Source: Sycon ciliatum (taxonomy: Eukaryota > Porifera > Calcarea > Leucosolenida > Sycettidae). From it: 64,000 nucleotides of DNA. The notes below the pieces were generated by a model. The model had not been told where the DNA came from. It worked only from the letters and a program-made list of their open reading frames with translations, and did not search any database. The stretch is from positions 16,807,518 to 16,871,517 of the forward strand of contig NC_088654.1 in assembly GCF_964019385.1 (NCBI RefSeq). Reading direction: 5' to 3'. Both the position numbers and the translations under genes were made by a program. Below, piece after piece: positions 1-64,000 of this stretch (position 1 is the stretch's first letter; each line of letters starts with the position of its first letter).

Positions 1-1427
1 TCTCTTCGCGGCGCGGCGCCTGTCATTTATCGTCTAGTCTTCAGGCGTGCCTTTAGTTTCGTCGCAGTTGCCCCTCGCATCGTTGTTCCTCCTCGACTGT
101 TGTGCGCGCTATTTTGCCCAGCGCCGTGGCCCGCCCGGGCCTCAGTCCCATTGCTACCATCCTCTACCGTTCTGTATTACCGTCTCCAGTCACTAACCGG
201 TCTCTATCGCTATCTCATCCATCCTCTTCCCCCTTAGGACTATTTTCCAATTTCAATCGATTATTTCAATCTAGATCCTATAGTTTTCCTACCCGCCATG
301 TCTCGTCCTGCTCCTATTTTCGCCCGGACATTAATTCCGCCGGTATTTGCCGGACAAGGTTCTGCAGTATTTTCTCCACACGGAAGCGTTCACGCACCCG
401 ATTTCCCGTCCTATCTATTTTTTCCCCTTCCTCCACGCGGACGCCCACGGGGAACTTCTACCTGAAGATGTTATCTTTCAATGGCCTGCACCTCTAACCC
501 TGTCCCCTGCCTACTGACGCTAAAGTCGGTGTCCCCCCCCCCCCCCATGGCTATTTTCGCCCGTTCTTTCTTTTTGGCCCCAGCTTGCCTATTGCCCACT
601 GGTTGCCATCTTTGTATCCCCGTAGGCCAAGCAGTTATCATGTTTCTGTGCTGGTGTATATTATTCCCTGGCCTACTATCACCAGGCTCCCTGCAGTGTC
701 CCGTTTTAGGTTTTTTCTTCTTCTTGTTTCTGGATATTTAGTTTCCCTACTCTCTGTCTCGGCAGCGTGCGCTTCTCTTCCTACTCCGATCGGTGTACTG
801 TTCGGGGTAGGCAATGTTTGTGCGTGATGATTATTCTTTGGCTTTCTTTCTGCGTGTCAGCTGTGCTGGCATTGTCATTCCAGCACTGTGATGTTTCTTG
901 ACAGTCGTGTTGCAGTGATCTTCACATCGATTAGTAATTTTCGTTCGGTTTGGCCGTATTGTATTCTCTGTAGGCTAGCTGCTGGCCTTCCCATGTGTAT
1001 ATTTTCTCTGGAGCATTCCTTGCCCAGAACTGCAGGAGCTTGGGATGACAGTTGGGATGATCTGTGATTGCGTATCTGCTCGGGTAACGCATCGCAGTTA
1101 TCACACCGAATACGGTACTGTTGTTCCGCTTTGTCTTGTCTGTGCGTGCGTGCGGGGAGTAGTACCTGTGTATGGCTGTGTGTGTGTATGTGTGGTGTGT
1201 GTGCGTGTGTGTGTGCCGCCGTCCATCTGTGTGGACATCCGATGGCGACAGTGACATACTGCGTGTCCACTTTCTTCCCGTGGAACTCCATCACCACATC
1301 AGCACTCTCAGGATGATAGTGAAAAATTGCCTCGGAAAAACGGTGAAACACACACGCACGCACGCACAAACCACACACACACACGTACGTGCACGTGCAG
1401 AGCGAACGGGACGCAGTAGGGTGTAAT
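1..1427. other. Unassigned sequence, no gene supported
   Basis: The first 0.85 kb is pyrimidine-rich on the plus strand, and its open frames have Ser/Pro/Leu-rich translations with no recognisable domain. A TG/GT-rich stretch lies near 1,141-1,215 and a CA-rich stretch near 1,350-1,400. No splice structure or repeat copy elsewhere in the window was recognised. Confidence 0.4.
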
Positions 1428-1488
1428 CAAGAGTGCATAACCATAGGTTGCCTGATGATCGTAGTAATACGTGAAACTCAGTTGTAAC

Positions 1489-1526
1489 CAGGGAGTCGTA
1501 AAACACCGGTATTTTACGACTCCCTG
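1489..1526. mobile_element. Foldback mini-element B (CAGGGAGT type), 38 bp
   Basis: Nearly perfect hairpin: CAGGGAGTCGTAAAA pairs with TTTTACGACTCCCTG around a CCGG centre. It is flanked by GTTGTAAC on both sides (1,481-1,488 and 1,527-1,534), an exact 8-bp duplication. The element is essentially only its two terminal repeats. Confidence 0.8.
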
Positions 1527-1575
1527 GTTGTAACAAAGCTTCCAAACTCTCTCTTGTGTAACCATTGGTTATGTA

Positions 1576-1613
1576 CAGGGAGTCGTAAAATACCGGTATT
1601 TTACGACTCCCTG
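1576..1613. mobile_element. Foldback mini-element C (CAGGGAGT type), 38 bp
   Basis: Perfect hairpin one base different from the copy at 1,489, flanked by exact 8-bp duplications GTTATGTA (1,568-1,575 and 1,614-1,621). The target lies inside the right terminal repeat of the enclosing element 1,428-1,626, so this insertion is the younger of the two. Confidence 0.8.
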
Positions 1614-1928
1614 GTTATGTACTCTTGGTGTAATGTACTGTTAGGTCACTCAACATCATGGCAACACAGTCCTCACTGTGACTCCAAAAAGTGCTCAGAT
1701 CATACCAGCTGGATTTGCTGGGGACGATTTTCACAGCTCAGTTGTTTTTCACAAGGAACAGAACATACTTGCCAATTTTCTGTTTTAGGTAAACAGTTTC
1801 CTTGACACCGATGAGGTTTTTCCTTGATCTTATAGTCATCATGTTCGCAAATCAGTCTGCAGCATGTGCGGCGAAACGTATCGGTACTTGTCCAAGCGCT
1901 AGCCTCAAGCGTTCTTGCTCGCTAGCAC

Positions 1929-2110
1929 CAAGAGTACATAAACCAAAAATGTACCAAGAGTACATGAACCAGGAGTGTTCTCTTGCTGATACCAAGAGTA
2001 CATAAACCAAAAGTGTACTCTTGCTAATACCAAGAGTACATAAACACTGTTTATGCACTCTTGCTAATACCAATAGCAAGAGGGTTATGTACTCTTGCTA
2101 TTAGTACGGT
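1929..2110. mobile_element. Chain of CAAGAG mini-elements sharing target duplications
   Basis: Head-to-tail chain of 25-32-bp hairpins starting CAAGAGTACATAAAC. The two clearest are 1,993-2,022, between GCTGATAC and GCTAATAC (7/8), and 2,031-2,062, between two exact GCTAATAC copies (2,023-2,030 and 2,063-2,070). Degenerate members lie at 1,929-1,984 and 2,071-2,105. Successive elements share the intervening 8-mer, so they inserted at each other's target duplications or amplified as a unit. Confidence 0.7.
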
Positions 2111-2359
2111 AATTGAGCTAGAGCTTCGTTGGGAACTTGGGGTCCAGCGTTGCGAGTGTTAAAACTTTTTTTAACACTGAAAGACATCAAAGAAGAGGTA
2201 CTGCCAGACGAACACTTTTCTGCTCCCCTCAGCTCACCACCACCGCGTACCGGGCACCGTTGAACCCCCACCACCACCGGTCACCATGATCACCACCACC
2301 GCTCATCATGGTCACGTCGTGAGTCAAGTAAGTATCGCGGCGCATAAGGGGCCGTCCGG

Positions 2360-2639
2360 GGTTACCGATTGTTTTTACAAAATGAAAACGTTTGTCTCTT
2401 TCCCTCAAACCAGTTAAAATGAAAAGTTTTAGTATTTTTCAGCCCCACCCACCCACCCATCTTTTCTGCAGGTAAAACGAATTCCAATAAAATATTGATG
2501 TCAATTTTCGACACCCAGAAGTAACTGGACATTCTCCATCTGCATTCAATAATTATTTTCAAAACGAAACTCCATCAAACCCACCCACCGGTGCACCCCC
2601 AAACGAAAACATTTCGTTTTGAAAATATGATTGGTAACC
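2360..2639. mobile_element. MITE with GGTTACC termini
   Basis: About 280 bp with imperfect terminal inverted repeats of about 35 bp starting GGTTACC. The left copy continues into AT-rich ACAAAATGAAAACG, and the right copy is its inverse at 2,600-2,639. No clear target duplication was seen. No ORF. Confidence 0.5.
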
Positions 2640-3333
2640 TACATGTAACTAATTAGTTGTTTGCGCCTTGCACAACATTTCTCAGCCCAGTTTTCGCAGG
2701 CTGCGCTGCACTACGGCGGTGTCACGACTGTTAGCGGACAACCTGTTGGACGAACGACAGTTCGTCGAAACCTGTTCGACGACAACCCCGTTCGCCGGCA
2801 GCCTTTTTCGCCGTCTGACATTTTGGCCGACAACCTTGTTCTTTTCGTCGACTCCCTCCTTGCGGCGCTGCCGCCGGCAGCGCGACTTGAGTGACTCGAT
2901 CGCATTTTCAGTGAGCTGTGGCTTTCCTCTTCAGCTTTCAATGCAGGACCTTCTTCGGAGTCAGTCCCGTTCTGACTTCAGCATAGCCTTGGCGGAAGTA
3001 ACATACTAAGTAGTTGGCCTTGGAAACCATGCAAACTGTAGACTATGAGTATGAGTTTAGTTGGTCTGTTTCACAACATGAAGTGCTCGCTTTGACGACG
3101 CCCTGATTATGTGGTCACGTGAGCAGTTGTTGAGAGATTTCAGGTGATGGATGCTGCCAACCTGGTCGCTACTCACAGTCTGTACTGGGTTACTCTTGGC
3201 GGCCGCAGAGGCAGCACAAGTATTCTTCACCGACTCATCATTGAGAACTGTTACTTGTGTTGCCCCAGTGTTTCTACAACTGTTTAGAACTGCACAACAC
3301 TGTGCAACTGTTGTTATTGTTGTAGGATACTAC
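2640..3333. other. Unassigned; degenerate GTTCG/CGACAACC repeats
   Basis: Positions 2,720-2,850 contain loosely repeated short motifs of the type gttcg...cgacaacc. Open frames across it have no domain character. Nothing else was recognised. Confidence 0.3.
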
Positions 3334-3360
3334 CAAGAGTACGGGGGGTTATGTACTCTT
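3334..3360. mobile_element. Foldback mini-element (CAAGAG type), 27 bp
   Basis: CAAGAGTAC and GTACTCTT arms around a short G-rich centre. The left flank is GATACTAC (3,326-3,333). The right flank is interrupted by the 250-bp element at 3,366-3,615, but removing that element and one copy of its duplication leaves an exact GATACTAC on the right. The two insertions are therefore ordered in time. Confidence 0.7.
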
Positions 3361-3365
3361 GATAC

Positions 3366-3615
3366 CAGGGAGTAATACAATATACAGAAGCCTTGCTTGG
3401 TAGTTTAACATGTTTTTCGATTTTGACAGCATGTTACAAGGCGAGGACGCGTAGTGCTCCTGACTACAACCATAACCCGGTTGGCAGAGTCCCGGTCTTG
3501 CCAAGACCGGGACTCTGCCAACCGGGTTATGGTTGTAGTCAGGAGCACTACGCGTCCTCGCCTTGTAACATGCTGTCAAAATCGAAATACAATAATATTA
3601 TTGTACTACTCTCTG
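3366..3615. mobile_element. 250-bp foldback element (CAGGGAGT type) carrying a perfect palindrome
   Basis: Termini CAGGGAGTAATACAAT and ATTGTACTACTCTCTG are inverted copies. Both flanks are CTTGATAC (3,358-3,365 and 3,616-3,623), an exact 8-bp duplication. The interior 3,415-3,587 is a palindrome with two 86-bp arms and a 1-bp centre at 3,501. A diverged single copy of the arm lies near 29,620-29,710. It interrupts the target duplication of the neighbouring 27-bp element. Confidence 0.75.
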
Positions 3616-3694
3616 CTTGATACTACCGGTAATGATATGTTGGCGTTTCGGCGGCCCCACACTGCCACAGGCACGGCTCGGTCGACGTTAGAGC

Positions 3695-3731
3695 CAGAGA
3701 GTAGTACAATACCATATTGTACTACTCCCTG
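3695..3731. mobile_element. Foldback mini-element (CAGAGAGT type), 37 bp
   Basis: Arms CAGAGAGTAGTACAATA and TATTGTACTACTCCCTG. Flanks GTTAGAGC (3,687-3,694) and GTTAAAAC (3,732-3,739) agree at 6 of 8 positions, fitting an older insertion. Confidence 0.6.
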
Positions 3732-3881
3732 GTTAAAACCTCAGTGAAACTGAATGACCACGGACCGGTGTTCGTTGACAAAGGTCGGACCAGCCACCAA
3801 TTAAAAAGTTTCTCTTCTTCATATTTCCTGCTATGAACGGATACCGCCAACCATGCATCGACTAGGCGCCAGGCGCGAACT

Positions 3882-4070
3882 GATGGTGGTGGTGGTGAGA
3901 AGGAGAGCTCTGTGCCAGAACTCTGCAGCCTAGAGAGCGTGTGTGGGCAGGCGTGTATTTACCGCCATATTGCCAGGTGTGTCTTTACCACCATTTTATC
4001 AACCATATTAGTACAGCTGCAGTGGTGTCTTCAACTGTTACTTCATTCTATGAAGGCACTGGAGACGCAA
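3882..4070 (+). repeat. Interspersed repeat with GGT-rich 5' end, copy 1
   Basis: A short GGT run leads into a segment beginning gagaaggagagctctgtgcc. The same arrangement recurs at 52,900-53,300 with a longer GGT tract, so this is a dispersed repeat rather than a gene. From there to 4,624 no further feature was recognised. Confidence 0.6.
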
Positions 4071-4624
4071 GACCGACCGGAATGCAAAGGACGACGTGCT
4101 ACAGCCGCCTTGCGCCACGGTCGAACGTGCTCTCTACTCGAACTTCGAAGCCAACCCCAAACAGGAGAAGAGACGGACAGAGAACGCTCAACACCAGGAT
4201 TCTACTCATCGCCTACCTCAAGCAGTCATATGCTAGCATTGTCGTATCCGCCACTTCTCCGCTGCTGCCGGGCCGCAAGTAATAGTTGGCGGGCGTCCAC
4301 TAGCGCACTGAATGACTATGTTAGGTGGTTCATCTCCCAAGTCAGGCGTCCTCGAGTCGCCTGTGTCGGTGTGAGCGGAGAACGCTATCGGCACGCCAGC
4401 CGACAGTGGACGGACGAGTCCGTCGCATCAAGACTAGCTATACTCAGCCTATAGTATAGGATACGAGACCGACAACTGAAGCGACTCGATGAGACCGAGG
4501 AACACATTGCATCTCTAGAAGACGGTGAGTTCCGAGCGGTTCTTGTGATGCGCTTCATGTGGCTTGTGGGGAGCCGGTTTGGAAAGTCAAAACAAAGACT
4601 TGAAACCAGGCTAATCGTGATGTA

Positions 4625-4818
4625 CCGTATTTTCCGGAGTATAGTGCGCACTTTAGATGACATTGTGTTATTTTAGGCCCTAAATCGCAGGTGCGCACTG
4701 TGCTCCGAATATGAAATGCATGTACAGTGTACTTCGATGAAGATTGAAGTGCGCACCCCCGATGAAGATTGGGGGTGCGCGTTATACAAAGGTGCGCACT
4801 ATACTCCGGAAAATGCGG
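4625..4818. mobile_element. Tc1/mariner-like MITE, TA target
   Basis: Terminal inverted repeats of about 27 bp, one mismatch, starting CCGTATTTTCCGGAGTATAG and ending in GTGCGCAC, flanked by TA on both sides (4,623-4,624 and 4,819-4,820). Internal short direct repeats of gatgaagattg type. 194 bp, non-coding. The TA duplication points to Tc1/mariner-type mobilisation. Confidence 0.7.
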
Positions 4819-4907
4819 TATGTATTGGCACATTTAGGGTACCCTGTAAGAAGGCCTTAGGCCTGTGGGGATTGCCCTATCAAAAATTTAATAATAATAA
4901 TAATATT

Positions 4908-5108
4908 AACTGGTTTGAGGGAAAGAGACAAACGGGAAAAGTCTGAAGAAAAAATTGACTGTCACCACCAGGACTCGAACCAGGGACCCTCGCTTGTAGC
5001 CAGCGATGCTCTAACCACTGAGCTATGGTGTAGTCGTCATCCCAGCAGAGGCCGTTCAACGTTTTCTTCAGACTTCGTAACTCACACTTCCTGTGAATCC
5101 ACACAGGC
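4908..5108 (-). repeat. tRNA-like SINE-type unit, diverged first copy
   Basis: Same module as the tandem array that follows, but with several substitutions and no 3' spacer. It is bracketed by ATA/TAA runs at 4,889-4,905 and 5,109-5,145. On the minus strand it contains tRNA-like A-box (TAGCTCAGTGGTTAGAGC) and B-box (GGTTCGAGTCC) promoter elements. Confidence 0.65.
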
Positions 5109-5141
<33 letters not shown>

Positions 5142-5146
5142 TTAAT

Positions 5147-8100
5147 TAACTGGTTTGAGGGAAAGAGACAAACGGGAAAAGTCTGAAGAAAAAATCGACT
5201 GTCACCACCAGGACTCGAACCAGGGACCCTCGCTTGTAGCCAGCGATGCTCTAACCACTGAGCTATGGTGTAGTCGTCATCCCAGCAGAGACTGTTCAAC
5301 GTTTTCTTCAGACTTCGTAACTCACACTTCCTGTGAATCCACACAGGCGGGTGGGACGCAGCCCTCACTGTAACCCACACACTTCACGTACAAACTAGCA
5401 CGCGGGGAGCCCCAAGTCATAAAATATTAACTGGTTTGAGGGAAAGAGACAAACGGGAAAAGTCTGAAGAAAAAATCGACTGTCACCACCAGGACTCGAA
5501 CCAGGGACCCTCGCTTGTAGCCAGCGATGCTCTAACCACTGAGCTATGGTGTAGTCGTCATCCCAGCAGAGACTGTTCAACGTTTTCTTCAGACTTCGTA
5601 ACTCACACTTCCTGTGAATCCACACAGGCGGGTGGGACGCAGCCCTCACTGTAACCCACACACTTCACGTACAAACTAGCACGCGGGGAGCCCCAAGTCA
5701 TAAAATATTAACTGGTTTGAGGGAAAGAGACAAACGGGAAAAGTCTGAAGAAAAAATCGACTGTCACCACCAGGACTCGAACCAGGGACCCTCGCTTGTA
5801 GCCAGCGATGCTCTAACCACTGAGCTATGGTGTAGTCGTCATCCCAGCAGAGACTGTTCAACGTTTTCTTCAGACTTCGTAACTCACACTTCCTGTGAAT
5901 CCACACAGGCGGGTGGGACGCAGCCCTCACTGTAACCCACACACTTCACGTACAAACTAGCACGCGGGGAGCCCCAAGTCATAAAATATTAACTGGTTTG
6001 AGGGAAAGAGACAAACGGGAAAAGTCTGAAGAAAAAATCGACTGTCACCACCAGGACTCGAACCAGGGACCCTCGCTTGTAGCCAGCGATGCTCTAACCA
6101 CTGAGCTATGGTGTAGTCGTCATCCCAGCAGAGACTGTTCAACGTTTTCTTCAGACTTCGTAACTCACACTTCCTGTGAATCCACACAGGCGGGTGGGAC
6201 GCAGCCCTCACTGTAACCCACACACTTCACGTACAAACTAGCACGCGGGGAGCCCCAAGTCATAAAATATTAACTGGTTTGAGGGAAAGAGACAAACGGG
6301 AAAAGTCTGAAGAAAAAATCGACTGTCACCACCAGGACTCGAACCAGGGACCCTCGCTTGTAGCCAGCGATGCTCTAACCACTGAGCTATGGTGTAGTCG
6401 TCATCCCAGCAGAGACTGTTCAACGTTTTCTTCAGACTTCGTAACTCACACTTCCTGTGAATCCACACAGGCGGGTGGGACGCAGCCCTCACTGTAACCC
6501 ACACACTTCACGTACAAACTAGCACGCGGGGAGCCCCAAGTCATAAAATATTAACTGGTTTGAGGGAAAGAGACAAACGGGAAAAGTCTGAAGAAAAAAT
6601 CGACTGTCACCACCAGGACTCGAACCAGGGACCCTCGCTTGTAGCCAGCGATGCTCTAACCACTGAGCTATGGTGTAGTCGTCATCCCAGCAGAGACTGT
6701 TCAACGTTTTCTTCAGACTTCGTAACTCACACTTCCTGTGAATCCACACAGGCGGGTGGGACGCAGCCCTCACTGTAACCCACTCACTTCACGTACAAAC
6801 TAGCACGCGGGGAGCCCCAAGTCATAAAATATTAACTGGTTTGAGGGAAAGAGACAAACGGGAAAAGTCTGAAGAAAAAATCGACTGTCACCACCAGGAC
6901 TCGAACCAGGGACCCTCGCTTGTAGCCAGCGATGCTCTAACCACTGAGCTATGGTGTAGTCGTCATCCCAGCAGAGACTGTTCAACGTTTTCTTCAGACT
7001 TCGTAACTCACACTTCCTGTGAATCCACACAGGCGGGTGGGACGCAGCCCTCACTGTAACCCACACACTTCACGTACAAACTAGCACGCGGGGAGCCCCA
7101 AGTCATAAAATATTAACTGGTTTGAGGGAAAGAGACAAACGGGAAAAGTCTGAAGAAAAAATCGACTGTCACCACCAGGACTCGAACCAGGGACCCTCGC
7201 TTGTAGCCAGCGATGCTCTAACCACTGAGCTATGGTGTAGTCGTCATCCCAGCAGAGACTGTTCAACGTTTTCTTCAGACTTCGTAACTCACACTTCCTG
7301 TGAATCCACACAGGCGGGTGGGACGCAGCCCTCACTGTAACCCACACACTTCACGTACAAACTAGCACGCGGGGAGCCCCAAGTCATAAAATATTAACTG
7401 GTTTGAGGGAAAGAGACAAACGGGAAAAGTCTGAAGAAAAAATCGACTGTCACCACCAGGACTCGAACCAGGGACCCTCGCTTGTAGCCAGCGATGCTCT
7501 AACCACTGAGCTATGGTGTAGTCGTCATCCCAGCAGAGACTGTTCAACGTTTTCTTCAGACTTCGTAACTCACACTTCCTGTGAATCCACACAGGCGGGT
7601 GGGACGCAGCCCTCACTGTAACCCACACACTTCACGTACAAACTAGCACGCGGGGAGCCCCAAGTCATAAAATATTAACTGGTTTGAGGGAAAGAGACAA
7701 ACGGGAAAAGTCTGAAGAAAAATCGACTGTCACCACCAGGACTCGAACCAGGGACCCTCGCTTGTAGCCAGCGATGCTCTAACCACTGAGCTATGGTGTA
7801 GTCGTCATCCCAGCAGAGACTGTTCAACGTTTTCTTCAGACTTCGTAACTCACACTTCCTGTGAATCCACACAGGCGGGTGGGACGCAGCCCTCACTGTA
7901 ACCCACACACTTCACGTACAAACTAGCACGCGGGGAGCCCCAAGTCATAAAATATTAACTGGTTTGAGGGAAAGAGACAAACGGGAAAAGTCTGAAGAAA
8001 AAATCGACTGTCACCACCAGGACTCGAACCAGGGACCCTCGCTTGTAGCCAGCGATGCTCTAACCACTGAGCTATGGTGTAGTCGTCATCCCAGCAGAGA

Positions 8101-8178
8101 CTGTTCAACGTTTTCTTCAGACTTCGTAACTCACACTTCCTGTGAATCCACACAGGCGGGTGGGACGCAGCCCTCACT
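5147..8178 (-). repeat. Tandem array of eleven 281-bp units with a tRNA-like core
   Basis: Units begin TAACTGG at 5,147, 5,428, 5,709, 5,990, 6,271, 6,552, 6,833, 7,114, 7,395, 7,676 and 7,956; the last lacks the 3' spacer. Only a few substitutions and one 1-bp deletion separate them. Each carries a 72-nt tRNA-like sequence on the minus strand (first unit 5,201-5,272). The core is bracketed by a 14-bp inverted repeat, AAGTCTGAAGAAAA / TTTTCTTCAGACTT. The array is flanked by ATA/TAA runs. Such homogeneity implies recent amplification, or an assembly effect. Confidence 0.85.
5201..5272 (-). tRNA. tRNA-like sequence (pseudo-tRNA), one per array unit
   Basis: Cloverleaf-like: D arm GCTC/GAGC, 5-bp anticodon stem TCGCT/AGCGA with loop GGCTACA (apparent anticodon CUA), T arm CCTGG-TTCGAGT-CCTGG with a T-T mismatch, and an acceptor stem with 5 of 7 pairs. 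The universal U33 is replaced by G and the acceptor end is mismatched, so this is a tRNA-derived SINE head rather than a working tRNA. Intact A and B boxes could still recruit RNA polymerase III. It recurs in every unit of the array. Confidence 0.5.
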
Positions 8179-8214
8179 GATAATAATAATAATAATAATT
8201 TATGTCATGTACTT

Positions 8215-8653
8215 CGAAGTAGACCTACCCCACGTGGGAAAGAATACGAATATCCAGCAGAACATTTAGGAATTAGAAAAAGTGTATAACAATTATTATA
8301 ATAAATCAAACGGAAGTTTCCTTGCATTTTTGTTGACCTCCAGAACTGGTAAGAGTACATGTAACTCAATCTTTGCAGGGAAAGGCGACCAAAAATCAGT
8401 AAAAATGAAGGCTATCCATTAGTTTGTCGGAGTTGATGCAATAAAAGTCTGAGGAAAACCTTGTCTCTGTAGTAGTCAACTTTCTCAACAGACACACTGC
8501 ATGCTGTGAGCATGGTGGCTCAGCAATGGCGATGTATGTTCAAGTAATCAGGGCTCACGGTTGGGATGCCAAATCTCGATTACGTCGGAGGACATCTTGG
8601 ATTTTGGTACGTCCCCGAGTGGCACATGCGGCTGCTGCGTGTGTACTTCGGAT
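8215..8653. other. Unassigned AT-rich sequence
   Basis: Follows the (TAA)n run that ends the tandem array. No ORF of substance, no terminal repeats and no copy elsewhere recognised. Confidence 0.3.
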
Positions 8654-8689
8654 TAGGGAGTACTAAAACTCGTTTTTTAGTACTCCCTG
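8654..8689. mobile_element. Foldback mini-element (TAGGGAGT type), 36 bp, degraded target
   Basis: Arms AGGGAGTACTAAAA and TTTTTAGTACTCCCT match the mini-element family. Flanking 8-mers CTTCGGAT and CTTCAAAG share only the first four bases plus one, so this copy looks old. Confidence 0.5.
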
Positions 8690-9616
8690 CTTCAAAGCGA
8701 CGATACACTTGATTTCTGCAACAGCTAGCCGTGACTCCAAGCAGCTATGCTTGTGACACACAACCACGAAGCTCTGCACCTCTTGCTTCGACAACTCGTT
8801 GGAAATGCAGGGAAGGAAGAGGACAAACCTCAGTTTTAAATGCGCTATTGAATTCAATTGTTATCTGGTAAAGCTTTAGTGGATCTGCACCGGCCAGAGG
8901 AGGGAGAACGGGTGAAAGCAGAGAGTTGTTGACTATATATTTGCCTACCTCCAGGGTGAAAGACTAAGTCATCATGGGGCAGGGGCGGCTCCAGAGGGGG
9001 TTCGAATGAAACCCCCTGATTTTTCCGACCATAGTTCAGGTTGATGATGAATACAGTCTTAGTCTTACTCTTAGATCCATGCTGCTGAAGGTGACAATTA
9101 CTCCTCTGGTTAGAACAATAACTTGGCGACATGTCACGTGCATACAGTGTTAGGTCTAGCCATGAATGATACCCAATAGCATAAATCGTCATTGTGTACT
9201 GTTGCCGACTGGCCCTTTGCATTTCCCGCTGTCATGCTTGCGGTCCGTTGTTTCATACATAGCTAGCTAGCTGGCTTTCCAAGCTGCGTCGCGTTATCAT
9301 GGTTATGTTCTGCTGTACGTGCAGTCTGCGCTGCGTACCGTGCGGGTACGATTTAGTTCCGGTTTAGGTCAAGTGAAGTACTACTACTACTAGTAGTTCC
9401 GAGATCATGGCTTTTTGTTAGTTCTCTTTTTTCCTTGTAGTGACAAATGTAAGCTAAATAAAACGTCTTGGTTGTGTGGCCGCTTGGGTTGGGTCACAGG
9501 GGCTTTGCCATCATTCCACTACAAGGTGTGTCCACTAACCCATTCCCATGCGAAGTGTGCGCCCCATTTTATGGCCCAGTTGGCCCAGGCCAGAGCAGTT
9601 CGCTAGCTATGCGGCT
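8690..9616. other. Unassigned sequence
   Basis: Minus-strand frames at 8,854-9,222 show no family features. Nothing else was recognised before the PLE tail begins at about 9,617. Confidence 0.3.
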
Positions 9617-11167
9617 TGGGTTAGGGTTAGAAGATTCTGCAAAGCAGAACGGTCGTAGGGCGGCACAATTGAAAATGCAATGCAAAGCTGTGTGGAAATG
9701 GGTGCGGTGGATATGGAAGATAGAACAAAAAAAAGCAATGCAAAAAGAACACAATAGATGAAGAAGTGTGGGTGTAATGATGAAAAAGGTGGAGTAAGAG
9801 CGTCCAAAGGTAAAGTTGGTAACAAGCTTGTTTCACTATCATGAGGATAGATCATCAGACTAATGGAGGTTCTGTGTTGGAACGGACCCTTATCAGTAAC
9901 AATTTAAAGTGAAAAAAAACCCGTCAACTGTAGAGGTGTGAGTTTACACATGTTTATGTGTAAGGTAGTTCGAGAGACACTTGTTCTTCTTCCACGAATG
10001 AAAGGTGTGAGGCCAAGTTTAGTATCGAGTCTATGTTTGGTCCAGATATTCTTTACCAACTTTTTTACGCCTTTGAGGCTGGGGTGGTGGGGAATAATAG
10101 GTGGAGGTGTAATATTACGCTTAGGGCGTGTAGGTCTAGTGTTGTGGGTAATGCGTGAGGCGGCTGAGACAACTGATTTTGAATAGCCACGCTCAACAAG
10201 TTTACTAGACAGAAATGATCTGGTACCGAGGGAGGCAGCTTCGGTTGCAGATCCTCGATCTGCTCGGATCATTTCACCGAAGGCCACTGCTTTCCATGTG
10301 TGGTTTGGGTGGGAGGACCTCGGTGAAAGGTATTGAAACTTGTTCGTCGTTTTAAAATTAATTTTATTAGACTATTTGACCATCTAGGATTTTAAGGTGA
10401 GGTACAGCATGATAGTCGCAGTTTTACTGTTTTCGTGTGTGAATTTAACTGCATGGACAATCGGAGATGATAGGGTCGTGTAGGATTTGTTTACTATATT
10501 TTTCAGATACGATTGCGAACAGGTCGTCAATGCAGCGTTTAGCCAGTAGGGAGGAGGCAAAGAAGGTGGATAGGTGGAACTTTTCGATGCGAAACATGAA
10601 AATATTAGCGTAGGCGACCGCTGTGGGGCTGCCCATAGCCATTCCTTGCAACTGGTGGTATATCAAACCTTTGAATGTGAAGTAATTATTGGTGAGTAAG
10701 AGATGCATGATTTTAATAATGGCAACACGCCAGGGACCCGGTATGGTTAGCTTCCGGAGGTGCCACGTGAGTGCCTGTAGGCCGTGGGTGTGTTGGATAG
10801 ATGTGTATAGAGAGACGACATCCATAGTCATTAAGGTGGTGTCTTCTGTAATAAGAAGGTGTCTGCTAGCGGTGAGTAGGTCAGCGAAGTTTATTAGTGT
10901 GGATGAGGGTGTTCTACTATTGAAGGCCATAAGGTGAAGTGGATAAACAGGGCCCAGTAGTAGGCGGGAGAGAGAATTGAAGACACGATGGGTCTTATTG
11001 TGAGTGGGTTTTTTGTGTAGCTTAGGAAGCCAGTAAAAGTTAGGTGTGCGATTGCCGGGTGTGTGTAGTTGTTTAAGCAGGCGCTTGTGTAGATCTTTGG
11101 CAATGGGATTTAATACCGTAGTTAGAGCTATTTGGATATTGGGGATTTTAAATTTAAATTCACACAC
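9617..11167 (-). pseudogene. Penelope-like element 2, left arm (RT pseudogene plus 3' tail)
   Basis: Minus-strand PLE copy. Frame 11,167-10,445 carries RT motifs in order: KLHKKP, DVVSLYTSI, QGMAMGSP, ANIFMF and a catalytic box written CIDDLF where the intact copies have YIDDLF. A second frame at 10,287-9,904 matches the C-terminal part of the PLE protein at 15.75-21.98 kb. A hammerhead ribozyme follows at 9,803-9,869 and a conserved tail at 9,617-9,800. The 5' third is missing and the frame is broken between the two blocks. No GIY-YIG endonuclease is visible. It forms an inverted pair with the plus-strand fragment starting at 11,156. Confidence 0.8.
9803..9869 (-). ncRNA. Hammerhead ribozyme in PLE 2, left arm
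   Basis: On the minus strand: CTGATGA (9,858-9,852), stem II CTATC/GATAG with a 5-nt loop, GAAA, then a minimal self-complementary stem III (CAAGCTTG) and a UU cleavage site. Stem I has proximal pairs plus a distal TCCA/TGGA helix separated by an internal loop. This is the minimal type I architecture known from PLEs. Confidence 0.7.
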
Positions 11168-11692
11168 GAAAACAGCATAACAGAGACTATCATGCTGGAC
11201 CTACACCTTAAAATCCTAGATGGTTAAACAGAGTCTAACTGATCACTGTTAAAACAACAAACAAGTTCAATACAACTCACCGAGGTCCTCCCGCCCAAAC
11301 CACACATGGAAAGCAGTGGCCCTCGGTGAAATGATCCGAGCAGATTGAGGATCTACAACCGAAGCTGCCTCCCTCGGTACCAGATCATTTCTGTCTAGTA
11401 AACTTGTTGAGCGTGGCTATTCAAAATCAGTTGTCTCAGCCGCCTCACGCATTACCCACAACGCTAGACCTACACGCCCTAAGCGCAATATTATACCTCT
11501 ACAGTTGACGTTTTTTCACTTTAAATTGTTACTGATAAGGGTCCGTTCCAACACAGAACCTCCATTAGTCTGATGATCTATCCTCATGATAGTGAAACAA
11601 GCTTGTTACCAACTTTACCTTTGGACGCTCTTACTCCACCTTTTCACCATTACACCCACACTTTTTCATCTCTTGTGTTCTTTTGCATTGCT
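11156..11692 (+). mobile_element. PLE 2, right arm, first part
   Basis: Plus-strand copy inverted relative to 9,617-10,445, aligned from the segment reading ttcacacacgaaaacag onward. Against the left arm it lacks about 175 bp at about 11,490, joined at an acacctc microhomology. It continues through a hammerhead and into the tail, where a LINE interrupts it; the tail resumes at about 12,733. Confidence 0.75.
11560..11625 (+). ncRNA. Hammerhead ribozyme in PLE 2, right arm
   Basis: CTGATGA at 11,570-11,576, stem II CTATC (11,578-11,582) / GATAG (11,588-11,592), GAAA at 11,594-11,597, stem III CAAG/CTTG, then U11606 and cleavage after U11607. Proximal stem I has one mismatch; the distal TCCA/TGGA pairing is kept. 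Confidence 0.7.
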
Positions 11693-12732
11693 TGTATGTA
11701 TGTATGTATGTATGTATGTATGTATGTATGTATACTTTATTTGAATTCGCAAATCCAAACGAGCACAAATGCTCAATGACAAGGCAGCGAATATGTTATT
11801 ATGTTACAGGGAAGGAGGGTTGGGGAGAAAATAAGGAGAACAAAGAGAGAATGGTAGATATCTCAATGAAGAGCGAAGCGTTATCAAACTACAAGTAAGC
11901 CAGCGAACGATAAGTCGATAGTTCTGTAACCCGCCTAATAAACTAAGTACTTTTTTCAGGCGTGCAGTGGACTGTCATTAAAACAGAAACAGAAAAATAA
12001 TAATAAGGCACCCATTTTGTTTGTCCAGGGGATGGCCCACGCCTGGTAAAGAGAATAAAATAGAGAAAATAAAATAAAAATAAAATAAAAAACAAACAAA
12101 CAAAGTACTAACAGTTACTGCTAACGAGAGTACCGGTACTTGCTACTAACATCGGGAGGATGAAAGGCCCAACCCTGCCCTGCCAGTTACGGACTTACGG
12201 GGGTCGCCATGGCAAATAGTAATGGTAAACAGTGAAAATCAATCACAGACAGGAAGCTGTCTCAGGGCAAGTTTCTAATCATAACATCAGGAAGATCGGA
12301 GGGTATACGGTACGACGGCAGCTTTGAAGCTGCTGAGAGACGACAGTACTCTGACTGCATCCGGTAGGACGTTCCAAAGGGCACTACCTCGGGAGGCAGG
12401 GCGAGATCGTCCGGCGCGGGTTCGTGTAGCTGGTAGACGGAGCCCCAGGGCGAGATCCAGGCGCGTCCTACGATCCGCGCAGCGTACGAAGAGCTCCTGG
12501 AGGGATGGACTCGCACTGGCGTGTATGCACCTCCAGACAAAGACCAGGACCTTCTGCTGATGTATTTCTCCAATCCTGAACACCTGCATGCGTTCCAGGA
12601 GATCACTGGCACGAGAGAACCCCGGCCGGCCATAAACTGCTCTTGCCCCACGGTTTTGTGCTACTTGGAGCCGGTCGGTCTGGGCCTGAGTGAGACCTGG
12701 GCTAAACGCAACGGACCCATACAGTAGATCTT
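11693..12732 (-). pseudogene. 5'-truncated LINE nested in PLE 2
   Basis: Frame 12,728-12,287 on the minus strand is the C-terminal end of a non-LTR retrotransposon ORF2. It has the conserved LQVAQNRGARAVYG block, a following RIGEIHQQKVLVFVWRC segment and a terminal ALWNVLP motif. A 3' UTR follows down to a (TGTA)n microsatellite at 11,693-11,730, which is the LINE tail. The PLE tail is split exactly by this segment, so the LINE is the younger insertion. The reverse transcriptase and endonuclease are missing through 5' truncation. Clade is probably within the CR1/jockey group, but uncertain. Confidence 0.7.
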
Positions 12733-12845
12733 TGTGTTCTATCTTCCATATCCACCGCACCCTTTTCCACACAGCTTTGCATTGCGTTTTCATTTGTGCC
12801 GCCCTACGACCGTTCTGCTTTGCAGAATCTTCTAACCCTTACCAT
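12733..12845 (+). mobile_element. PLE 2, right arm, tail after LINE insertion
   Basis: Inverse of 9,617-9,730: gttctatcttccatatccacc through gccgccctacg to the tgctttgcagaatcttctaa terminus. Together with 9,617 it marks the two outer ends of the inverted PLE 2 pair. Confidence 0.75.
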
Positions 12846-13244
12846 AGGAGCCATCATCAGGATTGAGGAGAAAAACAAGTGAGGTGGACCCATAACAGGC
12901 AACACAAAGTGGAACGAAACTACACTATACGTGATAAAATTGCACCATCCTTTCGGCACAGGCACACACACATACCCATGTATGAGACACACACTTATAC
13001 TCACACTCGCACCAACACTCACTCACACAAGCTCACACTCCAAATCACACCCAAACACGTGTAACTAAAAACACACAAAAATACCAATGTGCCTGAAAAC
13101 AAGGTGTCAATAGTGGTGGGACTATCACACAAAAAAAGAAAAGGAGAGATGAGATTCCGTCGCCAAACTGCACTTACGCTACAACATTGTGCTGAACTAT
13201 AATCATAACCATGGCGCACATATATGTAGCAAATACGCACGTAC
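12846..13244. other. Unassigned, CA-rich in part
   Basis: Short CA-rich runs near 12,960-13,060. No gene, terminal repeat or known element was recognised. Confidence 0.3.
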
Positions 13245-14471
13245 GACACAAACACACACACGCACGCATGGACAGGATGCCAGGGGACTGGATGTGTGTG
13301 GTGTGGCGTGTGGCGTGTGCGCGTGGTCGGTGGCGTGTGGTGGTGTGGCGTGTGTCGTGTGGCGTGTGCGCGTGGTCGGTGGCGTGTGCGCGTGGTGTGG
13401 CGTACGTGGTGTGACGAGAGTGGATGTGGCGTGTGTGTGCGGTGTGTGTGCGTTGTGTGTGCGGTGTGCGTGTGTGGTGGTGTGTGCAGTGTGTGGTGTG
13501 TGCAGTGTGTGGTGTGTGCGTGGTGTGTGGAGCGAGGTGTGGTGTGCGCGCCGAGGTGTGGTGTGCGCGCGGTTTGCGTGTGTGTCTGTGTGTGTGGTGT
13601 GTGTATGGTGTGTGTGGTGTGTGTGGTGGTGTGCGTGGTGTGTGTGCGTGGTGTGTGTGCGTGCGTGGTGTGCGTGCGTGGTGTGCGTGGTGTGCGTGCG
13701 TGCGTGGTGTGCGTGCGTGGTGTGTGTGTGTGGTGTGTGTGTGTGTGGTGTGTGTGCGTGCGTGGTGTGCGTACGTGGTGTGTGTGTGGTGTGTGTGTGT
13801 GCGCGCGTGGTGTGTGTGTGCGCGTGTGGTGTGTGTGCGGTGTGCGTGTGTGGTGGTGTGTGCAGTGTGTGGTGTGTGGAGCGAGGTGTGGTGTGCGCGC
13901 GGTTTGCGTGTGTGTGTGTGTGTCTGTGTGTGTGGTGTGTGTATGGTGTGTGTATGGTGTGGTGTGTGTGGTGTGTGTGCGTGTGTGTATGTGTGTGTGT
14001 GGTGTGCATGTGGTGTGCGTGTGTGGTGTGTGCAGTGTTTGTGCGGTGTATGTGCGGTGTGTGTGCGGTGTGTGTGGGGCGTGTGCGGTGCATGTGTGGT
14101 GTGTGCGTGTGGTGTGTGGTGTGGTGTGTGCGTGGTGTGTGTGTGTTGTGTGTGGTGTGTGCATGTGTGTGCGGTGTGTGCATGTGTGTGTATGTGTGTG
14201 TGTGTGTACGTGTGCGTATGTGTACGTGTGTGTGTGTGCGTGTGTGGTGTGTGCAGTGTGTGTGCGGTGTGTGTGCGGTGTGTGTGCGGGGCGTGTGCGG
14301 GGCGTGTGCGGTGCATGTGTGGTGTGTGAGTGTGCGTGTGCGTGGTGTGTGTGTGTTGTGTGTGGTGTGTGCATGTGTGTGTATGTGTGTGTGTGTACGT
14401 GTGCGTATGTGTGCGTGTGTGTGTGTGCGCGTGCGTGTTTGTGTGTGTATGTGTGTGTGTGTGTGTGTGTC
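13245..14471. repeat. 1.2-kb TG/GC alternating repeat block
   Basis: Irregular higher-order mix of tgtgtgcg, gtgtggtg and tgcgtgcg words, almost wholly alternating purine-pyrimidine with very few A or T-T steps. Because stop codons are rare, several frames on both strands stay open for 300-490 codons with Cys/Val/Arg or His/Thr translations; these are not genes. Such tracts can adopt Z-DNA. Confidence 0.85.
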
Positions 14472-14499
14472 GGAATTGATTCGGACATAGGCGTTAATC

Positions 14500-14711
14500 A
14501 TCCGCGAGCGTCGGCTACGATGGCTCGGCCCTATTGGCCGCATGGACGATGGGCAGACGCCCAAGTGTGTCCTGTTTGGGGCGCTCTCTGCAACTCGACC
14601 TCAGTACGACCCATGCAAGCGTTGGCGGGATGTGGTTGTGGACGATTTCAACCGCATTCAACCACCTGTCCCGGAGAAGGAATGGCTCGACACTGCGCAA
14701 GAGTCAAAGTC
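14500..14711 (+). pseudogene. 3' fragment of a CFDP2-like LINE
   Basis: The plus-strand translation starts RLRWLGPIGRMDDGQ and continues through CVLFGALS, CKRWRDVV and EKEWLDTAQ. This matches block by block the C-terminal segment of the LINE at 39,069-41,890 (WLGHLARMDGDRTP, LLFGALL, RKRWRDSV, EWYDLAQE). Everything upstream is replaced by the TG-rich block. A likely 3' UTR with CA repeats follows to about 14,880. Confidence 0.65.
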
Positions 14712-15751
14712 ATTTGCTTGTACAGCGACATCACCGCGCATATCATCATACCCGGTGCGCGTTAGCGGATGTGTGGCCCACTTAGCTGGATGCATAAAGA
14801 GAGCCATGCAACACACATACACACATACTCATGTCCACCGCTGAAGCGATGATAGCAAGCAAGCTATGCTAGACATAGCGCTGTATCGCAAATTTCGCAA
14901 ACAAAGCAGCTAGAGTTTGCCGTACCATGTCCGCGAAACGTGTGAAATGGCTAGACTGTGCGGTTTTTGGTCCAACTTGCTGATCCCTACCATTCGAGGA
15001 ATAGAAGCATGTTTGTTTGCAAGATCAGATGTCGGAGCCTCCAGCGAAAAGTTTGTAAGAAGCAGCCGACAGCACTGTGACATGTAATTCAAGAACAAAG
15101 GAGAATGATGTATAGACTGCTGAAACAGATTCGTTGAATTTTCTCACGTGCAGTTTACCGCAAAAATTCCAAATACTAGTAAAGCATGCTGGCTGAGCCA
15201 GTATCCTTGGCTGCAAAAATGGAAATAGGGTGAATTGTGTCCACTATGTCGCGTCACATGACCTTCCGAAGAAGGCTGAAAAGGGCTACGCTACGCCCCT
15301 GAAACTTGTGCTGGGATTAGGCCATTCAAACAGCTTGCAACCGGCTGATTGACCGCACATACACATGAACAGTGCTGATATAGAAACAACTAGTGGCCTG
15401 GGAAATAAGTACCGTAGTCTCCGAAGCATAAGCCGCCCGTTAAACACCACTACTTCTCTAAAAAAACAAGTCAGTGGGGCTTATACTATGGTAGTGAAAT
15501 TACTGGTGATGAATATGGTACTACAGTACCGTCTGGTGCTGAAGAACAGAGCGCCGAAGAACGACCAGGCCAGAATTTCACCAAGCACAGCATACGAATG
15601 TTTACACGGTGACTCAACTATGCATAGACTGCAGTACATGACAAATGTGAACGGCCTAGGCTAGGAGGCTCCTAGCCTAGGCCATTTGTAATAGTTATAG
15701 CAGGCCCGTAGCAGCCCCATTTTGGTTGGTCCGGCAAGATCCGACCTCGAT
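14712..15751. other. LINE 3' UTR-like repeat and unassigned sequence
   Basis: Segments near 14,840-14,880 and 15,305-15,355 recur side by side at 60,510-60,610, so about 430 bp is inserted here or deleted there. A short TIR element (TACCGTAG ... CTATGGTA) is possible at 15,409-15,498. A perfect 12-bp palindrome core GCCTAGGCTAGG... lies near 15,653-15,680. No gene. Confidence 0.4.
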
Positions 15752-15924
15752 GCAAAACGCAGAAAAGTGTATGGAAAATGCAAAGCAATGTATAAATAAA
15801 GTGTAGTGGATAGTATAGGAACACAAAGCAATGCAAGAGAAAATTTGAACGCAATAGTAAAAGTTAAAAAACGCAATGATGTATGTGGATGAGTCGTGTA
15901 TTGTGAAGAAGAAAAGAAACTGTC

Positions 15925-15990
15925 CAAAGGGAGATGGTGATAAGCTTATTTCTGCACTATTAAAGGAGTGCTTCATCAGACCAATGGAGT
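15925..15990 (-). ncRNA. Hammerhead ribozyme, PLE 1 left arm
   Basis: Mirror of the right-arm ribozyme: CTGATGA read on the minus strand at 15,979-15,973, stem II GCACT/AGTGC, GAAA, self-complementary stem III TAAGCTTA and a UC cleavage dinucleotide. Confidence 0.75.
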
Positions 15991-16084
15991 CAAAAGAAGA
16001 GGAACAGTTTCTTATCAATAGGATTAAGGTGTGTGGGTGAGAACCATAGGAGGTGTGGAAAAAGGACGGCTGGGAAGCGCGAAT

Positions 16085-17356
16085 TCAAACATGTTTATGT
16101 TTCAGATGGCTAGCCAGACATTTTGTCTTTTTCCACGCGATAAACGGCGCCTGGCCTAAAATTGTGTCAAGTTTATGCTTGGTCCATAGGGATCTTAGCA
16201 CCTTGTTGAGATCAGTGAGGCCAGGGTGGTATGGTAGTATAAGTGGAGGTGTGGTGTTAGTTTTGGTGTGAGCAGGTCGTCTACGGTGCGTAGAGGAGAG
16301 TGCAGCGCTGACTACAGATTTAGAGTAGCCACGTTCGATTAGTTTCGCAGCTAAAAAGGAACGGGTACCTAAAGATGTAGCTTCAGATGTAGATCCCCTG
16401 CCTGCTCGAATCATTTCACCAAGCGCCACCGCCTTCCAGGTATGGTGGGGGTGGGAAGATCTTGGGGAGATGTATTGAAATTTGTTAGTTTGTTTAAAAT
16501 TAATTTTAGATTCAATTGCGTTGTCTAGGATGCTGAGTTTAAGATCTAACATAATAATCTCTACCTTACTTGTTTCGTATGTGAATTTGACAGGGCAATT
16601 GGTTTGAATGGGTTCGTCGGTAATTTGTTTGATTCGTTCCTCAACAGTGACGGCGAAAAGGTCGTCAATGTATCTCTTTGCCAGAAGAGAGGAGGCGAAG
16701 AAAGTTGTAAGGTGATACCGTTCCATTCGAAACATAAAGATATTAGCGTAAGCGACAGCTGCGGGGCTGCCCATCGCTGTACCCTGGAGTTGGTGGTAAG
16801 TAGAGTCATTGAAAGTGAAGTAGTTATTCATAAGAATAATTCTCATGATTTTTATTACAGCCACTCTCCATGTACCTGGGACATCCTGCTGGCGGAGGTG
16901 CCACGCAAGTGCCTGGAGGCCATGGACGTGTTTAATAGATGTATAGAGGGAAACCACATCCATAGTCATGAGTACGGAGTTATGCGTTAGGGGCAGGTTC
17001 CGTGTACTTGTAAGGAGATCAGTAGAGTTGATGAGTGTGGATGGGTGTTTAAGTATTGTAGGCCAGAGGGTGAAGTGGATGAAGAGGGCCCAGTAATACG
17101 TAGGTGATAGAATGGATGATACGATGGGGCGTATCTTAAGTGGATTTTTGTGAAGTTTCGGGAGTCCGTAAAAATTTGGAATACGGGTTCCGGGCGTCCG
17201 GAGTTGTTTGGTAAGGCGTTTATGTAAGTCGTCCTCAATAGGGAGTAAAGCTTCTTCAAAGGCTGGTTGGGTGTCATGGATGGAAACAACGGTTTCGTAC
17301 GTGTCTTTGTTTAGAAGGTGGTCTAGACAAAGGGATTTATACTTGGCCGCTGTCAT
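16085..17356 (-). CDS. PLE 1 left arm, reverse transcriptase part
   Basis: A 423-residue frame with the Penelope-type RT: a KLHKNP block near residue 69, DVVSLYTSI near 134, QGTAMGSP near 193, the catalytic YIDDLF near 234, then the thumb and a C-terminal block ending SHLKHKHV. The upstream N-terminal domain (17,873-17,385, containing LSLGLKFVP) is separated by a 1-bp insertion at about 17,390 relative to the right arm. The protein ends before any GIY-YIG endonuclease. A continuous product would need the frame to be corrected. Confidence 0.8.
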   Translation of the reverse strand: MTAAKYKSLCLDHLLNKDTYETVVSIHDTQPAFEEALLPIEDDLHKRLTKQLRTPGTRIPNFYGLPKLHKNPLKIRPIVSSILSPTYYWALFIHFTLWPTILKHPSTLINSTDLLTSTRNLPLTHNSVLMTMDVVSLYTSIKHVHGLQALAWHLRQQDVPGTWRVAVIKIMRIILMNNYFTFNDSTYHQLQGTAMGSPAAVAYANIFMFRMERYHLTTFFASSLLAKRYIDDLFAVTVEERIKQITDEPIQTNCPVKFTYETSKVEIIMLDLKLSILDNAIESKINFKQTNKFQYISPRSSHPHHTWKAVALGEMIRAGRGSTSEATSLGTRSFLAAKLIERGYSKSVVSAALSSTHRRRPAHTKTNTTPPLILPYHPGLTDLNKVLRSLWTKHKLDTILGQAPFIAWKKTKCLASHLKHKHV

Positions 17357-17384
17357 GACGACAGTGGTGGAACCTTTGTCAGCT

Positions 17385-17873
17385 CTACATTATTATGAGA
17401 TCGGAGTTACGGAGAGTATCCAGGGCTTCGAGTTCAGCTGGTGTGAGGTTCTTTTTAGTGGGTTTTGGTTTAAATTGTTGTATGGTAGTACCGATATCCA
17501 TACTAAACTCTATTAATTCGATAGGAATGGAGTTTAGAGGTGGTGTCCAGTTTGATCGGGCAAAAATTCTAGAATATTGGTTCCTGGTACTTGGCTGGCC
17601 CAAGAAGAATGCATGGACATGTAAGTTGCGCAGGAATCTGGGGACATTGTCGACCCAAGATGTGTGTGGGAGGGTGTTAGTTCTGGGAACGAATTTTAAA
17701 CCGAGACTTAAGATGTCTTTGGCAGTATCAGAGATGTCTATGTCCCCGATCATCGTTACCAGTGTTGTGTTCTTAGATTCGTTAAATATAAGTTCAGCTG
17801 CTCGTTTTTTAAGTCTTTTCCTGTTCCGGCGGCGTTTCGATTTTTTAGCCGTATTCTTGGAGTCAGTTGGTTG
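17385..17873 (-). pseudogene. PLE 1 left arm, linker and N-terminal RT domain, frameshifted
   Basis: Directly follows the UGA of ORF1 in the same frame. It starts with a strongly basic stretch (KKSKRRRNRKRLKKR) that could serve nuclear import or nucleic-acid binding, then the conserved PLE N-terminal block with LSLGLKFVP. An extra base near 17,390 truncates it just before the RADKG motif seen in the right arm. Confidence 0.7.
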
Positions 17874-18788
17874 TCACGAACGTGGCGGAGGAGGAAAATA
17901 GGTGGGCTGGCGCCTCTGTTGTGGGTATGGTGTTGGCCTAGTTACCTGTCTAGGTATGAAGTGTTGTGGTGGCAGCATAGGGCCGATGAATCGGGGCGGC
18001 CCTCGAGGTTTGTAAGGTTGGACACGAGGGGGTTGATAGTATCTAAGAGGTTGCGGCGGGCCCATTAGGTGAGGTGGTCCCCGGGCTCTCGGAGGGTTAA
18101 CAACATGCTGGGGCCGAATTATTTGTGGCTGTTGTTGGTAGGGGGTTCTTTGTTGTGTTGTATTACGTTGGCCGGTGGCATGAGTTCTAGGTGGTTTATC
18201 AAACGTAGGCTGGATTTGTACAAAGTTTTGCCTAGGTCTGGAGACATGTTGATTTTGTCTTCGAGGTGGGGCCTGTGGAGGTGGTCGGGCAATAAGGGGC
18301 TGAGTTTGTTTACCCATTTGTTGCTGGGGTTTTAGTGGTTTTGCTTTATCAGAGAGTGCTAGAATGTGTTTAGCGAGGCTCGGGCGGTGAATGAGCGGTG
18401 TATCGCTCATTTTTTCGCAGATAACGGAATCTATGGCTCTAGGTAGGTCCGTGATAGCTGTAGATAGCGTTTTACGTGCCTCCTGGAAAAGGTCCTGGTG
18501 ACGGGCAAGTTCGATTTCGAGCACTTTTAAGTTAGTGTCGGCAGCGATTTGCGCTAGTTTTTCATCTGAGGGGTCATGGCCAGTTTTACGTGGTTTGTAT
18601 CTAAGGGCATTGTGAGGGGTTTTGGAGCTATGGCGTACCTGTTCATCAAGAAGGTTGGTGCCTGCTATCTGTAGGTTGGCCTTATGGTCACGTAGTTTCT
18701 TTAGAATTGGCCAGAAGAGATTTTGGTATTTTCTCCAGACTCTCCAGACTGTGTCAGTAGGGAGGAAGGTATCTGTGTCTTGTATCAT
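17874..18788 (-). CDS. PLE 1 left arm, ORF1
   Basis: 304 residues. The N-terminal half is helical and charged with coiled-coil character around residues 85-170 (LKVLEIELARHQDLFQEARK). The C-terminal half is Pro/Gln/Arg-rich with repeated PPR and RGPP motifs, typical of RNA-binding low-complexity tails. It ends at a UGA in frame with the RT domain. Function unproven; a nucleic-acid chaperone or RNP protein is the likely role. Mirror copy at 18,942-19,856. Confidence 0.6.
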   Translation of the reverse strand: MIQDTDTFLPTDTVWRVWRKYQNLFWPILKKLRDHKANLQIAGTNLLDEQVRHSSKTPHNALRYKPRKTGHDPSDEKLAQIAADTNLKVLEIELARHQDLFQEARKTLSTAITDLPRAIDSVICEKMSDTPLIHRPSLAKHILALSDKAKPLKPQQQMGKQTQPLIARPPPQAPPRRQNQHVSRPRQNFVQIQPTFDKPPRTHATGQRNTTQQRTPYQQQPQIIRPQHVVNPPRARGPPHLMGPPQPLRYYQPPRVQPYKPRGPPRFIGPMLPPQHFIPRQVTRPTPYPQQRRQPTYFPPPPRS

Positions 18789-18941
18789 ACCAGGAGCGAT
18801 TTCAAGTGGTGGGGGCTCGTCTGGGGCTAAATCGGGCTGCTAGCATTCATACACACATGCCTCGTCACCACATGTGTGTATGAATGCTAGCAGCCCGATT
18901 TAGCCCCAGACGAGCCCCCACCACTTGAAATCGCTCCTGGT

Positions 18942-19856
18942 ATGATACAAGACACAGATACCTTCCTCCCTACTGACACAGTCTGGAGAGTCTGGAGAAA
19001 ATACCAAAATCTCTTCTGGCCAATTCTAAAGAAACTACGTGACCATAAGGCCAACCTACAGATAGCAGGCACCAACCTTCTTGATGAACAGGTACGCCAT
19101 AGCTCCAAAACCCCTCACAATGCCCTTAGATACAAACCACGTAAAACTGGCCATGACCCCTCAGATGAAAAACTAGCGCAAATCGCTGCCGACACTAACT
19201 TAAAAGTGCTCGAAATCGAACTTGCCCGTCACCAGGACCTTTTCCAGGAAGCACGTAAAACGCTATCTACAGCTATCACGGACCTACCTAGAGCCATAGA
19301 TTCCGTTATCTGCGAAAAAATGAGCGATACACCGCTCATTCACCGCCCGAGCCTCGCTAAACACATTCTAGCACTCTCTGATAAAGCAAAACCACTAAAA
19401 CCCCAGCAACAAATGGGTAAACAAACTCAGCCCCTAATTGCCCGACCACCTCCACAGGCCCCACCTCGAAGACAAAATCAACATGTCTCCAGACCTAGGC
19501 AAAACTTTGTACAAATCCAGCCTACGTTTGATAAACCACCTAGAACTCATGCCACCGGCCAACGTAATACAACACAACAAAGAACCCCCTACCAACAACA
19601 GCCACAAATAATTCGGCCCCAGCATGTTGTTAACCCTTCGAGAGCCCGGGGACCACCTCACCTAATGGGCCCGCCGCAACCTCTTAGATACTATCAACCC
19701 CCTCGTGTCCAACCTTACAAACCTCGAGGGCCGCCCCGATTCATCGGCCCTATGCTGCCACCACAACACTTCATACCTAGACAGGTAACTAGGCCAACAC
19801 CATACCCACAACAGAGGCGCCAGCCCACCTATTTTCCTCCTCCGCCACGTTCGTGA
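18942..19856 (+). CDS. PLE 1 right arm, ORF1
   Basis: 304 residues, differing from the left-arm copy at very few positions (for example VVNPS instead of VVNPP). Charged helical N-terminal half, then a Pro/Gln/Arg-rich tail. The stop TGA at 19,854-19,856 is followed, without leaving the frame, by the basic linker and RT N-terminal domain, so ORF1 and RT are separated only by this codon. The stop is shared by both arms, so it predates the duplication. Stop-codon readthrough is possible but unproven. Confidence 0.6.
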   Translation: MIQDTDTFLPTDTVWRVWRKYQNLFWPILKKLRDHKANLQIAGTNLLDEQVRHSSKTPHNALRYKPRKTGHDPSDEKLAQIAADTNLKVLEIELARHQDLFQEARKTLSTAITDLPRAIDSVICEKMSDTPLIHRPSLAKHILALSDKAKPLKPQQQMGKQTQPLIARPPPQAPPRRQNQHVSRPRQNFVQIQPTFDKPPRTHATGQRNTTQQRTPYQQQPQIIRPQHVVNPSRARGPPHLMGPPQPLRYYQPPRVQPYKPRGPPRFIGPMLPPQHFIPRQVTRPTPYPQQRRQPTYFPPPPRS

Positions 19857-20744
19857 CAACCAACTGACTCCAAGAATACGGCTAAAAAATCGAAACGCCG
19901 CCGGAACAGGAAAAGACTTAAAAAACGAGCAGCTGAACTTATATTTAACGAATCTAAGAACACAACACTGGTAACGATGATCGGGGACATAGACATCTCT
20001 GATACTGCCAAAGACATCTTAAGTCTCGGTTTAAAATTCGTTCCCAGAACTAACACCCTCCCACACACATCTTGGGTCGACAATGTCCCCAGATTCCTGC
20101 GCAACTTACATGTCCATGCATTCTTCTTGGGCCAGCCAAGTACCAGGAACCAATATTCTAGAATTTTTGCCCGATCAAACTGGACACCACCTCTAAACTC
20201 CATTCCTATCGAATTAATAGAGTTTAGTATGGATATCGGTACTACCATACAACAATTTAAACCAAAACCCACTAAAAAGAACCTCACACCAGCTGAACTT
20301 GAAGCCCTGGATACTCTCCGTAACTCCGATCTCATAATATGTAGAGCTGACAAAGGTTCCACCACTGTCGTCATGACAACGGCCAAGTATAAATCCCTTT
20401 GTCTAGACCACCTTCTAAACAAAGACACGTACGAAACCGTTGTTTCCATCCCTGACGCCCAACCAGCCTTTGAAGAAGCTTTACTCCCTATTGAGGACGA
20501 CTTACATAAACGCCTTACCAAACAACTCCGGACGCCCGGAACCCGCGTATTCCAAATTTTTACGGACTCCCGAAACTTCACAAAAATCCACTTAAGATAC
20601 GCCCCATCGTATCATCCATTCTATCACATACGTATTACTGGGCCCTCTTCATCCACTTCACCCTCTGGCCTACAATACTTAAACACCCATCCACACTCAT
20701 CAACTCTACTGATCTCCTTACAAGTACACGGAACCTGCCCCTAA
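19857..20744 (+). pseudogene. PLE 1 right arm, N-terminal RT domain, frameshifted at about 20,546
   Basis: Continues in frame from the ORF1 stop: basic linker, LSLGLKFVP block, the PLE-typical RADKGSTTVV motif and a Tyr/Lys-rich segment. Two extra bases at about 20,544-20,549 (cccgcgtatt versus cccgtatt in the left arm) shift the frame just before the KLHKNP block. The left arm is intact here but broken at about 17,390, so each arm carries a different lesion. Confidence 0.75.
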
Positions 20745-20761
20745 CGCATAACTCCGTACTC

Positions 20762-21646
20762 ATGACTATGGATGTGGTTTCCCTCTATACATCTATTAAA
20801 CACGTCCATGGCCTCCAGGCACTTGCGTGGCACCTCCGCCAGCAGGATGTCCCAGGTACATGGAGAGTGGCTGTAATAAAAATCATGAGAATTATTCTTA
20901 TGAATAACTACTTCACTTTCAATGACTCTACTTACCACCAACTCCAGGGTACAGCGATGGGCAGCCCCGCAGCTGTCGCTTACGCTAATATCTTTATGTT
21001 TCGAATGGAACGGTATCACCTTACAACTTTCTTCGCCTCCTCTCTTCTGGCAAAGAGATACATTGACGACCTTTTCGCCGTCACTGTTGAGGAACGAATC
21101 AAACAAATTACCGACGAACCCATTCAAACCAATTGCCCTGTCAAATTCACATACGAAACAAGTAAGGTAGAGATTATTATGTTAGATCTTAAACTCAGCA
21201 TCCTAGACAACGCAATTGAATCTAAAATTAATTTTAAACAAACTAACAAATTTCAATACATCTCCCCAAGATCTTCCCACCCCCACCATACCTGGAAGGC
21301 GGTGGCGCTTGGTGAAATGATTCGAGCAGGCAGGGGATCTACATCTGAAGCTACATCTTTAGGTACCCGTTCCTTTTTAGCTGCAAAACTAATCGAACGT
21401 GGCTACTCTAAATCTGTAGTCAGCGCTGCACTCTCCTCTAAGCACCGTAGACGACCTGCTCACACCAAAACTAACACCACACCTCCACTTATACTACCAT
21501 ACCACCCTGGCCTCACTGATCTCAACAAGGTGCTAAGATCCCTATGGACCAAGCATAAACTTGACACAATTTTAGGCCAGGCGCCGTTTATCGCGTGGAA
21601 AAAGACAAAATGTCTGGCTAGCCATCTGAAACATAAACATGTTTGA
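20762..21646 (+). CDS. PLE 1 right arm, reverse transcriptase catalytic part
   Basis: 294 residues beginning at the DVVSLYTSI motif, with QGTAMGSP, ANIFMF, the catalytic YIDDLF (about 21,055-21,075) and the conserved PLE C-terminal block ending SHLKHKHV. The start shown is only the first ATG after the frameshift; natively this is one protein with the upstream RT domain. No GIY-YIG motif occurs before the stop or in the 350 bp after it, as in endonuclease-lacking PLE lineages such as Athena/Coprina. Confidence 0.8.
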   Translation: MTMDVVSLYTSIKHVHGLQALAWHLRQQDVPGTWRVAVIKIMRIILMNNYFTFNDSTYHQLQGTAMGSPAAVAYANIFMFRMERYHLTTFFASSLLAKRYIDDLFAVTVEERIKQITDEPIQTNCPVKFTYETSKVEIIMLDLKLSILDNAIESKINFKQTNKFQYISPRSSHPHHTWKAVALGEMIRAGRGSTSEATSLGTRSFLAAKLIERGYSKSVVSAALSSKHRRRPAHTKTNTTPPLILPYHPGLTDLNKVLRSLWTKHKLDTILGQAPFIAWKKTKCLASHLKHKHV

Positions 21647-21734
21647 GTTCGCGCTTCCCAGCCGTCCTTTTTCCACACCTCCTATGGTTCTCACCCACAC
21701 ACCTTAATCCTATTGATAAGAAACTGTTCCTCTT

Positions 21735-21805
21735 CTTTTGACTCCATTGGTCTGATGAAGCACTCCTTTAATAGTGCAGAAATAAGCTTATCACCATCTC
21801 CCTTT
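21735..21805 (+). ncRNA. Hammerhead ribozyme, PLE 1 right arm
   Basis: CTGATGA 21,752-21,758; stem II GCACT (21,760-21,764) / AGTGC (21,773-21,777) with an 8-nt loop; GAAA 21,779-21,782; minimal palindromic stem III TAAGCTTA; U21791 pairs with A21782 and cleavage is expected after C21792. Stem I is TGGT/ACCA proximally and TCCA/TGGA distally with an internal loop between. Such short stem III hammerheads usually act best as dimers. Confidence 0.8.
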
Positions 21806-21978
21806 GGACAGTTTCTTTTTCTTCTTCACAATACACGACTCATCCACATACATCATTGCGTTTTTTAACTTTTACTATTGCGTTCAAATTTCTCTTGCAT
21901 TGCTTTGTGTTCCTATATTATCCACTACACTTTATTCATACATTGCTTTGCATTTCCATACACTTTTCTGAGTTTTGC

Positions 21979-22485
21979 CGCCCTACCGCCGATCTGCTTG
22001 CAGATATCTTTAACCCCCGGCCTCCCCGCTCCCAAACAATGATGTTCGTTTCAGGGATGACAAACAAATTTTGCGACGACCCCTTACATTTTTGTTCTGG
22101 AAGTGTTGGGTCTTCTGATTAAAACAAAAATAGCCTACCCGGGTTGGACATTTGCCGCTTGCATTCGGATTTCAAGCACATAACGAGAAAAACGGACCTA
22201 CCATGTGATCCTTTGCAGGTCAGCTGCCTTCTGTTTCTTTCTACTCTTCGTTACTTTCTTTGCAACCCCGTTTTGCCCGAATCATCGATACTGGACAAAA
22301 ATCTGTGGCGCACAGTGAACACAGCGGAGATAGGAAAATGTTCAAAATGGTAATACTGATGACTGTCACACACAAATATTGTGGTGGATAACGGATAAAC
22401 TCTCGCTCAGCCGATGATGCGCTAATTGTGAACCTTGGTAGAGAGGATATTCCCTGCTGCATGACTCATTGCAGTTTTAAACTGC

Positions 22486-22523
<38 letters not shown>

Positions 22524-22847
22524 GCAGTAGACAGCTTTGCTGAGTGGTCAACAGTGACACAAGAAATGCTGTTAATTCACAGGTGTCAATTGGTGTCCGA
22601 CGATACTTTTAAAACTACAAAGCTGCCTACGACACGGACAGCGTGCCGCAAGGGTTCCAAACTGTGGAAAGTTCCACGCCCATCTTTTGATAAGCAAGTC
22701 AGCCCCTGCATGTTCACATCCATAATGATGTGGTGTCCCAACATGAAGTAGCCTACTTTGAACTACACATACATTTTATCATGCCACTGACCGTCACTAC
22801 CTGTTACTGCTACACATGATACATGCAACCTATGTCTTCAGTCCCAC
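21979..22847. other. PLE 1 right tail remnant, CA microsatellite, unassigned
   Basis: Right after the palindrome, gccgccctaccgccgatctg resembles the PLE 2 tail terminus, so the right PLE copy extends to about 22,015 while the left is shorter. A (CA)n run lies at 22,499-22,523. No gene. Confidence 0.4.
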
Positions 22848-23204
22848 CAAGAGTGCATAACTCCCAAGAGTGCATAACCCCCAAGAGTGCATAACCCCCA
22901 AGAGTGCATAACCCCCAAGAGTGCATAACCCCCAAGAGTGTGCAGCTGCCTGCACAACCTCTATGCTGCGCTGCGACGGCAGAACTTCACATCACGTGAC
23001 ATGGTTCAAAAGGTTACGCTGGCAAACAGTGCAAAGTGACCACAAGAGAGCTGAGACCAAAGCTGGGTTGCGGACAACCCTGTATCAATCATGCACAGAG
23101 TGCAACTAATGTGTACGGGTTCATCACGTGATGTGAAATTCTGCCGTCGCAGACCCCATAGCTGGAGTTGCACACTCTTGGGGGGGGGGGGGTTATGTAC
23201 TCTT
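22848..23204. mobile_element. Large foldback element of the CAAGAG family, 357 bp
   Basis: Left end CAAGAGTGCATAAC, right end GTTATGTACTCTT; flanks AGTCCCAC (22,840-22,847) and GGTCCCAC (23,205-23,212) agree at 7 of 8. The left end is amplified as about five direct repeats of an 18-bp CCAAGAGTGCATAACCCC unit (22,848-22,941). Inner arms around CTGCGACGGCAGAACTTCAC (left) are mirrored at 23,120-23,155. Longest member of the family in this window; no transposase. Confidence 0.7.
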
Positions 23205-23909
23205 GGTCCCACTGGCTTGTCTTCATCGCTCTCAACCGCCTTGAAACTGAATTGTAAGGAAAGACAGCATCTTGTTTTGTTGTGATTGCATTCAGAACGC
23301 ACTTGCGTCGATCCCCAAAGTGAGTAGATGTACCTGGGATAAGTGGGATATTCGGACCCGCATACTCGGGTGTTACCGTACCGCCTCATAGCAATTCCTT
23401 CTGCTTTGCAGGCGGGGTTGATATTCGAGAGGTATCACCCTCGTACTTGCGTAATATTCTCTACTTATGGTTGGAATACCATTGCGATGGATAGATGCGA
23501 TTCGGCACGAAGTGAAGGCAGCGGATCTCTTCGTGGAGAGCACTCTCCAAGCTGCAGGAGATAGGCTAACTTGGCTCGACACTGTTGACAGATGCGTCGA
23601 CCCTGCTTCTGTCTAACAGGTTCAGGGAAGATGCGAGCAGTGTGTATTATTATGGTTGGAAGATCAGTGAAAAAACGATAAAGGACCGTACTGAGCAGGT
23701 GTATGTCTTAACCCGGGTACGCACTAAGTGAGTTCCACTGTACTTTAGAATACAGGCGACTACTTATACCAACGCATATGGCCGATTGGTTTGCAGGCCT
23801 GCCTGCGAATCATGAGGTCCCGAGTTCAAGACCTGCGCTGGTAGCAGGGAGCGTGTGAAAAGACTTTATACGCGTGTTGAACTGCGTCGACACCCACGGT
23901 CAACTGGGT
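23205..23909. other. Unassigned sequence
   Basis: Frames are short and lack domain features. Nothing was recognised apart from the flanking elements. Confidence 0.3.
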
Positions 23910-23919
23910 ACTCACAGCT

Positions 23920-24418
23920 AGCCCTTTCCCAAAGGTGCTCTTTTAATTCGCACTTAGTGCTTTTCGCGTCCCTCAAAATAATTATGCTGAAAAAGTGCTC
24001 TTTTTCAGTGAAAACAGGCAAAAAGTGCTCTTTTTTTCAGTGAAGCATAGCCATGATACATGTTCAGATATGAACCTAAGCTGAGAAATGAATACGCACT
24101 CTTCCATTTATGGGTCCACGAAAGGCAAAACAGGAAGTAAAGTTCAAAAACCCATTTTTTACAGCATTGTGTACACCTGGTACACCGGGTACAAGCTTCA
24201 CCAACTTGTTGCCCCCCAAAAAAGCGGCTTGCCAAGGCCCATCAAGCACTCGGAAACTGTGATCGCATGCATGCGCAAACAGATTTTAGCACTTTTCAGC
24301 TAAAAAAGCTCAAAAAAGGCGATATTCACCAACAAACGCAATAAAGGGCGAAAGAAACGGGCTTTTCCAAAAGGGCCAAAAAGGGCGAAAAAAGGGCGAG
24401 CACCTTTGGGAAAGGGCT
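23920..24418. mobile_element. Mutator-like MITE, 499 bp, 10-bp target duplication
   Basis: Terminal inverted repeat of 21 bp starting AGCCCTTTCCCAAAGGTGCT at both ends, flanked by exact 10-bp direct repeats ACTCACAGCT (23,910-23,919 and 24,419-24,428). Subterminal sequence repeats agtgctcttttt and aaagggcg words. A 9-10-bp duplication is typical of Mutator-type elements; no transposase inside. Confidence 0.75.
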
Positions 24419-24428
24419 ACTCACAGCT

Positions 24429-24843
24429 CGGAGTGAGAATAACAAGGATGCAGTTTACAGGGTTATGGGCCGTTACACGCCCGATTGGTTGAGAGACTAA
24501 CCTCCTCTCCCCGGGCTCACTTGTGAGGTCTGCATTCGCCACTAAGGTTAACAGGCATAGTGGTGGCCTGCGGATGCGAAGGCTAGTTTGTTTGTTTCTG
24601 AACATTCAAGCGATGCCGCCGCGGATCCCGCGAATATTATTACTTTATAATACAGCCGAGGTCCACCATCTTCTTTATTTATTTTTATTTATTTTTTACT
24701 AGGAACAAAGCCCTACCAAAAGACATGTGGAGACAAACACAAAACAAGACGCAATGGATGTAGGGACGGCGTGCCGATGTACGGGGAGAAAATCGACTTA
24801 CCAGAGGTCTCCCCAGTATAATGTGAAACTGGATGCCACTCAC
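24429..24843. other. Unassigned sequence
   Basis: T-rich stretch at about 24,670-24,700. No element or gene recognised. Confidence 0.3.
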
Positions 24844-25094
24844 CTTAGCTTTGCAATTTTCCGGAGCTCCACAGGAAAGGTGACCGCGAAGCGTTCCAAG
24901 AACGTCTCCCTTGGGCAATGCGCTACGGGAATCAGCAGCGCGTCTTGCGCTGTGTGTTCATCATGATTGTATCGATGTGACACGAGACTGGACCTGGCCA
25001 GTCTGGTTTGCACTGCGGAGTTGTAGCTCGCCCATGAGGTATCTCTTGGTCCTCGAACCACCCTGCATGCCTCGGTCGAGCAAGTAGTATCCAT
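24844..25094 (-). CDS. Possible exon, unidentified
   Basis: A minus-strand open frame ends at a good splice donor (AAGCTAAG followed by GTGAGTGG, junction at 24,843/24,844) and has balanced composition with an ALLIPVAHCPRETFLERF segment. No acceptor or partner exon was fixed and no family recognised. The upstream limit is the first ATG, not an established exon border. Weak call. Confidence 0.2.
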
Positions 25095-25780
25095 GACGGA
25101 TAACCGGCGGTGTCGAGCCAGCTAACGTTTCAAACGAGCCGCGCGACAGTAGTAAGCAGCGGAAGTCGAGAACACACCTGTATCATCCATATTCAACCGA
25201 CATACAGTGTGCTTGCTGGTGGGGCGGCACGAACAACTAATTACTTCCTTTGCTGCAGAAGCTCTGCTATCATTCTTTTGGCCTACACTACAGGCTCAGC
25301 GCACCCTGCCTGAGGCTTGACCAGAGTCAGCCGAAATACAAGCGTTGCATGGGATGTCCAGTCTTCTCAGTACTACAGTAGGTTCCAAAGAAGACTGCCG
25401 TGGCATGGCCATATGTGGCTGTACAAGACCTCCATCATTGTCGTGATGTCCATTCTCCGAACCGCCAGAACCGCCACAAGTAGTCGTCGGTCGACCCTCA
25501 CGCAAGTCAAGTTAGTTCTTCTCTTTCTGTCGTTCTGTCGTTGGACGAATATTTCCGACGGGATGCACGTTCGCCAACATCCATTTCCCATCCACACGGA
25601 CCCTGTGGTTGTCATTTTCCAACCTGGTGGCAGCTGCCGAGGTTCGCTGCAGGACAAGTGAGCTGGACTCGTCGGCACGTCGAAAGCGGAGGTGAGCGGC
25701 TTCGCAAAGACAAACTACACATTATACCTGTTCTCATTATTGTCGACGATGTGCATGTCGTTCGCTGATACGGTCACCAC
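25095..25780. other. Unassigned sequence
   Basis: Overlapping short frames on both strands without domain features. Nothing else recognised. Confidence 0.3.
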
Positions 25781-25820
25781 CGGAGAGTCGTGTTGTGTGA
25801 AAGCCCTTCACGACTCTCTG
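25781..25820. mobile_element. Foldback mini-element (CGGAGAGT type), 40 bp
   Basis: Arms GGAGAGTCGTG and CACGACTCTC. Flanks GTCACCAC (25,773-25,780) and GTCATCAC (25,821-25,828), 7 of 8. Its right duplication is shared with the next mini-element. Confidence 0.65.
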
Positions 25821-25828
25821 GTCATCAC

Positions 25829-25858
25829 CAGGGAGTCGTAGAAAGATACGACTCCCTG
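25829..25858. mobile_element. Foldback mini-element (CAGGGAGT type), 30 bp
   Basis: CAGGGAGTCGTA and TACGACTCCCTG arms with a 6-nt centre, flanked by exact GTCATCAC copies (25,821-25,828 and 25,859-25,866). It sits immediately next to the 40-bp element, using that element's target duplication as its own target. Confidence 0.8.
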
Positions 25859-26169
25859 GTCATCACCATCATCGACATCATGGCAACACGCCAACAGACC
25901 AGTGGCACAGCGCTAGTAGTAAACATATTCTTCTAAATGTAGTAGAGTGCTGCGTGTGGAATCCAACCGCGTGAATCAAGTAAGTAACGCGCCCTGCACC
26001 TCCAACCAGCTCCCGGGATCCGCAGGTCTTGGGCAGCACAGCACCCAGCGCGGCATTCGCTTGATCAGTAGTACAATCATGACTGTAGTGTAGTACTAGT
26101 AGTAGTGCCTGCATCAATTTTGGGAAAACCACAATACAGAGAATGCCAAAACCATTAGCCTGATTAGGC

Positions 26170-26438
26170 ATTACCAAAATCCAGTAGTCAGGTAGTGTGA
26201 AACTGCTGCTTGTTACTGCTGCTGCTTGCTGTCCATCTAAATTGTCATGGTCCAAGTACAGTGCTGGTTTACCAAGGCGTTCGGTTTTGCACGATTCTTG
26301 TTCGCATAGCTTCCTGATCTTCGCATCTTTGAGCCACACGAGTAACAGTTGTGTGGAAAGTTGCTTTGCGTCCTTGAATCGTGGTTTGACCGTATTATAT
26401 TGTCCAATGGTCTTGGCAGTATCGTCATCCACATGCAT
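26170..26438 (-). CDS. Possible coding fragment, unidentified
   Basis: Minus-strand frame with protein-like composition in its first 85 residues (VKPRFKDAKQLSTQLLLVWL, then LYLDHDNLDG), followed by less convincing sequence. No family recognised, and splice borders not established. Could be a captured gene fragment or chance. Confidence 0.2.
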
Positions 26439-26820
26439 GTACTATTATAAGTGTCCACTGTTATTACATGCTCCCATCATACGACTATGTAAAAATACAA
26501 GGCAATTTTTTCTAAGTGAATGCATGCTTGCTTGCTGCTCTTTAAAAAAAAAACAGGATCAAAATCTGTCCAAATTTGAGAGAGAAAATGGAAAATTGAT
26601 TTTTTTACCTCGCTTTGCTGGCTGATTTCTGTGCGCCGCTGCTTTGTCTTTGAAGAAGTCATGCACCTTATTGTTCATCTCAACGCATCCACGTGGGGTG
26701 TTCCCCTGTCAGGCTGGCGCTGGCCTACATGTAGAATCCATGGGGCATACACAATGCCAATGGCCCTTTGACTGGATGGAAAAGAGGGCACACTTCTAGT
26801 AAATGGACTGTAGTCTAGTA
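26439..26820. other. Unassigned sequence
   Basis: No gene, inverted terminal repeat or repeat copy recognised. Confidence 0.3.
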
Positions 26821-28818
<1,998 letters not shown>

Positions 28819-28949
28819 CTGTATTTTTTTCTTCACCATATGAACAGGCAAGACTGCCTTCTCACCGGGGCTATTGGCCCACGGCTCTCACAATATGATG
28901 ACAATGTTTAAAATGTGTATGAAGAAGAAAGGAACGGAAAAGAAGATAA

Positions 28950-29035
28950 TGGACTTTCTAGCGTAACTTGCAGTTCCTTGGTCCTTTTTCTTTTCTCTAA
29001 ATTTATCCTTGGCTCTCCATCCGAGTCCATTCCAG
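28950..29035 (+). mobile_element. Dispersed repeat, right part after the GTT tract
   Basis: Segment agcgtaacttgcagttcctt followed by ggtcctttttcttttct and a tail resembling 61,520-61,555. It matches the end of the 61-kb element, about 1.85 kb away from the other half here. Confidence 0.6.
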
Positions 29036-29139
29036 TAAAAGAACCCGAAATTCATTTTAACAATGTCAATCGGCTGTTATCAAAGATCACTTGCAAACCC
29101 ACAAAATATGCAGCTTCTTACCGTATTACCGTATTACTC

Positions 29140-29350
29140 ATTGGTTTGAGGAAACGATGAAAACTGGAAAAGTCTGAAGTAAAAGTGACTGTCACCACCA
29201 GGACTCGAACCAGGGTCCTTGGCTTGAGGCCATACCAGCGATGCTCTAACCACAGAGCTACATGTACATCCCGTATTGTGTATAGCTGTCAAGCCTGTCA
29301 TACCATCAGAGACCGTTCAACATTTCCTTCAGACTTCGAAACTCACGAAA
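29140..29350 (-). repeat. tRNA-like SINE-type unit, dispersed copy
   Basis: Diverged copy of the 281-bp array unit: TTGGTTTGAGG start, GTCTGAAG arm, tRNA-like core (29,191-29,265, minus strand, intact B box GGTTCGAGTCC) and CTTCAGACTT arm. The variable anticodon region has extra bases, so it is not a tRNA gene. Confidence 0.7.
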
Positions 29351-29975
29351 ACCGTTGCTTGCTGAAGGCTCAACTATTGTATCAGCCAGTTTGATGCCTC
29401 TGGCTCGCTGGCAACACCCAGAAGCTTCCTCTGTGAGAAACTCACGTGGGCCTCGAATTTTCAATACACGTATAACTATTGGCCGCAAGATGTGCTCTCC
29501 GGGTTCGCACACTCCCCAGTAACCCTTGGCGGCCCATATATGGCGGGTATTTCCGGGAGAAACAGTGGAAGAATTTGGTAATTTTTCTGGTACATGAAAT
29601 TTCATACGTGTTGTTAGTTTGACAGCATGAAACAAGGTGGAGGACACTGTGTTCGGAAACCGTGACCTTGCTACAACCATCCACGGTCGGTAGAGCCCCG
29701 GTCCGTTGGGACCATCGGAACCTTATGGGTGTTGAACCCAGTTCTGTACAACATGTGTGAACTATGACAAGGTTTATCTAATACTAGTATTGAACTAGTA
29801 TTGGGTTATGATTATATAATGGAATTTCATGCAAGTTTGGTACGTGGATAAAGAAATGAATCAGTATTCAAGGAAGTGCCTGCCGTAAGGTTTGTATGGT
29901 TCTGCCAATTATTTCACTGCCCCAAGTTGTAAGGATTATCCACCATAGGCTAATACGACCTACATGTATTGTCAT
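29351..29975. other. Repeat fragments
   Basis: Contains a single diverged copy of the palindrome arm of 3,415-3,587 (about 29,620-29,710). Two fragments of the 200-bp MITE family (about 29,555-29,610 and 29,829-29,927) match 45,229-45,428. No gene. Confidence 0.5.
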
Positions 29976-30122
29976 ACAAAGATTACACAGCACTGAAGCA
30001 AACAAATCTCTTTCCGCTGTTACTCGGACTCTTGGTCATATGCGGTCTGATGAGTGTTATCACACGAGACTCCGAGTAGCAGCGTAAAGAGATTTGTTTG
30101 CTTCATTGCTGTGTAATATTTG
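29976..30122. mobile_element. Foldback element with about 50-bp arms
   Basis: The left arm, ATTACACAGCACTGAAGCAA and onward, is mirrored at 30,072-30,122 with few mismatches around a 40-nt loop. Flanking sequence ggctaatacgacct is repeated at about 30,217. Non-coding. Confidence 0.6.
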
Positions 30123-30586
30123 TATTACTTGCTCTGTCCACTGAACATTGAGTACTGTAAGCAGCCTGAGGACTTTAGACAACTGTGTATTGTTACACAT
30201 ATAATATTTTATTTAATAGGCTAATACGACCTATTGTCACACAGAGATAGAATTCAATCATTCTTCAATCTTCATGCTATTGATCATTCAATGGGTGGAT
30301 GTCACTGTCCAGTCAAGTGGTATGTGCCAGCCGGCCAAGGACGTTGAAACTCTCGGATGAAACCTAGCAGTTGACGGCAGGTCCATTTGCAGTGGTTGGT
30401 AAGTTGGTAGCTGACTTTAAATCCGTGATTCGATATACATGTACATGTACATCATTTCTTGATGGCAAGGAGGTGAGACAACAAGAGCAATGTGATGACT
30501 GCACAGTGACACAAGCAGGCCATGCCATGCCATGAACTTGCGAACACGCCAGTGATATGTGGTGATGACTGCAGGAGTTAGGCATA
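30123..30586. other. Unassigned sequence
   Basis: No gene recognised; short palindromic runs of acatgtacatgtaca near 30,438. Confidence 0.3.
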
Positions 30587-30786
30587 TGCGGATAATGCCG
30601 GCAGAAAAATTGGCAGAATTCGGTACTTCTTCTGGTAAGTTTCATGCATATTTGGTATGTGGATAAAGAAATGGAGCAGAATTCGAGGAATTGCCCGCCA
30701 TAAGGTTTGTATGGTTCGGCCAATTTCATTGCTTTTACCAGAAAAAGTACCGAATTCTGCCAATTTTTCAGCCGACATTATCCGCA
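30587..30786. mobile_element. 200-bp MITE, GCGGATAATG termini
   Basis: Terminal inverted repeats of about 50 bp (TGCGGATAATGCCGGC ... GGCAGAATTCGGTAC) at both ends. The same family and length occur at 45,229-45,428. The remaining interior gives an apparent ORF that is just the repeat. Confidence 0.7.
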
Positions 30787-31357
30787 AAGGCCTTTAAACA
30801 CTGTGTACTAATACTAGGGATGCATCAGGGGAGTGGATTTAAAATCAGTCCACACCAAGGAATGCAATACAGTCATGTAGATCTACATGTACATGTAGAT
30901 GTGTGCAGAGCTCGGATATCATATGTAGCGATTGAGACTCCCTCGATTTAGGCTCAGGCCTGTGGAGAGTTCATAAAATGCAAATTCAAGTTTCTTGTCG
31001 ATTGAAGAAACCTTTACAAAGCCTTATGATAGTACAAGCCCTGGTCTTGAAATTAGGGACTGAGAAAAGGGCTAAGCAGGTCATTCACAACAATTCCACC
31101 AGGGTTCAGCTTCTCAGGGGAGACAAAAGCAATTCACCGAGCAAGCGCTCCTGCGTTGCGTGCGTGCGTAAAGGGACAAAACCTGAAATATGCTACCGTT
31201 CGACGAGCACACCTGTCACGTCCCAGAAAGCCTGCCGACACCATCCATTCGACATAGGGCTTCGCCGTGTCGTGATCAATACTCAAAGCGCGAGTTCCAA
31301 TGTCGGGAGTAAGCGAATTTCTGAACCGGCAGATGTCCACTTGGACATTGATAGCAT
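30787..31357. other. Unassigned sequence
   Basis: Includes an ACATGTAGATCTACATGTAC palindromic cluster near 30,878-30,900. No gene recognised. Confidence 0.3.
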
Positions 31358-31398
31358 CAAGAGTACAATAACCATGGTTTTGTAGAATGTGTACTCTT
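31358..31398. mobile_element. Foldback mini-element (CAAGAG type), 41 bp
   Basis: CAAGAGTAC and GTACTCTT ends with a longer non-paired centre containing ccatgg. Flanks GATAGCAT (31,350-31,357) and GACAGCAT (31,399-31,406), 7 of 8. Confidence 0.65.
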
Positions 31399-32016
31399 GA
31401 CAGCATTTTAGAAGCGTTGTGCAGCGTTTCCTGGACCTGCATCGGCATTACTTGGGTTAGTGACACCGAGTGGCAGTGTGCACTGGTCTGTCCTGTTTAA
31501 CCATGTGTAAGGTGGCGATGCGGCTTCTCGAGGACGAACCGGGCAGCACTGGACACGACCTAATCAAAGTGTCGGAAGTAGTTTGTCGCTGCCACGGCTT
31601 TCACTTCAGCCTGTAGCCGGACAACGAAGCATGTCGTGACGATTGAGTTCTGCGTTCCATGGCCTTTTCGACCTCCAGATTTCCTGTTTTCTCGCGCGAG
31701 CCTGAGATTAAAATTATTTTGTCTTGGGCCACATTTTACCATCGACACTCTTGGTAACACCGTCATGGTAATACATGTACTAGTATTGGTGATATTTCTC
31801 CCACTCGGCAACAGATGTGGTAACGGGAACGGCAGCGATTTTATCATCGCTACTCTACCCTGATACAACAAACAGCACCGCCGCACCAAAACGGACTCAG
31901 CGCAGCTGCAAGCCAAGACTACGGACAGTGGCCGCACCGCGCTTCAATGCCGGAACTTGATTATGTGATTATCCGACAATCTCTATGGAGTATGGAGCGA
32001 GATCCGGCAACCTTGC
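31399..32016. other. Unassigned sequence upstream of a TATA box
   Basis: No gene recognised. Composition becomes GC-richer towards 32.0 kb. Confidence 0.3.
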
Positions 32017-32024
32017 TATAAAAG
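32017..32024 (+). promoter_or_regulatory. Candidate TATA box
   Basis: Consensus TATAAAAG in a GC-rich surround, 373 bp upstream of the open frame at 32,397. Position and context fit a core promoter, but no initiator or transcript evidence is available. Confidence 0.35.
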
Positions 32025-32396
32025 CACGTCGCCCTCAGGATCTGATTGTTATAAGAGAACTGCAGAGAAGTCACTTCCCTATTCCGTGCAAATCCAGGTT
32101 GTTAGGGAGAAAGAACGCGAACTTACTTTTCACAAACGTGTGCGTGTGGCCTACTTAATTGGCTGAGCTGAGGTACGGCAGGATTACCAGCGAGGCTCAC
32201 ACGTACCCTCTCCAAGAAAGATCAAAACAACAAGGGATCGGTACTGACAACTGACACGACCCACCTAACTCTGAGTGGCTGATACCCAGCCCCTATCGCT
32301 GGCGTGTTCCTCCGAAAAACCTACTACTACTTGGTTTCAAGTAAAAATTCCCCTAGGTGAAAATCGTCGACCGTAAACCGTGCAAAGCCTGGCGAA

Positions 32397-32783
32397 ATGG
32401 CTCAAGACCCGTGTACATGGGCTCGTGTGTTACGGAGTGTGGAGGCGATGGTGGCGGTGCTAGACGGCTCTGATATCGCCGCCACTCCCCCTGCCCTGGC
32501 GTCAGCACGGTTGCGGTCACCCACTGCGTCAGCCGACAGGGTTAAAACAAGGCCAGCAGCCGTGACTGTGCACAGAGGCCAACAACGCCCCGAGCGGAAA
32601 CAATGCCACCTGTCACCAAGCAAAATGGACGCAGACGGAGCAGCAGCAGGCCTGCGTAAGGTTGCGGCATCTCGGACTGGAGCAGAACCGCGGACGCTGC
32701 CATCGCTGCCAAGGACCCTGCAGAAGAGTCGGCGACCGGTTCGGAGCAGGCACATGTCATCTGGCCAACTCGTCACGTTACTG
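32397..32783 (+). CDS. Possible first coding exon, unidentified
   Basis: Open frame from the first ATG (MAQDPCTW...) through Ala/Arg/Ser-rich sequence, reaching a good splice donor (CTG|GTAAGC) at 32,783/32,784; 129 codons, phase 0. A TATA box lies 0.37 kb upstream. The opposite strand is also open, so coding is not certain. No domain recognised and no downstream exon assigned. Confidence 0.3.
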
Positions 32784-33532
32784 GTAAGCCTACTAAGTCT
32801 TGTAGAAGTGAACGATGTTCCGCTATTTCCGCCCTGTCCCCAGTTGTCCGTTGATGGTGTCTGCACTCTGCAACCATAATAATAATTAGTGGCGCCCCGG
32901 TCATAGTTCAGCAAGAAAAATGTTTGAAGAAAAGCACAAACATGTTCACAGTGAGCAGCCTTTTATTACGCAATTGCTAGTTGGCCCAAAACGGAGTACA
33001 GCACCGTGCACAGCCACTCGCACTAGATAGTAGATGTCACACACTTATAAGTATTAGTTACACATCACACTTGCTTCGCACTTCACACGGCCAAGTTCGA
33101 CTCTTTCGAGCTTTTGCACCAGGCGCTAGACTTGGGACTCTATCTGACCGTTTGACCTTCGAAACGCAAAACCTCAATATGTACCTCAATATGCACAGCA
33201 ATGACGTACTTCAAAAACTTCCAGAGGCTGCAAAGACTCAGCAGGTACTAGGTACTAGACCCAAGTGCGCCACAGAAGCTCACAAGTCACAACGCGTTAA
33301 CGAAGGACTATCATTACGTCATAATTATGCAGTAAAACCTGTGACTAACGACCACCCTTTGGGGCCAGAGAAAGCGGTGTTAAATTTTAGTGGCAGGTGG
33401 TCCCTAGTTAGAGGTTTGCACCGCACAACCGTAATGAATGTGAGACCGTCCGTGCCTGGCGAAGTGGTCTGTAGACAAGTGTACAATCATTATACTGTAG
33501 TATCAAGCTGGTCGCTAGTCACGGTGGTCCTA
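32784..33532. other. Unassigned sequence
   Basis: A plus-strand frame at 32,981-33,586 has no recognised domain. Sequence at 33,329-33,360 (cagtaaaacctgtgactaac) resembles the end of the 181-bp TA-target MITE, diverged. Confidence 0.3.
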
Positions 33533-33706
33533 GGGACCGGCGGATTCTGCTCGAAAAGGTGGCAGATTCTGCTCGAAAAGCAGTGAAATTGGCAGTACCA
33601 TACAAACCTTATGGCGGGTAATTCCTCGAAGTCTGCTCCATTTTTTTATCCACATACCAAACATGCATGACACTTACCAGAAAAAGTACCGAATTTTTTT
33701 GGCAGA
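33533..33706. mobile_element. 200-bp MITE family, copy lacking right terminus
   Basis: Starts GGGACCGGCGGATTCTGCT like the full copy at 45,229 and follows it to about 33,700, where the right inverted repeat is lost. Confidence 0.65.
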
Positions 33707-34268
33707 AATAAGACTATGCCTCACTGTCACTGAAGGTGATCTTTGCTTTGCTTTTCTCGCTGCGGCACTAGTACATCTGCTTCATTGAGAGTGTATTTGA
33801 GACCTGGTGCCGCATTTCACTGACTGAGAGGTGATCGGCAGGACCGCAGGGTCCACTGTACCCAAGCAGAGTTACACAATGTTTATGAACGCTGTCCGCA
33901 TGTTGATCCAATGCAAATGAAAAAGAAGCGAAGCCACATGAGAACGTAACAGAACATAATAGTATAAAGAATAGGCGACAAGGAGACAATAACTTGTATA
34001 GCGATGAATAGTGTTTCTGACGTAGTCCTTACGAAAAAACAGAGAGAATAATAATATTATGGGAAATCTAAATGCAAATTTCCTAATCGATTTTCATGAG
34101 ACATTCATCATTGGAAAGTCGCGTCAACAACAGAAGCTATGCGGGGAAACAACTACTTATACATGTATGTCTGGATGATAGTGCGAATAGGATAGTGCGT
34201 AGTATAAAGGTGAGGTGTGAAAAACAAAACAAAAACTGGGAGAGAATATGCATGTAAAGGTTGCTGGA
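33707..34268. other. Unassigned sequence
   Basis: AT-rich; no gene, terminal repeat or copy elsewhere recognised. Confidence 0.3.
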
Positions 34269-34620
34269 GTTGAAACGGGAAATCTCTGAAGAAAGAATTG
34301 ACTGCCACCACCGGGACTCGAACCCTCGTCAGCGATGTTCTACGACTAGAGAGCTACAGTAAAACCTGGTTTAAGCGACCACCCCACGGTGCAAGCAAAG
34401 CCAGGCAGTCGTTAAAGCCAGGTGGTCTTTAGAACCAGGTCCCACAGTGTCTGTGTAGAACTGTCGATGCAGGGGAAAACGGTCGTTAAGAGCAGGTGGT
34501 CGCTAAACACAGAGGTCGCTTACACCAGGTTTTACTGTATAGTGTAGTCATCATCCCAGCAGCACAGCATGAGAGATTCATGTTTTTTTACTGAACGTTT
34601 TTGAACTTTTCTAAAACCTC
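34269..34620 (-). repeat. tRNA-like SINE-type unit interrupted by a MITE
   Basis: Diverged copy of the array unit: ctctgaagaaagaattgact, a tRNA-like region with B-box ggactcgaac, and resumption at tagtgtagtcatcatcccag after the inserted MITE. The split falls inside the gagcTA of the A-box region, where the MITE duplicated TA. Confidence 0.65.
34357..34537. mobile_element. 181-bp TA-target MITE (CAGTAAAACC), copy 1
   Basis: Termini CAGTAAAACCTGGT and ACCAGGTTTTACTG, TA on both sides (34,355-34,356 and 34,538-34,539). Copy 2 at 53,394-53,574 has exactly the same length in opposite orientation. Tc1/mariner-type by its duplication. Confidence 0.8.
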
Positions 34621-35310
34621 GCAGACTCCACGATGCAAAATTTAACTCGGACACAGAGCCAATAATAGATTGTAAAATGGAAGAAAACACGTGGAAACGA
34701 TTTATGAGTACTATCCACGACTGTAACAAGATAATAATAATAAAGTGCTATAACAGGGCACAACACTGGCAAGATACTGAAACACTCAACGACCTGACAC
34801 CTAGCTCTAACACATCTCCAGTGCGCAAACCAACAGCCTTCCAATGGGGGAACTATGTTACTTAGAACGGTTAGGTAGGCCCAGTTACCGCACTTTATGA
34901 CTGCATGCGTTTTATCGTGATGCAGTCATGGACAGTTGCTTCATAACTAGTACCCATGGCACCAGCTAGGGAGAAGTACTTCAATGTGTGTCAGTGTGGT
35001 ACTTCCGTTCGAGCTGAAGTACATGTACAACAATCATGTACTGCAGTACTTGATGACAATGAAATCCGGGGTCCAGAACAGCTGGCCAAGTTGTGCGGAA
35101 CATCTTGAGTGGTCCCGTCGCTGCTCACATACATGTAGGCATGGCGCGACTTTTCCTCTCACCTTGGCTTGGTACATGATGCATGTTTGGATTTAATTAG
35201 GCTGTCATGGTACACCAATGTACATGTACACCTTATTTCAGGTGATACAAGCTATTGTTTTAATCAGTGAAATTGGTCAGAAAATGTTGAGTCACCTCCA
35301 CCATTGCACT
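34621..35310. other. Unassigned sequence
   Basis: Several acatgtac words; no gene recognised. Confidence 0.3.
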
Positions 35311-35314
35311 GCAC

Positions 35315-35892
35315 TCTTTAGCCGACTAGACCTTCCTGCACACAACCATCACCACTGCGAGGACACTTTCGTAGACGATAATTCCTTCATACAGCTGTTT
35401 CGTTAATGCATAGCTCAGGCAGCGGGTGCATAGTGGGATTTCAAATACACGAAAACGCTACTTCAAAGTACTAATTAGCTCAAAGTAATTGTTTTAAGTG
35501 AATTTCCTGGGAAACCCTTGAAGAACGCCGACTTAGCCGACTAGACCTTCCTGCACAAAACCATCATCACTCCGAGGACACTTCCGTAGACGATACTGAT
35601 AATTCCTTCAGACAGCTGTTTCGCTAATGCATGTACATAGCTCATCAGTGAAGGTAGAGATTTTGAATGATTAGATATAGACCACACTGCTATTATTATA
35701 GGGCTTTTCACATACACAACTGGCATACATGTAGCTGATGTGATACCGCGGGAAAAGGAAAATATTGGTCAGAGCCTGCATACTGGCAGCAGGTGCATGT
35801 GGGATCGCAAATACACGAAAACACTTCTTCTAAGTAGTAATCAGTTCAAAGTAGTTATCGAGTGCATTTCCTGGGAAACCCTTGAAGAACGT
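35315..35892. repeat. Tandem duplication A-B-A'-B'
   Basis: Block A (35,315-35,420, cttcctgcacacaaccatca type) and block B (35,425-35,530, aatacacgaaaacgctact to cccttgaagaacg) recur as A' (35,534-35,645) and B' (35,787-35,892), with about 140 bp of unique sequence between A' and B'. Confidence 0.65.
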
Positions 35893-36482
35893 TTTGTCTT
35901 GCAGAGGAGGATCTTGACTGACAGTTAGCTCCAGATTATGCTTCATCAAGTTGAAGGAGGTGGACATTCCAACTCCAACCCCACATCACATCCACCTTCC
36001 CTGCCATGTCGAGGTGACCACTCCTGGAGAAGCGAAAACCATCATCCTTCACTTTCGTGTTATTGGGCAACCTGTCCGTTTGAATCTGCGAAGTAAAATA
36101 AACAACAACAACAACAAAGGCCTTCACAGTAGCCTAGAAAGTGTCATGCATGATTGTTATATCCGGCCATACCCAATCTCCGCCAAATGAATAGCTACTG
36201 ACAGTCTGTCGTACTGAAGTAGCTGTTTCAACCTCGTTTGATCTCATCAGCGGAGCTCAAAGTAATGGACTGAATGGATAGAAATGAAGTCGAGACAATA
36301 GCAAAGCACTTGTATTTCGGAAATGTCGAAACTCGACAGCCTCTTTCTTATACGAGCAATCACGAAGCACTAGAAAACTGGCCCAGCAGGAGACAGCACT
36401 GGAACACATTACTGTACCGACTCCGAGGCATTGAAGACTATTAAGTTCAGGGAAGGTCATTTTGGTGGTGTGCTTTGCCTCC

Positions 36483-36514
<32 letters not shown>

Positions 36515-37145
36515 GTTTACGCATCCGGCTGCCCTAGAACCAGAGAGACTGCCACTGTGGCATGCATACACTGATACAGCAAACATTGTACCTGTCAATG
36601 CAATAACAATGTACAGTGATGCTCAATAAAATCCGATCGCGTGAGCCGCGGTGAGCCATGCACCCTGCACCAGTTCCCATAACAGTGTTGGCAGGTCTAC
36701 GGCTGCACAGCGCCCTTCGTGGCATTGACCGTCACCATGGTCACTTGATCGGACACTGACTGTACGTATTCCAGAGGACCACTACAGCTGTACAATGTTC
36801 AAGGACTCCTGGATGCTGTAAAACCGGAAAGTTTAACAACCAACACGTTTTAAAACGTTCAACGTAGCATTTAAAACGAACGTTTATCGCCATCTGCGAA
36901 GCACAAACTGGCTCTGGGCAGTCGACTCGCTATGAATCATGCTGCTCTTGTCTATCCCTATCTATGCACCACAATTAACTGGCTGGGACAATCGACTCGC
37001 CATGATCAGCCATGGTGATGCTCCTCTCGCCTCTCGGTCACACCCCCTGTAATCATAGTCTCACAGTTTCTCGCGCACACTCGCTGGTGTTAACCCTTCC
37101 TTTCTTTTCACTTTGCTGACTCGCACGGCTCTATCTTTTGTTTTT
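35893..37145. other. Unassigned; CTG microsatellite
   Basis: A (CTG)10 run at about 36,484-36,513. Minus-strand frames across it show no domain. No gene supported. Confidence 0.35.
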
Positions 37146-37149
37146 TTGG

Positions 37150-37365
37150 TGCGCGTTTTTGGCCGTGATGCCGAGACCTCAGGTCGGCAGAGCCATCAAT
37201 GCCAATGGCGATTCAATGCCCCACCATCACTGCTGCGTCTCGGTGCAGCCCCTGCTCAATAGTTGTCACGTTTGTCCTAGTCTCAGTACCATTGTCTTTC
37301 TTTATTATTTTCGAGCTGGGAATGTGAACATAGTAAAAATAAATAAAAAAGTGCACAGACTACAG
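37150..37365 (+). repeat. Dispersed repeat with A-rich end, copy 1
   Basis: Sequence from tttttggccgtgatgccgag to an aataaataaaaaa tail, repeated at 43,660-43,845 (same strand) and, more diverged, inverted at about 44,100-44,195. The A-rich 3' end suggests a retroposed unit. Confidence 0.65.
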
Positions 37366-37518
37366 TACTATAGAGTATAGTGTAGTAGTGCAACGCCAAA
37401 GCATTGCCATGGCAACGTACGTGAATTCTCATTATCGATCAATGACACTACACTGTATAACGAACTGAAATAATAAAAACCAAACCAAACCAAACTGTAT
37501 CTCTCTTCTTGTGCCCCG

Positions 37519-38046
37519 ATGCAGACAGTCCTGGTCACGGTATGGTTGTCAATAATGTCATCCAGCCTAGCCACTGACGTCATGCCTACGCCCAGCAGCA
37601 GCAGCTCCGCCACGGGTGCGAGCGGTGACGGCGCCGCCAGCACTAGCAATGTCCAGGATCAAGAGCAGCAGCAGTGCTCCTCGTCGTCGCCGGGGGAGAC
37701 AGACTCAAGTCACGTGACCGTGAACGCCAGCGAGCTGGGCTGGGAGTGTCAGACGTGCTGCACATCGCTGCGCATGCCCGACACGCCGCCCGACATGAGC
37801 CCCGGCTGCGAGTTTAAATACGAGTGTGCCGAGCCGGACTGCAGTCGAATACCCAGCGTGTACTACGAAGCGCGGCTGGTCTCGGGCAACGGCAGGTGCG
37901 CTGTGAACAACACGTTCGGCTCGTGCCGTCCGCAGGAGTACTACATTATCGGACAGAAGCTGAAGCGCAATAGACGCACGGGCCTGGTGCGCCTCAAGTC
38001 CGTTCAAATACCAGTGGTGGTTGGGTACACGTGCAAACTGGATTGA
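37519..38046 (+). CDS. IL-17-like secreted cytokine
   Basis: 175 residues, single exon as read. The N-terminus is hydrophobic (residues 1-18, VLVTVWLSI core), consistent with a signal peptide, followed by a Ser/Gly-rich spacer. The C-terminal 100 residues are Cys-rich: C77, C80, C81, C97, C103, C108, C127, C136, C172. Two blocks resemble the IL-17 fold: RIPSVYYEA (110-118), like the conserved YPSV.WEA strand, and QEYYIIGQ...RL..V.IPVVVGYTC (139-172), like the VLRR...VGCTC end. The usual penultimate Cys of the terminal C-x-C is Tyr170. N-glycosylation sequons at N69 and N130. Acts extracellularly on IL-17-type receptors if correct. The length fits the family. A spliced start cannot be excluded, because gatgcag at the ATG also resembles an acceptor. 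Confidence 0.55.
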   Translation: MQTVLVTVWLSIMSSSLATDVMPTPSSSSSATGASGDGAASTSNVQDQEQQQCSSSSPGETDSSHVTVNASELGWECQTCCTSLRMPDTPPDMSPGCEFKYECAEPDCSRIPSVYYEARLVSGNGRCAVNNTFGSCRPQEYYIIGQKLKRNRRTGLVRLKSVQIPVVVGYTCKLD

Positions 38047-38099
38047 GCTACATCGCTAGAACCATACTTTTGTAATTTTTAAAATTATTAGGATGCTTT

Positions 38100-38517
38100 G
38101 CCTTACAGCAGGGCCGGGTGACATTGAAATCACCATGGCAACTGGAATTCGCCTAGCAGCCAGGTAACCACTCAAATTATCACCACGGTAACTTTAATTC
38201 GCCTCGCGGCCACGTAATCGTTCAAATTTTCACCGTGGCAACAAGACATTCTTTGCCCGGGCAAGCAGACACAATGCGGCACCAGGGAGTACTGGTGTGG
38301 ATGATATTCTATTGGAAATCTTGTGCACTATGCTAGGAGTGTCACTGGTCCCATGCTCTTGAAAGCATGTGCACTTTAGGATTTTGGCAAAGCACTTTTT
38401 GGATTACTTGATTGCTAAATGCACACACATCCTCACAAGACTCTCTGAACTCCACTATTTAAATCTAAAATATACTTCAGTAGTACTGCAGATGATGGTG
38501 AGCCAAGGAACACATTT
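38100..38517. repeat. Short tandem duplication and unassigned sequence
   Basis: A unit of about 58 bp containing caccatggcaact ... aattcgcct is repeated about 2.5 times at 38,126-38,243. The rest is unassigned. Confidence 0.45.
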
Positions 38518-38624
38518 GTAACATGGAAATTGTGGGCACAAGTTATGCGATGTCTGACCGTTCAAAACCTGGTTTAGTTGGTGGACTCGACCGCATAACT
38601 TGTGCCCACAATTTCCATGTTACA
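38517..38624. repeat. Perfect 33-bp inverted repeat with 42-nt loop
   Basis: Arm TAACATGGAAATTGTGGGCA and onward (38,517-38,549) is mirrored exactly at 38,592-38,624. A stable stem-loop; no flanking duplication recognised, and no copy elsewhere in the window. Confidence 0.75.
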
Positions 38625-38651
38625 TATTTGTTATAGTGTTCGAATTTTCAG

Positions 38652-39068
38652 GTTTGCATCTTGAGAAACTGAATGCCAAAGAAGTGGAAATCATCCACAG
38701 GTCTGGGCCGGGGCTGAAAATGAGACTTTTCATTGACAAATTTCTGAGAGAAAAGAGGTTTGGGTGGACACACCCATTTAAAGAATTTCTGAGAGTAGTA
38801 CAATGTTCCACCCCCCCACCTCTCCCCCTCATTCCACCACCTCCAGGGAGGAGAGAATCTTGGCGCATATCACAGGAACTGGCCATGTATGAGTGAAGAA
38901 CTGATACACTGTAGGCTGTATACGGCAGAAACATGTTGTGACTCGTAGCACTACACTGAACCGTACACACACACCTTGGTCCTTGGTAACACTGCCATCA
39001 AATGGTCACGTGTCCCCTGTGCAGGGGTCGACAGCACTGAGTTCAGCATTGGACCCAGAAACGCCGCT
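38652..39068. other. Possible small exon and LINE 3' flank
   Basis: After an acceptor-like ttcgaattttcag, the plus-strand frame 38,652-38,790 reads LEKLNAKEVEIIHRSGPG and continues charged and protein-like, but there is no convincing donor. Sequence from about 38,940 to 39,068 is likely the 3' UTR of the minus-strand LINE. Confidence 0.25.
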
Positions 39069-41890
39069 CTACTTCCTGGACAGGAAATTAGCACAGCTAT
39101 GCAGGTCGAAACCACGGGATGACTTGCAGCAGCGACCGCAGCCGAGACAATGCGCTCTGCAGCAGGGCAGGGCAACCCGCTGTTTCCGGACCGAGTCTGC
39201 CGATGCCACAGCCGAGACCGACGCCACTTCAGCAGCCGAGTTGGAGAGACACTTATGCGAAGCTAGCCCGCCAGCACTCAAGAACCATCTCCCGCACGCA
39301 TTACATAGTCGGCTGCCGGACTGCTCAGATATGGGCTTCCTCCTCTCGGCCAGGCACTTGTGGCGATTCTTGTATTTCTGGTTGGCGAAAGTACGCTGGC
39401 AAACATCGCAGAGCACAGAAGTGTCACGCTGAGCCGATCGCGGTACTGGTTGAGCGGAATACGCACTGCGCCATTTCCCACGCTCCTGGGCGAGGTCGTA
39501 CCATTCCGTGTGGTCGATGTTCACTGCGGAGAGGTCAGCTCTGACAGAGTCTCGCCACCGTTTCCGAGGACCGCAAGCCGGCCTCGGCGGAAGGAGCGCA
39601 CCAAACAGGAGCTGGCGCGGAGTTCTATCGCCGTCCATCCTAGCTAGATGGCCTAGCCACTCCAGACGGCGGCGAAGAACACGTGTGGTAATATCCACTG
39701 GATCTCGACGATTCCAGGCCTCCAGAATGGTCTTCCTGTTGATGTGGAAGTCCCAGGTGTCTCTTCTACCGAGGGCTAAGATTGCGGAAATGCAGCGAAG
39801 ATGGAAGGCGGACAGCTCCGCAAGCTCGCTTTTCAGTGGTACCCAACACTCCGCTCCGTAAAGGAGAAGAGAAGCCACACATGCATCATACACCATTCGC
39901 TTCGTTGCCAGTGAAAGATCGCCATCATCAAAGACAGATCGACCCAATGCTCCGAATGCCCTAGATGCTGACGCTATTCGGGACCGAGTGTCCACTGCGG
40001 TGCGGCCACCAGTATGGATGATGGAGCCTAGGTAGCGAAAGTCATGCACATTCTCGACAATTTCCCCGCCAACCACCAATGGACGACGATCCTCCGGAGA
40101 AATGCCGAAGCCGACCGCCATTACTTTGGTTTTTGATAGGTTGATGGTGAGGCCGAAGCGAGTTGCGACGTCCATGAACCGGCTGAGCGCAAGTGTGGCA
40201 CCATGGTGAGTTGTAGCAATAAGTGCCGAATCGTCTGCGAATTGACAGTCACGATGGATGTTGATTGTGTCAGTCTTCTGGCGTTTGAAAAGGAGAGACG
40301 GTCCAGAGTTAGAGGAGACGGGAAGTCCAATCTCAGGTATGTCCGCAACCTCACGCTGCCACAGCTGGAATACTGCCCACATGAATATATTGAACAATAC
40401 TGGGGCCATACAACAACCTTGTCGAAGGCCATTTTGCACCTCAATAGGCTCGGCCTCGATGCCCGGGATCGACAGGTTTGCAGACATAGAGGTATGAAAT
40501 GAGCTGATAATGGTAACCAGCTTGTCAGGTACGCCCGCCTTCCGGAGAATTTCCCACATGCACTTACGGGTGACGGAATCATAGGCCTTCCGTAGATCAA
40601 CAAAAACCATGAAACCAGAGCAGCGATGTTCATATAGTTTCTCAGATATTTGTCTCACCGCGAAGATCATGTCCGCACAAGATCTGCCTTTGCGGAATCC
40701 ACACTGCGTGTCTGGCAGGATGTCTTCCGCGAGCCGCTGCAATCTTGTCTGGACGAGGCCAGCAACAGCTTTTCCTACCACCTCCAGAAGAGCGATGCCC
40801 CTCCAATTGTCACAGCTGGATAGATTTCCTTTTTTTGGTATCGGGACAAGCTGGCAGTCCACCCACTCCTGGGGCACCCGCTCTGCATTCCACACTGTCT
40901 GGACAAGGTCCAGTAGTGCCATCATGAGGCCATCCCCACCAGCCTTCAGCAGTTCCGGTAAGATTCCAGAGCCTCCTGCTGCTTTTCCGTTCCGTAGTCG
41001 GCGCACAGCTTGCCTAAGCTCTTCCAGAGTAGGTGGATCGGCGAGGTCTTCACACACTTCTTGTTGCTCAATGGTGGCAACAGTTGCAGGTTCATACGAG
41101 GTTGGAACATTGTAAACCTTGGAGAAGTGGCGGTGCCATGTGCGGCCCTGATCCGCCGGTGAATTACAGACATTTCCGTTCTCGTCCCGCACAGCGACTG
41201 CAGTTACACCCACAAGCCCTCGCCGAGCCGTCTGCATGGTCTTGATACCGGCCCAAATGCGCGCCGAGTCAAAGCGCCCCTTCTCAGTACGTTGTGCCAT
41301 GGCAGCAAACCAATCATTCTTCGCAGCTCGGGTGGCAGCGCGAGCCCTCGTGCGCGCAACACGGTAGCGCGAATACTCTTCCTGATTCCGGCCACTAGTG
41401 ATCCATGTTCGATAGCATGCATTGCGCGCGTCCAGCAGTGGCCGCAGCCCGTCCTGGCTTTCCGTAAACCAATCAGGCTGCTGTCTCCTCTGATGACCGA
41501 GAGTGTCCGCAGCCGCCGCCGTCACCACGTCCCGCATCGCATTCCATTTCTCGTCGACCGTTTCCGCGCCCGCCACTGCATCAATCTTGGCATTGATGTT
41601 TTCCTGGTAGTCGTCAACCTTCCTCCGGTGGTTTCCCTCAGCATCTGTCGAAACCACTGCGGGCAGATTATGCACTGCAAATCGTACTCTCTTTGTAGAT
41701 TTCCGCGGTTTCCACAAGACCCTGCCGAGCCTAAACCTGGCGGCAACAAGACTATGGTCGCTCCCACATTCTGCCGAGCGAATAACCTGAGCATCAGTGC
41801 ACCAGTGCCGGCTCCCTTGCGCTGTGATGATGAAGTCAATACAATGGACATGTTTAGTTCTGGGATGCTGCCAAGTGCCTATTGTAATAG
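39069..41890 (-). CDS. LINE ORF, reverse transcriptase and C-terminal zinc fingers
   Basis: Frame open from the LINE part at about 41,890 (GTWQHPRTK, CIDFII, SDHSLV: the end of the endonuclease) to the stop at 39,069. RT blocks in order: LRNGKAAGGSGILPELLK, VPIPKKGNLSSCDNWRGI, GFRKGRSCADMIF, FVDLRKAYDSV, LRQGCCMAPVLFN and catalytic FADDSAL. Then the WLGHLARMDGDRTP / RKRWRDSV region typical of the group once annotated as CFDP2-like. The C-terminus carries two C2H2/C2HC-like fingers (CDVCQRTFANQKYKNRHKC, CNACGRWFLSAGGLASHKC) and a final Cys-rich segment. The RT part is uninterrupted. It is cut off from its endonuclease by an insertion. RTE-like affiliation is inferred. Confidence 0.85.
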
Positions 41891-42550
41891 GTGTATGTAT
41901 GCTACGACCTGAATACTCACTATTTGTATTTCCCGCTCGTTCCCCTTGGCAATGAGCACTCACATAGAAGAGCGCATGCTCCAGTTCTGTTCTAGTCTAG
42001 TCTTGAGTTGTCGTTGTCCTGTTCTCCTTCTGTCTACACTCTTATCGAATACTTCTATAAATTATCCAATCATATAAAACCCCTGTGTTCCGGTGTGAGG
42101 GGGCATCATTAGCCGGGAGCAGCTAACACTGGTGGCAGCGGAAAACGTCCACCACTACATCGCTGGCGGAGTATGTACGCCTTCGGAGATCGCCGACTAT
42201 GAAGTACCACGAAGGCCCACGCAAGTGAAACCATATCCTCATCCACTCTCTCCGTCAATATTTTCCTTTCTGCATTGTGTTTCTTTCTGCTCGTCGTTTT
42301 CTTGTTGCATGCATTGTTTACCATGGTTTACAGTCCATAGGTCAAGCATTGGCGCCAACCTGTCTGGCCAAACATTTTCGGAACATTTTCTGTGTCCGTG
42401 TTTTGTGCATACTGGCTGCTGTCTAGTGTCTTGTTAGGATATCTGCTAGCTGGGTAGTAGAGTCTAGCTACACTGTGTCCGTAGAGTAGTTGCCTATTTG
42501 GAATTGTCTCTGCCAAATTTAGTTGTTTGCCGCTACGCACGATAGGTTAC
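41891..42550. mobile_element. 660-bp insertion splitting the LINE, LTR-like features
   Basis: Separates the endonuclease and RT parts of the LINE. The candidate target duplication is gtaatag (41,884-41,890 and 42,551-42,557). Inside are a TATA-like catataaaacccc (about 42,071) and taacactggtggcagcgg (about 42,125), reminiscent of an LTR promoter followed by a primer-binding site. No second LTR or Gag/Pol was found. Nature uncertain. Confidence 0.4.
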
Positions 42551-42557
42551 GTAATAG

Positions 42558-43375
42558 ATTTTAGATCGATGCGTCGCGTCGATCGAGTCCTGCTTTTTCC
42601 TGAACCAGGTGTTCGCGATCCAGCATTGATGCATTGCCAGAAACTGAAGTAGCTCCTCCCCAGACGAATTCAGGCAGCCCAAGCCATGTGAGCCACGCAC
42701 AGCGCTCCAATCATCACCTGGCTCTCCAGATCCCACTCTGGCATTGAAATCTCCAAGTAGAACAAATTTATCTGTGCACGGTATTGAGTTGAGTACTCCT
42801 TGCAGAGAGTCATAAAACGCATCCTTTTCACAGCGCTTACTGTTGAATGTTGGCGCATAAGCTGTAACCAGCGACATCCATTCAACCTCTCCACTCGCCA
42901 GATCAAACTTCAAGCGTATGGACAACAACCGAGCGGATACTGCGACGAGTTGACAACCTCCTTCGCGCCAGGCCCGAAGCGCATTTCCCCTCAGCACAAA
43001 CGCAACGCCCTCACCTCGCCGTCTGGGCGCTCCTTCCCCAGGCACAGGCCGACCCGAAGCAATGACCATTGCTCCGTGGACTTGATAGTTTTCCTGACCA
43101 AACCAGTGGGTCTCTTGAAGAGCAGCGGCGTCCATCTCCAAGCGTTCCAGATGTTGTACAATTTGATAAATTTTTTTATCGTCGGCAACAATTCCACTCG
43201 CGGCAGCCGTCTGAATGTGGCCCTCACTCTCAACCAGAGAGCGTACGTTCCAAGAGCCTATGCTGAATACTCCATGCTGTCGTTTTCTTTGTGCTGTAGA
43301 TGTCACCACTCGCGGGCTCGCAACGCCTCGCGAAGGCATCTGAGAACGGGACGACGACAAGAGTGTCGACATCAA
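42558..43375 (-). CDS. LINE ORF, apurinic endonuclease domain (5' part)
   Basis: Apurinic-type endonuclease blocks in order: SIGSWNVRSL, ALQETHWFG (catalytic Glu), RRGEGVAFVLR, VTAYAPTFNS, LLGDFNARVGSG (catalytic Asp/Asn) and a final WIANTWFRKK. The downstream end would join the GTWQHPRTK segment at 41,860, but about 0.66 kb is inserted and the frame does not match across it. The ORF start at 43,375 is the first ATG in a longer 5' region. Confidence 0.8.
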
Positions 43376-43536
43376 AAATCGTCGACCAAGTCCGCCGCCG
43401 ATATTCCCGCCTCAGTATGTTATCCTGGACGGCTGGGGAGGCCCCAGGCCGCCCAGGCCTGTCTCACTATGTCCAGAAACAGTCAGGAGAGGAAGACTTA
43501 CAGAGAGCAAAAAAAACTCAAACTGTCCCCACCCAA

Positions 43537-43598
<62 letters not shown>

Positions 43599-43845
43599 AA
43601 CACACACACGCACGTACTCACACGCGCACGCACACACACACACACACACACCTGACGGAAGTGTTTTTGGCCGTGATGCCGAGACCTCAGGTCGGCAGAG
43701 CCATCAATGCCCCACCATCACTGCTGCGTCTCGGTGCAGCCCCTGCTCAATAGTTGTCATGTTCGTCCTAGTCTCAGTATCATTGTCTTTCTTTATTATT
43801 TTCGAGCTGGGAATGTGAATATAGTAAAAAAATAAATAAAAAAAG
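43376..43845. repeat. LINE 5' flank, CA microsatellite and dispersed repeat copy 2
   Basis: (CA)n at about 43,541-43,650, then the repeat shared with 37,150-37,365, ending aaaaaaataaataaaaaaa. It may be a retroposed unit next to the LINE start. Confidence 0.55.
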
Positions 43846-44926
43846 GCAAATGCCCCAGTTGATACGTCCCAGCCCCAGACTCCCAGTTCCCAAAATTGTC
43901 ACCCACGGTATTCAATTGAGTGGGAACTGACAAAGTAATTAGTTCATAGACAAAAAGGGGATTGTACGCAGAAATCCGGTACAAGCAACACAGAAGAGGT
44001 CTTGCTTAGCCTACAGGAACATGGCAGGGGAATGGTCATGTTTGTGCCATGGAGCGGTACGTCCCACGGCATGTCATAGTAGTGTTTCGAATTTCTATTT
44101 TCTGCCACGAGACCGTGCTGCAGTGATGGTGGAGCATTGATGGCTCCGCAAACTTTTAAGGCCTCGGCGCCACAGCCAAAAACACCCACCAAAAATAAGA
44201 GATAGAACTGTATGACGCTGTAAGCGGTCAGCCCATTCCTTGTGCCCGCTTGCATGCGGTAGAGCTCTCTTCTGCTTGCTACCTGCCCCGTTCTGACAAG
44301 CTTGAGGAGTAGCATGTACCGGGGCAGCATGACAGGAGCAAGTCTTGAAGCAGACGAAGAGTTGCACCACGATTCCGGCAAATCCTCATCTCCGTCAGAA
44401 CACAGCAAGTAGCTCTGCCCTCGGGCATTGATCACTCTTTTGGATAGCCTGCAACCTTTCTGTGTCAGAGTCCGATTACCGGAAACTCAGGGGGAGGTGA
44501 TGTCCGTAGCGGTTCGGCAGGCTCCTGTTGGATTGTACCGGCATTGTCTAGCTGCTGAACCTTAGCTGTTATGACGGGCGTAGCATGCACGATCAAGTGT
44601 TCGAAACTTGAGTGGTGATGAACACCTCACCATGCGCCGCTCACCGGGCCTGTTCTTCAGCTCGCAAAACGGTCTCAGTATCCGCTGCTGTGCCGTTGAT
44701 AACGTACACGTAGCAATGGTAGGTCAATTAGAACCTTGAGTAGTGATGAACACCTTACCATGCGTCGCCTGCATGATCTTCAAACCGTAAACGGTCTTAG
44801 TATCCGCTGCTGTACTGTTGATATCGCACGCATAGTGACGGTAGGTCGATGACCTCCCATGCGCTGCTCAGAACCTGCGAGGAAATCAGAGAGCCAGCAA
44901 CAACAACAACTGCTGTGGTTCTGATA
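43846..44926. other. Unassigned; inverted diverged copy of the 37-kb repeat
   Basis: 44,100-44,195 is a diverged inverse of the 37,150 repeat (cagagccatcaatg block). 44,590-44,860 holds two diverged direct copies of a segment with cggtcttagtatccgctgctg. No gene recognised. Confidence 0.4.
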
Positions 44927-45094
44927 CAGTGAACTTTGCGTATAACGACACTCGGCGGAGCATCAGAAAAGTGTCATACACGAAGTCTCATTATATGTAT
45001 TACAGTTAGATGAGACTTTGCTCTGGGCATGGAAGTTCTGTCGTTATTCGCGAATTGTCGTTATATCCGCAGTCGTTATTAGCGAAGTTGACTG
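44927..45094. mobile_element. Tc1/pogo-like MITE (CAGTGAACTT)
   Basis: Left end CAGTGAACTTTGCGTATAAC and inverted right end agcgaagttgactg share a terminal repeat of about 22 bp; interior ttatccgcagtcg words. Flanked by ata. 168 bp, non-coding. Confidence 0.6.
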
Positions 45095-45228
45095 ATACAC
45101 TGCTACCTTGCTGATTTCTAGCCTCAGACAATCCACAGCAGGCCAGCGGTCCAGTTGTTCAAGTTATCAGTTATCACCGTACCAATCTTTTGTCCACCAG
45201 TACAGTCATGTTTACAGCCATGCAGGTA

Positions 45229-45428
45229 GGGACCGGCGGATTCTGCTCGAAAAGGTAGCAGATTCTGCTCAAAAAGCAGTGAAATTGGCAGAACCATACA
45301 AACCTTATGGCGGGCAATTCCTCGAATTCTGCTCCTTTCTTTTTATCCACATACCAAACATGCATGAAACTTACCAGAAAAAGTACCGAATTCTGCCATA
45401 TTTTCTGCCAGCAGAATCCGCCGGACCC
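45229..45428. mobile_element. 200-bp MITE, full copy
   Basis: Inverted termini GGGACCGGCGGATTCTGCT and AGCAGAATCCGCCGGACCC differ by one base; TA flanks both sides. Copies at 30,587-30,786, 33,533-33,706 and fragments near 29.6 and 29.9 kb. Confidence 0.75.
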
Positions 45429-45449
45429 TACCGTGGAGGATACTGTAAA

Positions 45450-45643
45450 ACATGTAATTTTAGGTGCATTTAAATTTCGGTGCCAGGGACCTGCCGGGTT
45501 TCAGGTGTAATTTAGAATTAGGTGACCAGCTTTCCCTTCACATACAGTTCATACTCTAGTGCCTTTCAGGTGTAATTTTAATTTAGGTGCTTGTTTTCTC
45601 TACCGAAATCACCGAAATTAAAGTCACACCGAAAATAACATGT
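45450..45643. mobile_element. 194-bp MITE with ACATGT ends
   Basis: Left ACATGTAATTTTAGGTG and right inverse of GTTATTTTCGGTG, with an inner TTTCGGTG / CACCGAAA match, give terminal repeats of about 34 bp with mismatches. Non-coding. Confidence 0.5.
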
Positions 45644-45860
45644 TTTCCAGTTGTGTACCCGCCATATCATAGATTAATTTATTAATTTTATTAATTTTAT
45701 TCAACATCTCCTGGCCCGTCCGAAGACTGCCAATAAACATGAGAGGTCAGGTGATAGCCAACCACGGCAAGCTAAAAGGGAGAAAAAGAAAGATGCTGTC
45801 AGAGAGGGAAAGGAGATAGGGAGAGAAAAAGAAAGGGAGGCACATTAGTAATACATGGGA

Positions 45861-48824
45861 TCACTTCGGATGAGACAGTGTGGAAAGCTGGACTTTGAAT
45901 TTCCTGATATCCTGGCATGTCTTAATGCTAGTAGGCAGGTTAGACCAAAGGGAGTATGCTGAGAAGAAAGGGGATTTCAAAAACAGAGAGGAACTAGCTC
46001 GGGGCAGTGATAAGGCATTGCGTGTTGGTCTAGTGGTAACAAACCAGTTGTACTTGGCAATATGTTTCGGGACTTGGGCTAGGAAGATTTTTTGCACAAG
46101 GATACAAAGATGCTGCTGATGTCGGGCAAGAAGAGGGTGCGTGGAAGCAAGTTTATAAAGACAAAGGGAGGCAAATGTTTGGTCTTTTCGAAACAGAATT
46201 TTCAGAAGCAAGCGTTGATGTACTTCCAGTCTGTGGAGTAAAGTCTGAGACAACCCGCACCAAGCTATATCGCAATAGTCAAATATAGGCAAAATGTACG
46301 ACTTAAAGAACAATTTTCTGCAGTTATCATTCATGTGTTGGCAGTGGGGTTGTAGCATACCTAAGGACGCACTCGCACGCTTGCACACAGACTGGACTTG
46401 TGGAGACCAGGAGAGTTGGCGGTCGAGAATAACGCCCAGGTGCTTGTGCTCGTTAACAACTTTAATAGGTGTACTATTTAGACCAGGAAAATACAGAAGC
46501 TGAGTGGGGGGCGAGGGAGAGAAGAACATGGCCTCGGTTTTGGCGAGGTTAGGCTTCAGTTTCCAGGTTTCCATCCATGTTACTGTAGCGTTGACCCCGG
46601 ACTGCATGGAGGCCGTGAGGTTGTCTGCCGAGCTGTCGGAGCACAACAGAGCAGTGTCGTCAGCAAAAAGACTTACATTTGGTACAAGGGCTGGCAAGTC
46701 ATTAACGTACAGTAGAAATAGGAGCGGCCCAAGTATGGACCCCTGGGGTACCCCAGACACGACTAGTAATGGGTCTGACAGGGAGGTAGATACTCTGACA
46801 GTCTGGTGGCGGCAGGAAAGATAGGATGAGAGCCATTGCAGGGCTGGACCATGTACCAAGAAGACGGACTCTAGCTTTGCAAGCAGACCACGATGCCAGA
46901 CGGTGTCGAAAGCTTTCGCTAGGTCAAAGAACACGATGCCAACATGCCGCCTGAGGTTCCGCTGGGTGTAGATGTCTTGTACTAGACGTGTTAGTTGGAA
47001 AGTTGTGGAGTCTCCACGGCAGAAACCGGATTGAGATGGTGAAAGCGCTGGGGTGACGTGGCAGTACAGAGACTCAAAGAAAATACGTTCACAGACCTTT
47101 GACACAGCGGGGAGGAGAGAGATTGGTCTGTAGTTGCCAGCCTGAGAGCGTTGGCCTTTCTTATAGATCGGGACGATAACAGCAGATTTCCAGACGGACG
47201 GAAATACTCCTGTACGATATGACATGTTAAAGAGCAGGCACAAGGGATAGGACAGAGATGGCGCAAGCCATTTGAGAACCTCATTGGGTATGCCATCTTC
47301 GCCAGGGGACTTACAATTCTTCAGGAGTTTGAGGTGCTTACAGACGGTAGCAGTCGTGGTAACGACGCGTGTGAGTGGTGCGCTAAGTTCAGGGGCTGGG
47401 GACAGCGATGGAATGTCCCAATTCGGATCCTCCGGAATGCCGGATGAAACAAACTGCTTGTTCAGTGTGTCTGCAATCGCCTTCACATCGTGCTGGCGGT
47501 TGCCATTGGAGTCCGTCAGGTACTGGATTGGCGCGCGGGAGGTCCCGCGGCACTGGTTGCGAATGAATTGGTGGAGTGATGGGCGATCGGGGGAGGAGAG
47601 TGTTGCAGAAAGAGAGTTTAGAAAGGAGCGGTGTGAGGTACGAGAAAGGTGCTTGACAAAGTTGCGTTGAACTCGGTAAGCCTCCCGGTTAACCGGCGTT
47701 GGGAATTTCTTGTAGATGCTGAAAAGATCACGCTTGCGCTTCACTTCAGATACGAGGGACCGTGTCACCCATGGGGGACTAGATGTCGAGGATGTTGGGT
47801 TGGAATGTTTCCGGTTGTTGTAGCCGATAGCAAAGTTAGAGAGGTGCTGTTGGAACCCTCGTTCAAGGACGGCTGCAAAGTGATCTACCGCGGCGTCAAC
47901 AGTTGGAGAGCCTTCTGGTTGCAGAAACGACCAGTCGTGGCAGGAGAAATCAGCGTTCATAGAGTCCCAGCACTGAGAGGGAACTCGACGGAAGCGATAT
48001 GGGAACGGTTTGCGAGAAGGAAGTGGCAGGTCTGGGTCCGAGGGCAATGAGACGGCGAACTGGCATGAAACCATGAGATGGTCCGAGGAGCCAAGAGCGC
48101 AAGCTGTGTGAACGTCCGTCGCCAGCAGGGGTTGGTTTGTGAAGACAAGGTCTAGACATGACTGTGTTCCGGAAGATGTTGTGTGCGTTGGACTCTGCAC
48201 CAGCTGATCCAAACCGAAGCAGGTAAGGGTGCGAAAAAGTGCCGCCCCAGCAGGACACGTTAAATCCGATGGGCACCACCGTTTGTGCTTACTGTTGAAG
48301 TCCCCAGCCATTATGACATGGTACGATGACATGGGAACGGTTACCAAAGCACTAGCTAGCATATCACAGAAGTGGTCTATTTCCGTGGTTTTGACTGAGG
48401 GCGGACGGTAGGTACAGCAGACGAGGATGGGTGTCGGGGAGCCTAAGATTGGGTGAAGCTCAACCCATACGGATTCACAGGTCGGATGAGCAAGGTCGTC
48501 GCGAACTTGGACTCTTCCGAAGCGATTTTGCCGGACAAGAATCGCAACTCCACCATATCCTCTGGTTGCCGTACCGGATTTGTTATCATGAGGTGGTCGG
48601 TCGCGACGAAATGTGGTATAACCGGAGATGGTGAGCGCTATGCTTGGATTTAGCCATGTTTCATTTAGACAGATGACATCAGGTTTGTTGAAATCAGCAA
48701 TGACAGACAGTTCGGCAGATTTGTTAACGATTGAGCGGCAATTTACGGAAAGCAAGGTCAGTTTACCCTGGCAAGGGGGGAAGTAGGGCCGAGCCAGTGG
48801 ATTCAGCTGTGGTCGCGCCATCAT
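45861..48824 (-). CDS. LINE ORF2: endonuclease and reverse transcriptase
   Basis: 987 residues, uninterrupted. N-terminal apurinic endonuclease: LSVNCRSIVNK, ICLNETWL (catalytic Glu), YGGVAILVR, MAGDFNSKH, LDLVFTN and SSDHLMVS. RT: NCKSPGEDGIP, AVIVPIYKKG...NYRPISLLP, SQSGFCRGDS, FFDLAKAFDTV, SGVPQGSILGPLLF and catalytic LFADDTAL. The C-terminal domain includes YCDIAWCG and HQRLLLKILF. It starts at ATG 48,824-48,822, overlapping the ORF1 stop by four bases (ATGA), which suggests termination-reinitiation for ORF2. Clade: CR1/jockey group. Confidence 0.9.
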   Translation of the reverse strand: MMARPQLNPLARPYFPPCQGKLTLLSVNCRSIVNKSAELSVIADFNKPDVICLNETWLNPSIALTISGYTTFRRDRPPHDNKSGTATRGYGGVAILVRQNRFGRVQVRDDLAHPTCESVWVELHPILGSPTPILVCCTYRPPSVKTTEIDHFCDMLASALVTVPMSSYHVIMAGDFNSKHKRWCPSDLTCPAGAALFRTLTCFGLDQLVQSPTHTTSSGTQSCLDLVFTNQPLLATDVHTACALGSSDHLMVSCQFAVSLPSDPDLPLPSRKPFPYRFRRVPSQCWDSMNADFSCHDWSFLQPEGSPTVDAAVDHFAAVLERGFQQHLSNFAIGYNNRKHSNPTSSTSSPPWVTRSLVSEVKRKRDLFSIYKKFPTPVNREAYRVQRNFVKHLSRTSHRSFLNSLSATLSSPDRPSLHQFIRNQCRGTSRAPIQYLTDSNGNRQHDVKAIADTLNKQFVSSGIPEDPNWDIPSLSPAPELSAPLTRVVTTTATVCKHLKLLKNCKSPGEDGIPNEVLKWLAPSLSYPLCLLFNMSYRTGVFPSVWKSAVIVPIYKKGQRSQAGNYRPISLLPAVSKVCERIFFESLYCHVTPALSPSQSGFCRGDSTTFQLTRLVQDIYTQRNLRRHVGIVFFDLAKAFDTVWHRGLLAKLESVFLVHGPALQWLSSYLSCRHQTVRVSTSLSDPLLVVSGVPQGSILGPLLFLLYVNDLPALVPNVSLFADDTALLCSDSSADNLTASMQSGVNATVTWMETWKLKPNLAKTEAMFFSPSPPTQLLYFPGLNSTPIKVVNEHKHLGVILDRQLSWSPQVQSVCKRASASLGMLQPHCQHMNDNCRKLFFKSYILPIFDYCDIAWCGLSQTLLHRLEVHQRLLLKILFRKDQTFASLCLYKLASTHPLLARHQQHLCILVQKIFLAQVPKHIAKYNWFVTTRPTRNALSLPRASSSLFLKSPFFSAYSLWSNLPTSIKTCQDIRKFKVQLSTLSHPK

Positions 48825-49951
48825 GCTGAGCCTGAGGAGAGGACGTTGTTTGCCTGGTTGGCATTGCTGGTGTCAAAACTGTCCGCGGCAAAACGCCAGG
48901 GCCTAACCGTGTGCGAAAGAGCATCCGGCCAGAACCCTTTGTCACCGACTGTGTTCTCATCAGCTGCCTCGACGGTCACCCGTGCGTAGGCAGTTCTGAA
49001 GTGCTTGGATGCAAATATGACACCTTCCTGAATCTGCACTCCTCGGGCAGAGCACCATTCAGCAATTGATGATGCGGAGCAGTGTGGCTGCACGTTGCCA
49101 ACGTAAAACACTTTGCGTTTGGCCCGGGGTGATGCCGTGAGGTCTACTGCCGGCTCGCTATCACGAGCCGGCTTGGTGTAGCGGGATGTTTCCACCCGCC
49201 TTGTTATGCTTTGAGCTAGCTGGGACTGACTACTAGTATCTGCCGCGTGCCTTTGTCTCTGGGCGGCTTGAGTGCGTCTGCCCTGGTGTTCCTGCCATTC
49301 ATGTACTTGTTGTTCAGTATCGGTGGACCTACGGGATGCATCCAGGCCTGCTGCGGGGCTGGAGCTACGACTTGTAGTAGTGCTGGACCTACGGGATGCA
49401 TGCACGCCTGCTGCGGGGCTGGAACTACGACTTGTAGTAGTGTTGGGTTGTTGCACACGCGTTTCTCCTGGCAGGCTGCCACTGCCGGCGTGTGTACCGT
49501 ACGTTTGTACAGACCTGCCCGTTGTGGTGCTGAGCCTCGCACGTGCACTTGCAGTTTGTGTGGCGGTTCCTAGTACTACGTCGCTGTACTGGTGTGGCAT
49601 GGCGTGCTGTGTGTGTACGCTAGTATCTCGCAGGTCAGCCATTTCCCGCCTCAGCTGTTGAATTTCAAGCTTCAAGGAAGCAATTTCATCATCTCTTCCC
49701 ACCCTAATTGCCACTATTTCTTTATTCAGGTCCATTATTGTCGAGGACAATGCGGCCAAAGCAGTCGTGACATGTCCTATACCGGTCATACCTTCCAGGA
49801 TGGGGTGGGACCCAATCCCCTCCTTCCGGAGCGCTCCCACCAGGTCGGGCCGTGAGAAGGAGTCCGCTTTCGGGATGCCAGTCCGGGTGGCCAGGTTTTG
49901 TAGACAGTCGAACGTCAGAAGGGCCAGGTCGACATGCTCATTGGTGGCCAT
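48821..49951 (-). CDS. LINE ORF1 protein
   Basis: 376 residues. A coiled coil is likely at about 68-110 (MDLNKEIVAI, then IASLKLEIQQLRREMADL). The middle is Ser/Thr/Arg-rich and carries a duplicated SSSPAAG.(H/D)ASRRS unit. The C-terminal domain (about 275-360; RKVFYVGNVQPHCSASSIAE, then AYARVTVEAAD) resembles an RNA-recognition fold. Expected role: RNA binding and chaperone of the retrotransposon RNP. It overlaps ORF2 by ATGA. Confidence 0.8.
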   Translation of the reverse strand: MATNEHVDLALLTFDCLQNLATRTGIPKADSFSRPDLVGALRKEGIGSHPILEGMTGIGHVTTALAALSSTIMDLNKEIVAIRVGRDDEIASLKLEIQQLRREMADLRDTSVHTQHAMPHQYSDVVLGTATQTASARARLSTTTGRSVQTYGTHAGSGSLPGETRVQQPNTTTSRSSSPAAGVHASRRSSTTTSRSSSPAAGLDASRRSTDTEQQVHEWQEHQGRRTQAAQRQRHAADTSSQSQLAQSITRRVETSRYTKPARDSEPAVDLTASPRAKRKVFYVGNVQPHCSASSIAEWCSARGVQIQEGVIFASKHFRTAYARVTVEAADENTVGDKGFWPDALSHTVRPWRFAADSFDTSNANQANNVLSSGSA

Positions 49952-50040
49952 AGTCCGCAGTACAAGTCACAGCTCCTGTAGGTTACAGTTACAGACTCGG
50001 AAAGGCTGATAGGAGCGGAGCTCCTAAAACTGCATCCGCA

Positions 50041-51057
50041 CTCTAACTGGTACTTATCTCTACTAATGTATTATGTATATGATGGTTCTGTGCAAAATAG
50101 CAGGGGAATTTTTTTGGAGAGGGCGTTGTACTGTAGTAGCAGAAGTTCGATAACGTATGAAGTCTATGGTACTCCCGGACCAGTCAAGTACTGCTTCCCA
50201 GAGTCCTGCACAGTTAACTGGGAGCATGTGGCTCCGCATCAGGGAAAGATGGATGCAGAAAATGGGATTTTCGGTGATTGAACACATTGTGCTGGGTCTA
50301 ATCCAAGGCCGTCGTCACAGCTGGGGCGGCTGAGGCTGCCCCACTTTTTCGGCCGGTTTTTTTTGTTTTTTGTTTTTTTTGAGCACACTCCATGCATGAT
50401 CGCAGCTCAGCCCAAACGTGGCAAATAATGAAGAATCCTTGTCCCCGATCGTGGTTTATTGCAGAATCAAAAAAGTCTTTCATTGCACTCACAACACACT
50501 GAAATGGCACCAAATGCCTGGAAATGCTTGCAAATTGGCTTCAATTTTTGAAATTTTTCCCGTGGGAAGATAATGAAGAACCCATGTCCCCGATCGTAGC
50601 GTCTTCTTGGTTTGTTGCAGAATCAAAAAGTCTTTCATTGTAGTTACACTGAAATGGCACCAAATGCCCGGAAATGCTTGCAATTGGCTTCAATTTTTGA
50701 AAATTTTTCCCGGGGGAGGACCCCTGGACCCCCCTTCCAAGGCCGCCCCACCTCCAAAGTCGGTGCGACGGGCCTGTAATCTACTTACTTCCCATCGATT
50801 TTTTGAGCACTGACAACGGTTCAAATTTTTTTCTTGAATGCAGAGAAATCTCAATGAGAGTCCAGACTAAAAAAATGTGTGTTTGGGGCCAAGTTCGAGC
50901 TTAATATTCCCTTCATGAGCCAGATAGTAGGGTAAGGGCCCGGGGGGGGGGGGGGGGGGGTGGGGAGGTATATGATTGGAATGCTGGCTCTGGCCCTGGG
51001 AATTATTGTGATTTCAACTGCCCCACTGGAGGCCACTTCACTGCACGGGTCACGTAC
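50041..51057. other. Repeat-derived sequence downstream of the last exon found
   Basis: 50,429-50,570 and 50,571-50,720 are a direct duplication (tgaaatggcaccaaatgcc ... ggcttcaatttttga). The ends near 50,308 (ggccgtcg) and 50,776 (cgacgggcc) are inverted, suggesting a MITE, but no clean target duplication was seen. A poly-G run lies at 50,941-50,960. The 3' end of the minus-strand gene may lie here but was not identified. Confidence 0.4.
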
Positions 51058-51219
51058 CATTCTGAAGTCTGCGGCAGTGCTGATGGCCATGATGCTGGTA
51101 CGCAGCACACTGTGACAGGCCAACAGCAGAGCTATCATGCAGCTCTCGGAGAAACCGGTCAGAAACAGCTGGTCCCAGGCGAACAAGAGAGCGTCCCAGT
51201 CCAGCAGCGGTGTGAACAA
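51058..51219 (-). CDS. Unidentified multi-exon gene, exon 6 found
   Basis: Acceptor gccgctcgtcag|TTG at 51,220/51,219 and donor ATG|GTACGTG at 51,058/51,057; 54 codons, phase 0 in and out. Translation LLDWDALLFAWDQLFLTGF followed by a hydrophobic helix-like stretch. The W-D-x-L-F pattern vaguely recalls C-terminal TBC-type helices, but this is not a confident assignment. Further exons downstream are likely. Confidence 0.6.
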
Positions 51220-52004
51220 CTGACGAGCGGCAAACAAACGAAAAGGGCAAGCACACAGTACGGGTGCACTAGAATGTGATGGTGGTGGCGATGGTGGTGG
51301 TGGTGGTGGTGGTGGTGATGGTCAGGCGCGTGCACCGTATGAGTTTTTTGGTGTCTGGAAACCACCTTTTTTCGGGCAATCTTGCCAAAGGAAAAGCGTG
51401 CCTATTGCAGTACTGGATTGGTTATCGTGCATACGCGTCGATCGCCGGGCAGTTTACAGTACAGTGACTATGTCCTTATTTCGAAGTGAGAGAGAGTTGC
51501 TTTGCATGCAGTTCAAAATACATTATTCTCTCTTCTGGTTCGCTCCTGGATTGGCGATGACGTTCAAGAAATCCGTTTTGTCTCGAAATTTGAGTCAAGC
51601 ACGCGTGATGCAAGTCAGTTCAAGGATATGATTGACGATATCTCCTTCCAAACTGTTGACTCAAATCAAGGCCTCCATAGCCTTTCGTTCTCGCTCATGT
51701 ACGCAACAGAGATGTTCGTCAAAAACGTTGTCGACTGGAAGACGTAAAAATGTGCGTCCATGATCCACTTGCGCTGCTTCAGAACGAAGCGCTGCTCCAG
51801 CCGCGACTCAAGGACGCGGGGCTTCGCTTTTCTTCTTCGAGCTTCCATCGAAGCAAGGTCCATAACTCTTTATTGAAATCATGTGGAACATTGCCAATAC
51901 AATCATGCTGAAAACTTCGTCATAAGAACAGAAAGAAAGATATTGGTACGCGGTACGTCGAATAAGCAGTGTTTTGATGAAACAAACATGCCTGGAGTGG
52001 ACTA
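51220..52004. other. Intron sequence, GGT run, unassigned
   Basis: A GGT/GAT run at about 51,275-51,320. A short minus-strand frame at about 51,680-51,860 (RLEQRFVLKQRKW) has a protein-like look but no splice support. Confidence 0.35.
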
Positions 52005-52364
52005 GTCTGTCCCTCCAGGAAATCGCGATTCCACGGATGCAACAAATTTCGCGATTTTCGCCCAAACCCGCGATTTTCAGCAAAATCCGGGATTTCCCGC
52101 GTTTTTTGTTGTTTTCTGCACTTTTCACGCAGTGCTTTCCTTGATCCTGTAGGTTATTTGCACTCGTACTACTCCCGAGTAGATATACGATGCAACAAAT
52201 TGCGTGATTTGGCCCAAATCTGCAATTTTCTGTAAATAATTCCTCGAATTCCTGGCAAGTTCTGCATCGTTCCGCACTTTTCGTCGCATTTTTTGTTGTT
52301 TTCTGCCGCAATTTCTTGCGCAAGTTTTCGAGAGTTTTTTCCGCAAATTCCCGCAGGGACAGAC
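52005..52364. mobile_element. 360-bp TA-target MITE (GTCTGTCCCT)
   Basis: Left GTCTGTCCCTCCAGGAAATC and right inverse GTCTGTCCCTGCGGGAATTT, flanked by TA on both sides within a longer actagt match. Internal repeats of gcgattt type. Lies in the intron between exons 6 and 5. Confidence 0.65.
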
Positions 52365-52899
52365 TAGTGAAGTACCATAGACGTAGTGTTATTCTGTAGA
52401 CTAGCGTAGTGTAGCCTGGGCGGCTAGGCCTATCAAACTTTTACGTGTTCAATGACAAACATGTAATATGTATGAGTACAAGTTGACTTTTGCGCCCTCT
52501 TTGCAAATACTTTTTGAAGTGCTGGTATGTAAAAGGTACCCCGTTTTATCCTGCTACCGGTTATACATGTACCAACACTTCCATGTAGCATCGTCCCCTC
52601 CCTCCATTCCTCTTATTTCTGTCCATTCTACCCCTGGACCTGGTTCCCTCTCAGACGCGTTTGTGTCGGCATGATCTGATGATAGGAGTCGGACGAGCCC
52701 CGCATCTCATCAGCACCAGTGTTCATTGGTGCCCTGCACCCCTGATCTTGAGTCCCCCCCCCCCTCCTCCCTTGCCCTCGCCGTTCTCTCCGACGGGATG
52801 TTTGGGGGATGCACATGTGCACAAATGCATAATTATACAGTGGGTCTCCAGAAAAATTTACCAACTCTAGAAACCCCCTTTTCAAGACTCGGTGCACGC
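52365..52899. other. Unassigned intron sequence
   Basis: No exon with supported borders. A C-rich run at 52,756-52,780. Confidence 0.3.
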
Positions 52900-53300
52900 C
52901 ACTGATGGTGGTGGTGATGGTGGTGGTGGTGATGGTGGTGGTGATGGTGGTGGTGATGGTGGTGGTGATGGTGGTGGTGGTGGTGGTGGTGGTGGTGGTG
53001 GTGGTGGTGGTGGTGGTGGTGGTGGTGGTGGTGGTGGTGGTGGTGGTGAGAAGGAGAGCTCTGTGCCAGAATAACTTTGCAGCTTAGAGAGCGTGTGTGG
53101 GCAGGCGTGTATTTACCGTCATCTTGTCAGGTGTGTATTTCCCAACATATTAAGCAACCATAGGTATAGCCGTGCCTTGATCCAAGAGGGCGGTGGCATT
53201 TCTGTGGACGCGAAAACTCGGCCTTTGGCCGAGTCTCACGCGAACCGTGAATTTAAAAAAAAAGTACAGCTGCAGTGGAGTCTTCATCTTCATTTACACT
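52900..53300 (+). repeat. GGT/GAT microsatellite and dispersed repeat copy 2
   Basis: (GGT)n with interspersed GAT at 52,904-53,048, then gagaaggagagctctgtgcc as at 3,882. About 90 bp at 53,171-53,262 (gccttgatccaagagggcgg to gtgaatttaaaa) is inserted relative to copy 1; a related unit is at 55,036-55,120. Confidence 0.65.
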
Positions 53301-53393
53301 AGAATGCGATCAGACTTTCCAGGCACGTAGGTCGTGTATAGTCAGCGTAGTGCAGTCACTGCACCATCAAATGTCTGTCATACGTACTACGTA

Positions 53394-53574
53394 TTGTAAA
53401 ACCTGGTGTAAGCGACCTCTGTGTTTAGCGACCACCTTGCTCTTAACGACCGTTTTTTTTCATGCACCGACAGTTCTACACAGACACTGTGGGACCTGGT
53501 TCTAAAGACCACCTGGCTTTAACGACCGCTTTCGCTTGCACCGTGGGGGTGGTCACTGAAACCAGGTTTTACTG
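53394..53574. mobile_element. 181-bp TA-target MITE, copy 2
   Basis: Same family and length as 34,357-34,537, opposite orientation: ttgtaaaacctggtgtaagc at the left, accaggttttactg at the right, TA at 53,392-53,393 and 53,575-53,576. Confidence 0.8.
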
Positions 53575-53896
53575 TAGTCAAAATGGGCAAAGTGGCGGCT
53601 ACGAGGTTGCCGGTGGCGCATGGTCACAACGACAACACAGATGTGGGCGCTACGCCCTTGTACTTTATATTATTATCATTATCCGCCTTTTCGGGTTGAC
53701 ATCACCAAGCAAGCTTGGCTACTCTCCGTGTAGGCCAATTAGAATGAAGAATGAGTAACGAGCGGGGTCAATGAGGTGCTAATACACACGCAACAGCAGA
53801 GTAGGCAAGAAATAAAAATGAATAGTCCCTGTGCTTGTACAGGAGAATGGGCCGTGATCGGGCAAGCATCCGACAAATACCGGTGAAAACACTCAC

Positions 53897-54004
53897 CTCG
53901 GCAAGAAAGTATTCTAGTAAGTCACTGACATCCTGTGTGATGGACTCCGTGTTACTCTCTCCGGTCTGGGGCGTACCTTGGAACTTTGTCACGTGTGATA
54001 GTCC
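53897..54004 (-). CDS. Unidentified multi-exon gene, exon 5
   Basis: Acceptor ttctgctttgctccag|GGA and donor GAG|GTGAGTG; 36 codons, phase 0 both sides. Translation [15 protein letters not shown], then [15 protein letters not shown], charged and helical at the end. Confidence 0.65.
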
Positions 54005-54095
54005 CTGGAGCAAAGCAGAAAAGAAATACACTTGGCATGGCTTTAAATGCATGCATGCATACATTCATCATGTGTGTGGTGTGAGCGTGCAAACA

Positions 54096-54098
<3 letters not shown>

Positions 54099-54149
<51 letters not shown>

Positions 54150-54209
54150 CACACACATGCGCACGTGCACACACACACGTGCGTGGGTATGCACACATAC
54201 ACAGACACA

Positions 54210-54241
<32 letters not shown>
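54099..54241. repeat. CA microsatellites
   Basis: (CA)n at 54,099-54,146 and 54,206-54,241 with mixed CA/CG between, in the intron between exons 5 and 4, ending 6 bp from the exon 4 donor. Confidence 0.9.
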
Positions 54242-54242
<1 letters not shown>

Positions 54243-54247
54243 CTTAC

Positions 54248-54423
54248 AAACATCGTGGGCATGGAGAGCTGAACAAGGCTGCTGAGCTTTCGGTGCAGTG
54301 CCGGATCTTGACGCTCTAACATAACACTTGCTCTCTGTGCAGCTACCCGGAGCTTTGCCCTACTGGGCAGGATTGTGTATTGTAGCAAATAGAACAGTGT
54401 GGCATTGTCAAGAATTGGCAGCC
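54248..54423 (-). CDS. Unidentified multi-exon gene, exon 4
   Basis: Acceptor cttgctgttatgctcag|GG and donor TTT|GTAAGTTG. 176 bp, entering in phase 1 and leaving in phase 0, which agrees with exon 3 (ends phase 1) and exon 5. Translation after the split Arg: [20 protein letters not shown], then [18 protein letters not shown], a helical, conserved-looking segment. Confidence 0.7.
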
Positions 54424-54549
54424 CTGAGCATAACAGCAAGAAGCAAATACAAAAAATCAAGATACTAGTACAAGTCAAGGACAACTGGGAAGCGTATCCA
54501 ATGTTAAAAGACGTTTTAACGTGGACGCAATCCACACTAGTCCAGTATA

Positions 54550-54945
54550 CCGTAGACTCCCGCGGATACGCCCATGGGCTTATCCGTTTCACAAGGACAT
54601 TTCGGTGGGCTTATACAAGAACATGGGCTTATACGCGGGCATGGGCTTATACGCTGACACCAAAAGTGCGCATTGCAAAGGTACCAAGGAAGTGAGAAGT
54701 ACATTGCTGAAAACCACTGTGCATACAAAACAACCGATGATTGTGTTGAAATGTAAAAATATAATAAAAACTACATAAGTATGCTACGTATATGGTACGA
54801 CCAAGAGTCCATAGTTTATGGACTCTTTGTACGATTTAGGCCCATGGGCTTGTACGATGAAGCTTTGTGATGTTCGAACGTTCCCTGGTCTTTATGCGCG
54901 AGCATGTGCTTAAACGCGCGTGGGCTTATCCGCGTGATTCTACGG
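54550..54945. mobile_element. 396-bp MITE (CCGTAGACTCC) with internal tandem words
   Basis: Left CCGTAGACTCCCGCGGATAC and inverted right CCGTAGAATCACGCGGATAA, flanked by TATA on both sides. Interior repeats gggcttatacgcgggcat several times. A 26-bp foldback mini-element is nested at 54,802-54,827. Confidence 0.7.
54802..54827. mobile_element. Foldback mini-element (CAAGAG type), 26 bp
   Basis: CAAGAGTCCATA and TATGGACTCTT arms with a 3-nt centre; flanks GGTACGAC (54,794-54,801) and TGTACGAT (54,828-54,835), 6 of 8. Shortest family member here, nested in the 396-bp MITE. Confidence 0.6.
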
Positions 54946-55035
54946 TATACTTGAGTATTTAAATAATAATAACATTCATTCATTCGAGGGAAAGGTGCAA
55001 AAGTGGTGACATTGTATTTGTATTATACTGCATGA

Positions 55036-55173
55036 GAGTGGTGATCCTTGAGGGCGGTGACGTTCCTGCGGGTGCGGAAACTCAGTCTAACTGAGCTTTG
55101 CGTGACCTGTGAATTATAGATTTTAATATAAGTGTGCGTATGTGCGCACTAAAGTGCGCGTACGTGTGCATGT

Positions 55174-55235
<62 letters not shown>

Positions 55236-55340
55236 CCGTGTGTGAGCGAGTACATGTATGTGTGTGTGCACACACATAGCATGCACACATACAATAGAGA
55301 GAGAGAGAAAATCTAGAAAATGAACCAAGCAGAAACTCAC
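55036..55340. repeat. Short dispersed repeat and GT microsatellite
   Basis: 55,036-55,120 matches the unit inserted at 53,171-53,262. (GT)n at 55,176-55,232 and a short (GA)n near 55,297 lie in the intron downstream of exon 3. Confidence 0.6.
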
Positions 55341-55689
55341 TATCCTCCGCAGTGGGAAAAGTACATGTACTGATGACGGACACAAGCACTGACACGGGTA
55401 GGACAGCCGTCATCATCTTGCCATGTTGGTGCGGTCGTTGCCATACAGATTCTGCACCAGCAGCACGACTAACACCGTGTTTGCCGTGACACCTCTCACC
55501 CGCCTCTGCTATGCACAGCAGATCCAGCACGGCAGTCGTTGAGCTAAGCAACGCGTCAAGTGCACTCGAGTGTGGCGCTCGCTCCCCGTCGTCGCGTCGC
55601 ACATCCTTGCCGCCGTGGCTGCTGGACGCGTCGTGCTGCTCGCCACACCGCTGTGCGTAGGTTGAGAGAGCCGGAACGGTGGCGAAAAC
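55341..55689 (-). CDS. Unidentified multi-exon gene, exon 3
   Basis: Acceptor tgataacgtttcag|GTT and donor GATA|GTGAGTTT; 349 bp, phase 0 in and phase 1 out. Translation VFATVPALSTYAQRC, a polar middle, ALDALLSSTTAVLDLLCIAE and KMMTAVLPVSVLVSVISTC. Leu-rich helical character; no family recognised. Confidence 0.7.
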
Positions 55690-56163
55690 CTGAAACGTTA
55701 TCACAGAACACAGTGTGCAGGCAACCAGTGCAAGAAGAAAGCAGACAGTGGTGAAAATACAGTAAACCCTTTACAATCCGGCACGGCGGACCCTTAACGC
55801 CTTGCCCTTGTAGCGAACCCTTGTCCATGTCGCTGTTTGAACCCATGCAGAACTTCATACCGAACAGTTTGCGTTTATAACCAACTAAATCTCGTAGGAT
55901 CGCATGTAAACCAAGTGCACCTATACTGTCATGGGTCACTTGCCAGTCATGACTTGATGCTTGTACAGTGTGAGTGCATTTCTGTTACAACAAACTTCGG
56001 CTATAAAGAACTAATTCTCCTGCACAATGGTGTCCGCTATATCAGGAGTCGACTGTGTCTTTCAATCATGGCCTTAGACCATCCAATTATGCCTGCCTAC
56101 ATACTTATAACACTTGTACAAATCTCCTGGAGTGGGAAGAAGGACGAGCGATTGGACACTCAC
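55690..56163. other. Intron 2-3, possible MITE fragments
   Basis: caataaaccctttacaatcc-like text near 55,761 (cagtaaaccctttacaatcc) resembles a Tc1-type terminus, but no partner end was identified. Confidence 0.3.
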
Positions 56164-57144
56164 CTTGTCTACTGCGTCGCGGAAAATACTGTTCTGAGGT
56201 GATCTCGTTTCATCCACACCCAACGCTAGACTGCGACGGCCTTCGCACAGCAGGGCTTGCATTGCACTGCTGGCTCCTCTCAGAACATCCCGACTGGGAA
56301 CTGTACGCCGCCGATCATGGCCCTCGTATGACGCTCGCTCGGCGCGGGCTCTTCCATGTGTAGGTATACGGCGTGTTGGTCCGTCACTGCTACTCGTAGG
56401 GCTTGGTGTGTGCTGGCTGCTCCTGCCAGCTTCCGCCCTTTCATTCCCGTGCTCTGTGTGGCCTCCAAACACAGACACTGGGCCAGCAGTGGCGTTCACA
56501 AACGATGGCATCGCCTCCGCCGCTTCGTACAGAACCACCTGCTGCCACAGCAACCAGCGCATGGAATCCGACAGCCAGCTCCCGTGAAGACGGAGCCGCA
56601 TGCGTGGCAACAGCCATGGCGATGCGGCGGTGCACGCCACGATGCCTCCTCCGGCAACGTCACTCTCCGATCGCTGCGGTGGGCGGCAGTGCTGCGTTGC
56701 GAGCGAGGTTTGAGCGTGAGTACTCTCGGCTTGCGTCGACTTTATTCCTGGGTCGTCGTCAACGCGAAATCTTGGCTCAGACGGTGTCGGATTCGCCCGC
56801 TCGGATTCAACTCTTGCCATTTCGTGATCTATCCAAGCAAGCGTAGTATCCTTACAGTGCTGTATTGTGCATGCCGCCATGTCGTGCAGAACATCAGATC
56901 TCACTGGCCTACCCTCCATGGTGGAGCTTGCTGTAGAGGCCGGGCATGAAGAATTGCTTTGCTCGCCAGAAGTGGACTGTGTTCGACTGCCGGATATAGG
57001 TGATGATCTTGGTCCGGCAGAGGTGTTGTCTCTACCCATGCGCATGCCATTCTGAATCGTGTTCACACAAGCTAGCAGCAGCTCTTCGGCCCGGTCCTCC
57101 AGATATGTTCGCCGATTCGTCGAGCATTTTGCCGGCCACTCACT
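56164..57144 (-). CDS. Unidentified multi-exon gene, exon 2 (large)
   Basis: Acceptor aaattcctcttctgcag|AGT and donor AAG|GTGAGTGT; 981 bp, 327 codons, phase 0 both sides. Starts SEWPAKCSTNRRTYLEDRAE, then EELLLACVNTIQNGM, a long Ser/Thr/Pro-rich low-complexity region, HDMAACTIQHCKDTTLAWID, a Trp-rich helical stretch (MRWLLWQQVVLYEAAEAMP) and another disordered region ending FRDAVDK. No catalytic motif recognised. A large disordered insert in a helical scaffold-type protein is the best description. Confidence 0.7.
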
Positions 57145-57530
57145 CTGCAGAAGAGGAATTTGCATAACCACACAGTCGACATATCCACACAGTCGACATA
57201 TGCACAAGAAGAAATGTCTGAGAAAAACTGCACGGACAAACAAATAGACGTGTGTGTGAGCACGCATGTACACGCGCGAACACACGCGCACGCACACACT
57301 TTCTATTGCCCCTGTGTACCGTAACCGTACAGGAAAGCAGCGGCATTCCGATCAATCCTCATGTCTGAATACTCCAATATTTGAACACATTCACACACAT
57401 ACACGAGCACACACCCTCAACTCGTGGTCTCTGGAATGCAGCCCCAAATTATTTGCCCCCCCCCCCCCCAACCCCACTGCCAGCCATTGTGTGGACACAT
57501 ACGTACTCTGATATGATTCTTATTATTATT
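57145..57530. other. Intron 1-2, unassigned
   Basis: A 16-bp direct repeat (cacagtcgacatatcc) occurs twice at about 57,170-57,200; poly-C at 57,456-57,470. No exon. Confidence 0.3.
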
Positions 57531-57964
57531 AGGGAGGTTTCGCTCTACGTAATTACATATGAAAATCCGTATGTCGTATGCGCCGGGGAGCGAGGGCAAC
57601 TTTCATACGTAAATCTCTCTACGGATTTTCGTAGGAAATCTCTTTCCTACGTTGGGTCCTCCGTAGGACTTTTGAAATATTTTTTCGCATTTTCCGCATT
57701 GGTCCATGGCAACGTTCAAGCCACGCAAGACACAAGGTACACACACCGTACACCACGTGCAAAGTAAAATGGAAACGTGGTTTCGGTTCATGGTGCATGC
57801 CGTGGGCGCATGCAGCCAACGCGTCTCCAAAGCAACAACGCATGTTAAGCAGTCGTGGAGAAATCACGTAGAGGGAAACCCAACAGCTCTGATTTTTACA
57901 TATGAAAATTCCGTGCAGTTCCTATGTTATTTTCATACGTAATTCCGTAGAGCGAAACCTCCCT
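57531..57964. mobile_element. 434-bp MITE (GGGAGGTTTCGCTCTACG)
   Basis: Termini AGGGAGGTTTCGCTCTACG and its inverse at 57,946-57,964, extending inward through aattacatatgaaaat with few mismatches (about 35 bp). Flanks are att/tta-rich, so the target length is ambiguous. Internal repeats of catacgtaa and cctacg. In the intron between exons 2 and 1. Confidence 0.7.
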
Positions 57965-58148
57965 ATTATAAGGAGGTTCTCCACGCTGGTATCAATGCAA
58001 TGTAAATATACACGGTATATGCATAGCTATCCGCATAAGCCGAGGCGACAACAGCCAGACAGAATATTCATGTTGATATAAAACGTGTGACGGAAAAAGA
58101 AAGCGAACAACCGAACAGCTCAACCTTGAGTTGCATAACTCTTCTTAC

Positions 58149-58298
58149 CTGCTCCAAGTGAGTAGACCACTGGGAAGCGCAGTACTGAGACACAAAGCGG
58201 TGGCCAAGCCGACGACACAGAACAGACGCCAAGCCTGGCTCTTCTCTCAGGCGAGGAGCGAGTTGTGCCGCAATGTGAGCACCGATGACCGGCTCCAG
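58149..58298 (-). CDS. Unidentified multi-exon gene, exon 1 found
   Basis: Acceptor tctcttgtggtgtccag|CTG after a long pyrimidine tract and donor CAG|GTAAGAAG; 50 codons, phase 0 both sides. Translation LEPVIGAHIAAQLAPRLREE, then SVLCRRLGHRFVSQYC and ending SQWSTHLEQ, an amphipathic helical segment. Because it begins at an acceptor, the true start lies further upstream (above 58,298). Confidence 0.65.
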
Positions 58299-58977
58299 CT
58301 GGACACCACAAGAGAGGCAAACAAATGAGAATGACCCCAGGACCGGCGGAAAGAGTTTTTTTTTTGGTCCGGCCACACCCTAGCCTTTCATACTTTGTGT
58401 GTACTTTGTGTATGATATGGCAGGTAGACATGAGTTTTTATTCTTGCTTCAAAACATTTCAGTTAGAACGCTTGGAATAAATACATGGAGATGCCCATAG
58501 CAAAGTGGCGTAAAAGTAACACAAATCCTAATTTTGTATCCGGTTGCCATGGTAAATATAGCCAATTTCAATCGCAGTTTTCACCACCTTTCAGAAAGTT
58601 CTGAGAATGACAACAAGTGGTAGGGTGATCCACCCATGGCCCTCCGATCATATGAGCCAAAAAAATCGTGGTGCACCCAAGGTGGGAATGGGAAGTCACA
58701 TGTTGCCCCCTTGGCTCCTGTACACATGACCTAACTAGCAGCAAACACATGTTGGTGTTCAAACAGTTGGTCCAGCCATGGCCTGACTAAGTTGACCGGT
58801 TCCGCCGGGTCTGTGATCTCAGGAAAGACAAATGGGCCAAATAGAACGCGTCCACGCTCCATGGTTATGCCGTAGATCTGGTGGTGGTTTGCGCAGCATT
58901 ATTCGCATCGAATCGATGAGATCTTGTACAATTCCTGCTTTGGTTCTCTGCGGTTCACATTTACAGGTTTGCTGATG

Positions 58978-58980
<3 letters not shown>
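58299..58980. other. Unassigned sequence
   Basis: No exon, terminal repeat or copy elsewhere recognised; the upstream exon of the minus-strand gene was not found here. Confidence 0.3.
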
Positions 58981-59420
<440 letters not shown>

Positions 59421-60030
59421 TAAGAGAAAAAGTGACTGGACCATTACACAGAAGGACAGAAGTGATTACGACTGAGTTGGTGTTGGCAACATACGGCTTC
59501 AGAAAGAATGATCTGTTGGTGGAGGGAAGCCACTGATCAATGGGAATGAGAAGCATGAGTGTGCAAATTGGCGCACTGTCATACTGTCTGTCTGCCTGTC
59601 TATCCGCATGTCTCTCTATTCACGTGCATGTGGGTGGGTGTGCCTGTGTGTCTCTCTGTCTGCCGCTGTCCTGATCAATGGATATAATTGATTGAGGATG
59701 GTTTGAGGGCAGCTGCAATGTGGGTCCATGCACGTGAAGCTATTGCGTGTTGCGATGCGTCCTCAAGTGCCAACACAAGTGTGAAAACAAGCAGTCCTTG
59801 GTCGTGTCACCCACCATCTCACTGACATTTTGCATGCCCTACTCCTACTAGGACTAGTCTGCCTTCCGTGAAACACGACAGCCAACAAACACAGCTAAAG
59901 TTACCCTGCACATTTACAGCTGTGGCCAGAGACATCAGACCCGTGAGCCAAAACCAGCGCCAAGGCTGCGCGGCCTGCGGGTGGGTTTTTGGACCGTTCA
60001 TGGTGTAATCGAAACGCGGCGCTGCTTTCG
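59421..60030. other. Unassigned sequence
   Basis: Short tctgtctg remnants near 59,585-59,680. No gene recognised. Confidence 0.3.
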
Positions 60031-60135
60031 ACTCGAGGGTCGGAATTTTTTTCTTTTGACTCGAGGGTCGGAATTTTTTTCTTTTGACTCGCAGGTCGGA
60101 TTTCTTTGCTTTTGACTCGAGGGTCGGATTTCTTT
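60031..60135. repeat. Four-copy minisatellite, unit about 28 bp
   Basis: ttttgactcgagggtcggat-type unit repeated four times with small changes (cgagg or cgcag; two lengths of T run). Confidence 0.8.
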
Positions 60136-60434
60136 GGCCACTGTTGTAGATACCTGTTCATGCCATGCTGATCCGGGTAGGAGTGTTTCACTGCAAGCAT
60201 TCTGCAGCCACTGATCTGCAGCCATGTCCTGTATACTTGACACGCGGCGGCGGCAGCTGCCTAGTCGGGGATGCTGGTAACCTTGGTAACTACTGTGGGT
60301 ATGCTGGTGTTGCTACTGCCATCACTGCTGTTGCCATCTCAGTGTGTTGAGGTGTCAGTGGCAGTGCCTGCCGCTTCTGTTGCATGGGGTCTGTGTTACA
60401 TAGACACATTCACGCACACATGCAAACACGTGCG

Positions 60435-60468
<34 letters not shown>

Positions 60469-60800
60469 CGCGCGCGCCCACACACACACACACACACGCA
60501 CATGCTCATACTCCTGCCCATCGCTGAAGCGATGATAGTGAACAGCTATGTTAGACACAGCAACATGTGCTGGGATTACACCATTCGACAGCTTGCAAGG
60601 CTGATGAATTGACGGCCACTGATTTTAGCCTGGTCTACACCACACTGATTGCAGGGGCTTTTTCCGGCAGTGAACCCCTATTTCTCTTTTTTCTTTTTTT
60701 AAAACACACACACCACACCACATACTCTGGCATGAACTGGCTGTTGGTAACAACCCAGGAGAATGAGAAAGAGGAGAAAGACGTGTGCAATCATAATCTT
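60136..60800. other. CA microsatellite and LINE 3' UTR-like repeat
   Basis: (CA)n at 60,437-60,498, followed by tgaagcgatgatagtgaaca and cttgcaaggctgatgaattg, which match the segments around 14,840 and 15,330. No gene. Confidence 0.5.
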
Positions 60801-61168
60801 CAGGGGCGTGGGAGGGGTTTTGGAAGTGGTACGACCGAAGGTGGGCGCGGCCGAAGGCCGTGTCGGAGGGGGTCCGGGGACCTCCCCCGGGGAAATTTTG
60901 TAAAAAAGACACAAAATCCTGCGTTCTGGGAACTTCTGGCACAGTTTATAAAGTCATAATTTCACGGTCAGAAGAGACGTGCATGGACATGCAGAGATGC
61001 ATGGCAGATCTACGAGTACGAGTCTAGAAAAAGGTCAAAGTCTGATGCGCATATGCATCGATGGATCCTGATTTTTTTATTATGGTTTTGCACGTTCCGG
61101 ACGGACCACACTTTTCGAAAAGTGGTACGGCCATGGTTGTACCAGTCGTAGCGGGTGCTACGCCCCTG
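60801..61168. mobile_element. 368-bp inverted-repeat element (CAGGGGCGT)
   Basis: Starts CAGGGGCGTGG and ends CTACGCCCCTG; flanked by atctt on both sides (60,796-60,800 and 61,169-61,173). The interior contains the motif ggaccccctc/gggggaggt also seen near 50,715. Terminal repeats are short and the superfamily is unclear. Confidence 0.45.
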
Positions 61169-61172
61169 ATCT

Positions 61173-61519
61173 TAGAAAAGAAAAGAGAAAGGACCAAGGA
61201 ACTACAAGTTACGCTATAACGTCCACTAACACCACCAGTTACGAAATAATCAGCTCATGCGATAACATTGCACGACACTGACCGGCGGTCCTGACGTTCT
61301 TCAACTAACTGGCTAACAGCTCTAGCACATCTTGGATGCGCACTCCAACAGCCTTCCAACTTGGAAGGTTCTAAGTTATATGATAGCAAAAGAGGGGAAG
61401 GTGAGCGCAACCAAGACAAGCACGAGCTGAAAGTCTCAGCAGTGAAGGACGTTGGCGGATGGTGGTGTCAGTGGGCATTATAGCGTAACTTGTAGTTCCT
61501 TGGTCCTTTTTCTTTTCTA
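61173..61519. mobile_element. 347-bp inverted-repeat element, unexpanded copy
   Basis: Terminal repeats of about 65 bp: tagaaaag...ggaccaaggaactacaagttacgctataa at the left, mirrored at 61,455-61,519. It contains the same internal sequence as 26,821-27,098, and at the point where that copy has the giant GTT tract it has only ggtgttagtggac. Similarity to 28,990-29,035 continues past 61,519, so the right border is uncertain. Confidence 0.65.
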
Positions 61520-61625
61520 GAAATCTATCCTTGGCTCTCCATGCGAGTCCACTCTTGCAACCATAATCGTCGGGAACCCGCAACCTCTCGATTGGAAATC
61601 AACTGCGCATACCACTGCCACATAT

Positions 61626-61628
<3 letters not shown>

Positions 61629-61677
<49 letters not shown>

Positions 61678-61718
61678 GACACACACATACACACACACAC
61701 ACAGTGACACACACAGTG

Positions 61719-61793
<75 letters not shown>
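61629..61793. repeat. CA microsatellite
   Basis: (CA)n with a few CAGTGA interruptions. His/Thr and Cys/Val frames are artefacts. Confidence 0.95.
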
Positions 61794-61794
<1 letters not shown>

Positions 61795-61834
61795 AAGACA
61801 TGCCACAGGTGACCATGTATATCTACCATTTTAC

Positions 61835-62041
61835 TACTGTCGTGGACATGGAAATCCAGTCGATTGACTGGAGCCGGCGCCCTCAGCGCGTACAGAACGT
61901 TGTGCACAATCATGTTGATCTGATGCGACCAGTGCGCTAAAGCGCATGTACATTACATGCGTGTACTGCTTACCCACGGCTGCATGGCCAGCGTCCTGGG
62001 GCCGCTAGACGTGCGACCGGATTTCCACGTCCACGACAGTA
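61835..62041. mobile_element. 207-bp MITE (ACTGTCGTGGACATGG), copy 1
   Basis: Terminal repeats of about 27 bp, ACTGTCGTGGACATGGAAAT at the left and its near-inverse at 62,014-62,041. A second copy lies at 62,885-63,077. Confidence 0.7.
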
Positions 62042-62884
62042 CTACTCGAGCCCTTATGTATTCGCCAGTCGCAACAAATCTGCAAAAATAATGATGCACT
62101 GGGTGTACGCTTCCAGATGTTCTATCTAATAACAACGCTAGCGGACACGATTTGAATGGAAGAGATCAATACTCAGGGCGATACACACAAGCTCATTCAG
62201 TGAGGTTACTAACCCGTGACTCAAGTTTCCTCCGTCCTCTCAAGCTTGTTCACTCCCAAATTTGTTCCTAAAACGACTGTGCATGGATCAATCATTCTTT
62301 GCGTCAACATCTGCGGAACGGTCGACGGGCGCCTAGCTCACTAAAAACCACGATTGAACAAGACCAATATTCCCTTTAATAAAAGGAATTTCATTCAAAT
62401 CACTTTCCAAAAGTTGAAACATGCCATTTCTAGGCCTAGAGAGTAGAGGTCATGTCGTGAACTAGCGCTATAGCAGTAAGTACTTTATGCGAAACCATTC
62501 GCTAACTATTCTCTTCGAATCACTAGCAGCTCTGTGGCCGTACCCCGAGTTCAGAGTATTTACGAATGCAGATCTCAGACGAACAGTTTCGTCCGCTTCA
62601 GCCTTCAGGGCCATTCATTCCACATTTTTCAGTGCGACGTGAGGATGACAGCGATCATAACAATGTTGAATCATTCTAAAATCTGATAATAATCATCGCA
62701 GTGCATGTCACACGGATAGGGATATACGTGAAATTCGACTCCAACTCCCGCGTGCACGCGTGGTGCATGCAGAGGCCCTGCTCAATGGCTCAAATCAAAA
62801 CTGTGTGGTTCAAAGACAAAGGTACGGGTTTGAGTCACCATGGTCACTAAGCTCTACAAAGTTGTTGTAGTGCTGGATGTACTG
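62042..62884. other. Unassigned sequence
   Basis: No gene, exon or repeat copy recognised. Confidence 0.3.
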
Positions 62885-63077
62885 ACTGTCGTGGACATGG
62901 AAATCCAGTCGATTGACCGGGGCCGGCGCCCTCAGGCTCAGCTCGTACAGAACAGCGCTTGATCCGATGCGACCAGCGCGCTGCAGCATGTTTGTACATG
63001 CTTACCCACGGCTGCATGGCCAGCGCCCTGGGCCTGGGGCCGCTAGACGTGCGACCGGATTTCCATGTCCACGTTAG
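62885..63077. mobile_element. 193-bp MITE, copy 2
   Basis: About 85-90 percent similar to copy 1 by eye, with small internal indels (extra gggcct; shorter acatgcgtg region). Same terminal repeats. Confidence 0.7.
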
Positions 63078-63339
63078 TAGATCTACAAAAATATGTAATG
63101 TAAATCCGAACGTAGAAGGGCGTCAGCTTGGACCGCGGCTGCAAGAAAAGAGCTAGCAGAAGAAGCAGCAGCAACCGCATCATCAGCAGCTGTGTGCGGC
63201 GGTATATCTACTTCGTAGACGTGTGAGGATGTTGAGGTTGTGCTGGGGGTTCAGACCTACAACACAGGCTACTGGCTACTGCAGCCATCAACTCAGTACA
63301 ATGATCATGTCAAGTAAAATTGTAAATAATTCATTTCAT

Positions 63340-63374
<35 letters not shown>

Positions 63375-64000
63375 GTCACGCGCGCGCGCGCACATGCCCA
63401 TCTTCAGTCTTTCCCCGGCATTCTTCTATGACTCCAGACCTTGGACTGCCATGAGGGCAGATAATAAGCGCATAGTAGTACATGCACAACAGACACAGTC
63501 AGTACACCAGTGCAGCAAGGCTAATTTGTTACAGCTCTGAATTTAATGCTCAGCGAAATCAAACATGTCGACTTAGTTTGAACATCAGCTATCGGCGATT
63601 CGCCACGCACGAACTTCAAAGTTCTACTGGCACTTCTTGCTGGGATTTTAGTTCAAGGACGAAAATATATAATGCTATAGCCGAATCAGCTTGCTGTCTC
63701 CAGAATTGGGTAATAAAGTCTTGCCAAAAATGTCTAAAAATTCTCAATTGAGCGATACCGTTGTGCAGTATTGTTCTTGGCAAGGTCAAGATCAACTCAA
63801 TCAAGTTTAGAAGTAATCGTAAATTTTAGTTCATCATTCCTCGGTGCATGGCAGTGCAGAGGTGCGGAGGTTTAGCAGTGACCATGACTTTCGTGTGCTG
63901 CACTGCACGACACGTTACTCCGCCATGGGTTTGTGCGACGCTCTGTCATGTCATTGCATGCCATGTGGCAAGTTCTGCACGCGTCTAGAGCGCGGTATGA
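63078..64000. other. Unassigned; CA microsatellite
   Basis: (CA)n at 63,341-63,373 followed by (CG)n. An agaagcagcagcaacc run near 63,158. No gene supported. Confidence 0.35.

Follow-up and report, generated by a model that had tools for sequence, protein, structure and literature searches.

Tiny hairpin elements with hAT-like target duplications form two families in the genome of Sycon ciliatum

Tiny hairpin elements in the genome of the calcareous sponge Sycon ciliatum are real, abundant and unusual. They fall into two families, A and B, which duplicate 8 bp and 7 bp of target sequence, respectively. A preliminary description of the window, the whole 64-kb stretch of DNA analysed here (C13:16807518-16871517), had proposed a single family with 8-bp duplications, and this has to be replaced by two. 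Its reading of the elements as real insertions with hAT-like ends is borne out, and the elements also occur genome-wide and have a hAT-like target motif. With evenly balanced confidence, we read the tiny hairpins as scars, the joined tips of collapsed hAT-type insertions.

Two families of insertions

Genome-wide patterns were searched in the 538-Mb assembly of 313 contigs, using CARRGAGT..ACTCYYTG for family A and CAAGAGT..ACTCTTG for family B. Counts are per strand and the controls are the reversed patterns. Family A is found at 6,891 places of 20-50 bp (control 40). Family B is found at 3,415 places of 19-49 bp (control 33) and at a further 358 places of 14-18 bp (control 37).

In the window, a scan that tolerated a single mismatch in each end and in the duplication yielded 13 rows. 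Two of these are composites of neighbours, so that 11 separate elements remain. On average, 0.3 such rows are found in 30 first-order Markov resamples, and none in the reversed window. Together with two damaged elements (3334-3361 and 3695-3731), the window total is 13 (Table 1); the elements counted previously as "at least 14" are thus real, and their number is slightly lower. The exact 8-bp duplications described at 1489, 1576, 3366 and 25829 stand. The 8 bp given for the CAAGAGT elements at 1428, 1993, 2031, 3334, 22848 and 31358 is actually 7 bp, because the last G of the element had been counted as flank; it follows from this correction that the duplication of the element at 22848, formerly 7/8, is exact. 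The element at 54802-54828 was absent from the earlier list.

Several of these elements are nested or rearranged. The B element 1428-1627 hosts two A elements and measures 108 bp without them and their duplications. The right duplication of the B element 3334-3361 is split by the later A insertion at 3366 and was read across it. This A insertion holds an internal hairpin with arms of ~85 bp, and the left end of the B element 22848-23205 carries its own tip as a 17-bp tandem repeat.

Table 1. Elements of both families in the window (positions are those of the window)
Element	Family	Span with duplications	Strand	Size and ends	Target duplication
1428-1627	B	1421..1634	.		7 bp, GTGTAAT (1421-1427, 1628-1634)
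1489-1526	A	1481..1534	.	38 bp	8 bp, GTTGTAAC on both sides
1576-1613	A	1568..1621	.	38-bp perfect palindrome	8 bp, GTTATGTA
1993-2023	B	1986..2030	.		6/7 (CTGATAC/CTAATAC)
2031-2063	B	2024..2070	.		exact 7 bp, CTAATAC
3334-3361	B	3327..3361	.	28 bp	left copy ATACTAC
3366-3615	A	3358..3623	.	250 bp, mid-size	exact 8 bp, CTTGATAC
3695-3731	A	3687..3739	.	37 bp	6/8 (GTTAGAGC/GTTAAAAC)
22848-23205	B	22841..23212	.	358 bp, mid-size	exact 7 bp, GTCCCAC
25781-25820	A	25773..25828	.	left end CGGAGAGT	7/8
25829-25858	A	25821..25866	.	30 bp	exact 8 bp, GTCATCAC
31358-31399	B	31351..31406	.	42 bp	6/7
54802-54828	B	54795..54835	.	27 bp, right end CTCTTT	6/7

Target duplications were assessed in a sample of flanks comprising 291,726 bases of loci plus the window, to which 40 short stretches were added. 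It was selected by intact ends, and its sources are the window and the initial part of contig C1. After removal of copies with identical 20-bp flanks, 49 A rows and 51 B rows were available; in a few cases the same right end is read twice, and four of the B rows come from repeat units of a single satellite. Expected matches were obtained by pairing left and right flanks of different elements, all against all. In family A, an exact 8-bp duplication is present in 18 of the 49 rows (expected 0.08), and 27 rows have at most one mismatch (expected 0.31); at 5, 6, 7, 9, 10 and 11 bp only 0-1 rows match. In family B, 22 of the 51 rows carry an exact 7-bp duplication (expected 0.28), 32 allow at most one mismatch (expected 1.54), and an exact 8-bp duplication is found in none of the 51. 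When only distinct sites are counted and elements above 50 bp are excluded, exact duplications are retained at 16/47 A and 19/44 B sites.

The duplicated sequences share a motif. Among the 18 exact A duplications, 14 have T at position 2 and 15 have A at position 7; among the 22 exact B duplications, T occupies position 2 in 19 and A the second-last position in 19. The resulting motifs, nTnnnnAn in family A and, one base shorter, nTnnnAn in family B, point to hAT-type insertion. The terminal inverted repeats of family A begin with CA, which the search pattern itself required. Family A therefore has the insertion features of hAT elements, and family B the 7-bp duplication of hAT7.

Empty sites provide a complementary view. 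The flanks were joined without the element and matched elsewhere in the sampled sequence, and six comparisons were inspected; the empty sites recovered in this way are paralogous repeats and not alleles. In four of the six, an element-free site with one copy of the duplication was found, three of them clean. Two clean sites belong to family A (L006 versus L031 and L035:9229 versus L004, each with a single 8-mer) and one to family B (L011:916 versus L002, with a single 7-mer). In the fourth, L005 versus L019, one duplication copy is present and the filled site has 10 extra bases beside its right duplication. Divergence precludes a call for L035:5591 versus the window, and in L021 versus L003 both sites are filled. 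The single duplication copy anticipated at empty sites by the earlier account is thus observed at paralogous ones.

Larger relatives and joined tips

Family B comprises longer members in addition to the tiny hairpins. The element at L020:6727-7006 is 280 bp long and is bounded by an exact 7-bp duplication. Among 40 of 1,362 candidates scored, it occurs full-length at 41 places with 98-100% identity, and two such copies on C12 are separated by exactly 7 bp. It matches its own inverse with 76-78% identity over the whole length, and therefore forms a long imperfect hairpin. Being short, non-autonomous and present in many near-identical copies with terminal inverted repeats, the L020-type element is a MITE. 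When 15 exact B end bases are required on each side at a total length of 265-295 bp, 841 places are recovered (control 0), the ends alone being compared. Intermediate sizes are scarce: with 13 exact end bases on each side and a total of 57-87 bp, there are 67 places (control 0), of which at least two (C1:3545726-3545794 and C1:9139288-9139358) are pairs of adjacent tiny elements taken for a single one. Arms of 13 bases are found in nine of 50 listed tiny B elements (the first 50 places, on C1), so that ~600 of the 3,415 tiny B elements may carry such arms. With counts covering 57-87 and 265-295 bp and the estimate for tiny elements drawn from those first 50 C1 places, the sizes of family B look two-peaked, the elements being either whole or reduced to tips.

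The tips of the larger elements account for part of the tiny ones. Fifteen of 49 tiny B elements are exactly two joined arm prefixes of three mid-size B elements (0.11 with shuffled centres), and 11 of the 49 are explained from the L020 arms alone (shuffled-centre control 0.01). For family A, none of 47 tiny elements is explained by the 250-bp A element 3366-3615. A 430-bp candidate parent, L007:945-1374, turned out to be a 37-bp A element that harbours a 390-bp insert of another family; counting it as a parent had explained 7/47, and without it the figure is 0/47. More than four bases remain unexplained by the arm consensus in 21/47 A and 20/49 B elements.

The centres of the hairpins are diverse. 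A centre sequence is seen once in the sample in 38 of the 49 A rows and 47 of the 51 B rows. Identical pairs among distinct sites number 7/1,081 in family A and 2/946 in family B, which implies ~154 and ~473 effective types and, when genome counts are divided by these, a mean of ~45 and ~7 copies per type, respectively.

At the lower end of the size range, the joins favour short shared words. Two arm types allow 12 different joins of 14-18 bp. Within 50 of the 358 B sites of this size, all on C1, 35 correspond to the three joins whose tips have a 2-4-base word in common, four to the nine joins with 0-1 shared base, and 11 to neither. Since both tips have the same sequence, a shared junction word must be self-complementary if they are cut at the same point; the 14-mer results from the word GTAC. 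This bias is weak above 18 bp, as the 15 explained B joins share no base in 11 cases, one base in two and two bases in two.

The shortest B form, 14 bp, consists of two abutting 7-bp tips without interior. The evidence for it rests on genome-wide pattern matches outside the sampled loci and the window, which lack B elements of 14-18 bp as well as A elements of 16-19 bp. Among the B sites of 14-18 bp, the 14-mer CAAGAGTACTCTTG accounts for 28 of the first 50 in the list (all on C1), and any given 14-mer is expected by chance ~2 times in the genome. Between STNNNAS target motifs on both sides it occurs at 29 places (control 0), and identical 7-mers flank it in 14 of 18 inspected among these 29. 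Some of the 14 duplicated sites may be copies of one insertion (CTAGGAG appears twice, GTTATAC three times). At C4:10454883-10454931 the sequence reads duplication-14mer-duplication-14mer-duplication. We infer that a transposase could hardly pair two ends within 14 bp.

Collapsed insertions or mobile units

For the origin of the scars we propose the following course. A transposon with the ends CAGGGAGT.. (family A) or CAAGAGTAC.. (family B) would insert and generate the 8-bp or 7-bp target duplication. The interior would later be lost and the outermost tips, ~7-20 nucleotides each, would be joined, leaving the order duplication-tip-tip-duplication. Joining might be blunt or might proceed by pairing of a short self-complementary word present in both tips, such as GTAC in family B. 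Two routes are favoured: repair of the excision gap could be aborted after a few nucleotides have been copied on each side, the tails then annealing, or replication could bypass the base of the long hairpin which larger elements can form. We infer both this timing and manner of interior loss and the origin of family A in the same way as family B. If the hairpins are such scars, thousands of natural junctions in one genome record the collapse of DNA transposons, many with the original duplication, which suggests that a single step can reduce a MITE to little more than its tips. A contrary point is that many copies may still exist of a sequence met a single time in the sample.

It is less likely, in our view, that the 26-40-bp elements are transposons themselves. 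According to this main alternative, which we regard as possible at clearly less than even confidence, a hAT transposase can work in trans on nothing more than two abutted terminal repeats, so spreading units of 26-38 bp by cut and paste. Support comes from units with high copy number, counted genome-wide for a few types (the 38-mer and the 26-mer; the 14-mer by its share of the list). The 38-bp perfect palindrome of family A at 1576-1613 is present in 435 identical copies, which keeps the alternative alive, and in the sample five 38-bp perfect palindromes, which represent two sequences, each have a different 8-bp duplication, exact in four cases. A 26-bp type whose centre is asymmetric occurs at 22 places (control 0), 12 of them identical, on several contigs; two sampled sites (L050 and L063) have different exact 7-bp duplications. 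These recurrences could represent amplified units. Likewise, only ~150 effective types stand for the 6,891 places of family A, and the 37-bp A element in L007 existed before the other element inserted into it. With lower diversity and no established parent, family A makes the stronger case for mobility. As for amplification of one tiny element as a master copy, the 38-mer has its 435 identical copies, yet the sampled centres are diverse. Lengths were also examined for a periodicity of 10.2-10.5 bp (p about 0.004-0.005 in A and 0.17-0.21 in B); the signal in family A is driven by the 38-mers and we do not claim a helical periodicity.

Several observations argue against mobility. The series of B elements continues down to 14 bp, with ~470 effective types; together with the 841 larger relatives, the scarce intermediates and the diverse centres, this fits collapse better. 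The junction of the 26-mer is found in both an AGAT and an ACAT arm subtype, which also suggests repeated formation, although one of the 22 places mixes the two, as would be expected if a copied unit had acquired a point mutation. In addition, the hAT elements that have been studied need long ends, namely 200 + 150 bp in Tol2, about 100 bp in Tag1 and at least 200 bp in Ac (PMC10368747, in excerpt), and for bacterial cut-and-paste elements the minimum cited in vivo is 64-70 bp (PMC3464196, in excerpt). We find it rather unlikely that two abutted terminal repeats of 10-19 bp are transposable in trans by themselves; this would take hAT transposases that can do without subterminal DNA and that accept as substrate a hairpin or ends separated by a few turns of the helix. 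If the units are mobile, the length requirements of Tol2, Ac and Tag1 do not hold for all hAT enzymes. To our knowledge, palindromes of 38 or 26 bp would, if transposable, be far smaller than any known transposon.

Scars could also form at insertion, with no full-length stage: two already broken ends in one transposase complex would cut and enter the chromosome as in tagmentation, and the cell would join them. The resulting anatomy would be that expected of collapsed insertions, and the scarcity of intermediates, the diverse junctions and the exact duplications on tiny elements would all be explained. We nevertheless judge this course improbable, as it requires frequent precut short ends, of which there is no direct sign, and the 841 larger places with the same ends suggest that insertion of whole elements is common.

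Gradual erosion of old MITEs through random internal deletions, visible only where the tips survive, is more improbable still. The search patterns do require tips, and some elements have diverged duplications. Against this, B places of 57-87 bp are ~10 times scarcer than the estimated tiny ones with the same arms, exact duplications persist at a good share of the distinct sites (16/47 and 19/44), and elements with well-kept and poorly kept duplications do not differ significantly in length (family A, p 0.73; family B, p 0.13). Lastly, chance palindromes or simple-sequence artefacts, of which the satellite L028:8683-8913 with its B-like ends and no matching duplications is reminiscent, are refuted for the bulk of the elements by the reversed-pattern controls, the duplication excess and the empty sites.

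Whether the hairpins are scars or mobile units, repeat annotation that ignores elements below about 50 bp would miss thousands of insertion sites.

Transposase genes and known systems

Genes for hAT transposases abound in this genome, alongside frames of Penelope-like and further retroelements. PF05699 scores were obtained for 150 of 422 candidates, some of which are multi-copy with the same score. No transposase with A or B ends was found in the 3′ flanks (~0.7 kb) of 20 hAT genes and in one 401-bp flank of one more family. The 20 flanks contain one B end and two loose look-alikes, and the 401-bp flank contains neither an A nor a B end. The B end beside gene P0001, considered as its terminus, belongs to a 52-bp B element with the duplication GTGATAT/GTGATAA; a second copy of P0001 has 66 bp at the matching distance without that end.

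The terminal inverted repeats of hAT transposons and MITEs (hobo, Ac, Hermes, Tol2) start with CA, and such elements are typically hundreds of base pairs long. Family A resembles them in its CA..TG ends and 8-bp duplication. The elements described here differ in measuring 14-50 bp and in having diverse centres. Internally deleted elements arising from aborted gap repair occur in P, Ac/Ds and mariner, and Tn10 undergoes nearly precise excision. Like these products, the hairpins keep the duplications and both ends and have lost the interior, often with a junction at short matching words. Unlike them, they have lost nearly the whole interior at thousands of sites, where each end may be as short as 7 bp, and family B has few intermediates.

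The nTnnnnAn target of family A is also that of Hermes, which creates 8-bp duplications (PMC10368747, in excerpt). The names hAT5 and hAT6 stand for hAT families whose duplications measure 5 and 6 bp, and a 2025 paper gives the name hAT7 to the 7-bp-duplication families of the rust fungi Puccinia and Melampsora (PMC12730594, in excerpt). Family B is similar to hAT7 in duplicating 7 bp, with the motif nTnnnAn. In contrast to hAT7, described from rust fungi, it resides in an animal genome, and any membership of hAT7 is putative. Excerpts of the open-licence literature yielded nothing on hAT7 in animals or as MITEs; a 7-bp-duplicating hAT-like family in an animal would extend hAT7 beyond the rust fungi of PMC12730594. 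Similarly, in excerpts of the open-licence literature on the smallest transposons, micro-MITEs and solo terminal inverted repeats, no described family of this size was found.

The IESs of Paramecium are bounded by TA, with a sharp 26-bp minimum and a 10.2-bp size periodicity (PMC3464196, in excerpt). They share with the sponge hairpins the character of very short transposon remnants cut back to their ends, the smallest IES being 26 bp. The sizes in Sycon reach down to 14 bp and the duplication is 7-8 bp; in place of a 26-bp minimum and TA boundaries, there are elements of 14-20 bp with exact 7-bp duplications.

Altered and nested hairpin elements

At one locus, a 37-bp element of family A (tiny hairpins, CARRGAGT..ACTCYYTG) is interrupted by a 390-bp insert from another repeat family, which has the ends AGGGACC..GGTCCCT and a 3-bp duplication, ATT. 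With 40 of 502 candidates scored, this family occurs in at least 39 other places of the genome (88-93%). Since the match begins at the A end in four of them, the sequences suggest that the pairing of A element and insert may recur elsewhere.

At a second locus, 10 extra bases, CTAGTGCATG, separate an A element from the right copy of its duplication, CTATGCAC. They contain an inverted piece of this duplication and are perhaps a scar from excision and reinsertion. In a satellite, four units each start with CAAGAGTCCCGGG and finish with GGACTCTTG; these units have ends like those of family B (CAAGAGT..ACTCTTG), and flank comparison showed that their flanking duplications do not match.

Genes for hAT transposases

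No A or B end was found in the 401 bp 3′ of one copy of a hAT transposase of ~670 residues. This transposase was probably active recently, because eight places in the assembly score equally or nearly so. A further, hAT transposase-like stretch, on contig C5, shares 65% identity with P0001, a hAT transposase gene of the same genome. The reading frame that contains this stretch runs for 6,012 residues without a break, an oddity which is perhaps a fusion or a frame within a repeat.

Other repeats in the window

Twelve tRNA-like units, predicted by ARAGORN as tRNA-Pyl (anticodon CTA), lie within or adjoin a tandem array. Their anticodon loop, GGCTACA, lacks U33 and they are therefore probably a tRNA-derived repeat rather than functional tRNAs. 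The label ‘Penelope/RT-like’ is our judgement from translated frames.

Coordinates of the features discussed
Feature	Location	Strand	Remark
A element with insert	L007:945-1374		
A element with extra bases	L005:1501-1550		
B-like satellite	L028:8683-8913		unit ~62 bp
hAT transposase-like stretch	G000:C5:23750103-23751950		
~670-residue hAT transposase	G000:C6:262137, C8:32630706, C10:5125208, C11:15979594 and others		
tRNA-like units	window 4960-8081		
Tandem array	window 5145-8179		281-bp unit, 99% alike
Penelope/RT-like element, two copies	window 16085-21646		near-identical, mutually inverted
Penelope/RT-like frame	window 17874-18788	minus	304 aa
Penelope/RT-like frame	window 18942-19856	plus	304 aa
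TTG/CAA simple repeat	window 27098-28817		1.7 kb, 98% regular
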